A stretch of DNA of 64,000 bases from Dromiciops gliroides (taxonomy: Eukaryota; Chordata; Mammalia; Microbiotheria; Microbiotheriidae), in NCBI RefSeq assembly GCF_019393635.1, contig NC_057861.1, positions 301,279,468 through 301,343,467 on the forward strand, written 5' to 3'. The position numbers and the translations under genes were made by a program. Positions 1-64,000 of the stretch are shown one piece after another (position 1 is the stretch's first letter; each line of letters opens with the position of its first letter). Under the pieces are notes generated by a model, which saw only the letters and a list, made by a program, of their open reading frames with translations, was not told the DNA's origin and ran no database searches.

Positions 1-771
1 TGTAACTAAAATATAGTTTTTCCTTTTAATTATTTAAATACATTCTGAGAAGGGGTCCCTAGAATTCAATCAGACTGTTAACGGAATCCATGACAAAAAA
101 AATAAAAGATTAAGAACACTTGGTTTAAATCCATATTTTATGCAACATAATTGTAATAAATTACAATTAAATACAAAATCCTTAACTTTTAGAAAACAAG
201 GAATAATATTCCTCTCAATTGTGGAAAGAAGAATTTGTATTAAATGGGAATGTAACTGTGTTACATTCTGTCCTGTTTTTTTGTTTATTGTGTTAATCAA
301 ATAGTGGTTGTGGGTATGAGTGGGCTGCAACAAATAACCTAAGAGGAACTTCAAAACAAGGATGTCATCTAGGAATTGAATAAAAGGAAGAGAAGATGGA
401 TTGTCAAGTGGCCAAAGTGAGAGATGAAAGGTGGATAGCCAGAGTGCTCCACTGATGATCTTCGCAGTGCTGGGAGAAATTGAGGAAGGCCACTAGCATG
501 TTGGGTGGAGGATACACTGGAAAAGTTTTGGAAGAACATGGATGAGTGTTGCATAATATGGGCATGCATGAATGGGTTTCTACCTCCACCAATGGAAAAA
601 AAAAACTTTCAAATAATATTAGAGTATTAGAGGAATGTTTGGAATATTAGGAATGCTATAAAAATTGTACAGGGGTAAGGGGTGGCAAGTAGGAATTTTA
701 TTGTTATAGTAAGTTTTAAGAACCCCTTCCTCCCAACCTGATCTAGATAGCTAGAAGAAGATGGCTAGAAG

Positions 772-1000
772 GACAGCTAGTTGGCACAGTAGAGTGTTCA
801 TCTTAGAATGAGGAAGACATTGGTTTGAATCCTGCCTTAGACATGTACTAGTTATATGACTGGGCAAGTCACTTAACCTGTATGACTCAGTTTTCTCATC
901 TTTAAAATGGGGATAATAACACCTACTTCCACAGTTACTGTGAAGTTCAAATGAGAGACATTGTCAAAATGAAGAGCATTTCATCGGGTTATGGACTTTA
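772..1000 (+). repeat. MIR-type SINE
   Basis: A tRNA-like head is followed by the MIR core: a 'gggcaagtcacttaacc' type segment, then 'ctcatctttaaaatgggga'. It is diverged, so old. Confidence 0.7.
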
Positions 1001-2924
1001 AAAAATAAATAGCATGTGTGTGAATAAATAATTATATTTGGGGATAGCATATTTATATTTCACAAAAATGAAATCCACACAATATATAGATTGTTTCATA
1101 CAAGTAAATGTGTATATGGCACTAAGAATTCAAATTCCTAGATTGAATTTGGAAATGATACAACTGATACTCAGCTAGCTGTCTTATGCTAAAATAGCAA
1201 GGAAAGGGGGAGTGTTTTATGTCCCCTTTAGTGGCCATTCTTTTTCTCTTTTTCACTGCCACATGTTACAAATGAGCTATCCATACACACTGCCTTCATT
1301 TTCTCCAATCCACTCTTACCCCTATATTCAAACTACTCTTCTTTGTAACACCCTTTCCCTCAAAGAGCTCATCCATTCTCACATCATTTATCACTTCAAT
1401 GTTGACTGCCAAATCTATATCTATATCTCTATATATGACCCTTTGCTCTTTCCTGATTGCTAATCTCATGTCTAGTTATTGAACATTTTTAATGTCTTTT
1501 CATTAACCTAAAGTGAATATATCTCATCACCCAGTTACTCTTATACTGTAATTTCTAAGTATTTTTGTGTTTATCTCTGTATGGTTGTATTAACATTAAC
1601 GTCTCTGTTGTGATGCTGTATGTTCTCATTTATTTGTATCCTATTTCTGTAGTATACTGTATGTTCTCCTAGGACAAACAGAAACTTTGTAACTTTTTTA
1701 AGCCTCCAAGTCCCTACAATAATTCTGGTTACAAATCCCTGTTTTGCGATAGAGAAATTATTAGAGGATATTTCTCAAAGTATCTTGCTATATTAATGAA
1801 AGGTTGTTACTTATTTTGTCGTTTCAGTGAATTATACTTTTTTAAAAAAATAGATAATGCTTCATAGGCAAGATGGTTTCACTTTTCTTCTATAAAGTGA
1901 AGTAACTGAGCTATATGGCCCCTTAAAGTCCCCTTCAACTCTGAATCTATGATCCTGTGAAATAGTAAAAAGACTAGAGTGTTGGGCTTGGAGTCAGGAA
2001 AACTTGGGTTCAATCATGTCTGTGGCAAATAGAAAACAATTTCCTAGGATTTATCTGTTAAGTCATAGTTCAGTTTTGATTGGTGGCTCCCTATTACCTC
2101 TAAGATCAAATATGGATTCCTTTTTTTAGCATTTAAAATTCTTTGAAACCTAACCCAAGCCCAGTGCTTTATCCACTTCGCCTCTATATGAAGGCATGCT
2201 AGTGAGCTCAACAAAATTCTAGTATAAAAGAAATTGGACAAGACTCCAGGGTTCCAAATCTAAAAGGATTTGGCCTGGTGGTTATTTGAATTTTACTGTG
2301 CAGTTGAGAAGTTTAATTGTGAAAACACATGATCCAATAGGGCTTTGGGGCTCTGGTGTGACTACTGTTGAACAGATAATGCTGTTATACCACTGATATT
2401 ACTGAACAGTAAGAAATATAAAATTGATATACTCTTCTGACTTTTTAAGGTCAAAATAAAAGAACCCATAAGCTTTTGCTAAGTAAGCTAAGGATAAATA
2501 GAATTTGCAGTGATTCATTAAAGTGCATGTTATTATATCCAATCCAGCAAACTGTTGCTATGGTGTTTACAGCCTTTGTATTATGTACATGAGAATAACT
2601 GCTCAGAGAGCTTTTTAAGAGTGCCTGTTTAGAGGGAAGTAACTAGAGGAGGGAGTTTTTATACAGATCACTTTTTAATAAGCAGTCTTGCCTCTGAAAA
2701 CTGTATCAAACACAGAGTAGGGAATGAGCTATGTAGCCAAAATTATGCATTGAAAATACCTGAGATTGAGAGAAGCATCAAGAAATTAACCTTTGGCCCT
2801 AAAAAAGCAATTATAATCCCCCTTCCCCCATTATATTAAAAGATGAAGTTGCTGAATGGGGTACAAAGACTGTAAACATCTTTTTTATCTTGTTTTTTAC
2901 CCTCTGCTCATAGGATCATAGGCT

Positions 2925-3557
2925 TGTGAGAAAATAATTATTAATAATGGGTTTCTTGGGGGACCCAGGGCTCAGTTTCTTTGTGTTTTGTTCTTCCCCC
3001 CACCTTGAGAAAATTCGGCAAATCTTATTTGGGACAAAACAAAGGGAACAAAAGAAATGGAGATAGACTTTTATCTAGCTCAGTGAAGGACTGATGGGAT
3101 CAAACCACACCTAGATAATGGACTGCCTTTAGCAACTTCTGTGGGGATCTTTTGCATTCTTCCCCTCCCACCCCCTTGTCATCTCTAGAGTTAATTTTAA
3201 TGTAGAGCACCTCCAAATCTTGTCAACTAATGGAATTGAATGATGCTAACCATTTAGCTTTGATCAATGTGTAATGACCCACTTCTATCAATAGGAGATG
3301 CTATTAAAGCCTTTTGGGGTTTAGAGACTCTTGGCTCTCTGTCTTCTAGGTCTTCTGGGTCTTTGAGTGCTTTTCTCCTGCTAGGCTAACTTGCCATGCT
3401 GAAGCTCCCTCCTTGCTTTCTCTACCATGTGGCCTGACACCATCAGAAGTAGGGAGACTTGTGGTCAATCCTTTACTGGTATATAATGTTAACAAATTAA
3501 AATATGCTTGCCCAAAACTGGTATCTTATAGCTATGGCAATTAATTTAAAAAAAAAC
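2925..3557 (+). mobile_element. solo LTR, TGTGAGAAA family
   Basis: The segment starts TGTGAGAAAATAATTATT and continues through a C-rich middle to an A-rich end. Its first ~50 bases match the start of a second copy at 63519. No internal retroviral sequence adjoins it. The right end is an estimate based on a CA after an A-run. Confidence 0.5.
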
Positions 3558-3719
3558 AGTCTTATCAGTCAGTCAAAAACATCTCTTAAGTGTCTACTGT
3601 GTTTCAGGTATTTTGCTAGGTATACAAAGATATAGTAAGACAGTCCTACTTCTCAGGAGCTTATGTTCTACTGGGAGATAAAACATTTGAAGAGAAATAA
3701 ATACTGCTGGGTGCCTTCC

Positions 3720-3965
3720 AGCATCCAGCTAGAATGCCCAATTCTCCTCCCCCAATCCCAGAGAAACCCCACACAGCCCCAGCCTATAGGATGGCCGCTC
3801 TGACATTCACATGACTGCCCTCACTAGGCTTCCAATCATTATAATTTTGCCAGGCCCATGTAGGTGTCGCCAGTGGTAATGACATGAGGTGCCAGCGCCA
3901 TGGCAATGGCTACAACCAGTGGGTGGAGCACCGTGAGCGGTTTGTGGAGCCCCAGGCCAGTGCAC
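3720..3965 (-). repeat. GC-rich repeat copy A (LTR part?)
   Basis: Read on the - strand this segment shares blocks with 62120-62250 on the + strand, for example 'gacacctacatgggcctgg' and 'gtgagggcagtca'. It interrupts older repeat sequence and is markedly richer in G+C than its surroundings. The + copy belongs to a longer LTR-like unit, so this may be a truncated LTR. Family unknown. Confidence 0.5.
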
Positions 3966-5789
3966 ACTGAGACATAAAAACCTCAAATAACAATTCTTTA
4001 CACTGCATAGATGAAAAAAAAATATCTAGTGATGAGCTTTACAAAAGCCCTTTATAAAGGTGCTTAACAACTGGAGAAATTAGAAAGGGCCTTTTGAAGG
4101 AGGTAACACTTGAGTTAAGTCTTGAAAGGAGTTAAGAGCTGAAAATAGAGGTGAGGAGTTAAAAACTTCTAGAGAAGGAAGACTGGACAGCCTATTCAAA
4201 GACACAAAGACAGGTGAATGTCATTTATAGAAAACAGCAAGGAGGTCAATTTGGTTGGGGTGTAGAGTGCGTTGGGAGGGGAAATAATGTGTAATCACTG
4301 GAAAAAATAGTTTTTGTGAAGAGCTTTAATGTGAAACAGACATGTTCATCTTATCCTTCAGGCACTAATGTGGGGAACCACTAAGGTTTCTTTGTTTGGG
4401 GGAATATAACATGGTCAGATTAATTTTGCAATTGTGAATAGAGAGAGATGAAAGAGGAGAAAAATGTAGAGAGATCAGTTAGGAGGCTATTATAGTAGGC
4501 CAAATGGGAGGTATAAAGGGCTGGATTAGGGTGGTTCCAGTGTGAGTTGACAAAAGGGGGTGGATCAAAGTGGTATTGAGAAGGTGGGATCAATAACACT
4601 TGGCAGATGATTGAATGGAAGTGGTGATTGGAAGTAATACAGATGGAAGTAAACTAGAGATAACCTAATCCATCTCCCAAGTAGTGAAGTGATTTGTCTT
4701 TGGTCACACAGAAAGTACAAAATTATTTTGACACCAAATCTAATGTTCTTTGCTCTGTTCTGCACTGTCTGCTTTCTATTTCTCTGTACCCATTTTAGAG
4801 ATAAAGACCAATAAAGGTAATTTACTCTCTCCAGTGAAAAGACTCTCTGATGAAGCAAAAATACCCATTTGCAGAAAAGCTGGACCAATATTAGAGTTAT
4901 AGAGCCTATCATCTTTGTTTCTTATTGCCTTCTGTCGTCTTTCTCCTGCCAACATATATAGTAAGAGAGTAAAAAGTAACATTTTCGAACTCCTGAAAAA
5001 TGCTTTCAATAGACCTTGTTAACACATTAACTAGCTCTGAATAAGCTGTGGGTTTAATTAGGAAACATAGGTCCATAGCAAGAAAAAATAATTACAGTGC
5101 CCTGAAAAGCTAAAAACCATACAGGTCAGACTGGACAAATCACAGGAGTTATTTTACAATGGTGCCTAGTAATTTTACTATGGCACCTAGTATGTTTGGA
5201 ACAATCTTACCTGAAACTACAGAAATGTTCTTCAGTTTTCCTTCTCATTCACTTTTGCATTTTATCATAATAGTTTGAAAAGAAAGGTACAGTTCTCTAC
5301 AGCATAGGCAATAGTAGCAACATACCTACAGGCACCTCAGTCATCTTTTCCAATTTGGACTTAGGATCCCCTCCTTGGACCCAGTTGTGAGGAAGTAGAA
5401 AGAAAAGAAACATCTGCTCACCAGATCTGTTGTGTTTGCCTCATTTATACCTAGAGAAGTACCATAATCAGATGTACTCTGCTCCCTCCTTTACCCTTTC
5501 AATTGGGTAAGGACCTATATGTGTCCTCTTATTGATACTAATTTGAATCAAGATACATAATTTGGAAACAATGACTTATTCAGAGCTGCCACTATGAATT
5601 CTAGCACTTGGGGCAATTCCTTTGAGTTGGAGGTCAGGGGAGATAAGGAAGAAAAGGTCTAAAGTATGACCACTGTAGTACATGATTGAGATTGGAGATG
5701 CTTGAAGCTCAGGATAGTGCCCCCTCCAACCCAGAGCAGAACCCAACTTTAATATAAAATTAAAAGTCAAGAAATAGACTAGAAAAATG

Positions 5790-6900
5790 AGCAAACAAGA
5801 AAAAAAGATCCTGACCATAAAAAGTTACCATGTTGACAGGGAAGATAAAAACTCAAACTCAGAAGAATACAACAAAGTCAAAACTGTTGTATCCAAAAAT
5901 CTCAAAGAAAAATGTGAATTAGTCTCAGACCCAAAAAGAATTCCTGAAAGAGCTCAAAACAGATTTAAAAAGTAAAATAACATAAGTAGAGGAAAAATTG
6001 GGGGGGGAATGAGAGTGATGCAGGAAAATCACGAGAAACGCTTGATAATGACACTTGATAAGGAAGGGGAAAAAAAAAGAAGGTAAAGAACATTTTTTAA
6101 AAGCTTGGTAAAGAAGCCCCCCCCCCCCCGCCCATACTGAAGAAAATAACACTTTAAAAAACAGAATAAGCCAAATGGTAAAAAGAGGCACAAAAATCCA
6201 GTGAAGAGAAGACTTCTTTAAAAAACAAAGTTGGCCAAATGGGGAAAAAAAGATCTACAAAAATTCACTGAAGAAAATAACTTCCCTAAAACTATAAATG
6301 GCCAAATGGAAAAGGAAGCACAAAAGCTCACTGAAAATAATAATTCCTTAAAAATTAGAATTGGCAAGTGGAATGACTTCATGAGACCTCAAAAAACAAT
6401 AAAAGCAAAAAGAATGAAAAAATAGAAGAAAATGCAAAATAATTCATTAGAAAAACAACTGACCTGGAAAATAGATCAAGGAGAGATAATTGAAGAATTG
6501 TTGGACCAGAAACCATGATTTAAAAAAAAAAAAGCAAGACATCATCTTTCAAGAAATTACCAAGGAAAGCTTGCCCTGATATTCTAGAACCAGAGGGTAA
6601 AAGAAATTGAAAGAATCCATTGACCACTTCCTGAAAGAGATCCCAAAATGAAAACTCCCAGGAATATTATAGCCAGAGCTCCTGGGTTAAGGAGAAATTA
6701 CTGTAATCAGCCCAAAGAAACAATCCAAATATCATGGACCCAAAGTCAGGATAACACAAGAATTAGCAGCTTCTATATTAAAGTATTAGATGGCTTGGAA
6801 TACAATATTCTGGAAGGCAACCCAGCAAAAATGACCATGTCCTTAGGATGGGTGGGAGGTGGTGGATATTCAACAAAATAGAGGACTTTCAATCATTCCT
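5790..6900 (+). mobile_element. L1-type LINE, ORF1 region remnant
   Basis: The segment reads as a decayed marsupial L1 ORF1 (coiled coil and nucleic-acid-binding part). Recognisable stretches include the repeated 'aaaataattcc' coiled-coil codons and 'ccaggaatattatagccag'. Many stops and indels break the frame, so no protein is expected. It might be a half-L1 (HAL1) type element. Confidence 0.6.
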
Positions 6901-7479
6901 GATAAGACCAGAGCTGAGTAGAAAATTTGACTTTCCAATACAAGACTCAAGAGAAGCATAAAAAGGTAAATAGGAAAGAAAAATCATTAAGGGACTTGAT
7001 GATTTGTAACTCCTAAGAATTCATTATTAGGTTAGTTAGAAGGAGTATTATATAGATAGAGGGCACAGGTGTGAGTTGAATATGATTGGATGGTATCTTA
7101 AAAAAAGGTAAAGGGTGAGAAAGGAGTACACTGGGAGAAGGTAAAAGGGAGAGGTAGAATAGGGTAAATTATCTCAAATAAAAGAGGCGTGAAAGAGCTA
7201 TTATAGTGAAGGGGAAGAAGTGAAATGTGGGGAACTCTACTTATTCTCATTGGAATTGACTCAAAAAGGAAATAACATACGTGCTTAGTTGTATATAGAA
7301 ATCTGTCTTACCCTATAGGAAAGTAGGAGAGGAAAGGAATTATGGAGGAAGGGGGAGGGGGAGGAGGAGGTAGTCTAAAGCAAAATATGAGGATAGACAG
7401 GGTAAAAGGAGAGAGTAAAATGAAGGGAAATAACAGTAAGTATAAGTGGAAAAAAAATTTCAGCAACTTTCTCTAATAA

Positions 7480-8990
7480 AGGCCTCATTTAAGCATGTAG
7501 AGAAATGAGTCAAATTTATAAAAGTAAGAGTCATTCCCCAATTGCTACATGGTCAAAGGATATGAACATGCAGTTTTCAGACAAGGTAATCAAATCTACC
7601 TATAGCCATATGAAAAAATGCTCTAAATCACTATTTTTTTTCTTTCTTTCTTTTTCTTTTTTTTTTTGGTGAGGCAGTTGGGGTTAAGTGACTTGCCCAG
7701 GGTCACACAGCTAGTAAGTGTTGTGTCTGAGGCTGGATTTGAACTCAGGTCCTCCTGAATCCAGGGCCAGTGCTCTATCCACTGCACCACCTAGCTGCCC
7801 CTCTAAATCACTATTGACCAGAAAAATACAAACTAAAGCAATTCTGAGGTACTACCTCACACCTATCAGATTGGCTAATATGACAGAAAAGGAAAATAAC
7901 AAATATTGGAGGGAATATGGGAAAACTGAGACACTAATTAATAAACTGTTAGCGGAGTTGTGAACTGATCCAACAATTCTGTAGAGCTATATGGAACTGT
8001 CTAAAGATTGTAGTGTTTTCTTTCACAGCATGACTAATATGGAAATGTTTTGTATGATTGCACATGTATAACCTATATCAAATTTCTTGTCTTCTTAATA
8101 ATGGGGGAGATGCAAGAAGGAATGAATTTGGAACTCATTTTTAAAATGAATGTTAGACTGATCCAACCATTCTGGAGAGCAATTTGGAACTATGCTCAAA
8201 ATGCTGTGGGAGGACTGTTCATACCCTTTGACCCAATGGTACCACTGCTAGGTCTGTATCCCAAAGAGACCATAGAAAAGGGAAAAGGACCCACATGTAC
8301 AAAAATATTTATAGCAGCTCTCTTTGTGGTGGCAAAGAATTGGAAATTGAGGGAATGCCAATCAATAGGGGAAAGGCTAAACAAGTTGTGGTAAATGAAT
8401 GTAATGGAACACTATTGTGCTGTAAGAAACAGTGAGGAGGAGGAATTCAGAGAAACCTGGAAAGACTTATATGAACTGATGCTGACTGAGAGGAGCAGAA
8501 CCAGGAGAACATTGTACACAGTAACAGCAATATTGTGTGATGAACAGTGGGGATAGACTTGGCTCTTCTCAGCAGTGCAACAATCCAAAACAGTTTCAAG
8601 GAACTTGTGATAGAAAATGTTCTCATTATCCAGAAAAAAGAACTGTGAATTATGAATGCAGATTGAATCATACTGTTTCTACTTTTGGACTGTTTTTTTT
8701 TCCTTCTTGTTTGAGGTTTTTCTTTTGTGCTCTGATTCTTCTTTCACAAGATGACTAATGTAGAAATATGTTTGATGTGATTGTACATATACATCCTATA
8801 TCAGACTGCTTTTCATCTTGGGGAGGAGGGAAAGAGGGTGGGGGGAAGAAAAATTTGGAACTAAAAATCCAGTGAAAACAAATGTTGAAAACTATCCTTA
8901 TATGCAATATGTAACTGGAAAATAATAAAATAAAATAAATAAAATGAATGTTGGAAATTGTTTTTATATGTAATTCAGGAAAAAATACTA
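7480..8990 (+). mobile_element. L1 fragment: ORF2 C-terminus and 3'UTR
   Basis: The translated frame holds the L1 ORF2 tail, including FIAALFVVAKNWKL near 8308-8350. It is followed by the 3'UTR with a G-rich tract and an 'aataaaataaaataaa' tail near 8925-8945. A SINE is inserted at 7636-7800. A second 3'UTR-like piece (about 7985-8150) interrupts the ORF2 tail, showing nesting or rearrangement. Not functional. Confidence 0.75.
7636..7800 (-). mobile_element. short marsupial tRNA-derived SINE
   Basis: On the - strand it carries the standard head 'ggcagctaggtggtgcagtg', B-box-like 'gagttcaaat' and 'gtgtgaccctgggcaagtca', with an A-tail. A 15-base target duplication (ctctaaatcactatt) at 7621-7635 and 7801-7815 flanks it inside the older L1. 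Confidence 0.9.
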
Positions 8991-9192
8991 AGTTATTTTT
9001 AATTGAAAAATTCTGTTTATTTTTCATTTGACTTGGACCCAAAGCAAACTTGTTAAGTTCTACTATTGGGAATTGATCAGATAGATTTGAAGTGTCACTG
9101 CATATAAGTTTGAAGTTGATCATAAAATCCAAAAGATAAATTTAAAGTTTGAAATTTAGAGTTTAAATTTTTTATCATTTCTGCTATGAAAT

Positions 9193-9428
9193 TGGCAGCT
9201 AGGTGGCACAGAGTGCTGGACCTGGAGTCAGGAAGACTTATTGTCCTAAGTTCAAAATTGGCTTCAAACTAGCTATGTGACTCTGGGAAAGTCACTTAAC
9301 CCTGTTTGCTTTAGTTTCCTCACCTATAAAATGAGCAGGAGAAGAAAATGGCAAACCACTTCAGTATCTTTGCCAAGAAAACCCCAAAAGGGTACACAAA
9401 GAGTTGGACACAACTGAAATGACTGAAT
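9193..9428 (+). mobile_element. long-form marsupial SINE
   Basis: Same head as the short SINE, but extended by a MIR-like core and the 3' segment 'ggcaaaccacttcagtatc' through 'gagttggacacaactgaa'. Moderately diverged. Confidence 0.8.
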
Positions 9429-9509
9429 AAAAAATTTGAAATTACTGAACTCTAATATAAGTACAGTAATCCTGTGCTTGGTCAAATCTTGATTTCTTTA
9501 TAATAATAA

Positions 9510-9720
9510 CTAGCATTTTACAGCATTTTAAAGTTTTGCAAAGCACTTTACAAATATCTCATTTTATATTCACAACAACCCTGAGAAGTAGGTTCTTCTA
9601 TTATTCCCATTTTATAGATGAGGAAACCAAAGCAGATGGAGGTTAAGTGACTTGCTCAGGGTCACAGAGCTGTCTAAAGCTTGATTTGAACTCAGGTCTT
9701 TCTGACTCAAGAGTCTCCAC
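9510..9720 (-). repeat. MIR-type SINE
   Basis: Reverse-strand MIR core: 'cccattttatagatgaggaaac' followed by 'ggttaagtgacttgctcag' and 'gaactcaggtctttctgac'. Confidence 0.7.
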
Positions 9721-10313
9721 TAAAATTTTGTGTGTTTTGCATTGGCATTTCATTATTGTTTTTTGCTTTGTTTTAAAACATCAAATAGGAACATTATATA
9801 CATCAAGACAATACAAATAATGTCTGGCGCCCAGAATTTTTCCCCAGAGTGTTTTTAACCTAAAAAAAAAAATTTAGATGGAAAGTTCTAACTTTGCCAT
9901 CTTGAATTTTAATTGTCTTTAGTAACTACAGCTCACTTCTAAAATTAGATTTTCTTGTCACATTCATTGGAGAAGCAAAGGTAGATAGGAATTCTGTTCA
10001 TTATGTGAAGAAATATTTTTGTATTCATTATGTAAAGAAATATTTTCCTAAAGTAGTATGGAGCATTCTGAATTTTTTTTAAATTTTGTCTTTATGTGCT
10101 TTGTATGCTTTAAGTGCACCTCTTTTTCTTCTCAATAGTTGTTGGCCATGAAGTGAATATTTCTTTAGTTTCTTTTGTGAATAGGAGATGACTTGAGCAT
10201 ATTGAGCCATTGGATTAAGTTTGAGATTGTATTCATACTATGATTTTAATAATTAACTCTTTTTTCCTTGAAATACAAGTTTTTTATCTTTTTCCCCCTA
10301 TTTTAAAAAACAG

Positions 10314-10423
10314 GCTGCAGATACTTTGGCCGTCAGGCAAAAAAGAAGAATTTATGATATTACCAATGTTTTGGAAGGAATTGATTTAATTGAAAAAAAG
10401 TCCAAAAATAGTATCCAGTGGAA
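10314..10423 (+). CDS. E2F5: E2F5 exon 2
   Basis: Acceptor 'ttaaaaaacag' and donor GTAAGT. It encodes [18 protein letters not shown] and on to IQW: the recognition-helix half of the E2F DNA-binding domain, with the RRIYD motif that contacts DNA. It ends in phase 2, and the partial Lys codon is completed by the next exon. Confidence 0.97.
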
Positions 10424-12824
10424 GTAAGTTATAGATTATTGTTATAGTCTGAAATTTTGATTCTTCTTCCCACCTATCTCCAAAATCTGGTCCCAGCCTA
10501 CATTCATGAACTTACTGTGTACCTCTCTGGTATGTGCTACTTAACATGCACCTTCCACTCTGGCCAAACCAGTCTACTCTCTCACCTTCAAATATGTTTC
10601 ATAATTCTGCCTCTGTCCAGGTAAATACCATTCACCTCACTCAGAATGCCCTCTTCCCTTCTCTGTCTCTCACTCCTTATCATCTTTCAAGACCAAACTC
10701 AAATTCTGCCCTGGGAAGACTTTCTTGACTGTCATAGCTTATGGTAATCTTTTCCTCTTCTGAACTTCTTTCCAGCACATATATATTTTGTCCCATTAAT
10801 TTGACATTTAGATTGAAGATTAACTGGGTACAGACTCTGCCTTTGATACGTTGGCTATGTGACACTTGGGGCAAAGCAATTAAGATTATAAATTATAAAG
10901 CAGATGCTGAACAGCATTGGTAGAGGGAGGTTCCTCACCAGGGAACTATCTGCATCAAAGAAATCAGAAGTCTTAAAAAGTACATTCTCGGGAGCAGCTA
11001 GATGGTACAGTGGTAAAGCACCAGCCCTGGATTCAGGAGGACCTGAGTTCAAATCTGACCTCAGACACTTGACACTTACTAGCTGTGTGACCCTGGGCCA
11101 GTCACTTAACCCTCATTGCCCTGAAAAAAAAAAAGTACATTATAAACTCATTAGAAGAGGCTTTTAAATATCTTTATAAGCCACCTTAAATGTAGTAAGT
11201 ACTCAATAAATACATAATTGATGGAGCCTATGATTTGATAGGCTCATTTATTTAGTACATTTAACTTACAGAGCCATGATGGCATAGTAGACAAACAGCT
11301 AGCCTTCGAATTGGGAAGACTTGGATTGGAATCCTACATCAACATATGCTTAGCTACATATGTGACCCTGGACAAGTCACAACCTTTCTTAGTATGCCCA
11401 GGCAATTTCTTAGGTCAATAAATTATCAGATCAGTTGCTGGTCAGTTGTCACTCCAGAGAATTTCAATTATAGAAGTTCTCTACCCAGTTAATAAAATCC
11501 CAGATCCAGACCCCCTAAAAAAGTAGGACCAAAGTCCCCCTTCATTCCCTCATCATAGCATGTAGCTGACCCTGGTCTCTCAAAGTACTATGCCAGTGGA
11601 ATGCAAGTTCTACCAGGTCCTATTATGCTGAGAAGGGTTTAAGAATGAGCTTGGTGATGGATTTTATATCTCTGACTGCCAGTCTTTCTGGGCATGGATT
11701 GGTTTATTACCAAGCTAACTACAATGTAAAAGTATACCATTTTGGCATGGAGTGGTTGGGATCCACTTTGGAGAGAAGAGCACTACCTCAGCAATGAAAT
11801 CACAGGTCCAAATATTGAAGCTGAAATATTTAACATGTAATGAGATTCTAATCACTGCCTATTTCCAAGTGATAGGCCTTTCCCCTCTACCTAATCGACA
11901 CAATGGTTACTATTCTTAGGAAGAGTTCTGGTATCTCAAATGAGAATAATTATCCAAAGTAAAATTATTTCAGAAACTGTAACACTCCTAAGAATTATTG
12001 GGAAATATGGAAATCTCTTACAGTGGATATCAGCCAGTATGGAAATCTGCTAATGAGTGTATATTGAGGCTCATGAAGTATGGTGATGTTTGAATGTATT
12101 AAAAATTTGTATGTATTAAAGTATTTGCATGTATTAAAAATGATAGCTATCACAATTATCCCTTTGCCTCCCCTACTTTTTAGTCAGGATTCCAATAAAA
12201 GACAAGCAGGGGTCCATGGATTTTTCTAGTGCACTAGAACCTTTCTATAAAAGTATCTATGGGTTTCTTGCTGTCAGAGTGTGTTTAATTCAGCAAATAT
12301 TTACTGTGTGTCTACTTTGTGCAAGGCTTTGTTATAAGATCCTTTTAGTACCTCAGTAACTAAACTCCTTAGAATGGGAGCCAATTCTAACATGCCATTG
12401 CAAAGCAAAGTGAGAGCTTAGAGCACATCAGCCCTACATTGAGAGATTTTCTAAGCAAATGTATTCAGATCCATAATTTTTTCTTACACATTCTAATGCT
12501 TATGTGAATGACTTGATTTTTATTATACTGTGGTATAAATACTATTATCATTAGCTTGTGACTCAGTTAATCATTTTGTTCATGGAATTAATTTAACTTA
12601 ATGGATATTCTGTATTTTTCAGAGGTGTAGGTGCTGGATGTAATACAAAGGAAGTTATTGATAGACTGCGATATCTCAAAGCAGAAATTGAGGATCTGGA
12701 GCTAAAAGAGAGAGAACTTGATCAACAGAAATTATGGCTACAGCAAAGCATCAAAAATGTTATGGATGACTCCATTAACAACAGATATCCTTTTATCCAA
12801 ATAGCCTTATAACTAAACTACAGC

Positions 12825-12859
<35 letters not shown>

Positions 12860-15800
12860 CAGAACGTCATTCAAGTGCAGGGTATTTTCAAAGAAGGTTA
12901 AGTCTTTTAGGTGAAAGCTAAGATTAACAATACTGTTTTAGTAATTTGTTCAGATACCTTTTTTGGGGGGGCGGGGCAAGGCAATTGGGGTTAAGTGACT
13001 TGCCCAGGGTCACACAGCTAGTAAGTGTCAAGTGTCTGAGGCCAGATTTGAACTCAGGTCCTCCTGAATCCAGGGCTGGTACTCTATTCACTGCACCACC
13101 TAGCTGCCCCTTCAGATACCTTTTTAAAACTGAAGTTGACTTGCCAACTTGTGAAAATGTGTGGCTGAATAAATTAGCTTTTGAATGACATTATCTTATA
13201 ATTTGGCAAGTCAAAACTTCAATTTTAAAAAGGTTGGAAATAGAATATGAGGCAAGGAAAGACCCTTTCTTCAAAAGAGAATCTTTTAATTGTGTCTTTC
13301 CTTGCACCCTCTTCTATTTCCCTTCTCCCTCACCTCTATCATCCAACCAGAATGGATCACCAGTACTTGGAAGTTATGCATGCTATTACTGCAACCATAA
13401 GAGAGAATTTCCTTCCTATCAAATTTATAGTACTTTAGAGTTTACAGAGTTCTTCGTAGACAATAACCTTATGAAGTAGGGCAAGTATTCTTTTATAGGT
13501 GAAGAAACCAAGGCTTAGAAAGGCTTAATGTCTTGTTCACAGTCACACAGCTAATAATTGTCAGGTCCAGAACTGAAATCCAAGCCTTCTGAGCCCAAGG
13601 CCATTGTTCTTTCCATTACACGAAAGTTGCTTCCTAAGATAAAACCTAGTGGGGAGCTAGGTGGCATAGTGGATAGAGTACTGGCCCTGGATTCAGGAGG
13701 ACCTGAGTTCAAATCCAGCCTCAGACACTTGACACTAGTTGTGTGACCTTGGGCAAGTCACTTAACCCTCATTACCCTGCAAAATAAAATAACTATGGAA
13801 GATATAACCTAAATGTGTACTGAAGAGGAACAATGGGCCTAGTTGTTATAATAAAAAGGAGTTTTTAAATAATTATGTTCAGTATCCTAAAATAAGGCAT
13901 TTAGTTAGTAAGCATTTACCTGTTATGTGTCAGAGACTTTGCCAAGTGCTGGGACTACAAAGAAAGGCAAAAAAGAAAAGAAAAAGCCCCTACTCTCAAA
14001 GAGCTTATAGTCTAAAGTGGAGAAAATGTGCCAACAACTGGGTACAAACAAACAAACAAACATCCTAGAAAAATTGGAGATAGTCAACAGTCAAAATAGT
14101 AAAAATTCAGTGCTTATCAAGTTCCTGAACAATTATAATTCAAAACCCCAAAATAAGAAATGTTGTAACAAGTTAACTTCATGATCCAACTAGACCCTGA
14201 CCTGTGCTTGACATGTTCCCCAAGTCTATACCACATTTTGAGAATAATTTTGTGGAGTACATGATTGTCTTTCATGTCATAAAAACTAAAAGATTAGAGA
14301 AACAATTCCAGCCCAAATTCTTACCTGCAGGTCTTAGGACTTTTCTAAAGCTTTATTGAATATTATATTTTCAGTAGGCTTTTAATCTGTTCTAAAATTA
14401 CCTCTTTAGAGCTTCAACAAGTACCCATTAGTTCTAATGGTCTGGGTTTTATAAACCCATAAACACCCTAATTCTTATTTTGAATATTCAATAATTTGAT
14501 CATGATAAGTTTGATCAGCTTGATCAAGCCAGTCTTCAAGGTCATAACCACAACCACCCGGCCAGTCCCATGGCACAGCCAGCAAGGTAGCTTCTGCAGG
14601 CATTCTCTGACCCTCTTGTCACCTCAAAGCTTTAGCTATAATCTACTCGTACCCTTGACACTTCTACACAACGTTCCCCATCATCTCTTTCCTAGTGCTT
14701 GGCAAACCTAAAACCCCTTCATAGTCAAAAATTAAACTTCTTCAGTTAGAAAAATTTGAATTAAAAAGAATTTTGCCTAAATATTTTCATTTTGTATCAT
14801 AGGAAAAAAAAAGACATATGCTTCTACATACAAGTTGGATGTTGAAGTAGGGACTAACATGCTGTACAAAGAGCATTTCTGAATTTGTAGGAAGGAGGAA
14901 ATTCTTTTTAAAAGTTGAGTTCTTCAGGGGGAAAAATCTTGTTACAAGTTACATGAAGAATACCACCCTATTTTCCTTGACCTGTGATGATAGTACATTT
15001 TCTTATATAACTCATGAAGATATCTGTAATTGTTTTAATGGTAAGTATTGCTAGTAAATTTGTTTCCATTTTTTCTGTGTATCCCCAGCAGTGAGCATAA
15101 TGCTTTGAACACTGTAGGCACTTAATAAATGCTTATTGAATTGAATTTCTAAGTTTGCCATGGGATGACTTCTTTAATAACAAGTGATTCAGGAGTCCCC
15201 TAAGCTATTGGCTCATTGAATAATAATAATTCATATTTACATAGTTCTTTAGTTTATCAAGTACTCCTTAAAACAACCTAATGCCTCACATTCATATGAT
15301 AGTTTGTATTTTGCTTTCATAACTATTTTAGTTTCTTTTCCACTTCCATTCTCTTATTAGTTGTATTATCTACTAGAAGTTAGGGACAAGTAGTCTTATT
15401 CTCATAGAGCAGAGGAGAGAATGGAGCCCTATAAAAAGATCAGATGGTTTACTCAAGGTTACTTGCCATTGAATAACTTGAAACTAGAAACAAGGTCTCA
15501 TGACCCATCATTTTTCTATTAAACTAAGCTGTCTTCATTTGTATTAAACTAAAATCTGTCTTCAGTCAAGAAATTATAAAAATTAATAACAACGAAACAT
15601 CCTGTAACTCATGAAGCCTACTATTACTACTGCTGAGTTTGGGATGGATTTTTCACTCCAAGTTCTTTATTCCATCCCTCCTCTTTTCTAATACCTAAAA
15701 AAATCCAACTCAAATCCAACTAACTTTTTAATTTCCAATAGCATAATAATCGATTCCTCTTTAACTTTAGTGATGTTAAGGCAGTCTTTGTATCTAATGA

Positions 15801-18800
15801 CATCCATTTTTACACAGGAGCTTACAGCTATACTTTTCTGGGATTGGTGTCTTGGTTATTAGCACATAGTGCTGATGAAGTCATGATCACGGATTCAGTC
15901 CTTACTTGAGCCACTTAGCTTTGCTTTGATGCAATCATCTCTAACTCTAGTATCCAGCGAGCATATGCCACTGGTTATAAGAAAAGGAGTAAGAAGGAAT
16001 ATAGCTGTATTGTTGTGTTGTCATCATCACTAGTTGAAATGGCTTAAAATAGATATCCTGTGACACTACAGTAGCATCATTTTTACATATAAAGTTCAGC
16101 ATGTTGCATTTCACTAAACAATCTGCCAGGAAATGGGATTCAACTTACTCCCTAAGGTTGTATAAGAAAGAAAATGTTTAGCTTGCACTTCTTTACCCAC
16201 CATCATAGCTTCAGAGTGTGTAGACGAAAGCGACAGCAATATCACAGAAAATCTTATTAATCAGCAGCTCAAAGATTATTTGATGAAATAATGCAGCTTA
16301 AAATAAAACTTCAAGGTAACTCAATTAAAAATTTACTTAAGCTCAATGTTTCATGTTATCCAGATATTAGCTGTCCTGACTACATCTTTTTTTTGGGGGG
16401 GGGGGCAATGGAGGTTAAGTGACTTGCCCAAGGTCACACAGTAAGTGTCAAGTGTCTGAGGTCAGATTTGAACTCAGGTCCTACTGAATCCAGGGCCAGT
16501 GCTTTATCCACTGTGCCATCTAGCTGCCCCTACATCTATTTTTAATTTAAAATTTCCCTAATTATAAACTTCACAAACACCAGCAAGCATAATTGTGTCC
16601 ATTACAGAAGCTAAAAAAGAGAATTAATGTATACAAAATGGTGAACTCCTTAATGTACAGTCAGTATTTTTTAAAGTACAGATTAAATTGTACCTAAAAA
16701 TACCAAAGCTACCCTGCTTGTATGTGTTTATTTCAGAGATGTTCTCTTCTGTGTATTTTTAATGTTTTATGCATGCCTTTTTTTAATGAATCTATATTAC
16801 TGCCACCCACTCCAAAACATCCTCTAAATAGATTGTAACAAGTATAGTTAAGCAAAAGAAAACACAAAATGCATGTATCATTCTGCACCTCTAATATTAA
16901 TCACTTCTCTGTTGAGAGGTCAGGAAACTTGCTTCTTGAGTTTTCTGAAGTCGTGATTGTTCATTACATTGATGAAAGTTCTGAAGTCTTTCAAAAGGCC
17001 AAATTCCAGCTACATTTATTTTGGTTACATAAAAGCTTTTCTGTTTTATATTCATAGATTTAGAGCTGAAAGGGCCCTTAGAGGGCCCCAAGTTCAACTT
17101 CCCTCATTTCACAGGTGAGGAAATTGAGACCCACTAGCTGTGTGGCTTTTCCAAGATCACATAGCTGGCATCTGAGGAGAGATTTGAACCCAGCTCTCAC
17201 AAATTCCATATCAAATACCCTGTTCTTTATGCCATGTTGTCTCTCACTCTAATAAGGATTGTTCATTTTATATTTTATGATCATCCTATCCTTGCTTAGT
17301 TGAGAACTTTCCCTAGCCAGAGTTGTGAAAGGTGTCTCCTTTTAAATTTATTTACATTGTGACCTTTTATGTATTTTTGGAGCTTGTTGAGGTATTTTAT
17401 GTGAGATAAATGGCCTAATTTTCTGCCAGACTCTTTCCAGTTTTTCCAGCAGATTTTGTCAGATAGGTGGTCCATACCCTGATAGCTGGTGTCAGTGGGT
17501 TTACTGAATACTATGATATAAGTTTGGTTGCTTCTAGGTCTTGATTATTGGACCTATTCCATTGTCCAACTTTCAGTTAGTTTTGATAGCTACTGTTGGG
17601 TTGACATCATTTTTTACTTTTTATTTATTATTTCCCTTAAGATTCTTGATGTTTTGTTCTTCCTAATGAGTTTCCTTGTTATTCTGTCTGATTCTATAAA
17701 GTTTATACCCCTTGGTAATTTGATATGGTCCTAATTTTATAAATTAATTTAGGTATAATTTTTCTATTAGCACAGTCCAACCATGAGTGAGGGCAACTAG
17801 GTTGACACATTAGATAGCATGTTGGGCCTAGAGTTAGGAAGACCCATCTTCCTGGGTTCAAATTTGGCCTCAGACACTTACTAGCTGTGTGACCCTGGGC
17901 AAGTCATTTAACCCTCTTTGCCTTGGTTTCCTCATCTGTAAATTGAGCTGGAAAAGGAAATGGCAAACCATTGCAATGTCTTTGCCCAAAAAAATCACAA
18001 ATGGGCTCACAAAGAATGGAACACGATTGAAAAACGACTGAACTGAAACTATGAGTGATTACTATCTTTTATTAAGTCTTCCTTCATTTCTGTAGAGAGT
18101 ATTTTTTGGTTGTATTCCTGTGTCTGCAACTAATATTTAAATAACTCTGAGATTATGTGATTTCATGGGTGTGGATGAGTGAGGCAGTGAGGCAGATCCT
18201 AACCTCATCCGACTTAGATGATCTTCAAGAGTCAAACATTGTATTACCCTAGAGGCAAGCTATTGGTGAGTCTTTCTATTAAGGTACTCTGCCCCTTGTA
18301 CAACATGTGACTACACTATTATTGACCCTTTCCTGGAAAGTAAGACTGTTCATCTTTTCTAAAGAGTAAGGTCTCAATGCATGTAGTAACTTTATGGAAT
18401 TAAATAAGTATACATATGACTAATGGGACTTAAATTTTAAAAATCTATTTATCTTTTTACCTAGGAGATACACTTCTTGCAATTCAAGCACCTTCGGGTA
18501 CACAGCTGGAGGTACCTATTCCTGAAATGGTATGCATGAATGTAACATCATATGTCTGAAAGGACAACTTTTTTTTTAGAAGAACATGAACTCAGCAGTT
18601 ATAAAATTCATTTTCAGGTTAACACCATAAATTTGCATGTCTGCATTGTTCCTATGATTACTAAATTAACGATCCGATTTTTGGAGGAAGTGAAAGTCTC
18701 TACAAAGATACTTAATCAGTATGATTCTTTCTTCCAAAAATGAATATTAGGAAATCAGTAATGATGTGAGGAATTAACTGAAGAGTTCATAAAATGATCT

Positions 18801-21800
18801 AGTCAATGAAAAATATGAAAATCCTGGACATTGGGGGGGAAATAACAAATTTATGTAGTAACATATTACTCTAAATAATAGTAACAATAATAATAACAAT
18901 AATGATGATGATTCCTAACATTTATACAGCTTCTACTATGTACCAAGTACAGGGCTATGGCTTTACATGTATTATCTTATTTGATCCTTATAACAACCTT
19001 AGGAAACAAGTGCTATCATTATCCCCATTTTACAGATGAGGAAACCCGAATCAGAGAGAGGTTAGTTAAGTGACTTGCCCAGGGTCACACAGGTAATACC
19101 TATCTGTGACTTATCTGTATCAATATCTTCCAAGTGTATCTGGAAGTATCAAGGCACTTGAGCTTTCACCTGAAGAGTCTGCCATACTCCTCTTTGATAT
19201 GCTTATGTCCCTCCCTGATGAGCTAAGCCACCTGCCCTGTGAAAGGTTGCACATAGCTAGCTCCTGCAGAAAACTAAGCCCTCAAGTGAGCTCAGGTCCA
19301 AGCCACAGTGACCCTGGAAAAGACTACTTGGTGGAAGATAGTAAAATTAGCACGTCTACCTGTAACCACTCCTGAGAGTCCCGATATTTCTTTTCCCAGT
19401 CTCCCCAGAGATATTTTGCTCCCTGAAAAGCAAAAGTTGTGGCAGGAGTTGGGGTTCTCTCCTCTGAAGCCATTCCTGATTCTGTCTGGCAGTAGCAACT
19501 CCTACACAGTGAGCCACTGGCAGGTCCTCTGCCAAGGGACCAGCCCAGGAGCCTCCTGGGAAATAGAGCTATGTTTACTATTTCTTTGAAAAGTAATTCA
19601 GGTCTTCATAACTTTAGACCTCTTGCTCTATCTATCCACTGTGCTGCCTAACTTATGGCAAATTTGATTTTTCCTTTGGGTTTATTCCAAGATGGATTAA
19701 ACTTAAGTAAAAAGTAACAGTGTAAATTATATTGCTTATCTCATATCCCCATCAAATTTAATTAAGCCTACATTAAGTCATACTATCAAGCTTTTTAATT
19801 CTCAAAGATATAGAAATGTGTATAGCACACATGTAAATTGGAAGGTTTCATATTTATAGCTTTCAGAAAGCTAGTTGTCTTTTTGGTCTCAGAATGAGAG
19901 AAAATGTTTGACTTGTGATAAAACAGCCCTCACTGAAGATGAAGTATATTTTTTCATTGTGATTTGTTTATTAATTTCATTGTGATTTGTTTATTAACTT
20001 TAAGCTTAAATTGTAGATCTAAATAAAGTTTGGCTTTTTCTGGGAAAAAAAAGATGATGTGTATAGATAACTATAAAGGGGGATTAAATTGTATGTGGCT
20101 TGTTTTAGAATACATCAGGCTAGTTAGAATTATTCATACTAGAGATGCAACAGTTGGCAGAATTCCACATTCTAGAGTTTATAATCTTTTATAATTGTAT
20201 GTGGCTACCTTTTAGCTGTAGGCTTTATTTTAATAGCACTTACTACTATGTTCTGCACACAACCCTAACTTTAACTGACTTCGTAAATTCACTTTTTTCT
20301 TGTCTAGTTTTGTTGTATTTTTTATGTGTTAGGGTATTGTGAAAATGGGTATTTATCCCTTCTGGGCAAGTTGCCATGTGTAACTAAATATATTTCACCT
20401 AATTCCCTAACTCATCTCTTTGTGAAAACAATGTTAATATCAATCTCCCATTGACTGCTAGTGTGCCCTTGTCTTTTATTAGAAGAGCAAGTTCCAAGAT
20501 GCTAATTTTAAAATTTTATTTTTAAACAAAATCACTTCAACTTCAAAGGGCCAGAATGGACAAAAGAAATACCAGATCAATCTAAAAAGTCACTCAGGAC
20601 CTATCCACGTGCTGCTGATAAATAAAGAATCCAGTTCTTCTAAGCCTGTGGTCTTTCCTGTTCCTCCACCTGATGACCTCACACAACCTCCTTCTCAAGT
20701 CTCTACTCCAGTGACTCCACAGAAACCTAATACAGAGCCCCAGAATCTGCCTGAACAACACACCCTTACCAGAGGTCTTCAGCAGACACCAGTTTCAGAC
20801 ACACCCTCAGGTAAGTGTGGAGCCTTTGGGGGGTTTCTTGTTTTTTTTATGTTAGAGGAAGAGAGGCATCAGGAAAACACTACCTAAATTTGTCAGTTAT
20901 AGTAAAATTAATTCATTATTTAAACTATGTGAGATTTAAAATTGGATATTAGATCATAAATCTCCCCTACTTAACCCTTCCCTTAATTCATCTCCCAGAC
21001 TAGTAAATGGAAGAAGCTTCTGGTTTTCTAGATAGAGCCTTTATTGTATATAAGGTGTTGTTGATTAGAAGGATAGGAAAACAGAAATACAGTACAAATC
21101 GTCTTAAATCTAGGCTTAGTCTATATTCCTTATAAAAACTCACCAAACCGATTTAGGCCACCTTTGGAGTGAGTCAGACCGTCTGTGCCGCGCCGCCCGG
21201 AGTCCCGCCAAGCCGGCAAAAAAGGCTACTCCTTTTTTCCACCCCGGAAGTCAAAAAAAAAACCCGGCAGGCAGTCTGACATGCGCAGCAGGCGCACTGT
21301 ACCTGGCAGGCAGTCTGACATGCGCAGCAGGCGGACTGTACCCGGCAGGCAGTCTGACATGCGCAGCAGGCGGACTGTTCATCTCCTCCCCAAAAGGGTG
21401 GTCCTTGAAAAACTGGCATCTTTCAGTTATCCTAACCGACTGTTAAAAACTTTCATATTTTACCACATTTCCCCCCTTTGCTTCCTCAAGAAACGGAATG
21501 TTTCCTTGATGGAACAGTAAAAAGAATATAATAACTTTTGCTGACTAATAATATGCGAACAACAATACAGAAAAGGAAGAGAGGAAAGTTTTGTCCAGAG
21601 GGGCGATTTTTTTTTTTCCTCATGAACCGACGCTTTGACATTAGTCTTGCAAAGGGAGAGCCTCTGCAGAGAGTACATGTTACAGATAGTATATAACAGA
21701 AAGGAGATAGTAAAAGCTAATAAAGCAAAACAGTTCATATAAAGTCTCTGAGTTCTCTTGTCTTCTTGAAGTGGTAAGATGTCATCAGGAGGAAACTGGA

Positions 21801-24800
21801 TTCTGGTCTGGAAAACTGGATTATCTTCTTTAACTGTTTGAATTGCTGTATTTTTAAAACCTTAGCATAGCATTGTCAATGATCAAATTAATAAATTCCA
21901 TTACATTCCCTCCTTTATATGGTTAGACTTGTAATAGAGGGTTGAGGTAGTTATGCAATGTGTAACACTTTTTACCACCATGTGTCTGGATCAAAGCCAA
22001 ATTTAGTATGTGTTCATGACACCTGAAAATGTTATGGAAAGGTTATCATACCATATCTCATGGTTCTGAGACAGCCAGTGATTGTGCTAGGCCACAGGTG
22101 AATTCAACTGAGTGAGATAAAAAGATAAATAAGTTCAGTTAAATTAGGTTAAATTAGGAGGGAGAGAGGATGAATACTGGACTGTGCCTAGTAATTGTGC
22201 TCTACATAGTCACCATCATAAGCAAACCATGGACTTACGTATACCTGTCTCTCCTTTTGTTGCACATATATTCTCTCCAGGGCCTGCGTCAGAGTTCACA
22301 GCAAGTTAGTCTCTGAAATGATAAGTTTCCATATTTCTGAAATCTCATTAATTTCACCAAAGACAATATGATGGTAAAAATGTGTGCTATGCTGCATAAC
22401 TGAGAATATATTAGTGATATATACAATAATTCCAAACCATACCCAGAGTATAATGACATATAAATAATAAACGAATGTAAATAGCTGATTATATTAGACA
22501 TTGTTACATAATCTTCTTTTAGACATTATTACATAATCTTCTTTTAGCAAGTAGACCACATCATCTTATACATGAATTCTCTGGTATAACAGTAGCAGAT
22601 ACTTAAAGTGGTGATTAATTCATCAAAAAGAAATAAGACTTCAATTAGCAAGATTCAATATTCAATGTTTTCAGTGAGGTATCAAGCAATTTCTGGTACT
22701 TTTTAGTTAAACAGAACAACATACAAGAGAGGAGAAAAATAAATAAATAAAACAAAACTCATTAGAACTCATGGTTCTCTCAAAAAGAAAGAGTAAATAA
22801 AAAAAAAGAAGAATTCTGGTAGCTTCTGAGGCCCGATAGCCTCACCCACAGCATATACTTAAAATGTCTTTGAATAATCACTTAGTTTACAAAATTTAGT
22901 TTTAAAGAAAAGCAAAAGAAACAAAAGTAAAAAAAAAACCAAAGCAAAACCAAAAATAAAAAATAAAAAGCTAAAGATTCGCTAAGCACCCTTTTGTGCT
23001 CTTAAAGAACTTAAAGGTGCAGTCAATTCCAGGTCTTTTCAGTGCCTTTCAAAAGTCAAAACAAAAACAAAAAAACCCAAAAATTAATAAAAAAAAAAAA
23101 TAGTTGAGGTAGGCCAGAAAACTAGGCCATGTACTTCAGTGCTTTTGCCTGTAGAAGGAAATGCTTGTTAAATTTTAAGGTATTTAAGCTGCTAGAGTTT
23201 GGGGTATGCCACATTGTTTTAACTGGTTCCCCAATTCTCTGCATGCCAAAGTGGCAGGGGTTTCTGAATTGTCATTGATCTTTCTAATGCTGTCATAATG
23301 TTCTTTATGGTAGAAAATGTGGAGTTCTCTAGCATCAGTTTTGTCTGTGCCACTGATTTTCAATAAAGGCTGATTTAATTGATGAACCACAACATTCAGC
23401 TGATGCTGCTTAGCAAATGCTACAATTGTATCATTTCCTCCCCACTTTCCAAATTTCTTTAATTCATCAACATATTCTTCAAAAGGGGAGTCATTTACTA
23501 TAAAAGACTCAAACTCTTGTCTATGGTTAATCATATAAGAAGCAGCTTCTTGTCTGTGTCTGAGATGATTTCTACAGTGACCTTCTAGCTGGTCTGCTAA
23601 AGCCCTAAAAAGGCAATTTCCGTCTCCTGATACTTTACGAAGACTGAGTCCCAAAGCATTTAACTGATCAGTGGGATTATTAAATGGGAACTGCCTTTTT
23701 CCTCTGAACTCCCTTTGCTCTTTAACAGTTGCTATCTTTAGGGTTTTTACCTCTTTAGCGTCTACCTCAGGTCTATCTGAAATCTCTTCACCTATGAATG
23801 GTGCAGGCTTTATATGAGAGCAATGAATCCATGAGTCTTTTTCACCAATTTTAATGGCAGTAGGAGTTGTCAATAATACCTGAAAAGGTCCTTCCCAGGC
23901 AGGTTGAGTTCCACTGGTTTTCTGAAAATTCTTTACATATATTTTATCTCCTGGGTTGAAGTTATGCAATGAAAAGTCTAATGGTCCTGCCTGGACCACA
24001 GCTCCTGCCTCATGGAGTTCACGTAGCCTGGTCTGTAATTCCTGTATATAGGAAGCAACAGAAGTATCACCTCCCACCAGTGATGTATAAACTGGGGAAA
24101 AAGTTTTAGCTTGGATAGGAGGGTGACCAAAAAGCATTTCATAAGGAGATATATGAAGTTCTCCTCTTGGTCTACTTCGTAGATAGAATAATGCCAATGG
24201 TAGAACATCAGGCCATTTCAAATGGGTTTCAGTACATAATTTGCCAATCATACTCTTAAGCTCTTTATTCATACGTTCGACTTGGCCTGAACTTTGTGGA
24301 TGGTAGGGCGTGTGGAATTTTGGAGTCACTCCCAAGAAAGAGTAGATTTGGGATAAAATCGAATCAGTGAAATGTGTGCCTTTGTCAGAATCGATGCGGG
24401 CTGGTGGGCCAAAACGAGGTACTATCTCTTTAAGAAGAATTTTGGCAACAAAGGCAGCTGTGGCTCGGGGGCTGGGAAAGGCCTCCACCCACCGAGTGAG
24501 CTGATCAACTATAACAAGGCAAAATTTATAATGTCCTGCTTTTGGCATAGTAATATAATCAATTTGTAAGTGCTCAAAAGGTGTATATGCTAGAGGACGC
24601 CCTCCATAAGCTTTGGCCTTAAAAGCATACTGATTATAAGACTGACATGTGGAGCAGCCCGAGCAGATTCGAGATGCTGTATTAGTCACACCTGGTGCTA
24701 TCCAGGTTCTCTTAATAGAGTCTACAATGCCTTGTGTACCAAAATGGCCTTTTCTGTGAACAGAGAGGCATACCTGGTGGTAGAATTTCCGGGGAAGAAA

Positions 24801-27800
24801 TGGCTTACCTTCCGGAGACACCCAGATGCCATTGATCTGTTTTGCCTTAAATTTCTTTTTCCACTTTTCTACTTCAGAATTGTCATAGGTTAGGTTGGAA
24901 GGAATATCCTCAGAAGGTGAAAGGTTAAATACATGTTCAGGAGCTTCTAATGCAGCTAGCTTGGCTGCAGAATCGGCTCGTGCATTTCCCTTTGAAACAG
25001 GATCACTATTCCCTGTGTGGGCAGGGCAATGTACAACGGCTAGGGAAGAAGGCAGTTTTAGGGCATCTAAGAGGTCCTTGATAAGGTCCCCATTGGCAAT
25101 AGCCTTGCCCGAGGATGTTAGAAAGCCTCGTTGACGCCAAATCATACCAATAAAGTGGCATATGCCAAAGCCATATTTCGAGTCAGTAAAAATGGTGGCA
25201 CTCTTATCTTTAGCTATATTACAGGCCTGTGTAAGAGCCACAAGTTCAGCAGCCTGTGCACTAAAATGGGAAGGCAGAGAAGCTGCCCAGAGGGTGTCAT
25301 AATCAGAAACTACAGCAGCTCCAGTAAAACGGGTTCCCTCTCTCATAAATGAGGAACCATCTGTATAGAGGACAAGATCAGGATTTTCTAAAGGTGTATC
25401 AAAAAGATCGTCACGGGGTTTTTCAGCCATAGCAACTAAAGAAGCACAGTCGTGCAATGGTTCCCCCGAGAATGGTAAGTTAGGGAGTAGTGTTGCTGGA
25501 TTAAGAACTGTGCAGCGTTTTAAAGTGATATTCTCATTACCTAACAGGGTTATTTCATACTTAGCCAGCCTTTGATCTGAAAAGGCTTGTGTCCTGTGAC
25601 GTAGTAAGAGAGCCTCCACTTCGTGAGGGCATTGCACAGTTAGAGGGTTACCTAGGACCAAATCAGAGGCTTTTTCTACCAAAAGCGCTGTGGCCGCCAC
25701 TGCTCTAAGGCAAGGTGGCGCTCCAGCCGCTACAGGGTCCAGCTGAATTGAATAGTAGGCTATAGGACGTTGGTTAGGCCCCAGTGACTGAGTCAGGACT
25801 CCAGAAGCCACCCCCCTTTGTTCATGCACAAAGAGAGTGAAAGGCTTACTATAATCTGGCAGTCCTAGGGCAGGTGCTGATAACAAGGCCCGTTTTAATT
25901 CTTTTATGGCTGAGAGATGCTGGGGATCCAACTGTAAACTGTCTGGAACAGAACTTTTTGTAAGAGCTATGAGGGGTTTAGTAATTTCACCAAAAGAGGG
26001 TATCCATTGTCTACAGTACCCAGCTGCTCCCAGAATGGCTCTCAACTGCCTCTTAGTAGTGGGGGCAGAGAGTTGTTGAATGGCCTGGACTCTCTTAGAA
26101 GAGACAGAGCGAGTTCCAGCAGCCAAAATAAATCCTAAATATTCTACCTGGGGCAAACACCATTGTACCTTTGTCTTGGAAACCTTGTGTCCTCTCTTGT
26201 GCAGCTCCAGCAGTAAGTGACGGCTATCTTCCTGACAAATTTCAGCATTAGGAGAGGCCAAAAGTAAGTCATCAACATATTGTACTAGTATGGAGCCCTT
26301 AAAGGTAATAGAGGCCAGATCCTGCTGTAAAATTTGGGAAAATAATGTGGGACTGTCTACAAATCCCTGTGGGAGTCTAGTCCAGGTCCACTGTCTATTT
26401 TTCCAGGTAAAAGCAAATAAATATTGGAAGTCCTCATGTACTGGTATGGAGAAAAAGGCAGAGCAAAGGTCTACCACTGTGAAACATGTAGATTCATAGG
26501 GAATCGATGAAATTATCGTAGCCGGGTTTGGAACTATGGAATGTCTAGGAATAACATAATTATTAATCGCTCTAAGATCTTGCACAAAACGATAAACAGG
26601 TTTACCATCTGGCCCAGGCTTGGGTTTTTTAACTGGCAAAATGGGAGTATTGCATGGAGAGTGATGACATGGAATAATAATACCCTGGCTTTTCAAAGCC
26701 TCAATTATAGGGGTGATCCCTTCTATTGCTTCCCTAGACAATGGATACTGTGGAATGGAGGGGGGTGGTCCCCCCTTAACTTTAAAGGTAACAGGCATGG
26801 CAGACTTAAGGAGCCCCACCTCATTAGGGGATGAGGCCCATAAAGACTCAGGAATGTCAGAGGGGATTTTGGATACCTCCCCTGCTGTTCCTTGAGCTTC
26901 TGTAAGTAAAATTGGTAATAAATGAACAGTATCCTCTGGCAATTGTAAGGAGACAGCCCCATCTGGAGCACAAGATATGGTTGCTCTAAGCTTGCAAAGG
27001 AGATCACGACCTAATAAATTTACAGGGGCATCAGGCATGAGTAAAAATGAATGTTCCACTGTTAAGGGCCCCATAGATACCATGCGAGGATTCAATTTTG
27101 CCACTCTCTGGCTCTTTCCTGAGACTCCCACTACATTCAAAAATCCTACAGGTCTACACCCAGCATCTGGTTTGCTTACTAATACTGATTTAGAGGCTCC
27201 TGTGTCTAGCAGACAATCATAATAAGTCTCCCCCACTTTTAAGGTGACATGTGGTTCATTACTCTGGGGAGGTGAATGGACTGGCACAAGTGCATTCAAA
27301 AAATCCGGATCTGGGAATATATGGCTTTCATTATCTATGTTCCATTCCTCCCCAAGACACCATCATTCCTGTGTCCTCTTCTGAGGGGGGTCTTGGTTAC
27401 CATTATTCTGGTACTGCCTTTCTGTATTCCTCCAAAAAGATCTATTTCTATTTTGATTTCGCCTGTAATTAGAATTAGAATTTCTTCTCCAAGTCCTACA
27501 TTCTCTCAATTCATGCCCCTCCTTACGACAGTAACAACACACCTTAGTGTCCTTGTTCCGGTGTCCACATGGCTGACTAGGAATCGCTGGTGCCAGAATG
27601 CTCTGTTTAGGGTGATCTGGATCTTCCTCACGTGAGTCAAAGACATAATTTGCAAGTTCCTTAATTCTATCTACTGAGAGATTTCTCCAGTCTGGACATT
27701 GTTTCAGAAAGTATCTGCGTATTTCTGGCAGTGAATTATAAACAAATGTGTTGAGAATGATACAGGAATCTCTTAAATCTACTGGATCCAATCTGGTGTA

Positions 27801-30800
27801 CTGTCTAGCGGCCTCACAAAGTCTATCATAAAATCTGTTTGGTCTTTCATTAGCCTCCTGAGGTAGGCTTAAAAATTTCTGCCAGTTTTCCGGTTTTCTA
27901 GAGCAAGATTCCATTCCCTTCAGAAGTGTTTCTCTAGCATCTTTTAATCTTTGGAAATCCCTATCATCATTATAATTCCACTCTGGATCCTTTAGAGGCC
28001 ATTCCACATCGGCCTTACCTTTCGCAACAAGGGCATTTCCTGCTGAGATAATATCTGTAATCTCAGTTGGGGACAGTAAAGTTTCCAAAAGGCAAGTAAC
28101 ATCAGCCCAACTGGGTTGATATGCATTAAATATAGTCCTTAACTGTGAAATTACAGTGTTTGGATTTTTCTCAAAACTAGGGATGAAAGATTTCCATGCG
28201 CTCAAGTCACTTGGTCTAAAGGGGCTATATTTTCTGACTTGAATTGGCACTCCCTTCTTACTATGTTCTATAGCTTCCTGCAGAGGGAGTAGTTTCTGCT
28301 GATCTGATTCTGAACTTGGATCATCTCTAGTAGAAACAGCCATTTTGAGGTCTCTCTCCATATGTGAGAGTTTCCCCCACATCATAACAATGATAATAAC
28401 AAAAACAATGATAATAACAAAAACAAAAAAAAAACAACAAAAAAAAATAAAATCCTTAGTCGTATGAACTATGGATGTGGTATTAAAAGGTATTTCAATT
28501 GCAGGCATAAAATTTCTACTTATATTAAACGTATTTTCCCAAAGATTCTCACGTATACTATTATACAAAAAACTTTTTGCTGCCTGAATGAGGAAAAAAC
28601 CAATAATGTTATGAAGGACCATTGAGTAAACTATTCCTCTAAGTCGGGATGTTATGCTGTCCCAATACATTCCGATGAGAAAAATCAAAGGGATGGTAGA
28701 ATATTCGAGCATCTTGCCCTTTAAACTGGGCTGGCTTTTCTGTTTAAAGCAAGACTTTTAGAGGCTTAAAGTCTTTAAGGGAGATTAGACAAAGGGAAAG
28801 TCCGCGGGGGGGGGGGGGGGGGGTATTTGGAAAATCCACCGAATTAGCCGGCTTATGGCCAAACTAGGGAGGGTGGGAGGGTCCTTAAGGTCCCTTCGTG
28901 GTCGCCAAACTGTGAGATTTAAAATTGGATATTAGATCATAAATCTCCCCTACTTAACCCTTCCCTTAATTCATCTCCCAGACTAGTAAATGGAAGAAGC
29001 TTCTGGTTTTCTAGATAGAGCCTTTATTGTATATAAGGTGTTGTTGATTAGAAGGATAGGAAAACAGAAATACAGTACAAATCGTCTTAAATCTAGGCTT
29101 AGTCTATATTCCTTATAAAAACTCACCAAACCGATTTAGGCCACCTTTGGAGTGAGTCAGACCGTCTGTGCCGCGCCGCCCGGAGTCCCGCCAAGCCGGC
29201 AAAAAAGGCTACTCCTTTTTTCCACCCCGGAAGTCAAAAAAAAAACCCGGCAGGCAGTCTGACATGCGCAGCAGGCGCACTGTACCTGGCAGGCAGTCTG
29301 ACATGCGCAGCAGGCGGACTGTACCCGGCAGGCAGTCTGACATGCGCAGCAGGCGGACTGTTCATCTCCTCCCCAAAAGGGTGGTCCTTGAAAAACTGGC
29401 ATCTTTCAGTTATCCTAACCGACTGTTAAAAACTTTCATATTTTACCACAACTATATGAGGCATTATACTATTTATTCAATAAGCATTTTATTAAATACT
29501 TTCTCAAGCTCGTTATTACACTAAGCATTGTGAAAAGTACAAAATAAATATTAGAAACAGACTCTGTATCAAGGAGTTTACTGTTTATTTGGGGATTGGG
29601 GGGAGGGATCCTTAAGTATTCTGCAATAAAGAATTACACTCTTGCACAAAGTCCAATTAGAATTAAAATGCTTTTTTTTTTATTTGGCACTACGGTAGGT
29701 TAACTGGAGGGAAGTCAAAGACATCACCTGAATGGGAGGAGAGCTAAGAAACATTCTTCTGCCAGAACAGAAAGAAGGCAAAAACTTTTATAGAGGATAG
29801 ATGGGGTGTCCACTTGAAAGTGGAAAGTTCCTTTTGGGTGTGGGGGAAGGCCTGGATGCTTATCATATTCCTGAGTCCCAGAGGGATTTTTTTGAAATGA
29901 TGGTCCTGACCTTTGGGGTTATCTCTGTCTCCTGGCTCCCTCAGGTAGTAACCACACCTAATTGGCTTTCCTGCTATAGAATTTTATCTCCCTTTACTTC
30001 TTAGGTATGTCTATCCTGATATCTAGTTTGTCAATCAATACTTAAATAGTTCCTTGATTCCTTGACTTATCAGTCCTGTAATCTAGGCATCTTTGGTTTT
30101 GCTTCTCACTGGAGAAACTTCTGATTTATCCTAAGCCCCATTTCAGGGAGGAAATATGCTTCATCCAAGTAGAGAACAAATAAAGTTTACCTGTAAGCAA
30201 TCATACAATACCTTAGACTTTACATAGCTACTGTAGAGATTAAAGAAAGGTGATTGTTGCCCAAGTTATTCTTCCCTTCCTGAGTTTACGTTTTTTATAT
30301 TCTCAAACTCCATAGAGAAATAGAAAAGCAATTCTTACAATTGGGGTTCTTCACCTTTCTCCAATAGTAATGGGACTAGAGAGGAAAGGAATTATTTGAG
30401 TGACCTTGGAGAGGGAGAGGTTGGTGAGAGAGAAGTCAAAGGTGATTCCAAAGTTTCAAGAGTAGTTGACTGGGAGAGAATAATGAGGGAAAGGGAATTC
30501 AGGAAATGGAGACAGTTTTTCCAGGAAAAGGTAATTTCCCCAGTTTTAGACATTTTAAATTTGAGGTAACATTGGCATCCAACAGAAATATAGTTAGAAA
30601 TACAGGTTTAGTGTTTATGAGGAAAGTCATGGCTATAGATAGAGTTGGGGCTTGCTCAAATAAAAGCTGATAGATGAAATTATGAGTTGGGTTAATTCTC
30701 CCTTCCCATTTCCCTTTTAACCTCCAGGAGGCTAAAGGTTTATTGGCAAATTCCATGAGAACTTGTAGCATCTTCCTTAATCTCAGCTCCTAAAAACAAG

Positions 30801-33800
30801 TCTTTGTAACCTCAAAACAACTTAAGGAACTTTTAGGAGATTTTAATTTAGAGACAGGTTTATAGATGTCTAGTACTTTACAGTTTAGTCAGTGGTAGTA
30901 AACCTTGGCCAGATGTGAGAAGAACAATAATTGTCTAACCCAGTTTTTTTTTCTACTCTGTAAAGACTAAAGTAGTACAACTCTATCACCACCCCATTCC
31001 AGCCTTCCAGACTCAGTTCTGTATGTCAGTCTTACAATAGATGTAACAGTCATCCACTAACTCAAAAGAATCTCCCTCCTTACCTCTCTTGAATGTTAAC
31101 TGTATTCTTAAACCAAACTCATTTGACATAGCAAAGATAAATGAACCTGGAGCTAAGACATCCACCCTGTTATCTTTTTTCCCCTTATCCTTGTGTTTAA
31201 ACTGGAGAAAGGAGTAGCCAGTTCTTTAATTTTATAATATGGGAAAGAGAATCCATGATTGAAACATGTAGTTTATTTTAGTTTCTTAGCCTCTATCCCC
31301 ACCAAACAAAAGTTTTGCTAGAACTAAGAGTGTTGCTGCTTGCTGTTTGAATTTAATCTCCTCTTACTTCCCAGGCTACCTTCTAGAGGGAATGGTTAAA
31401 AGCAATAAAGGGGATACTATTGTATAAGGAATACTACTACCAAGCTTGTTGGCAGACAAGGAAATGAAGGAAAAGGGGGGAAAGATGGTGGAAATCTATA
31501 AACCAGATCTAATTAGTTCCTGAATAGCAGAATCATTGCTATTATTTTAGAATAGAAAAAAATGCCACTATTTGAATAGTATTCAATACTCAAAAAATAT
31601 TGAATTCCCTATGGTCTGTTATTGTTATTAATGAATTTGATGCTTTGGATGAGTTACAAGAGTCCCTTTATAAAGTAGATGAGGAGTGTATTGTGCTATG
31701 TCCTCTCTCCCTCTTACCTATTCAAATCAAATCCCAAATCTTAGGGGGGAAAATAGCACTTTCTTGATTTATCTCTAAAAAAAGGATCATAACCTTGCAG
31801 TTTCTGGTTTAGAGCACTTTTTTCCTTATTCCCTAGGCCTTTATACAATTTGCAGTGCCAGCTCGACAACCTACCTGCAGAACTGTAGGAACTTGTCTTA
31901 AAAGAACCCATACTTTGTTTCAAGGTTTCCCCAGGGAGATGGTGATGGAACAGGAAACAAATTCCAGACCACTAACTTTCTACTCATTGTTACCATTGTT
32001 CTAGTTACTATAGGGGAATGAAAAATGAACTTCAAGAGCAGTCTCAAATTTAGGGCACTGCTGGGAATGTCCATCCCTCCATCTAATACAATACTATTTT
32101 GCTGTTTAGCTAACTGATATGAGCAGTGTGATATAATGGAAAGAACAGTGGACTTAAGAGTTAAAGGACCAGGGCTCCAAACCTCTGATACTACCTGTGT
32201 AATCATGGACAAGTCACCTAATCTCTCTTCCAGTTCTAAATTTGGATTCCTATGAGAATTAGTATTCTATTTTGATTTTTCTTCTGGTGTCTTTATGTAT
32301 TTCAATGCAAATATGCCTTATTCTAGGTAAACTTGTTACCTAGTCAAATTTTCAGACTAGCGATATTTGCTTTAGTATGATATTGTAAGTTAACTTTATT
32401 AGATGTGGCTCCTACTCCATTTAGCTTGGCTTACAGAGTTCTAGAAGTGTTTCGGGGAGATTCCCAGGAATGGAAGAAAATTTGTCTTTACTATCTGAAG
32501 GTGAGAGATCCTCCTAACAAGTCAGGAAAATACAATAAACTAGGGTTTTAAATGAAATTATGTTTATTTACATACCTCCAAAAGTAGAACTAGCCAATAC
32601 TTTATAATCCTTTACTTCATTTTCAGTTTAGTCTTCTGAGTTCCATGGAGATGTCATGGATGTCATGGGGAAGAGGCATTTGCATCACTGAAATATACCT
32701 TATAGTCAACTGTGTTAAGATGTATGAAGTGAGGGATGGATATAACTTGACCTTTACTAGTTTTAATGCATGTTTTAACTCTCTAGTGCCTTTATTTTGC
32801 TTTGGTTAGTATTACTTATGTGATTCATCTGGATTTTAAGTGAAGTAGAATTGAATATAATTTTAGTAAGAACTGAAAGTACCAACTAAGTTCACAGAAA
32901 ATGAAGTATTCACCTACTAGTTTGCCAGCCAGTAACTAGTATGTATACCTATTCTGTTTCATCTAGAACCCTAATTTCAATCATCCTTCAAACTGTTGTT
33001 TTCCTAAAATAAGATTTCTCCCTACAGATATTTAAATGTGAATATCTATGGCATAGGTTTTCCTTTGAAATATGTATTATAAAACTAGGAAACAAAATTC
33101 AAGTGAATTTTGGGCAATGGAATCTCTACAACATAACACCACACATAATAAAACATTCTTGCATTGTTTAAAAGTTTTTCTTCTGAGCCTAATCTCTGGG
33201 TCTGTCTTACCTAGGCCAGAAGTTAGTAACCACTTTTGGGCCTAAAAGCTTTGACCTGCTGTTTCCAAGCTGGTCTGGTTTGCTCCTACCCCCTCCCCCA
33301 AATCCTTGTAATATCATATTGGTACAAGACTTAGTGTACTCACCCAAGCTGATTAGCTTAGCCCACTGTAACTTCCAAGCTCCAGTGATGCACCTAACTT
33401 CATCCCAGAAGCATGAATTGTAGGCATATACCATCATTCCCAGCTCAAAAAAATTTTATTAAAGCCAGAGTTAGCAAGAGATTTTCTCTTCTCAAAGTTC
33501 AAGTATTTGAACCTTGCATGATAATGGAATGTTGATTTGGCTACCTGTTATTTAGTTATCAATAGCCATTTCTCGATGTCTTTAGATACTAAGTGAACTA
33601 CAACAAAGTGACCTGAAGTATAATTTTTTAAAAAAATCTTCATCATGTTTTTGTTTGATAGGATCTATTAGTGGTGATATCATTGATGAATTAATGTCTT
33701 CAGATGGTAAGTTGCCTAAACTTATAACTATTGTCTATCTTCACACTGATCTACAGAAGTGAACTATTCTAAAAATTCTGTGAATTATTAACCCTTAATG

Positions 33801-35720
33801 TTTAACTTGTGCCTATCATGTAAATGTTGCATTAAAGTGAGAAGTGTGTGAGGACTTTAATTTATATATATTCAGACATGGCAAGAATAATGGATGCAGT
33901 TATCAGGGAAGAGTGATTGTTATTCTGTGAGGGATATTTCACACATTTGTTAACCAAATTCTAATTTGCTGGCCATGTGTGTAACCTTATTTTCAATCCT
34001 GAAGAGTTGGAGGTATAAAGAATAGCAGTAGCATGAGTCAATGACATCAACAGGTAATCTGAAACAAATGAGTCAGTAATTCCTTCCTAAGCTTACTTTA
34101 GAGGCACATTGCCAGATTTGAGTTTTCTCTACTTTCATTTTCCTGTTGAAATAAAATGCCCCACTAGAAGTTAAGGGAGAGAACATCAAAATAGTTTTCC
34201 AAGATTAAATACTTTTTTTTTTTTTGCGGGGCAATGGGGGTTAAGTGACTTGTCCAGGGTCACACAGCTAGTAAGTGTCAAGTGTCTGAGGCCGGATTTG
34301 AACTCAGGTAACTCCTGAATCCAGGGCTGGTGCTCTATCCACTTCACCACCTAGCTTCCCCCTAATTTTAAATCCTTCTAACGTTCAACCAACCCTTTGC
34401 TGTAGAATAAAATACTTCAAAATCATAAATCACTATGCAAATGTAAGATAGGGACTGAACCTCTGACTATAACTTCTTCTGGATCAGGAAACTGCCTTTG
34501 TCGATGCAGATTACCTTTTCTGCAACTTAAATTCTTAGTTATTAAAGGCCTGAAAGTTAAAATGACTTGTCCAGAGTCACATAGCCAATGTCAGAGGCAA
34601 GAGTCAACCCACCTTTTCCTGATTCCCAAGACTAGTCCTCTGTTCACTAAGTCCCACTGCCTCTGTAAATGCAAAGTACTATTATATCACTTTACTTCCT
34701 AGAATTTTATTTCCTTTTTAACAAAGTGAAACACATTTGCCTTTTGATATTGTTAGTGTAGCATTTCTGATTATTCAGTGAAACATTTTACATTTTTCCT
34801 TTATTCTGAACCCCAGTACCAAATGATTAAAAGCCTGGGACAAAAGTTAAAGGCATTTTTGTGTTGTATTCTATGTGATTTGCAGTAGTATTTGCAGATC
34901 ATTTCTGCTCATTCTAATTTTCTTTCTGTACTTAAAAGGTGGCAAACTTCCCAGGATCAGAGATTTAGAGCTAGAAGGGACTTTAGAGGCCCTCTAGTAT
35001 AAACTCATGTTACAAAAGAAGTAACCGAGACCCAGAGTTGACCTGCTCAAGGGCAGGCAGCTGGTAGAGGTGGAATTTGACCTTGGGTTCTGGACTCGAG
35101 AGGCAGAACACTTCATGGTACCATGCTGCCTCTCTATGGATGTGTGTATACATTTCACACTAATGCCCTTCTATTAGCCATGCTGAGAACAGTGAAATCA
35201 TAGTCCAGGCTTTGGGACTCTGGTCACTAGTTCAACAATTATCCTTTTCAGCAGCAGTCACACTGCTACTTACACACTTGAGCACCTGGTTAATATCTAC
35301 CTAGGCTAGGAGTAGATGGTGAAATATCAAGTTAGTAACTGATACCCATATGAACTAATGTATCACTCAGATATCTGGTTTAGTAAAAACATGTGCTTAA
35401 AGTCATAAAAGAACAACACAAGTGCAAATACACATCGGGGTTAATTGGGGGAAGATGATGGGAAGCAGGGTATTGCTTTAAAAGTAATTCATGCCCATGA
35501 AATAAAAAATAGGTTTCGTTACATCTATATTGTTTCTGATATATTCCCATTTTGCCCTCACTTATCCTGAAATTCTTGTTCCCCTTAAATCTGAATGTGT
35601 TCTCTTGCAGTGTTTCCCCTATTACGGCTCTCTCCAACCCCTGCTGATGACTACAACTTTAACCTTGATGAGAATGAAGGAGTGTGTGATCTCTTTGATG
35701 TACAGATACTAAATTATTAG
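10314..35720 (+). CDS. E2F5: E2F5 transcription factor (5'-partial, exons 2-8)
   Basis: E2F5 binds E2F sites as a heterodimer with a DP protein in the nucleus and is chiefly a repressor partner of p130/p107 in cell-cycle control. Seven exons (10314-10423, 12623-12784, 14997-15040, 18465-18529, 20549-20810, 33662-33706, 35611-35720) splice in matching phases into one open frame ending TAG. In order they give the end of the winged-helix DNA-binding domain ([12 protein letters not shown]), a leucine-rich dimerisation helix ([20 protein letters not shown]), the marked box ([20 protein letters not shown]), a proline-rich linker, and the acidic pocket-binding tail ([18 protein letters not shown]). 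The sequence is close to human E2F5 as I know it; E2F4 is the nearest alternative but lacks this ending. The exon coding the N-terminus lies left of the window. An 8.5-kb retrovirus sits antisense in intron 6. Confidence 0.97.
10480..10790 (+). repeat. L2 LINE 3' region fragment
   Basis: C/T-rich L2-like 3' sequence with the characteristic order 'tcactcagaatgccctcttccc', 'ctttcaagaccaaactcaa', 'ctttcttgactg'. Old and non-coding. It lies in E2F5 intron 2. Confidence 0.6.
10987..11130 (+). mobile_element. short marsupial SINE with TSD
   Basis: Head 'gcagctagatggtacagtgg' through 'tcacttaaccctcattgcc' and an A-tail. The 11-base duplication aaaagtacatt flanks it at 10976-10986 and 11131-11141. 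Confidence 0.9.
12623..12784 (+). CDS. E2F5: E2F5 exon 3
   Basis: The acceptor 'gtatttttcag' gives AGGTGTAGGTGCTGG; with the preceding AA this restores Lys-Gly-Val-Gly-Ala. The exon codes [14 protein letters not shown] and the heptad-like dimerisation helix, ending SINN plus AG of an Arg codon. There is no GT donor at the conserved exon end; instead ATATCCTTTT follows directly, a U12-type 5' splice site. Confidence 0.96.
12827..12857. repeat. (TG)n microsatellite
   Basis: An uninterrupted TG dinucleotide run of about 31 bases just inside the U12 intron, likely length-polymorphic. Confidence 0.9.
12963..13110 (-). mobile_element. short marsupial SINE with TSD
   Basis: Complete short SINE in reverse, ending 'caccacctagctgcccc'. 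The 14-base duplication ttcagatacctttt flanks it at 12949-12962 and 13111-13124. Confidence 0.9.
13420..13632 (-). repeat. MIR-type SINE
   Basis: Reverse MIR: 'gaagaaaccaaggcttag' then 'cagtcacacagctaat', followed by a degraded head. Confidence 0.6.
13651..13790 (+). mobile_element. short marsupial SINE
   Basis: Full head 'gagctaggtggcatagtgga' through 'cacttaaccctcattaccc' with a short A-rich tail. A small internal deletion removes the 'ttactagc' part. Confidence 0.85.
14997..15040 (+). CDS. E2F5: E2F5 exon 4
   Basis: A 44-base exon after the AC acceptor of the U12 intron. It codes the end of Arg, then [14 protein letters not shown] and the first base of Gly, the start of the marked-box region. 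The donor is GTAAGT (U2 type). Confidence 0.96.
15065..15150 (+). repeat. L2 3' end
   Basis: The ending 'tatccccagcagtgagcata', then 'gcacttaataaatgcttatt', is typical of the L2 terminus. Confidence 0.55.
16388..16529 (-). mobile_element. short marsupial SINE with TSD
   Basis: Reverse copy with a G-run before 'caatggaggttaagtgactt'. The duplication ctacatct is at 16380-16387 and 16530-16537. Confidence 0.88.
17055..17250 (-). repeat. MIR-related SINE
   Basis: Contains 'tagatttagagctgaaaggg', 'tttcacaggtgaggaaattg' and 'atagctggcatctgagg'. The same family recurs at 34955-35130 and 41310-41582. Confidence 0.6.
17791..18045 (+). mobile_element. long-form marsupial SINE
   Basis: A head with the marsupial SINE boxes, a MIR-like core ('cctcatctgtaaattgagct') and the 3' segment 'atggcaaaccattgcaatgt' through 'gaaaaacgactgaact'. 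Confidence 0.85.
18465..18529 (+). CDS. E2F5: E2F5 exon 5
   Basis: Acceptor 'tttacctag', donor GTATGC. It codes the Gly completed across the junction, then [20 protein letters not shown] and Met: the beta-rich core of the marked box that packs against the DP partner. Ends in phase 0. Confidence 0.97.
18885..19100 (-). repeat. MIR-type SINE (interrupted)
   Basis: Reverse MIR core 'ccccattttacagatgagga' and 'agtgacttgcccagggtcac'. Its missing head ('tctatccactgtgctgcc') appears at about 19590-19650, so about 480 bases are inserted between. Confidence 0.65.
19105..19585. repeat. unclassified insertion inside a MIR
   Basis: This segment of about 480 bases splits one reverse-oriented MIR into two parts. 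It is less AT-rich than its surroundings and has no SINE, L1 or retroviral signature I recognise. Candidates are a solo LTR or a non-autonomous DNA transposon; ends not resolved. Confidence 0.35.
20549..20810 (+). CDS. E2F5: E2F5 exon 6
   Basis: Acceptor 'cacttcaacttcaaag', donor GTAAGT. The 262-base exon codes [20 protein letters not shown], the end of the marked box, then a Ser/Pro/Thr-rich linker ([19 protein letters not shown] and on), the least conserved part versus human. It ends with the first base of a Gly codon. A retrovirus insertion site lies 113 bases past its donor. Confidence 0.97.
20924..20927. repeat. ERV target-site duplication, left
   Basis: ACTA directly precedes the LTR terminal TG. 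The same four bases follow the right LTR at 29451-29454. A 4-bp duplication is usual for gammaretrovirus-type integrases. Confidence 0.9.
21040..21045 (-). terminator. ERV polyadenylation signal
   Basis: AATAAA on the - strand, about 85 bases downstream of the TATA-like box, so it should lie in R. This copy would end the proviral transcript; the copy in the 5' LTR is at 29023-29028. Confidence 0.8.
21262..21378. repeat. three 39-bp U3 repeats
   Basis: Units at 21262-21300, 21301-21339 and 21340-21378 differ at about one position each. Each holds a TGCGCA palindrome and a 'ggcaggcagtctgacatg' core. Position upstream of the TATA box fits a retroviral enhancer array. The same array is at 29245-29361 in the 5' LTR. 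Confidence 0.93.
21468..21479 (-). promoter_or_regulatory. ERV polypurine tract
   Basis: AAAGGGGGGAAA in element orientation lies directly before the 3' LTR TG. This is the plus-strand DNA primer site for reverse transcription. Confidence 0.95.
21480..23183 (-). other. ERV 3' region without recognisable env
   Basis: About 1.7 kb separates the pol stop from the polypurine tract. On the element strand the longest frames are two short hydrophobic ones (21460-21738 and 22289-22501) without a furin site, the class I immunosuppressive-domain motif or the CX6CC pattern. A 24-base unit is tandemly duplicated at about 22497-22544, and 22740-23100 is A-rich on the + strand. I see no envelope gene or convincing remnant. 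Confidence 0.75.
23184..27362 (-). CDS. pol: ERV pol with C-terminal OTU domain
   Basis: One open frame follows the gag UGA in the same frame, so expression as Gag-Pol by stop-codon readthrough is expected. The first 21 codons (27362-27300) precede a TTG at 27299; numbering below starts there (1371 residues). Aspartic protease: LLDTGAS at 30-36. Reverse transcriptase: about 150-450, LPQGF 309-313 and active-site YVDD 341-344. RNase H: D647, E685, D706, D776. Integrase: zinc finger H848, H852, C882, C885; catalytic D914, D972, E1008 (35-residue D-E spacing); GPF module at 1137-1139. After a linker of about 40 residues (1171-1210) an OTU domain fills 1211 to about 1347. No frameshift or internal stop is seen. 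Intact motifs suggest a young, potentially active copy. TTG is not a likely initiator. Confidence 0.97.
23250..23669 (-). other. OTUD3-like OTU deubiquitinase domain fused to Pol
   Basis: Pol residues 1211 to about 1350 form an OTU cysteine protease domain: catalytic Asp and Cys in [10 protein letters not shown] (D1226, C1229) and catalytic His in EHYDS (H1334). Signature blocks DQLEGH, RNHL.HRQE, GND.IVAFA, HQLNVV.HQLN, RELHI and INDNSE.PA follow the order of vertebrate OTUD3. By eye roughly two thirds of residues agree with human OTUD3, more than expected for other OTU families. The coding is uninterrupted, as if taken from spliced mRNA. OTUD3 removes ubiquitin chains; activity of this copy is inferred from the conserved triad only. 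The last ~20 residues (1350-1371) do not match OTUD3. Confidence 0.92.
27363..28712 (-). CDS. gag: ERV gag
   Basis: 449 residues from ATG, ending UGA. Residues about 160-375 match gammaretrovirus-type capsid: [13 protein letters not shown] near 162-174 and a major-homology-like block [20 protein letters not shown] near 285-304. One zinc knuckle C392-x2-C395-x4-H400-x4-C405 is followed by a basic Asn/Arg-rich tail, i.e. nucleocapsid. The N-terminus is odd: no Gly at position 2 for myristoylation, a weaker hydrophobic stretch at about 27-46, NxS/T sites at N63 and N77, and a strong membrane-span-like run at 88-112. A shorter product could start at Met118. No PPPY or PTAP late motif was noticed. 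The protein should form the particle core. Confidence 0.93.
   Translation of the reverse strand: MLEYSTIPLIFLIGMYWDSITSRLRGIVYSMVLHNIIGFFLIQAAKSFLYNSIRENLWENTFNISRNFMPAIEIPFNTTSIVHTTKDFIFFCCFFFVFVIIIVFVIIIVMMWGKLSHMERDLKMAVSTRDDPSSESDQQKLLPLQEAIEHSKKGVPIQVRKYSPFRPSDLSAWKSFIPSFEKNPNTVISQLRTIFNAYQPSWADVTCLLETLLSPTEITDIISAGNALVAKGKADVEWPLKDPEWNYNDDRDFQRLKDARETLLKGMESCSRKPENWQKFLSLPQEANERPNRFYDRLCEAARQYTRLDPVDLRDSCIILNTFVYNSLPEIRRYFLKQCPDWRNLSVDRIKELANYVFDSREEDPDHPKQSILAPAIPSQPCGHRNKDTKVCCYCRKEGHELRECRTWRRNSNSNYRRNQNRNRSFWRNTERQYQNNGNQDPPQKRTQE
28806..28823. repeat. G18 homopolymer in ERV leader
   Basis: Eighteen G on the + strand (C18 in element direction) between the primer site and gag. The length is prone to sequencing and replication error. 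Confidence 0.9.
28890..28907 (-). promoter_or_regulatory. ERV primer-binding site, tRNA-Arg
   Basis: TGGCGACCACGAAGGGAC in element orientation, three bases after the 5' LTR CA. It is complementary to the 3' end of tRNA-Arg(UCG), whose end I recall as ...GTCCCTTCGTGGTCGCCA, over all 18 bases. Confidence 0.9.
28911..29450 (-). repeat. 5' LTR (540 bp), ERV promoter
   Basis: Same length and, by eye, same sequence as 20928-21467. TATA-like box at 29121-29111 and 39-base enhancer units at 29245-29283, 29284-29322 and 29323-29361. Transcription would run leftward, against E2F5, toward exon 6. Confidence 0.96.
29451..29454. repeat. ERV target-site duplication, right
   Basis: ACTA, matching 20924-20927. 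Removing the provirus and one copy gives a continuous AT-rich intron. Confidence 0.9.
29455..33661 (+). other. E2F5: E2F5 intron 6, distal part
   Basis: About 4.2 kb with no gene. The part at about 29610-30160 resembles an LTR fragment ('gcaataaagaattacactct'), but its ends are unclear. MIR-like sequence lies at about 32120-32235 (+). The rest is AT-rich and unclassified, including one purine-rich stretch near 30360-30500. Confidence 0.6.
33662..33706 (+). CDS. E2F5: E2F5 exon 7
   Basis: A 45-base exon (acceptor 'gtttgatag', donor GTAAGT) coding [14 protein letters not shown] with split Gly and Val codons at its ends. It leads into the transactivation region. Confidence 0.96.
34213..34362 (-). 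mobile_element. short marsupial SINE
   Basis: Reverse copy, T-run then 'gcaatgggggttaagtgact' through 'ccacctagcttccccc'. It lies in E2F5 intron 7. Confidence 0.88.
34495..35130 (-). repeat. two adjacent MIR-related SINEs
   Basis: The first (about 34495-34670) has 'aaaatgacttgtccagagtc'. The second (about 34955-35130) has 'agatttagagctagaaggga' and 'catgctgcctctc'. Both are old and lie in E2F5 intron 7. Confidence 0.55.
35611..35720 (+). CDS. E2F5: E2F5 exon 8 (terminal coding)
   Basis: Acceptor 'tgttctcttgcag'. It codes [20 protein letters not shown] and the acidic NEGVCDLFD block, which in this family binds the pocket of p130/p107, then VQILNY and TAG at 35718-35720. Confidence 0.97.
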
Positions 35721-36455
35721 ATTCCATGAGAACTATTTGGCCTGTTATCTACCTCTAACTCTATAACATTTTAGACTTCTTCATAACCTAAGTATTTAAA
35801 AATAATGAATGTAACAGCTTTTTTAGTTCACTGACTCTGGGAGTATTTTTCCTTTTGTTTAATTATTTACTTCACAAAACTACCCAAAAGAACAAAAGGG
35901 CTTTGATCTCTTCAGGGCAAAAAGTGACTTCGCAAGTTTTTTGGTTTGGTTCTTTTTTTGAGAACAAAATTACAGTCACAGAATTATTATTGGTGGGAAA
36001 AGGGGTGAGGGTGGGTAATTATATCATCAGCATCATCCTAAGACCTCTTATTTCTACCCTGTGTGGGGCACAAGTTAATGCTAAACAGCCTTTATAGGTC
36101 ATTACAAAATAAATGACCTGGGTTTCTTATTACTTAAAATATCATTTTAGACCATTACTGCCACCAGCTGTGTCCATATTTTTTCTTTCTGTCCTTCTAG
36201 TCCAATCAGTTTTTCACTGCCATTTATTTGCAAAATGAAGGATATAAGCTGACACATGAATTGTTTCAGTGAACGAATTTTGTGAAGTGCCTTCTGTTTT
36301 AGCACTTTAAGTTTTTCACATTTTGTTGACTTCTTGACATTCTACTTTCCTAGATTTTAGGAAAGCTCTCTCTATGTAGTCTCAATTAAAATGTGCCAAT
36401 ACCTGTACATTAACAAGATTTTTTTAAAAAATAAAATTGTACAAACACGAGTTTT
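35721..36455 (+). other. E2F5: E2F5 3'UTR
   Basis: AT-rich sequence from the stop to shortly past AATAAA at 36430-36435. The end is set from that signal plus about 20 bases. It contains no repeat that I recognise. Confidence 0.7.
36430..36435 (+). terminator. E2F5: E2F5 polyadenylation signal
   Basis: AATAAA about 710 bases after the stop codon and only about 60 bases before the RBIS stop on the other strand. Confidence 0.7.
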
Positions 36456-36495
36456 GTTGGTCCATTTTTTAGAATCCAAATACTTCCAATATATA

Positions 36496-36564
36496 TTACA
36501 ACTGAGCCATTAATCTTGTAGCATCCTCCACAGTAATTGTTTCACGTTCAGAGCGCTGAGAAAT
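36496..36564 (-). CDS. RBIS: RBIS last coding exon
   Basis: Acceptor 'tttttcctcttag'. It codes ISQRSERETITVEDATRLMA and QL, then TAA at 36498-36496. The 3'UTR continues leftward. The nearest AATAAA on this strand is at 36228-36223, which would overlap the E2F5 3'UTR. Confidence 0.94.
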   Translation of the reverse strand: MSQRSERETITVEDATRLMAQL

Positions 36565-38919
36565 CTAAGAGGAAAAAAATGTTAAATTAATGTCAGACAA
36601 TTTACTTTTGTATGTATTTCTCACTCAATCTAATTTAGTTTTTTTTTTAACCTCTAGACATTGCTTTGAAAGTATGTTTAGAACCAAATATCCTTTGATC
36701 AATCATATGTTTTAAACATGATAAATAGTTAAGTACCAAAGTCTGTTTATATTACAGCTTTACAGATTTAGAATGAAAAAATACCTGGAATTTAACTCAA
36801 ATTTCTGATGCATAATGGAAATTAATGTTATTGTCAAACTTACCAGGTGATCTGTCAGCGGTTCAAGTGAAAGCCTTTTTGAGAACTGTGCAAGCTCTTT
36901 TTGGATATCTATCAATGTCTTATTTGCAGTTCTACGTTTTTCTTCATTCATAATGTTAATCTTTTAAAGAAAAGAAAATAAGATTTGATGCCAGAACCCA
37001 AATCTAAAGTATATTATTAGCACTTCACCTAAAAGTTTACTTAAGCAAAGGTAGGAAAGAACTAAAACAATAAAAAAAACTCATACCAAAGGTACTATGA
37101 ACTCAAACGTCTGCATATTTTTAACAAAAGCAACCTGTGTAAGTGAAGGAATTAGTCATTCTATTCTGCCCTTTGGTTTGTAAGTATAAAGCTGGCCAAA
37201 TAGGTTTTTCCTCTTTAAAAAGAACTCCATTTCTTCCTACCCTAAACACTATTTTTAGTAATATTTTGGCATATTTCCTGCATTAAAGGATGTTCAGGGG
37301 TCGGGAGAAGGAAAAGGAAGGCCAACGTATTGGTTTGCATTAACATTATAATACATTAGAAGGAACAGGCTATCAATTGATGCAAAAATTTTATTATAAT
37401 TTTTACTAAGTTTTCATCCTATCTCTATTTTCTTTGCCTTAGGGATAAAAAAATGCAGCTTGGTCCTTAATTCTTTAAATTCTGGTCCTTTTAGTGTTAG
37501 CTGTTACAAAGAAGTGAAAGCACATCCTTTAGTCAACAAAAACCATCAAAATAACTTTTTTCAAAGAAAAAACTTCATAAAGTGGTTGAGTTCATCTTAT
37601 GTATAAAGCAATGAGTTTCACACAATACTCAAAGAACTACCTGACTTCAAAGCTTCCCTACAGCTGCTAAGATTAGTTAACTTACTGGCACAATTGCTAG
37701 GAAAAGACAGTAAACACCTCAAAAGCAGTGACTTTTAAAACAATTTTTTTTTTTTAAATCCTCACCTAAGCTTAGCACAGTACCTGGCAAATACTAGGCA
37801 CTTAATAAATATTGACTAATTGCCTCCTGAATAATGCCAAGTTCATGGTGGGGGGAACTGGGGGAGACGTTAACTGTAAAGAATGCAATAGTAAATAGGG
37901 CTGGTTAGGGTTGTTTAGCTTGAAAAGGAGAAGTCTAAGCAAAAAGAAAGGTGTTATTTATCTGCAAAAGTTACACTAGAAACTGAAACTACCTGTAGCT
38001 ACATACAGATATGTATAATGGTTTGTACATTAAAAGAATTTGCTTAACAAGAACACTTAAGTTTGTAGAATATTATCCTGTTCCTCCCATCTTTAAAAGA
38101 TCGGACATTTTTCAAGAAGGTCAAAGACAGAAAGCTCTTACATAACTGAATATTCAAGGTAATACATAATGTCAATATTGGAGCAAATAAATGTAAAAAG
38201 TGAATTTCCATCTATTGGGGAATGGCTAAACAAATTTTGCTGCTAATTGATGTCAGAAAAATTTATATGAACCAACACAGTTAAGAAAGCAATCAGGAAG
38301 AATTAACACAGTTATGAGAACAATAAGACAAAACAATGCTGTAAATTATAAGAACCAATCTTGGTCTGGAGAACAGATTTTTAAAAATGAACTTTCCTCC
38401 TTTCATTGAAGAGATAGGAGAGTATGGAGATGGCATGCCACATATGCTGTTAAGATGCAATTTGTCTGCTAATTTTTTTTAATCTAGTTTGGGTTTTTGT
38501 TTTTGTTTGCCTTTTTTTTTGCAGGGCAATTGGGGTTAAGTGACTTGCCCAGGGTCACACAGCTAGTAAGTGTTAAGTGTCTGAGGCCGGATTTGAACTC
38601 AGGTACTCCTGAATCCAGGGCTGGTGCTCCATCCACTGTGCCACCTAGCTGCCCGGGTTTTTGGTTTTGTTTAGTTTGTACTTAAGATTGAGAAATTCCT
38701 ATTGGTTTAAGAAATATGTGTCGGGTTTTTAAAAAAACTCTCATATGTCCTTGTACTTAATGAAAAGAGGACAGTAAGCAAAATTATATTTACTTCTTTA
38801 ACACTCACCTTCTTAAGATTTGTGGTGACTGGTTTTGCTTTATTTTTAACCTTCAAATTCTTGCTGGCAATATGAAATACATTCTTGGTCTTCTGTCCTT
38901 TCCCTTTGTTCTTCCCCAT
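36496..38919 (-). CDS. RBIS: RBIS (C8orf59) ribosome biogenesis factor
   Basis: A small, basic nucleolar protein needed for ribosome assembly; human RBIS has about 100 residues, this one 98. Three exons join in phase 0: 38919-38809 (MGKNKGKGQKTKNVFHIASK, then KAKPVTTNLKK), 36960-36844 (INIMNEEKRRTANKTLIDIQ, then LSLEPLTDHL) and 36564-36496 (ISQRSERETI, then EDATRLMAQL, stop TAA). The Lys-rich start suits nuclear or nucleolar targeting. The match to human, including the MAQL ending, and the position after E2F5 both support the call. The gene converges on E2F5. Only the middle exon diverges noticeably. Confidence 0.95.
36844..36960 (-). CDS. RBIS: RBIS middle coding exon
   Basis: Acceptor 'ttttctttaaaag', donor GTAAGT; exactly 39 codons, phase 0 at both ends. 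It codes the INIMNEEK block and an amphipathic helix (DIQKELAQFSKRLSLEPL). Confidence 0.94.
38205..38490 (+). repeat. old L1 3' fragment
   Basis: 'ccatctattggggaatggct' and 'aaatttatatgaacc' match the ORF2-end/3'UTR transition seen at 8350-8500, heavily diverged. Confidence 0.55.
38512..38654 (-). mobile_element. short marsupial SINE
   Basis: Complete reverse copy, 'gcaattggggttaagtgact' through 'gccacctagctgccc'. Short gggtttttg flanks suggest a duplication. Confidence 0.88.
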
Positions 38920-38922
38920 TGC
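38809..38922 (-). CDS. RBIS: RBIS first coding exon
   Basis: Acceptor 'tgtgctttcttag' and three untranslated bases precede ATG at 38919-38917; donor GTGAGT. It codes 37 residues rich in Lys. An acceptor just before the ATG means an upstream 5'UTR exon exists. Confidence 0.94.
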
Positions 38923-39389
38923 CTAAGAAAGCACAAAAGAGGATTCTAAGCTGTCCCAGTTTAAAACTGAAGACGAATTTAATATCTTTTATGTGTTTGG
39001 AGTACCAAGTCCAAACTTCTAGAAGTAATCTACTTCTGACCATTTCCTAAAGTTGTATTTAGAAGGTAACACTTTGTATAACATTACAAAAAGGCAATTG
39101 ACTACCTAATACTAGTAAGGAAACGTTTGCATTCTTGCCTTTTCTGCTTTAGCTGACACTAGACCGATCATTCCATCTCTTACCCCAAATATGTCTAACT
39201 CCTCAGTAAAGAGGGTTGGGCAGCCACACTAGGGTAGAATGCTGTTAGCATCCAAAATTCATCAAACAAGGTCATTTAATAATTGTTTGATTTGAAGGAA
39301 GGGAGGCTGAATTCTTGGAAAGGGCTGTTGAGTATTTCCAGAAATGTGATGTAAAAACAAAAAGCATTATAATAGAATTTCTTTAGTCT

Positions 39390-39612
39390 CACACTACCTC
39401 TTTATTGTATGCTCTATTCAGACTTCACATTGACTTTTCATTCCCTTTGAGATGACCTCCAATTTACACTATATATACCACCTTACATGTATATAGTTGT
39501 TTCCATTTGTCTCCCTCAGGATGTGAGCTCTTTCCGGGACTGTCTTTTAGTTTTCTTTATATCCTCAACACTTAGGACAGTGCTTGGCACATAGTAAGCT
39601 CTTAATAAAATT
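39390..39612 (+). repeat. L2 3' end
   Basis: 'gtctccctcaggatgtgagc' through 'acagtgcttggcacatagta' and 'cttaataaa'. Confidence 0.65.
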
Positions 39613-39656
39613 TTTTGTTAGTTTTTATAAGAAATTAGAGTTTAAAGAGTACCTAC

Positions 39657-39751
39657 CTGGTGCTTGTTTTGATCATCCAAAAACAAGACAATCTTAATGC
39701 TCCACTTTCTATGTACACTGGACTCCAGTCAGTTCAACAAAGTGGCAATTC
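39657..39751 (-). other. RBIS: probable RBIS 5'UTR exon
   Basis: On the - strand a good acceptor (tttttcag before 39751) and donor (CAG|GTAGGT at 39657/39656) bound 95 bases between the CpG-rich promoter and the ATG exon. It is non-coding in the RBIS frame. Supported only by splice signals. Confidence 0.45.
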
Positions 39752-40299
39752 CTGAAAAAATAAATTAATATTTAAATATGACAAACTCCATTTCCTTCCT
39801 TGCCCATATAAACATTCTTGCAAACATCCATGCAAAAAAAATATCTTCATGTTCATCCAGAGTTGTACCCAAACTATCAGGTTGTAGAATCTTAAAGTAT
39901 ATACTTTTGTATAGATTACGAACTCAGAGAAGAGAACTGACAGGTCCTAGAATTCGCTGGGCTTCTGCGGTGGTGTATTGGAAAGTTGAATTAGAAATAA
40001 AAAATCACGGGAGGTTCTGTCCTATTCCGGTTGCTTATGCTTTGGAGAAATTACAACATCGGCAGCCCCTCAGTTCCTCATATGTAAAAAAGGGGACTGG
40101 GCTAAGGGGGTCAGAAAGGATCCCTTGCCACACATTAGAATTCTATGAAATCCAAAAACCTAGAACCCACATGTTTATCCTACATCAATCAATTTATACT
40201 AAGAAGTGCTTCCTTGAAACAAGGCTCAAAGCAACCCCATCCTTACTCTGAATTCAATGGGGCTAAATTTAACAGGGATAATAAATATCAACAAAGCAA

Positions 40300-40313
40300 G
40301 TTGCCTAGGCAAC
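40300..40313. promoter_or_regulatory. X-box (RFX) palindrome
   Basis: GTTGCCTAGGCAAC is a perfect inverted repeat matching the RFX-factor X-box. A CRE-like ATGACATCAT lies eight bases further on (40321-40330). It sits at the left edge of the RBIS promoter region. Confidence 0.55.
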
Positions 40314-40349
40314 TCTACTGATGACATCATGAGGGTTAAAGGTTGCCTC

Positions 40350-41200
40350 ATCTACAAATATGGCGTGAAGGTGTCCTCAGCCTAGGTTTACAATGGGTCC
40401 TGGCGGTCTGTGTTGGGGTGGGGGTGGGGGCGCGGAGGGAGGGTATGTCGGAGTGGAATAAGTTTCGGACACCCTTGGTGCTTTTGCACTCAAAAAACCT
40501 ACGCGTAAAGCTACATAAAAGGGTTCGCGGCAACAGATTTGGGGAGTCTGCCATGCTGGCCTGGGTTTCCTAGGGGTAGGAAGACTGGACGAGCCTCAGT
40601 TTCCTCCTGTGTAAAATGTCGCATCTGTAGGGACCATTCAAGCTTCAAACCCCAGGACCGCAGCCGCGGCGTGGGCGTGACAGCTCCATGCGGGGCTGGG
40701 GGAGGGGGGAAGCCTACCGGAGCACAAGTTCACGCAAGCAGCCCCAGCTCGCCCCCGTTCCCAGACTGTTCCATCAGCCCCTTACTGACCCGAGAGTCGT
40801 ATTCCGGGGCCCAGACGAAAGAACCCAGCAGCTCCGCCAGCCCCGGCGCGGCGCACGCGGATCTCTCGGCCGAACGCACAGGACAGGCCCCGCCTCCCGG
40901 AAAACAGGACGCCCCTCCCCCAGGGGAGCTTCCGCTCCATCCAGCTCCGCCCCGCTCAACCCCACGTCCTTTACAAGTCATGGAAACCTTCCTACGCCTC
41001 CCGGCTGGGGGCGCCCTTTACTAGAAGACGTCACACACAGCGCTTCTGAAACCGCAGAACCAAAGCATCTGTCCAATACGGCTATTTGAACTGCTCGAGC
41101 TCAGACCTGGAGCGTGACTGACATTTTCCGAGCGAACTGCAGGTGGCGCTGCTGCCCTCGCTTAGCGCCTGCATCCTTGCAGACGTGGCTACTATTTGAA
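40350..41200 (-). promoter_or_regulatory. RBIS: CpG-rich RBIS promoter region
   Basis: The only host GC-rich, CpG-dense block in the window (densest at about 40640-40930). It lies upstream of the RBIS exons and contains GACGTCAC (CRE-like, near 41027) and a CCAAT at about 41070. The first exon and start site should lie here. The open frames in it have no known domains and look like GC-rich chance frames. Confidence 0.7.
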
Positions 41201-41309
41201 GAGGGGAATGATTAAAAAAAGGGAAGCTCTCCAGATGTTTTCTAGTGTCAGGCAATTAAAATTGGAAATTACAGATATAGAGACAGGAACTCCAAATGAG
41301 AAGACCTAA

Positions 41310-41582
41310 GATCATAGATTTAGAGTTGGAAGCCAATCCCCTCATTAAAAAAAATTTTTTCAAATTTTTTTTGCGGGACAACGAGGGTTAAGTGACTTGC
41401 CCGGGATCACACAGCTAGTAAGTGTCAAGTGTCTGAGGTCGGATTTGCTCTCAGGTCTTCCTGAATCGAGGGCCGGTGCTTCATTCGCTGCACCACCTAG
41501 CTGCCCCAAATCCCCTAATTTTACAGAAGAAACGGAGGCTGCAAGGTCAAGTGACTTGCCCAAGGTCACACAACACCCCTTC
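41310..41582 (-). repeat. MIR-related SINE split by a SINE
   Basis: 'agatcatagatttagagttg' on the left and 'aagtgacttgcccaaggtca' on the right are halves of one old repeat, separated by a short SINE at about 41346-41507. The imperfect duplication aatcccct(c/a)att flanks the insert. Confidence 0.7.
41346..41507 (-). mobile_element. short marsupial SINE (nested)
   Basis: Reverse copy, T-rich tail then 'gggacaacgagggttaagtg' through 'ccacctagctgcccc'. Confidence 0.85.
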
Positions 41583-41619
41583 CCCATTACTTTCCCTCCA
41601 AGATTACCTTCCATCGATA

Positions 41620-41760
41620 GTGTACCTGTTATTTGTAATTATCTTAATGTAGATTCCACCATTAGAAGGTAAGCTTCTTGAGGTCAGGGCCTGTTTTTGC
41701 TTTTCTTTGTATCTTTACTTTTAGGGGCCAACACATAGTTAAATGCTTAAATACCTACTT
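41620..41760 (+). repeat. L2 3' end
   Basis: 'gtaagcttcttgaggtcagg' then 'tttctttgtatctttac' and 'aatgcttaaata' is the usual L2 terminal order. Confidence 0.55.
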
Positions 41761-41769
41761 GTGGAAGAC

Positions 41770-41945
41770 TAAGGTGAAAATATGTTTAACGTGATTGTAC
41801 ATATGTAACTTATATCAGATTGGTTGCTATCTTGTGGAGGGGGGGAAGGAAGGCAGGGAGAAAGAAAAATGTGGAACTCAAAACCTTAAAAAAACAAATA
41901 TTGAAAACTATCTTTACTTGTAACTAGAAAAAAAATACTATTAAG
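41770..41945 (+). mobile_element. L1 3'UTR end
   Basis: 'gtgattgtacatatgtaact' then a G-rich tract, 'tggaactcaaaacc' and 'attgaaaactatctttac', as at 8770-8960. Confidence 0.75.
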
Positions 41946-42094
41946 ACTGAAAAAATGCATACTTGTTGAGAGAGGCAAGATTTGAACTTAGGCTTTCATG
42001 GTCAGCTCTCTATCTGTCAGCTCACCACCTAACTGCCTCAACTATACAAAGATTTAGAGCTACTGAAGTGGATTTTAGTAAGTAGAACATCTAC

Positions 42095-42349
42095 TAGACA
42101 GCTAGGGGATGAGGTGGATAGAGTGCTGGGCTTGGAGGCAGGAAGATTCATCTTCCTGAGTTCAAATTTGGCCTGAGCCACTAGCTGTAGTGACCCTGGG
42201 CAAGTCACTTAATCATTCTGTTTGCCTCTGTTTCCTCATCTGTAAAATGAGCTAGAGAAGGAAATGGCAAATCATTCTGGTAGCTTTGCCAAGAAGACCC
42301 CCAAAGGAGTCATGAAGAGGTGGACAGAAAAAGGACTCAACAACAATAA
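42095..42349 (+). mobile_element. long-form marsupial SINE
   Basis: 'gacagctaggggatgaggtg' head, MIR-like core, and 3' segment 'ggaaatggcaaatcattctg' to 'ggactcaacaacaataa'. Confidence 0.82.
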
Positions 42350-42499
42350 TCTGTATATTTAAGGATGACCACTGAGGACTGTAGCTGAAATCACTGAGAC
42401 TGTGATTCCACTGATAAAAAGAACTTCCAGATGAGAAAAAAGTTCCTCTACCAATGCAGGTAGCCACCTTCTCAGCAACTCGTAGTCTCAGACAGTTGC

Positions 42500-42720
42500 C
42501 TAATGCAGTGGTGTCAAACAAATAGAAACAGGAGCCATTAAATTCTCTCTAGTCTTGCTTTATAAAGTTAAAGCATGTCATCAAAGAACTGTGTGATCAA
42601 AAAAGGTGGGCTGGTTGTGTGGTAAGAGTGGAAGGATGGGTTTTCTTGATGAACAAGAGCTATACAGGATGGATAAGCATTGGAGAGATAATCCACATAA
42701 ATCCTTTTAAAATCAAAACT
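42500..42720 (+). repeat. possible RTE-type LINE remnant
   Basis: One frame near 42603-42640 reads RWAGCVVRVEGW, like the conserved RWAGHVVRM block near the C-terminus of RTE-type LINE proteins. Too short to place further. Confidence 0.35.
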
Positions 42721-43671
42721 GAATATCATGTTTTACTTTTTTCCACCTGATCTACCCAGGTATAGGTACTTAATTGTTTCTCAAATGACCTTGCATTTAT
42801 TTATGTGCATGCATCTTAAGAGACCAAATGATGAAATAGGTAGAGGCCTGGGCTTGGAGCCAGAAGACTTGAGTTCAAACTTCATTTCTAGTATTTGCTG
42901 ATTGTGCGAACATGTGGAAGTCCCTTCATCTCGGTGACTTTAAAGCAACAAGTAAGTGGCATTCAGGAATTCCTAATGAAATCTACAACTGGATCCTTAT
43001 TATTTTCTCTTGCCTTTGGAGCACATAGTAATTTTATGTTGTTGTTGATTGAATTAAACATTTTAAAAATTCCAGAATTTTGTAAGAATCCTAGTCATTG
43101 TGGGCCAATTGAACTGCTCAGCTTTCTGATGCCTTTGTACTTTATATTTTATTAGTTACTTGTGGATTTTACACCACAACCACCCTTCCCTCCCATGCCT
43201 CTCCCTGCCCCCCCCAACTTTGACATTGATTTTAAACTCAATGAAGACAGGGATTATACTACCCCGATTTATCTAATTCATGAGAGAGAGAGAGGAAATT
43301 AACAAACCATTTTTAACCAGTTTCAAAATCTACTGTAGAAAAAGCCCAAACCACTTCCCAACATAAACTTTCTACTTTAGCCAAGTTGATTTGTTTAATG
43401 CCTGCCCCCCCCATGTTGCATTGCTTCTTACCTTTGCCTTTTCTCTTCTCTTCTGAAACATTCTCTCTCCACTCTAAATCCTGCTGTGCTTTGAGGTTCA
43501 TCTCTAGTTCCACCTTTATAAAATCTTCTTTCTGAATCTCAAAGGCCAGAATCATCTTTCCTGTCTCTAAATGATTCCAACATTTATATTTTATAACCCA
43601 CACTTGAAGTGCTTGACTCAACACTAGCTACCATCATTCTCCAATTGTTTGTTTTATTGTGGTGGTGGTGG

Positions 43672-43830
43672 TGGTTTTCAGTGTTATGAAGCACCTTTGC
43701 ACTGAACATCAGAGGGCCTGGATTTGTGTGGTCCTAGCTTTGTCACTAATTAGCTAAACAACTATTGTCAAATCACTTTATTTTTTGGGGCCTCAATTTC
43801 CTCCTCCTAAAAAAGAGCCTAGCTAATCTC
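43672..43830 (+). repeat. MIR-like SINE
   Basis: Degraded head, then 'tcaaatcactttattttttg' and 'ggcctcaatttcctcctcc'. A (GGT)n run precedes it. Confidence 0.5.
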
Positions 43831-44686
43831 TTAAGTTATGGCTCCACTAATTTTGTTTTCTGTGCATTTGGTTTCACTCAATAGATCCTAAATTCCTTGA
43901 GGATTAAGTCATAGAGGATTATAATATAAGGTTATGTCTTCTTTTCTGTCTGACATAAAGCTCACCCCCTTGCTAGGTACACAAGAGGCTTCTAAACCTT
44001 CCCTAACTACTCCACCCCATGTTGTGCCCACCTTTCTTTAGGTTTAGCGCTTAATTGCTCTCTTTCTGCACTATGTATCTTAGTGTAGCACATGCACTGA
44101 GGCAACTAAGCAGTGACAAAGTTGGGTGCTCAGAGCTTAATGTTAAACAACAGGCTCTCAGAAAAAAAATTGCACAACACACTTTTAAGTTTAATCTGTA
44201 CTATTACCACTTTGTCTCCCACTTTCTTAAATCTAGACAATCGACAAAACAACGGAGCCCTCGTTTGCAGCAAACATTAAATGCCAACTATGTGCCAGGT
44301 CTTGGACATACTTCAAGAGATAGTGCAGGATAGAAGGGCCTGGCATGCTATGGTCCCTGGGGTCATAAAGAGTCAGACACTACTGAACAACATGAGCCAG
44401 GTGCCATGTTAAATACTGGGGTACAAAAGCAAAGAAAAACCATTCATGCCTTCAAGGAACTTACATTCTGTTCATATGAACAGAATTTAAATGCAAAGTA
44501 ATTCCAGAAGGGGTAAGGATACACCTACTACAGGAGATGATATCTGTGCTGAATGTAGAAGGAAACCAGGGAGTCAGTGAAGTGGATGTGAGGAGAGAAA
44601 GCATTCCAGGCATGAGAAGATGACCTATTCAAAGGTACAGGAGAAAAGTGGGAATGTGCTGGAGCCAGCTCAAAGGTGTTTATGGG

Positions 44687-44912
44687 AGCCAATTGTTAAA
44701 TCTTCAGTCTGAGCATTTACACATCAGAAATCAGCAAAGGTACAAATCAGGGCTGGATTGATTGTTTTGTTGATTGCATAGACTTGAGTATTAGAGACAA
44801 TGCTAATATTATAGATTAAACTTTGAAAGGTGTCACTTTACCTCCCACCCTCCCCCTAACCCCCAACTAAAACTAGTTGTTAATCATTTACCAGCATCCC
44901 CCTATAGACAGG
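44687..44912 (+). repeat. unclassified repeat X, copy 1
   Basis: Shares 'caattgttaaatcttcagt', 'gaaatcagcaaa' and 'atttaccagcatcccc' blocks in the same order with 45733-46232. Family unknown; possibly an LTR or DNA transposon. Confidence 0.5.
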
Positions 44913-45035
44913 AAATAAAATATAATGTAGGGCAAATAGAAAATTGGTCAGTTTGGCTGGAACATAGAACCTGTGACACATGGAAATGTACAAGAATTTT
45001 GGAAAAGTAGGTTGTAGCTTTAAAAGTCAAACAAG

Positions 45036-45211
45036 AGGGGCAGCTAGGTGGCACAGTGGATAGAGCACCGGCCCTGGAGTCAGGAGTACCTGAGTTCAAA
45101 TCCGGCCTCAGACACTTAACACTTACTAGCTGTGTGACCCTGGGCAAGTCACTTAACCCCAATTGCCTCACCAAAAAGGAAAAACAAAAAAAACCCAACA
45201 ACAACAACAAA
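45036..45211 (+). mobile_element. short marsupial SINE with TSD
   Basis: One of the best-preserved copies. The 14-base duplication aaaagtcaaacaag lies at 45022-45035 and 45212-45225. The A-rich tail carries an (aac)n run. Confidence 0.93.
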
Positions 45212-45732
45212 AAAAGTCAAACAAGAATTTGTATTTTCTCCCAGAAGTAAGAAGTGGCTACTGAAAGTTCTTGAGCAGAAGAATGCCATGGACAGATCTC
45301 TACCTGGGGAATATCAAATTGATAGATGTATGAAGGATGGAATGGAAAGCAGAGACCAGATTTAGAGAAACCAGTTGGGAGCTCTTCCTTCTGGCAAGAA
45401 GTGATGAGAGCTTGAATTTGAGTGGTAGATGAGAAAAGGGAACAGCCATATAAAAGTAAATTCAAAGCCAGATTCAGATTATCTCGATTCTTCAGTTCGG
45501 GGTATTTTATCTCTAGCACAAGGTTATCTTTTACCATAACTATCATATTTTTAGCCTGAATGATCAAGGTTATCTCTCCATTTTACTTAAGTGAAGGTAG
45601 TCTAAATTTTATTTAGAGGGTAAAGATAGCCTCTGAATCACATTGCTTCCTAGTAAAGAGCCCTCTCTCATAATCTTAGGGGAATAGTTCAGTAATAGAT
45701 GTTTTAGCCCAGGGAAGCCTGCTCCTCTGGCT

Positions 45733-46232
45733 TGTGAGAGACAATTGTTAAATTTTCAGTGTGATCATTTACACCCCTGAAATCAGCAAACTACAGATCA
45801 AGGCTTGATTTATTGTTGTGTTGATTGTTTAGACTTAAGAAAATGATAGACAAAATTTATGATACAAATTGAAGTTAAAAAATGTGTCAAGCCTACATCT
45901 TCTTTTAAGAGGCATCTGGTAATGGGATAGAGGGTTAGATCTAGAGTTAGGAAGATCTGAGTTCAAATATGACTTCAGACACTTACCAACTGTGACACCC
46001 TGGGTAAGTAATTTAACTGAGGCCTGCCTCCGTTTCTTCAACTATAAAATGGGGATAATAGCACCTACCTTGCAGAGTTGTCATGAGGATCAAGTGAGAT
46101 AACATTTGTAAAAGTGCTTATCACATCTAGTGACACATAAGTGCCATATAAAAATGCTTCTTCCCTCCCCCTAATCTTTTTTTTTTTTTTGAGAGTTGGT
46201 TGTTAAACATTTACCAGCATACCACTGTTCTA
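45733..46232 (+). repeat. unclassified repeat X, copy 2
   Basis: Second copy of the 44687-44912 repeat, split by a MIR at about 45915-46165. Confidence 0.45.
45915..46165 (+). repeat. MIR-type SINE
   Basis: 'gacttcagacacttaccaac', 'tataaaatggggataatagc' and 'gagttgtcatgaggatcaag', a fairly complete MIR. Confidence 0.75.
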
Positions 46233-48504
46233 AGTCTGGCTTTAGACTCATGGAAGGTTAGAGCTTGAAGTGACCTTGGAGTCATCTAGCTGAGCATTTT
46301 CACAAATACAGAAAACTGAGGCTCCAAGTTGTGAAATCACTTTCTCAATGTCACATGGGTAGAATAGGAATTCAGAGAAAGTAGTACAAAGGAAAACTCC
46401 CAAATGCATTACTATATCTTCCCAAATTCCACATAGTTCCAAAATGAATGACCCCTGGGAGCACCACCTTAAATGGAAACAATTCTAAATGATTCTAAAT
46501 GAGATGCCCTTTTACCTGTTAGGGACACTGAAGGGCTTCCCTTAAGGGTGACACCTGCCTGTCTACTGTACAGTACACCACCTCAGTCTGTCCCTGGGAG
46601 GGAGTAGGTTCAATTCAGCTCACTTCCTACAGAGTTCATGTCCAGAGGTGGTATCACTACTGATGAATCATTATCTCAACTACCACTCGGTTTCCAAAGG
46701 TGACTCCTGAAGGTCACTCATTGTTCCCTCCAGCTTTAATGCTATGCTGGCTACAAGCCTGGACTGAATTCCAGAATACTGAAATCCTGAGGGAGGCTCT
46801 TCCACTTCCTTCATCCCATGGGGACATTGATGCAATACTGGAAACTCTGGAACCATAGGATGCCAAAGAGCCTCTTGATCTTTTGAACTCACAAGGTTGT
46901 AAGCTGCATTCCCTTTTCTGGTCTCCAAGCCTCCTCGTGAACATTGAAGCAGAGACAGTAGTTTTAGTCAACTGGTCTTTTTGAATGCTTCTACAATCAT
47001 TCAAAGATGTTAATCTTAGCTGACCAGAACCAGTTATAAATTTATATAAATATATATATATATATATGTATGTATTTATACATACACACACATGCTCTAG
47101 AATTCATTTCTTCCATTCATTTTCCCAAAACATTATCACAAGTGCCCTGGAAGAAGCTGCATAGCATCCTCCAAATGGGGAGATGCCATCTTCTTCCTAA
47201 TTTCCTCCACATAAAGACACCATCCAAGGCCCCTAGGACATAATGATATCTATAGGAAAGATGGTCAATCCAATGTAAAATTCTTTATTTTAAGCCTCTA
47301 AAATCCAATCCAATATAACCCCCCCAAAAAAGCTATTATTATATAGTTTTGTATCAGATATAACGATAACTAGTTACCCTCACTTTGTTGTATTGGTTCA
47401 CCAGTCAAATACATTGATAGTAAAATATTGCTTAACATTCTATTTTCTTTATAGTATATGTGCTTCCCAATAAGTAATAAAACTACTCAAATGAGACCAA
47501 TCTTCTATAGGACAGGACCTACTTTAAGGCTGCAGGAGCTAATTATGTTTTTGTCGTTATATTAAAATAGACTGTGAAAACTAAATCGTTTCAGTGTTTC
47601 TGGCCTGGTCTGATTCAGAATAAGCATTCACAGCAAAGAAGAAACTGGAGCAGAACAACCAGGGTTTTTCTCAACAGATCTATCCAGGTCACATTCCGGG
47701 AAATCCCTAGAGGAGATGATCTAGTAAATGCAAATTAGAGATCGGCTTTTTATGCTGAAGAAAAAGTCATCTATGCTAGGTATATCATCATAGAATTCAA
47801 GGAGATAATAGAGGCTGTTGCCTATTACTGCAATACCATATATCATTTTTTCTCAGAAAACTAGAAACTTTAAAAATTATAGCCCCCCAATTTTAAATGA
47901 TTTTAAAGCTCTATCCTACCATATTTGTCATAATTAAGGGATGACTAATAGAAAACGGCAGGCAGACCCTATTCCTTTTGGGAGAGATCGGCATGAAGCC
48001 TGAAAGGGCAAAATGTCTTCTTCACAAGTGGAAAACATACAGAAAGTAACCAGGTCCAGGGTACTTTCCTGTCAAAGTGCCCAGACATTTTAAACTCAGC
48101 TAATTAAAACCACAAAGGAGTGGTTGTATTAGAACTATTTGAAGACTAAAAAGTGTCAAAGGCAAATATCACAATGGCATTAAGAAATGCTCAAACAGTA
48201 CAAAAAGGTCACTAGAATTCTTTAAAATTATTATTGTTTGGTTAATAACCAGCCAATTCTGGTTTAGACTAAGAGGAATTAAACTGGTGGTGCATTTTGA
48301 TGAGGTTGATTATAAGTTAGATGAAAAAGATAGACTGCTATGTATAAAATTTTAGCATTTTGGATCACCTTTAGTCAACAAAATAATAATAAGTCCCTTT
48401 AATTCAACAAACATGTAATAAGTACCTATTATATTCTGGGCACAATGATCATTCCTGGGATATGTAGATACAATTGGCAAAATCCCTGCCCTTAAGGAGC
48501 TTAC

Positions 48505-48652
48505 TTTTTTGGGGGGGTAGGGTAGGGCAATGAGGGTTAAGTGACTTGCCCAGGGTCACACAGCTAGTCTCATGTGTCTGAGGCCAGATTTGAACTCAGG
48601 TCCTCCTGAATCCAGGGCCAGTGCTCTATCCACTGAACCACCTAGCTGCCCC
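48505..48652 (-). mobile_element. short marsupial SINE with TSD
   Basis: Inserted in an older dispersed repeat ('cctgcccttaaggagcttac'). The duplication aggagcttac is at 48495-48504 and 48653-48662. Confidence 0.9.
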
Positions 48653-48779
48653 AGGAGCTTACATTTTAATGGAAGAAGATTCCTTATCTACTTAGATAAG
48701 TATAAAGCCAGGTATAGTGTAATAGAGACAAAGGAGAAATCCAAACAAAATGCTCTAGGAAAATTTGAAGAGGGAGTAT

Positions 48780-48935
48780 TCCACTTACTAGCCCTGTGAC
48801 CTCTGCCTCAGTTTCCTTAAATGGGGATAATAACAGTACCACCTGAAAGAGTGGTTGTAAGAATCAAATGAGATAATATTTGTAAAAAGCACTTAGCACA
48901 ATGCCTGGCACGAAGTAGGTACTATATAAATTCTT
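48780..48935 (+). repeat. MIR-type SINE
   Basis: 'tcagtttccttaaatgggga', 'aatcaaatgagataatattt' and 'gcacaatgcctggcac'. Confidence 0.72.
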
Positions 48936-49067
48936 ATTTCTTCTCTTTTAGTGGGGATATCAGAGGAGGCTTCACTGTGGAGGTAGTACCATGAGATAAG
49001 CCTAAAAGGAAGAGGATTCTCAAAGTCAAACGAAGAAGAAATGCGTTATAGCTATGGGGCATGGCCT

Positions 49068-49267
49068 GTGTTGTTGTTGTTGACCCCACTTTTTGGCAAA
49101 GATACTGGAAGAGTTTGCCATTTCCTTATCTAGGTCATTTTACAGATGAGGAAACTGAGGCAAATAGGGTTGCGTGGCTTGCCCAGGATAGTATGTATGT
49201 GTCTAAGGCTGTATTGGAACTTTAGGTCTTTCTGACTCCAGGCCCAGCAGTTTATCCACTTCACCAC
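49068..49267 (-). mobile_element. long-form marsupial SINE
   Basis: Reverse copy, starting at its 3' segment ('ggcaaagatactggaagagt') and ending in the head ('agtttatccacttcacca'). Confidence 0.78.
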
Positions 49268-49514
49268 ATATGCTAAATTGAAGGAATAACTAATAGTCCC
49301 ATTTCTCAGGAGCATAGTGAGTAAAAAGAATAGAGTGAAATAAGACTAAAAAGGTAAGGTAGAATAGAACCAGCTTGTGCAAAGTCTTAAAGACATTGGC
49401 CTTCGAACGTAGAAACCAAAGGGAGCCACTGAAGGTTTTTGAGCAGGAATGATACAGGCAGACAATATTTGTCCTTAAGGAGCATATGGGGGGGGGGGTG
49501 TAATCCTTAAAGGT

Positions 49515-49710
49515 GTTAAATGCTGTTTGAAGTGTGCAAAGTGCTTTACTTACGTTAACTCATTTGATCCTGATAACAACCTTGTGAGGCAAGTGCTATT
49601 ATGAATACCATTTTACAAATGAGGAAACTGAGGCACTTGCCTAGGTTCATACCACTATTTAAGTGTCTAAGGTAGGTTTTATTGATCCAAGTCCTCTACT
49701 CTATCTACTC
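49515..49710 (-). repeat. MIR-type SINE
   Basis: 'tgataacaaccttgtgaggc' and 'ttttacaaatgaggaaactg'. Confidence 0.7.
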
Positions 49711-49730
49711 TGGCTTCCAAAAGGGTAATA

Positions 49731-49945
49731 GTGTGTGTACGTATGTATGTGTGTGCATATATATATAGATATAGATATCTATATATCTATATCTATATAT
49801 ACATATATACACATGTGTATTGTGTGCACATGTATGTATGCATGTGTGTATTACATACATATATTCATATAGTATATACATACCTATATATGCACCCATG
49901 TATTTGTCTATGTGAAAGGTGTATATGTATAAATATAAAGACATG
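49731..49945. repeat. TA/TG/TATC-rich simple repeat
   Basis: Alternating purine-pyrimidine tract of about 210 bases. The Tyr/Ile/His-rich open frames across it are artefacts of the repeat. Confidence 0.9.
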
Positions 49946-51409
49946 TGTTTTGGATAGATATCCAAGATGGAATTTGGCTCACTCTTCTGCAAGGCAGACT
50001 ACAATTCTACCCTTTGTGTGGACCAGAAGGAATGTTGTAATTATGTGTTCATTCCTACCCTCTCCTTTTTTCCCAGATATATACTAGGCTACAATGAAAT
50101 CTATTCCCCATAACTCAAATATCAATAGGTTAAAAATAAAAGATGCTATCCCAGATTGCTCTCAAGAGGAAGGTAAGAACTTAATATCACCTTTTTAACT
50201 CCCTCCAAGTAAATGCTGGTTACGCAAAAGTCCATCACAAATAGTGAATGAACCTCTTTATCCAAACAAAACAGCAAACAGAAGCCAGGGAAGTTATACA
50301 GATTATTATCTGCTGACTTCTTTCCCCATGATAGTAAGTCCCTCCCTTGTAAAAACATCTGGACATCCTTGTCCTTGCCAAACTCTTTTTTTTTTTTTTT
50401 GAATCATATAATCTTATCATAGTGTTTCCTTTAAGTTAAACTGTCAAATTGATTGGCATGTCATATGTTCTTGTTATAATTGAAATTGTTCAATTGATTT
50501 GTATTTTCTATACTCTTGTCATAGTGCTTGCTTTTAAGTTGATTTATATCATGCTGATGAAACTGGTAACACCCTGTTTATATACCATCACAAAAAAGGT
50601 GTCTTCAAGCTCCTTCTTTGGAAGGAATCTCCACATGATTCATGCCTGATTGTTCTTGGGACAAATAAACTGGCACTTTGTTTTTCCTGTCTATCTCTGA
50701 TCTTTTCTTTTTTTTTTGTAGGAGGCCAGGTACAAAAACCAAAATTTTGAACAAAGCCAATTTAAAGTTCTTATTCCTCTAGGATCCCTTGTCCATTTGG
50801 TATCCACTGGTCACTCAGATACATGGCTTCATAGCTCAGCTTTCTCTCAGGGAATCAGGGAGTCACATCCTTTACACATGTGCAGCATGTATGGTCACAG
50901 CACTGTCCTTTTATCACCACCCCAACTGACTAGGCAAAAGTGTTACATTTAATTCTACCTTTAAAAATTAACCACTTTATTTTTTGTTATTCTATATTTG
51001 AGAAATAATCATTAATATGGGTGTTTCCATGTAGAAAGAAGAACAGAAAAAGAGGCTTGTACATGAAACTGTATATCTCCATTACAAACAATTTATGCTG
51101 CTAAAAAATAATTAATTCTATGCTTTCATTTTAAAACTGTGCTACTTGTTTGTACCTATGTCTGGGCCATTTTGTGTTTTCTTTTGTATCTTTTTGAAAT
51201 GCTTCAGTGACCCTCTTTTCTTTCTCTCATCATTATCACTCACCTCCATCTTTGTCTCCAGTCTCTCCTCCAATTTAAAAAACCCTTCCCTTTTGACAAT
51301 AAGCATAGTCAAGCAGAACAAATCCACATATTGGCTGTGTCTGAAAATGTATATCTCACAGCCCTCACTTCTTTGTCCAGAGGTAGATGGTATAACTATA
51401 TCTTGTCAA

Positions 51410-51745
51410 ATCTGATAGTCTTTTTCTTGACCTCTCTGCTGTATCTGACACTAGTGACCATTCTCACCATTTAGAAACTGGCTTTTCCTTGAGTTTTTAT
51501 GATGATTGTCCTGTTTGGTTCTCCTCCTACGTGTCTGACCACTCCTTCACCCTCTTATTTGCTGACTCAGAATCCATAGCATCCTCCTTAAGCGTGGCTG
51601 CACCTCCATATTCTGTGCCTGGGCACTCTTTTCTAGGCTTTCTATGCTGTTTTTCTTGATGACCTAATAAGCCCTTATAATTTAATTGTGATTTCAGTGT
51701 TGATGACTCACAGATTTATATTTTCAGGGATTACATGCTGTGGAC
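51410..51745 (+). repeat. L2 ORF2 remnant (RT region)
   Basis: The order of blocks resembles an L2 reverse-transcriptase coding region: 'ctgtatctgacactagtgac', 'ttctcctcctacgtgtctga', and 'gttgatgactcacagattta' (VDDSQI, the decayed YADD box). No open frame. Confidence 0.5.
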
Positions 51746-51964
51746 CAGTCATGGGGATAGGCCTATAAGAGCCATCCAATAGAGCACATACTGAGTCCCC
51801 TCCTCAGATACAACTTGCAGGTCCATGTGTGGTTTAGTTCTGAGTCAGTCACCATATCACAAGTAGCCCTCCCTAAGTGTCCCATGAGGGATGGGGAAGA
51901 GACTGCCCTTTTCCTATCTTTGCAGAAGTCATGAACTTTGGGTATATGGCAGCCTATGCTTGAG

Positions 51965-52445
51965 GACAAAGCTCTAGACTTCAGGTCAATAAGACTTGGA
52001 TTCTATTCCTTCCTCAGACCCTTACTAGATGTGTAACCCTGGGCAAGTCATTTAACATTTCAGTTTATTGACATTCAATCATTTCAGTCATGTCTGACCC
52101 TTTGTGACCCCATTTGGGTTTTATTTTTGGTGAGATACTGAAGTGGTTTTCCTTTTCCTTATCCAGCTCATTGTACAGATGAGGAAACTGAGGCAAACAG
52201 GGTTAAGTGATTTTCCCAGGGTCACAAAGCTGATAAATGTCTGAAGGTAGATTTGAATTCAGGGAAATGAGTCTTCCTGACTCCAGGCCCGGCACACTAT
52301 CCACCTTGCTGCACCTCAGTCTAAGTTTACTTCTCTGTAAAATGTGGACAATAATACCATCTCTCTCATAGGGCTGTTAGGATCAACTGAGATAATATAT
52401 GTGAAGTGTTTTGCAAACTTTAAAGCCCCATATAATGCTAGCTAT
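51965..52445 (+). repeat. MIR split by a long SINE
   Basis: The MIR head is at about 51965-52065 and the MIR tail at about 52317-52445 ('aaaatgtggacaataatacc'). A reverse long SINE lies between. Confidence 0.72.
52066..52313 (-). mobile_element. long-form marsupial SINE (nested)
   Basis: Reverse order: 'ttcagtcatgtctgaccctt', 'ctcattgtacagatgaggaa', 'cacactatccaccttgctgc'. It is nested in the MIR. Confidence 0.8.
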
Positions 52446-52475
52446 TGTTATTTTAGTTAATAATAATAATAATAA

Positions 52476-52640
52476 GAGGGGTAGCTAGGTGGCAAAGTGG
52501 ATAAAGCACCGGCCCTGGATTCAGGAGGACCTGAGTTCAAATCCAGCCTCAGACACTTGACACTTACTAGCTGTGTGACCCTGGGCAAGTCACTTAACTC
52601 CCATTGCCCCGCAAAAAAAGAAGAAGAAGAAGAAAAAAAT
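52476..52640 (+). mobile_element. short marsupial SINE
   Basis: 'gtagctaggtggcaaagtgg' through 'cacttaactcccattgccc' and an (aag)n tail, preceded by (taa)n. Confidence 0.9.
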
Positions 52641-53644
52641 CTGAGCTTGGCCTGTGGGGACCTGTCAGTCTCTCCTACTTTACGCCTCTCACCTGACTAC
52701 AGGTGACTGAGAGGTGATCCAAGATGGTCATTTTCAGTGTTGGGAGCAAGTTCATCAGGTCAGGAGGTTGAGAGCTTCTGGGTCTCCAGCTGATGCCAGC
52801 TGCAATGTAGGAGGAATCCTCTACCCCCACTATAATGTGATATGAAGGGGAAATGACCACTGGCTAAAGGATGAGGACAGTTGTTGGCTAGGCTTGTCAG
52901 ATGACACCTATTTAACCTTGAGGAGATTATTCAGACAGTGGAGAGACAAAGTGAAGGGGAAATGCTTATCTAGCTGTTTCACAAAATGTTTCTTGTTTTG
53001 ATGTTTTAAGTATCAATCTCCCACAATAGTATAATAGCAGTTTCAAGTTATAGCTTTATGTTTTAAGGGGTTTTTTTTTTGTCAGTGAGCATGTTTTCTT
53101 CTGTGTGGAAAAAAAATAGCTGTCCTAAACCTGGTTTCATTATATATTGGGTACCTTTCTACTCCCCACTTTCTGGGGGGAAGGGGAGAGGGACCCCAGA
53201 CCTAAGACCCAAAATGTTTTTGGTAATTTTTCCTGATGCTCCAAGGAGGAGGCATAAAGATCCAGAAAGTGAGAGGAAAGAGCTTAACTTCTCTATCTAG
53301 AGACTTCCCTAAGAATGAGTTAAAATCCAGGCCATATATGAATGGCCTGAGAGAGAATGGATCTGAGAGAGATCCCTTAATGGAGAGGGAAAAGGAAGGT
53401 CAAGAGGTTGAGAGCTTCTGAGTCTCCAGTTGATGCCAATTGCACTGTAGGAGGTACCCTCTACACCCTCAACATCCCAGCCCCTGTGGGCCCAGCAGAA
53501 AGGTGGTTCTTGTTACATATATATACAGCATCAGCAACCTCTCCAGTCCTACCACAAAAGTTACTTAGTGAGCATTTCAACCCGATTGCACCATAGACAT
53601 ATCAAACACAACATGTCCAAACCAGAACCTCATTGTCTTTTCTC

Positions 53645-54362
53645 CTGTGAAAATGGATATGCTAATTACCTTGATTTCCTTGAGTCCCCCCAGTTATCCA
53701 GGTAACCAAGTAGAGCTGTATGCAGAATGACTATATTAGCTAAGATGGAGTGGCTTGACATACCAACAATCCTTTGTAGTAACTTAGGGTAAACCCAGCT
53801 GCATGTCTAGAAAATCAGCAACTCTAAAGTCAATTAAGCTCAAAGCAGACCCTGAGCCATTTGGTGATTTATGGGCCTTTAAGAGACATATTTATCTTCA
53901 GAGATTCCCTTAACTATTGATTATGGGGTTCTCTGACACATCTGTTTTATGGTTTTGGGAGACATCCCCTTATCTTACTTATTGTTTACACTTAAGTCTT
54001 GACTACCAGGACTGCTTATCACCAAGAATGCTTTTTGATTTGTGTATCAAAAGGACCATAGCTCTGATACCTGGAATTCCTCACTCCTAATTGCTGGATC
54101 TTCCCTTCCCTTGAGAATGGGGTTCCCTGCCTCATTCCCTTCTAGGACCTGCCCTATTCCTGCCTTTCTCCCCAATTCCCCTGCCTTCCTTTGTTTAAAA
54201 AGTACAAATACCTCATCCTTTCCCACTCCCCTCTGAACTGAGGATAACACTGATACTATCCCAGCTTGTAAGCTCCTTCTCAGGTAATAAATGCATTTAA
54301 AAATTTTTTTTTCTTTCTTTTCTTTTTTTTTTTAAATAAATACATTTATAATCTTTGTAAAC
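53645..54362 (+). mobile_element. probable solo LTR
   Basis: Starts TGTGAAAATGG, ends GTAAACA, with a C/T-rich middle, a 'tttaaaaagtacaaatac' TATA-like stretch and AATAAA signals near 54285 and 54335. No convincing flanking duplication. Ends estimated. Confidence 0.45.
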
Positions 54363-54544
54363 AGTGATCAGGCCCTGAAAGGGCCTGTTTTTTTTTAATC
54401 ATTTTAATAGTTCATACCCAAAACCACACCTTTAGTGAATTTCTGTTGAGGATGTCCCTACTCCTCCAGTCTCCCAGGTTTGTAACTTCATTTTTCCTCA
54501 CCCCACGTGTCTAGTTAACAAATGTTGTCATTTCTACCTTGACA

Positions 54545-55275
54545 ACATCTCTCACATGCAACCCTTTCTCTTTCCTTCCACAGTCACCACCCTAGTTCAG
54601 GCCCTCACCACCACTTGCCGAAATTATTGCAACAACCTCCTAATTACTATCCCTTTCTCAAGACCTGTATTCCATCCAGTCCATCCTAATACTGCTGCCA
54701 CAAAGGTTTTTTTAAGCACAGATCTGACCATGTCACCCTGCCACTCAATCAACTGCACTGACTCCCTAATGCCTTTTGGAAAAAATATGAATTCTCACTT
54801 TAGTTTTTAAAGTTCTATGCAATGTGGCCCCAACCTATCTTTCTAGACTTACTGGTTGTTCCTCCCCCTCCCACACTCTGCAATCTAGTCAGACTGGCCT
54901 TCTCTAGGCTCCTTACCTAAGACATTTCTCCTTCAGGTTCTATGCCCTTGTATATAGCCAGGACATCCTCTTTCCTCCAGGCCCATGTGTTTTCTCCTCC
55001 TCCTCTTCTTTCTTTTCTTTCTTCTCTTCTCCTTCACAGAATCCTTCTCTTCCTTCAAGATGCTACTCTACTACCATTTTTTACACTAAGCTTTTCATCA
55101 TCTCCCTAATTGCTAGTGTGCTCCCTGCTTTGTATTTAGTTTGTGTGTATTTTCTTTATTTTCTGTTTATTTTCGATATGTCCCTCTCAGTAAAATGTAA
55201 GTAGCTTGCAAACAGGGATTTAAAAAATTTTTTCATCTTATATCTTCCATGCCTAGCACATAATTGATGTTGGGA
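54545..55275 (+). repeat. L2 LINE 3' region
   Basis: Long, ordered L2 match: 'caacaacctcctaattacta', 'gcacagatctgaccatgtca', 'ctatgcaatgtggccccaac', 'ccttcaagatgctactctac', ending 'catgcctagcacataattg'. Likely the continuation of the L2 at 51410, split by later insertions. Confidence 0.7.
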
Positions 55276-55859
55276 CATAACACCAATTATTCAATAATCA
55301 ATAATTGCCTAATTAATGGAAACTGCTAATTTGAATAAATTAATCTTTAAAGTCTTTTTTGTTTGTTTCAGAATGATTTTTTTTTTTGGTGATTTCCACA
55401 TAAAACAGACAACTGCAAAACCTTCCCTTCACTTTTCAGCATATGATCCTAGTCCCACTGGGCTGAGGTGAGATGATAATTAGTGAAGCTACCATATTGT
55501 AATACACAATGCATCACTTCATTGCATTAGAGTCTGTACAAAACAGGTGTTTCGCAAACCTTTGGCATCTACCTCTGACTTCATGTAGGGAGATAAAAAC
55601 AGATGGTCCTTGTCTCAGAGGACAGAAATGGGTAGGTTAACTTGTCAACTTATGAGAATTAATGATAGAATGTCTTGCCTTCATAAGCCTAAGCCTCCAA
55701 TTTCCAGGTGATTTTATTTTTGAAAGAGAAAACAGAAATTGAATTAAACTGAAATTCATTCTATAGTAGCAGCCTGGCAGGCCTGGGTCCAGTTGGGGAT
55801 GCTCTGGCCCTGAGGGGGAATCTATGACCATGGAGAAATACAGTTTATCAGCTTGTTGG

Positions 55860-56410
55860 GGTCAGTTAGAGATTACTCTTTCCTTGGAGAAGTAGTTGAT
55901 TAACCAGGTAGTGGCTTCTCAAACAGATACTAAAGACAGGTCAGGGACACCCAGAAAGCTGGGCACCTTGAATTTACAGCATGAGTTTAGGTGGGAGCCA
56001 GTTGTTTTTGCTATGTGATTAGGACCAGGTAATGACAATAATCTCAAGTTAAAATGTGGAATTTTTATTATTCATATATCCAAATAGCTAACATCATCAT
56101 TTTCAAACTCCTGTAACTTTTCAGTCTTAAGTCTCTCACCCCACCCCTTTCTCTCCTCTATAAAATTGTCATCTTCTCCTTTGTTGGGGAGTTGAAGTTT
56201 AGAACGTTTTCAACCAGCCATACCTCTAAGTGCTGACTGATTAAGGAACATGCAATAAACCTGTACCACCCTGGGAGTTGAAGTCTAGGCTTCTTCTCCT
56301 GGCCATACCTCTGTGTGCTGAATAATAAAAACTTTTTATTTAAATTTTGATTGAATCGTGTGGGTGAGTAATTCTTTGAAAGAAGGATATTTTCAGAACC
56401 AACCTGGCGG
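55860..56410 (+). mobile_element. possible LTR fragment
   Basis: The right part has AATAAAAACTTTTTATTTAAA then 'gtgtgggtgagtaattcttt', an arrangement seen at LTR R-U5. A partial internal duplication of 'ggagttgaagt...ggccatacctct' lies at 56190-56320. Left end unclear. Confidence 0.35.
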
Positions 56411-56899
56411 TAACAATTCCAAACAAAGCAAAAAAGAAGATGGCAAAGTTCATGGAATTCAGTGTAATAATCTGATGACTTTGTTTACACACTTCCTCCT
56501 AACAATTTTAAATCCTTCCTTTTCTCTGTGCTATATGTAACCTTTGTAATGTGCTCAAATAACTTCTGTAATCTTCTCAGAAAAAGATATGACACTTCCA
56601 GAGAGCTGATGAGCTGATAAATGTCACCATTAGAATGATGTAGAATTACGCCAAGAGGAAAATTATTTTAATTTGCTGTACTGTTTGAATATTTTTACAA
56701 AAAAAAAGATTTTGTGTTTTGTGGTAGATAGGTCTACAACATTTCAGTGGTAGGAAAATGACAAAAGAGATCATCTAATAAGGTATTTCTTGCATAACCT
56801 TGGACAAATCACTTAACCTCTCTGAGCCTCAGTTTTCTCATCGATAAAACAAAAGGTGAATTAGATGACATCTAATGTTTCTTATTCTTTGCTAAAACA

Positions 56900-57660
56900 A
56901 AAGGTACAACTATAAATATTTTTGTATATAAAAATCTTTTATCTCTTCATTTTATTTATTTGGGGTACATGACCTTCTTCTAGGTCAGGTGGTATGCAGA
57001 ATTTATTGATAGGCATAGTTCCAATTCATTTTTCAGAATGGTTGAATCAATCCATAGTTCTATCAAAAAGGCAGTGTGCTTGTCCAGTATCTATAAAGAA
57101 ATCATCGTTTTCCATTTAAAAAAAAATTTTGCCAATCTGATGGGTACTGGGTAGAGTTTCCGAGTTTTTAAAATTTGCATTTCACTCATTATTAGTGTTT
57201 TCAACCATTTAAAAAATATGGTTGTTGATAACTTACATTTCGTCTTTTGAGAATTGCCCATTCATACCCTTTGATCATTTGTCTCTTGGGGAATGGCTGT
57301 CGTTCTTATATATTTACATCAATTCCCAATATATTTTGGATATCAGACCTGTATCAGAGAAATTTGCTGAAAAAATTTCTCAAAACTGTTTCCCTTTTAA
57401 TTTTAGTTGCACTGATTTTTGTGCAAAATCTTTTAAATTTTATGTAATCAATGTATCTTTTATCTCCTATGGTCTCTTTCCTCTATTTCTCGTTTAGTTA
57501 AATACTCTTTCCCTGTTCATAGTTGTAAAAGATATATCCTTCCCTGTACTCCTCTACTTTGTTTATGATATGAATCTTAATCTCTAGGTTTTATATTCAC
57601 TTAGATCTTATATTATATAAAATGTTGGTCTACACCTAATTTCTGCCCAACTGAAAAAAA
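56900..57660 (-). mobile_element. L1 ORF2 fragment
   Basis: Antisense L1: 'ccattcataccctttgatca', 'ttttggatatcagacctgta' and 'cagaatggttgaatcaatcc'. Decayed. Confidence 0.65.
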
Positions 57661-58162
57661 GGCCTTTCTAAGGGATGGCACTCTTGCTGAGTCTTAAAAG
57701 GATGTAGGGATTCTAAGAAGCAGAGATGAGAAAGTGAAGCAATTTTGGCATGGGGAACAGCTTATGTAGTGGTTCAGAGAGGGAAGATCCAATATTGTAT
57801 ATAGAGAACAGTATCAACAACCTCATGAAAAAATGGTCCAAATCACTACACTGGCTAGAATGTAGACTATGTGAGGTAGAGTAATGTGAAACCAGTCTGG
57901 AAAGATATAATAATGGCAGATTGTAAAGGGATTTAAATGACAGAGGTATTTGTATTTTACCCTAGAATAAATGAATGAATGAATTTTAAAACATTTAATG
58001 AGTGCTATGCTAAACACTATGGATACAAATAGAAAAGTAAGACAGTCCTTGTTCTTAAGAAGTTCACAATCTAATAAGGGAGACAATACATATAGGAAGT
58101 TTCAGCTGAAAGTGAGATGGATAGGTCCCATGATCCCTAGGTACAGCAGCAAAAAAGATTTC

Positions 58163-58372
58163 TCTTTCTAATTCAAAGTCAGTCTCAGATACTAACTAAA
58201 CTGTGTGACCCTGGGCAAGTCACTTAACTCTGTTTGCCTAAGTTTCATCATCTATAAAATGAGCTGGAGAGGGAAATGACAAACCATTCTAGTATCTTTG
58301 CCAAGAAAACCCTAAAAAGAGTCACAAAGAGTCATACACAACCAAAAAAATGACTAAACAACAATGACAAAT
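58163..58372 (+). mobile_element. long-form marsupial SINE (degraded head)
   Basis: 'ctgtgtgaccctgggcaagt', 'ataaaatgagctggagaggg', 'catacacaaccaaaa'. Confidence 0.75.
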
Positions 58373-58594
58373 TAAAGTGACTATTTCCCAGTTCACAAAC
58401 TGATCAAAAGAGTCAAGGATAACCCCTAATCTGTAGAATACAAAGTCCACAGCACATTCCTATCCTGTCTAATTGCCCCAATTCATCAAGTCCTGTAATT
58501 TCTTCAGCAGGTATTTATTAACCAGAATAATGCCCTAGAATTTGGGTGTTTTATGGGGAGTGGTGATATTTATGGGATTAATATACACTAGTAG

Positions 58595-58780
58595 ATTTTT
58601 GTTTTTGTTTGTTTGTTGTTTTTTTTTTGGACAGGGACAGGGTTTGGGTTTTTTTGAGGGTTAAGTGACTTGCCCAGGGTCACACAGCTAGTAAGTGTCA
58701 AGCGTCTAAAGCTGGATTTGAACTCAGGTCCTCCTGAATCCAGGGCTGGTGCTTTATCCACTGCTCCACCTCACTGCCCC
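58595..58780 (-). mobile_element. short marsupial SINE with TSD
   Basis: Reverse copy. The duplication cactagtag lies at 58586-58594 and 58781-58789. Confidence 0.87.
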
Positions 58781-59029
58781 CACTAGTAGTTTTTTGTTCC
58801 TGTGATTGAGAACATCTAGTTTTCCCCCCTTCATCTTAAAATTATGAAAAGTGGGTCAAAAAAGTTGGAGTCTAAGAATTCTGGAAAGTAATTTGGAATT
58901 ATGCTAAGAAAGTGACTAAAATATGCATACCCTTTAACCCAAAGATTTCCATTACTAGCCTATACCCTAACTAGGTCAAAGACAGAAAGACTTCCATATA
59001 TTTAAAGAAGCACTTTTTCTAGTTTCTTG

Positions 59030-59900
59030 CAATATTTTTCCTTTAATTTGGATTTAGGCTATGATGTTCTTTTTGAGAATTTTTATTTTAAAATGTTTTT
59101 TTTTTCAGGCAGTAACTGGTGGATTCTTTCTATTTCCACTTTGCCCTCTGGTTTCTTAAGAGATCTGAGTAGTTTTCTTTTGAGATTTCTTTGAAATACT
59201 ATGCCCGAGTTCTATTTTGGGTCATTACTTTCAGATAGTCCCATGACTTAAGTTTTTTTCTCCTCAATCTGTTTTCCAGATCAGTTATTTTTGCTCTGAG
59301 ATACCTTATGTTTTCTTCTATTTTTTTTCACCCTTTTAATTTTGTTTTCATTTTTCTTGTTGCCTCATGGACTCAGAGGTTTCTATGTGGTCCATTCTAA
59401 TTTTCAGGAAGTATGTTGCTTGGGCAATGTTTTGTACCTCTTCTGCCAAGATGTTAATTCCCTTTCCAATTCTTTATTCCATAGCTCTTCTTTCTTTCCC
59501 AAATTTTTCCTCCAGTAGTCTTATTCCATTTAAAAAACATTTTAAACTTTTACTTCATCTCTTCCAGAAATTTTAGTTGGTTTATATGCAAGATGTATTG
59601 ATCTCTGAGACTTTGCTTGTGTTTCAGATTCAATCTTTTCTTTTGTATTTGTGTCTTGAATATGCCTGTCACCATAATAGTTCATTATGATGAGGTTCTT
59701 TTTTTGTTTGCCCATTCTCCCAGCCTACTTCCTGGATGTAAGGTTTGGGCTCTGTCACACTTCTGGAAAGAAGGTCTGGGATGGTCCTATGGCTACTTTC
59801 TTAGACTTTGAGTGTTGTGTTATTCCAGAATCTCAGAGAGAAGCCGAATACCTGGAAGCTTTTGGGCCAAGTCTTATTGTTGCCTCCCTAGTCTGAGCTC
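59030..59900 (-). mobile_element. L1/HAL1 ORF1 region fragment
   Basis: Antisense of the ORF1 coiled-coil part: 'ttttcttctattttttttc', 'ttgttgcctcatggactcag', 'tgtacctcttctgccaagat'. Frame broken. Confidence 0.55.
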
Positions 59901-59949
59901 TGTAAATTCTTCATCTGTGTTTGGGTCTATGTAAAAGTAATGATGATTA

Positions 59950-60215
59950 TGCTAATGATGAGCAACTGTGAAAGAGAGAGAATTGATACATTCTGAATGC
60001 AAATTGAAATATAATTTTCTTGCTCTCTATGTCTCTTTCTTTTTTGTTTTTGCCATTTGGGTAATATGGAAATATGTCTTGCATTATCTCATATGTATAG
60101 TTGATATCATTTTTCTTGTCTTTTCAGTGGCTAGGGGTGGGATGGGAGGGAGGGAAAGAGAATTTGGAATTCAATTTAAAAAGAAAAGAGTTTTTTAAAT
60201 TAGTAAATAATACTT
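59950..60215 (+). mobile_element. L1 3'UTR end
   Basis: 'ggaaatatgtcttgcattat', a G-rich tract, then 'gagaatttggaattcaattt'. It is in the opposite orientation to the neighbouring L1 pieces. Confidence 0.65.
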
Positions 60216-60419
60216 TTTAAAAGAAAAATAGGAAAACAAGGGGTCCTATCAAATTATTTCTATGATTTAAATATCTTAGAAAAAAAGAACATTGTCATGT
60301 ACACAGTAGAACATAAGAGAGGATTCAATATAAAGAAATACATTTCCATTTCAAGAAAACCTATATAATAAATATCGCATATTGTTTTCAAAGTCACCCA
60401 GCTTTGCTTTGTAGGGTTT

Positions 60420-62045
60420 TGTTTTTTCTTTTCTGCTATGTGCTTTTTACTTAATTTTTTTCCCTTTCCTCATCCCACCCCCAACCTTAAGCAGGTTACA
60501 ATTAAACATGGATATACATAGACATAGACATCTATAAACATACACATACACACACACATATACATATACATTTATATGTACCATGATTATTTTCAATTGT
60601 CATCTCTTTCTCTATAGGTGGATATCATCTTCCTTCATAAAGCCAAGTCTTCCATGTTTTTCTAAATCAACCAGCTCATCATTTCCTATACCACAGCAAT
60701 ATTCCAACCCAATCACATCCTATCTAAGAAACTACCTATGAAAGTTTTTTTCCCAATTTTCTGCATTCCTTCTATTCTTGGCTACATTGGTTTCACTTAT
60801 ACCAGAAAACTTTAATTTAAAGTAATCAAAATTATCCATTTTACACTTCAACAATGCTCTCACCTTATTAATTAACCTTAAGTAGGTTCTCAGTCAGTCT
60901 CTTAGTCAGTCTCACCCAATTCAATCAATTCCAAATCAGTCTCCAGGTGAGGCCCCAGGGCATCTGCCAAATCCCATTATTTTCTCACAACAGTTTAAGG
61001 TCTGATACTACTGAATCTACTTCCTTTACATCTTTTCCCCCCTGGTTTCTTTGAAATTCCTGACCTTTTGTTCTTCCAAATTAACTTTGTTATTATTTTT
61101 TCTAACTCAGTAAGATAATTTTTTAGTAATTTAATTGGTATGGCATTGAATACATAGGTTAATCGGGTTAAATTATTATTTTTTATTACACTGACTTTAC
61201 CTACCCATGAACACTATTACTTCAATTTGCTATAATATTACATCAATCATTTAACTCTGACTTTATTTGTATAAAAAGTATTTTATGTTTGTGTTCATAT
61301 AGTTTCTATTTTGGCAGGTACACTCAGGTATTTTATACTGTCTAATTATTTTAAGTGGTCTAAAACAATATTGAATAATATTTCTGACAAATAGTGTAGT
61401 TTTCCTATTTTTCTTTTTTGATTAAGTCTATTTTAGCTTTAACTTGGTCTGAGATTATGATTACTATCTGTTTTTTTAAATAATAAATTTGACTTCTGCC
61501 CTTTATTTTATCTTTGTGTGTATCACTCATTTTTAAAGTGTTTCCTGAAAGCAACATATTGTTGAATTCAAAATTTTAAGCCACTACCTTTTCCATTTTA
61601 GGGGAAAATTCATTCCATTATCATTCTAAGCTATAATTACTTGTGTACTTTCCTCTTTCCTATTTTTACTCACTATCCTTCTCATCCTATTCCTATCCCT
61701 CCTCATTCCTCTACTTTACTTTTACCCACTATCTTGCCCTCTCATTCTTTAACTTACCCAGCCCTGTAAGTCCCTCCCTCATCCTCTCTCCCCACCCTAT
61801 CACCTTGCCCAATAATTTCTTTCTGACTTTAGAAGACTTTTATACCCTTCTAGATATATATGTTTTTCCCTCTTTAACCCATTCCTGATGAGAGGACAGT
61901 TCCAGCACTACCTGTCCTCCCCAACACTATTTTCTTCTGTATCAATTTTTCCTTTTATGCCCCATTTGTATGAGATAATTACTCCTTTTTATCTCTCCTT
62001 ACAAAGTTTTATTTTTTAGAATCAACTGTAAAGAATTGATTTGAG
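60420..62045 (-). mobile_element. L1 ORF2 fragment(s)
   Basis: Antisense L1 with small deletions: 'atcaaaattatccattttac', 'ctttgaaattcctgacctt', 'ttggtatggcattgaataca' and 'gactttatttgtataaaaag'. A CA/TA simple repeat is near 60535-60580. Confidence 0.6.
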
Positions 62046-62064
62046 GTTTCTATGACCCCATCTT

Positions 62065-62670
62065 TGGCTAAAATTAGAAGCCCCAGAGTGGCCCAGCTGG
62101 CTTCAGGCTCCGCCTCCATGCTGGCATGGTGCTCCACTCACTGGCTGTCGCCATGGCGCTGCAGCTCATGTCATCCCCATGCGCCGACACCTACATGGGC
62201 CTGGCTAAATTACTGTGACTCGAAAGCCTGGTGAGGGCAGTCAGGTGACCTTCAACGTCTGGAAGTTGGGAAAGCTGGCAGTTCTATAGCCATCTGTTAA
62301 TTCTGTCAATCAGGGCTGCCAGCCAATTAGCTTGGGGTTGAGTGCAGATGGCCTGGTTTCCTGTTGGGAGGGGGGTTTTCTGGGAAGGAGAAGGGAAGAG
62401 AGATTCATTCTGGTGTGAGGGAGAGAGACGGGACACAGCTGTTTGCTCTTTGGGAACTGCTGAGGGGGGGGGTGGTGATTGCAGGTCGTATAATTTTCCT
62501 TCTCTTATTCCTTTTTCCTTTGTCCCTATTTTTATTAACCTTACTTGTGTTTTAAATTTGTTCCTATCAATAAAGCCTGTTTTATTTTTCTGAAAGAGGC
62601 TGTTAATCTCCTTCCTTACCCCAATTAATTCTCCCATATTAAATTTGGCCCTTATACAACCCATTATACA
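62065..62670 (+). mobile_element. probable LTR containing GC-rich repeat copy B
   Basis: The GC-rich left third (62065-62260) matches 3720-3965 in reverse. The right part has 'atcaataaagcctgtttta' (AATAAA at 62569) and ends in a T/C-rich U5-like region. It interrupts antisense L1 sequence. Ends estimated. Confidence 0.45.
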
Positions 62671-62679
62671 TAGCCCAGG

Positions 62680-63518
62680 TCAAGCCTTTCCTTCAACCTA
62701 TCCTAATGATTCTGACAGTCATAAGAATGCTGATAACATTTTTGCATATAAGAAGTTAATTTGACTTTGTTGAGCCCCTTCAAATGGATCTTTAATGTTT
62801 GTCTTATAAGATGGATCTTATATGTCAAGTTTTCCCTTAAGTTCTGCTGTTTTTGTCACAAATATCTGAATATTCAGGATTGTACTTAACTTTCCTGAGT
62901 AATTTACATTGGTTGTAACCCCAACTCTTTTGCTCTACAAAATATATTATTCCAAGACCTATGGTTCATCAACATAGTAGTTCCTAAGACTTGTGTAATC
63001 CTTACTGTAGCTCCATATTTAAATTTTTTTTTCTTTTTGCTTGCAATATTTTCTCATTAAACTGAGAACTTTGAAACTTGGCTATGATATTCTTTTAAGT
63101 TTTTGTCCTGCGATCTCTTTTAGATGGTGATCAGTGGATTTTTTTTTCTATTTTTGCTTTGCTTTCTTGTTCTAGAATTTCAGGGCAATTTTTCTTGATA
63201 ATTTCTTGTAATATCATATCAAGATTCTTTTTTAATAATATTTTCAAGCAGTCTGACTTTTACATCTTTTTCTTCTAGATCTGTTGTCCAAATCAGTTGT
63301 TTTCCTGCTAAGATATTTTGCATTTTCTTCTATTATTTATTTTTAAAATTTTGTTCTATAGCCTACCCTTGCCCAATTCTAGTTTTCAAGGAATTATTTT
63401 CTTCCCTAAGTTTTTGATTCTCTATTTCAAGTTGGTTAACTTTCTTTTCATAATGTTATTGATTTTCTTGGATTACTCATTTTTTGTCTATTTTTCCTCT
63501 GTCTCTGTTATTTGATTT
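62680..63518 (-). mobile_element. L1/HAL1 ORF1 region fragment
   Basis: Antisense: 'aagttctgctgtttttgtca', 'ctttgaaacttggctatgat', 'aatttcttgtaatatcatat', 'tctagatctgttgtccaaat'. Truncated on the right by an LTR. Confidence 0.65.
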
Positions 63519-64000
63519 TGTGAGAAATAATTATTAATAATCAATATCTTAGGGGACCCAGAGATCTCCCCTTCTTTCTTAGTCCTTTCTTCTCCCCACT
63601 CCAAAAAGGCAAGTTCTCCTGGAATCTCTATTCCATCAAATCTCTTCATCTAGGTAAAGACCAAGCCAAGCTTACAAGGAGCCTTGGGTGGAGACAGATT
63701 CTTTTGTCTAGATAATATGAAGTACTTTGACCTATACAGCCACACCTATATGGAAAGTATTTTGGGTGAGGGGTCTTACATTCTTTCTCTCTGAGTTGAG
63801 TGACTTGAGTCAGTATTCCTGAACTTCATTTTACTATAACCTACCTCCAATCATGTCAACCAATTAGATTTAAATGTTGTTAAGTAATTAGATTTGATTG
63901 CTATATGATATCCCTCCTACAGTTGGAAGGGTATGTGAACCAAGACCCCACTTCCATTAGGGGTCTTTGGTCTGAGAGAGACAGCCAATAGACCTCCTTT
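63519..64000 (+). mobile_element. LTR start, TGTGAGAAA family (runs off window)
   Basis: TGTGAGAAATAATTATTAAT followed by 'cttaggggacccagagatct' matches the start of the LTR at 2925. It is cut by the window end, so a solo LTR or a longer provirus is possible. Confidence 0.5.

What the first reader, a model, noticed from the sequence alone, without database searches (positions are those of the whole stretch)
23184..23700. Retroviral Pol fused in frame to an OTUD3-like deubiquitinase
The pol frame of an otherwise gammaretrovirus-like provirus runs past integrase into an OTU domain whose block order and sequence point to host OTUD3. The catalytic Asp, Cys and His (D1226, C1229, H1334) are kept, with Cys-His spacing close to OTUD3 (105 here, about 107 in human). 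The coding is intron-free, which fits capture from a spliced host mRNA. OTU domains are known in some viruses and some invertebrate or plant retroelements; a vertebrate retrovirus carrying a host-derived one on Pol is, to my knowledge, not a standard arrangement. A deubiquitinase in the particle could counter ubiquitin-dependent restriction or act on Gag ubiquitination; that is inference.
Basis: partly seen in the sequence, partly recalled or inferred. Interest (0 to 1): 0.96.

Follow-up and report, generated by a model that had tools for sequence, protein, structure and literature searches.

The report
Retrovirus carrying a stolen deubiquitinase domain
A young virus-like insertion in a vertebrate (probably marsupial) chromosome carries, joined to its integration enzyme, a ubiquitin-removing enzyme domain that derives from the animal gene OTUD3, which suggests that a retrovirus captured a host enzyme and kept it in working shape.

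Summary
Window 20928-29450 (minus strand) is an LTR-to-LTR provirus: identical 540-bp LTRs, a 4-bp target duplication, one open gag frame and one open pol frame after a UGA. It sits antisense in an intron of E2F5. The pol frame runs past the integrase C-terminal domain into a complete OTU domain that matches OTUD3 far better than any other solved OTU protein (204 bits; OTUD5, next, 43). Its predicted fold lies 1.0 A from the OTUD3 crystal structure, and Asp, Cys and His of the triad are kept. Identity to named mammal and bird OTUD3 is 57-67% (koala 65.7%); the donor clade is unresolved. Its substitutions avoid conserved sites (13 of 70 against 35 of 72; p = 1.8e-4), arguing for selection on the protein. 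The two closest pols (Monodelphis) end just after integrase. No env was recognised. Best reading: an old OTUD3 capture carried as an integrase-OTU fusion by an env-less class-I-like ERV, most likely a deubiquitinase acting in cis on integrase. Activity, copy number and host species are not shown; the genome-wide search did not complete. The listings of 10 paper searches showed no vertebrate retroviral precedent; Ginger1 DNA transposons carry a similar fusion.

The parts
20928..21467 (-). 3' LTR (sense of the element), 540 bp, identical to the 5' LTR
28911..29450 (-). 5' LTR, 540 bp, 100% identical to the other; starts TG and ends CA
20924..20927 (.). target site duplication ACTA (left copy)
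   Evidence: flanks printed
29451..29454 (.). target site duplication ACTA (right copy)
   Evidence: flanks printed
28890..28907 (-). primer binding site, 3 bases after the 5' LTR; matches a tRNA-Arg 3' end by recall
   Evidence: sequence read; tRNA identity recalled, from no call
27363..28757 (-). gag frame (464 aa stop to stop): Gag_p30 capsid and one CCHC knuckle; ends in UGA at 27365-27363; no PPxY, PTAP or YPxxL match
23184..27362 (-). pol frame in the same frame as gag behind the UGA: protease DTG, RT YVDD, RNase H, integrase HHCC and DDE-type matches, integrase C-terminal domain, linker, OTU domain
23802..23966 (-). integrase C-terminal domain (MLVIN_C)
   Evidence: E 4.7e-17
23673..23801 (-). 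linker of 43 residues between integrase and OTU; significantly similar neither to 9 OTUD3 N-termini nor to 15 pol C-termini
23247..23672 (-). OTU domain homologous to OTUD3; Asp at 23622-23624, Cys at 23613-23615, His at 23298-23300
23184..23246 (-). 20-residue C-terminal tail of unclear origin, and the stop codon
21468..23183 (-). 1.7 kb AT-rich stretch between OTU stop and 3' LTR where env would lie; no env recognised; purine tract next to the LTR (21468-21479)
20549..20842 (+). match to a host E2F5 exon (probably partly intronic at its end), 85 bp before the provirus; the next E2F5 match lies at 33589-33705, so the provirus sits in an E2F5 intron, antisense

Best explanation
An endogenous, env-less class-I-like retrovirus captured the OTU catalytic domain of a vertebrate OTUD3 transcript just behind integrase, and its lineage has since kept it as a working protein domain. 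The element makes Gag, and by readthrough of an in-frame UGA a Gag-Pol that ends in integrase-linker-OTU. The OTU, held on integrase (or cut from it by the viral protease), removes ubiquitin in cis from integrase, Pol and nearby particle or pre-integration-complex proteins, so that they escape the proteasome. Shown: the fusion, the OTUD3 identity, the kept triad and predicted fold, site-specific constraint, open gag and pol with their motifs, a recent insertion. Inferred: capture by mRNA, catalytic activity, readthrough, a lineage of copies, and the target in cis.
Against: Only one copy was seen. No fusion appears among the 3 hits kept from 423 candidates of about 461-1468 aa, in the 120 pol relatives listed of 644 found or in 3 viral-contig scans. 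No activity data. RT differs from the OTU-less Monodelphis sister by only about 0.35 changes per site, while the OTU differs from host OTUD3 by about 0.9: capture on that short branch needs very fast change, or the capture is older and was lost in the sisters. 13 deeply conserved positions have changed, a Trp to Leu among them. The linker does not resemble OTUD3 N-termini (840 of 1000 shuffles score as well).
Confidence: 0.5

Rival explanations
1. The OTU is active but works on host innate signalling (for example MAVS, as host OTUD3 does) rather than in cis on integrase; it is carried in the particle or released by the viral protease.
For: A review reports that OTUD3 removes K63 chains from MAVS and dampens interferon signalling (PMC8066222, passage). 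Other viruses have OTU-fold proteins (83 BFVD matches at E 0.001 or better). The OTU domain alone is kept, with the acetylated lysine position.
Against: An env-less element that moves inside germ cells would meet innate sensing less directly, and fusion to Pol by readthrough gives a low dose (both inference). No data on targets.
Confidence: 0.22
2. A catalytically dead or merely structural passenger: the domain is retained as a ubiquitin-binding or scaffold module, or simply has not yet decayed.
For: 48 of 142 positions changed; absence of stops is only weakly unlikely by chance (P about 0.065); a Trp-to-Leu and 12 other changes fall at deeply conserved sites (all).
Against: The triad and 57 of 70 deeply conserved sites are kept, substitutions are biased (p 1.8e-4), and the model superposes on OTUD3.
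Confidence: 0.2
3. A one-off: a single provirus acquired the OTU by template switching with an already diverged OTUD3 retrocopy or transcript, with no lineage behind it.
For: No second copy was found with the collections at hand. RT is much closer to an OTU-less sister than the OTU is to OTUD3.
Confidence: 0.08

Closest known systems
OTUD3 (vertebrate OTU deubiquitinase; PDB 4bou)
   Same: Sequence (62% to the 4bou chain, up to 67% to database rows, about 142 aa), fold (rmsd 1.0 A), Asp-Cys-His triad, K129 position
   Different: Only the OTU domain is recognisable here; host OTUD3 has further parts before and after it; it is fused behind integrase and sits on a longer branch than any vertebrate OTUD3 row in the trees
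Ginger1 DNA transposons (PMC2836005, passages read)
   Same: Integrase-like DDE enzyme with a C-terminal OTU (or Ulp1) protease domain
   Different: DNA transposons with inverted repeats; OTU-bearing ones listed from Hydra, Aplysia and aphid; their OTU sequences were not compared here
Crocodilian ERVs with captured host genes (CrocERV29 KIT ligand, CrocERV31 nectin3; PMC4299795, listing and passages read)
   Same: ERV lineages that took up a host mRNA and kept it open; nectin3 took the place of env
   Different: Separate reading frame for a ligand or adhesion protein, not an enzyme domain fused to Pol
Monodelphis domestica class-I-like ERV pol (K7E2C3 and relatives)
   Same: Closest RT and integrase (72% over the 601-aa region; 100/99 clade)
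   Different: The two closest (P0113, P0114) end 6 residues after the matched integrase C-terminus; no OTU
Nairovirus and other viral OTU proteases
   Same: Virus-carried OTU fold
   Different: RNA or large DNA viruses, 10-24% identity in the viral structural matches listed, not OTUD3-type by sequence

Membership tests
OTUD3-type OTU domain | Best match to OTUD3 above the other OTU proteins | tested here: met
OTUD3-type OTU domain | Tree position inside vertebrate OTUD3 | tested here: inconclusive
   Falls among vertebrate OTUD3 but on a long branch, between fish and amniotes or beside mammals, with weak support; OTUD1, OTUD5 and other subfamilies were not in the trees
OTU cysteine protease (PF02338) | Profile match with catalytic Asp, Cys, His | tested here: met
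   53 bits against cut-off 23.3; triad in place
OTU cysteine protease (PF02338) | Hydrolysis of ubiquitin chains | not testable with these tools
   needs a biochemical assay
Class I (gamma- or epsilon-like) endogenous retrovirus | Gag_p30, gag and pol in one frame separated by a stop, MLVIN_C, 4-bp target duplication, one CCHC knuckle | tested here: met
   that these features mark the class is recalled
Genus Gammaretrovirus | RT grouping with Gammaretrovirus | tested here: not met
   RT tree of 26 chosen rows: outside the 6-row clade (100/99) that holds the only row named Gammaretrovirus sp.; sampling is thin
Genus Gammaretrovirus | Env present | tested here: not met
   No env-like frame or match in 21468-23183; a very decayed env could be missed
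Ginger1 transposon | Terminal inverted repeats in place of LTRs, gag and RT | tested here: not met
   LTRs, gag and RT are present

The most novel reading that the evidence does not exclude
A lineage of vertebrate retroviruses, probably in marsupials, evolved an integrase that carries its own deubiquitinase: the captured OTUD3 domain works in cis to protect integrase and the pre-integration complex from the proteasome, reached independently of the integrase-OTU fusion of Ginger1 transposons, and in a virus that has dropped env and lives as a retrotransposon.
Probability: 0.35. Interest if true: 0.9.

Novelty: new variant of a known kind. Interest (0 to 1): 0.78.

Why it matters
Retroviruses are known to pick up host genes, but I know of none in vertebrates that fused a host ubiquitin-removing enzyme to Pol, and the listings of 10 paper searches showed none. 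If active, it would be a natural experiment on how ubiquitin controls integrase and pre-integration complexes, and with Ginger1 it would be a second pairing of a DDE integrase with an OTU protease. It can be tested directly with one small domain that has a solved relative.

Tried and rejected
Marsupial-specific origin of the domain: koala OTUD3 is no closer than rodent OTUD3 and no grouping was rejected, so I do not claim it. Single residues point different ways. K129 is kept here and in the 9 mammal and bird rows shown (one of them unnamed), but is Q in the snake and E in both fish rows. On the other side, two positions (G26A, Q50H numbering) carry the state of the two fish and three divergent unnamed rows, and V129I and R131K are shared with the snake and one unnamed row.

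Linker as OTUD3 N-terminus: not supported (840 of 1000 shuffles score as high, 9 OTUD3); linker as an ordinary integrase tail: not supported (205 of 1000, 15 pols). C-terminal tail as a later piece of OTUD3 (shared LKQCG): 40 of 1000 shuffles, tested after seeing it; left open.

Env search: three frames of 21468-23400 read, Pfam on the one frame of 120 aa or more in the stretch, tblastn with two env-bearing proteins, P0131 and P0153: nothing in 21468-23183. Self-comparison of that stretch with the rest of the window: no match. Whether it is OTUD3 3' UTR could not be tested without a marsupial OTUD3 gene.

CpG and GC by segment: the OTU part has low CpG like the flanks (0.11), but 507 bases are too few to conclude.

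Pfam on 10 frames of 120 aa or more in the window gave only the E2F5-type match and weak ones; three other such frames outside gag, pol and LTR were not scanned.

The structure lists show the best 50 rows only; I saw no row named as a retrovirus, but many rows carry no name.

Assembly chimera: thought unlikely because of LTRs, target duplication, unbroken gag-pol frame and E2F5 exons on both sides, though reads were not available.

Not in print: paper searches, (10 of 10; open-licence library only). Several gave more papers than were listed (for example 20 of 393, 20 of 2,211, 10 of 7,761), so the absence is of the listed rows. Papers opened: PMC2836005, PMC11334065 (no 'OTU' in its main text), PMC4299795, PMC8066222 and PMC10144533, passages only.

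Full report
What is there. On the minus strand of the window, 20928-29450, lies an LTR-to-LTR provirus. The two LTRs are 540 bp and identical, begin TG and end CA, and are flanked by the same 4 bases, ACTA. Three bases inside the 5' LTR is a primer binding site (read; I assign it to tRNA-Arg by recall). A gag frame of 464 codons (27363-28757) holds Gag_p30 (E 4.3e-24) and one CCHC knuckle and ends in UGA; the pol frame (23184-27362) follows at once in the same frame. Pol has protease (DTG), RT (YVDD), RNase H, integrase with HHCC and DDE-type matches, and the MLVIN_C domain, with no stop. My motif scan found no PPxY, PTAP or YPxxL in gag.

Host setting. The provirus therefore sits in an E2F5 intron, antisense, with its LTR 85 bp after the end of the exon match. 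This makes a misassembled fusion unlikely. The species is not known; the nearest pols are from Monodelphis domestica (72% over the 601-aa region; clade 100/99 in an RT tree of 26 rows that I chose), so a marsupial is probable.

Origin of the domain. Of 258 candidates 111 proteins passed E 1e-5. Named hits are OTUD3 of mammals, birds, one snake and two fish; the rest are unnamed or carry other labels. Among named mammal and bird rows identity runs from 57 to 67%, koala 65.7%; the snake row has 62% and the fish 56-57%. Trees put the domain among vertebrate OTUD3 on a long branch (0.87 in the 112-row tree; 0.92 in a 27-row subset). AU tests do not reject grouping it with koala, sauropsids, snake, all amniotes or fish (p 0.235-0.345); grouping with mammals was already in the subset tree, unstarred. 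The donor is unresolved, and single residues conflict: K129 leans to mammals and birds, while two positions carry the state of fish and divergent rows.

Age and selection. Identical LTRs mean a recent insertion (or gene conversion), yet the OTU differs at 48 of 142 positions from the consensus of 106 amniote rows. These 106 are the 111 hits without two fish and three divergent unnamed rows (unnamed rows inside the amniote part of the tree were kept); columns where the query has a gap were dropped. Koala OTUD3 sits on a branch of only 0.024-0.03. So the change took place earlier, most likely as a coding gene: 13 of 70 deeply conserved positions differ against 35 of 72 others (Fisher p 1.8e-4), and no stop is present where 2.7 would be expected neutrally (P about 0.065). 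Against a simple story: RT is only about 0.35 changes per site from the OTU-less Monodelphis sister, so either the OTU evolved much faster than RT, or it was captured earlier and lost in the sisters, or it was already diverged when captured.

How widespread. No OTU was found in the 120 pol relatives listed (of 644 found) by a sensitive search (best E 8.4). A search for OTU proteins of about 461-1468 aa gave 3 hits of 423 candidates, two named OTUD3 and one unnamed. Three scans of viral contigs gave none. The genome-wide search did not complete (11 tries), so copy number is unknown. This is the main gap.

No env. The 1.7 kb between OTU and the 3' LTR is AT-rich, broken in the three sense frames (one frame of 133 aa runs at its end), and gave no env match. 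With no late motif found in gag, the element looks like one that moves inside the cell; this is inference.

How it most likely works. Gag-Pol made by readthrough ends in integrase-linker-OTU. Integrase is a known target of ubiquitin-dependent degradation, and HIV-1 and MLV integrases bind Ku70, which is reported to deubiquitinate integrase (PMC10144533, passage). A deubiquitinase tethered to integrase would do this in cis. OTUD3 also acts on MAVS, dependent on acetylation at K129 (PMC8066222, passage), and that lysine is kept here, so action on host signalling is the main rival. Neither is shown.

Known relatives. Ginger1 transposases carry C-terminal OTU or Ulp1 behind an integrase-like core, and the authors suggest a role in transposition (PMC2836005, passages). 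Crocodilian ERVs captured KIT ligand and nectin3 mRNAs (PMC4299795, passages). The listings of ten paper searches gave no vertebrate retrovirus with an OTU (several listings were cut). I rate it a new variant of a known kind.

Noticed in passing
window 10308-35717 (+): Exon matches of host E2F5; the provirus lies antisense in one of its introns, its LTR 85 bp after the end of an exon match, so it could affect splicing or transcription of E2F5.
   Followed up: partly
window 21262-21378 and 29245-29361: Each LTR holds tandem copies of a GC-richer unit with 39-base spacing, which could be an enhancer repeat.
   Followed up: no
window 23184-23246: The last 20 residues hold LKQCG, also seen after the OTU domain in a primate OTUD3 row (P0064); 40 of 1000 shuffles score as well, so an internally deleted OTUD3 is possible but unproved.
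   Followed up: partly
window 23673-23801: Linker contains [11 protein letters not shown], reminiscent by recall of the BET-binding tail of MLV integrase (LKI-type motif); no significant likeness to 15 pol C-termini.
   Followed up: partly
window 27363-28757: My motif scan found no PPxY, PTAP or YPxxL late motif in gag, which with the missing env fits an intracellular retrotransposon.
   Followed up: partly
window 22489-22538: Two tandem 25-bp units (88% alike) in the non-coding stretch before the 3' LTR.
   Followed up: no
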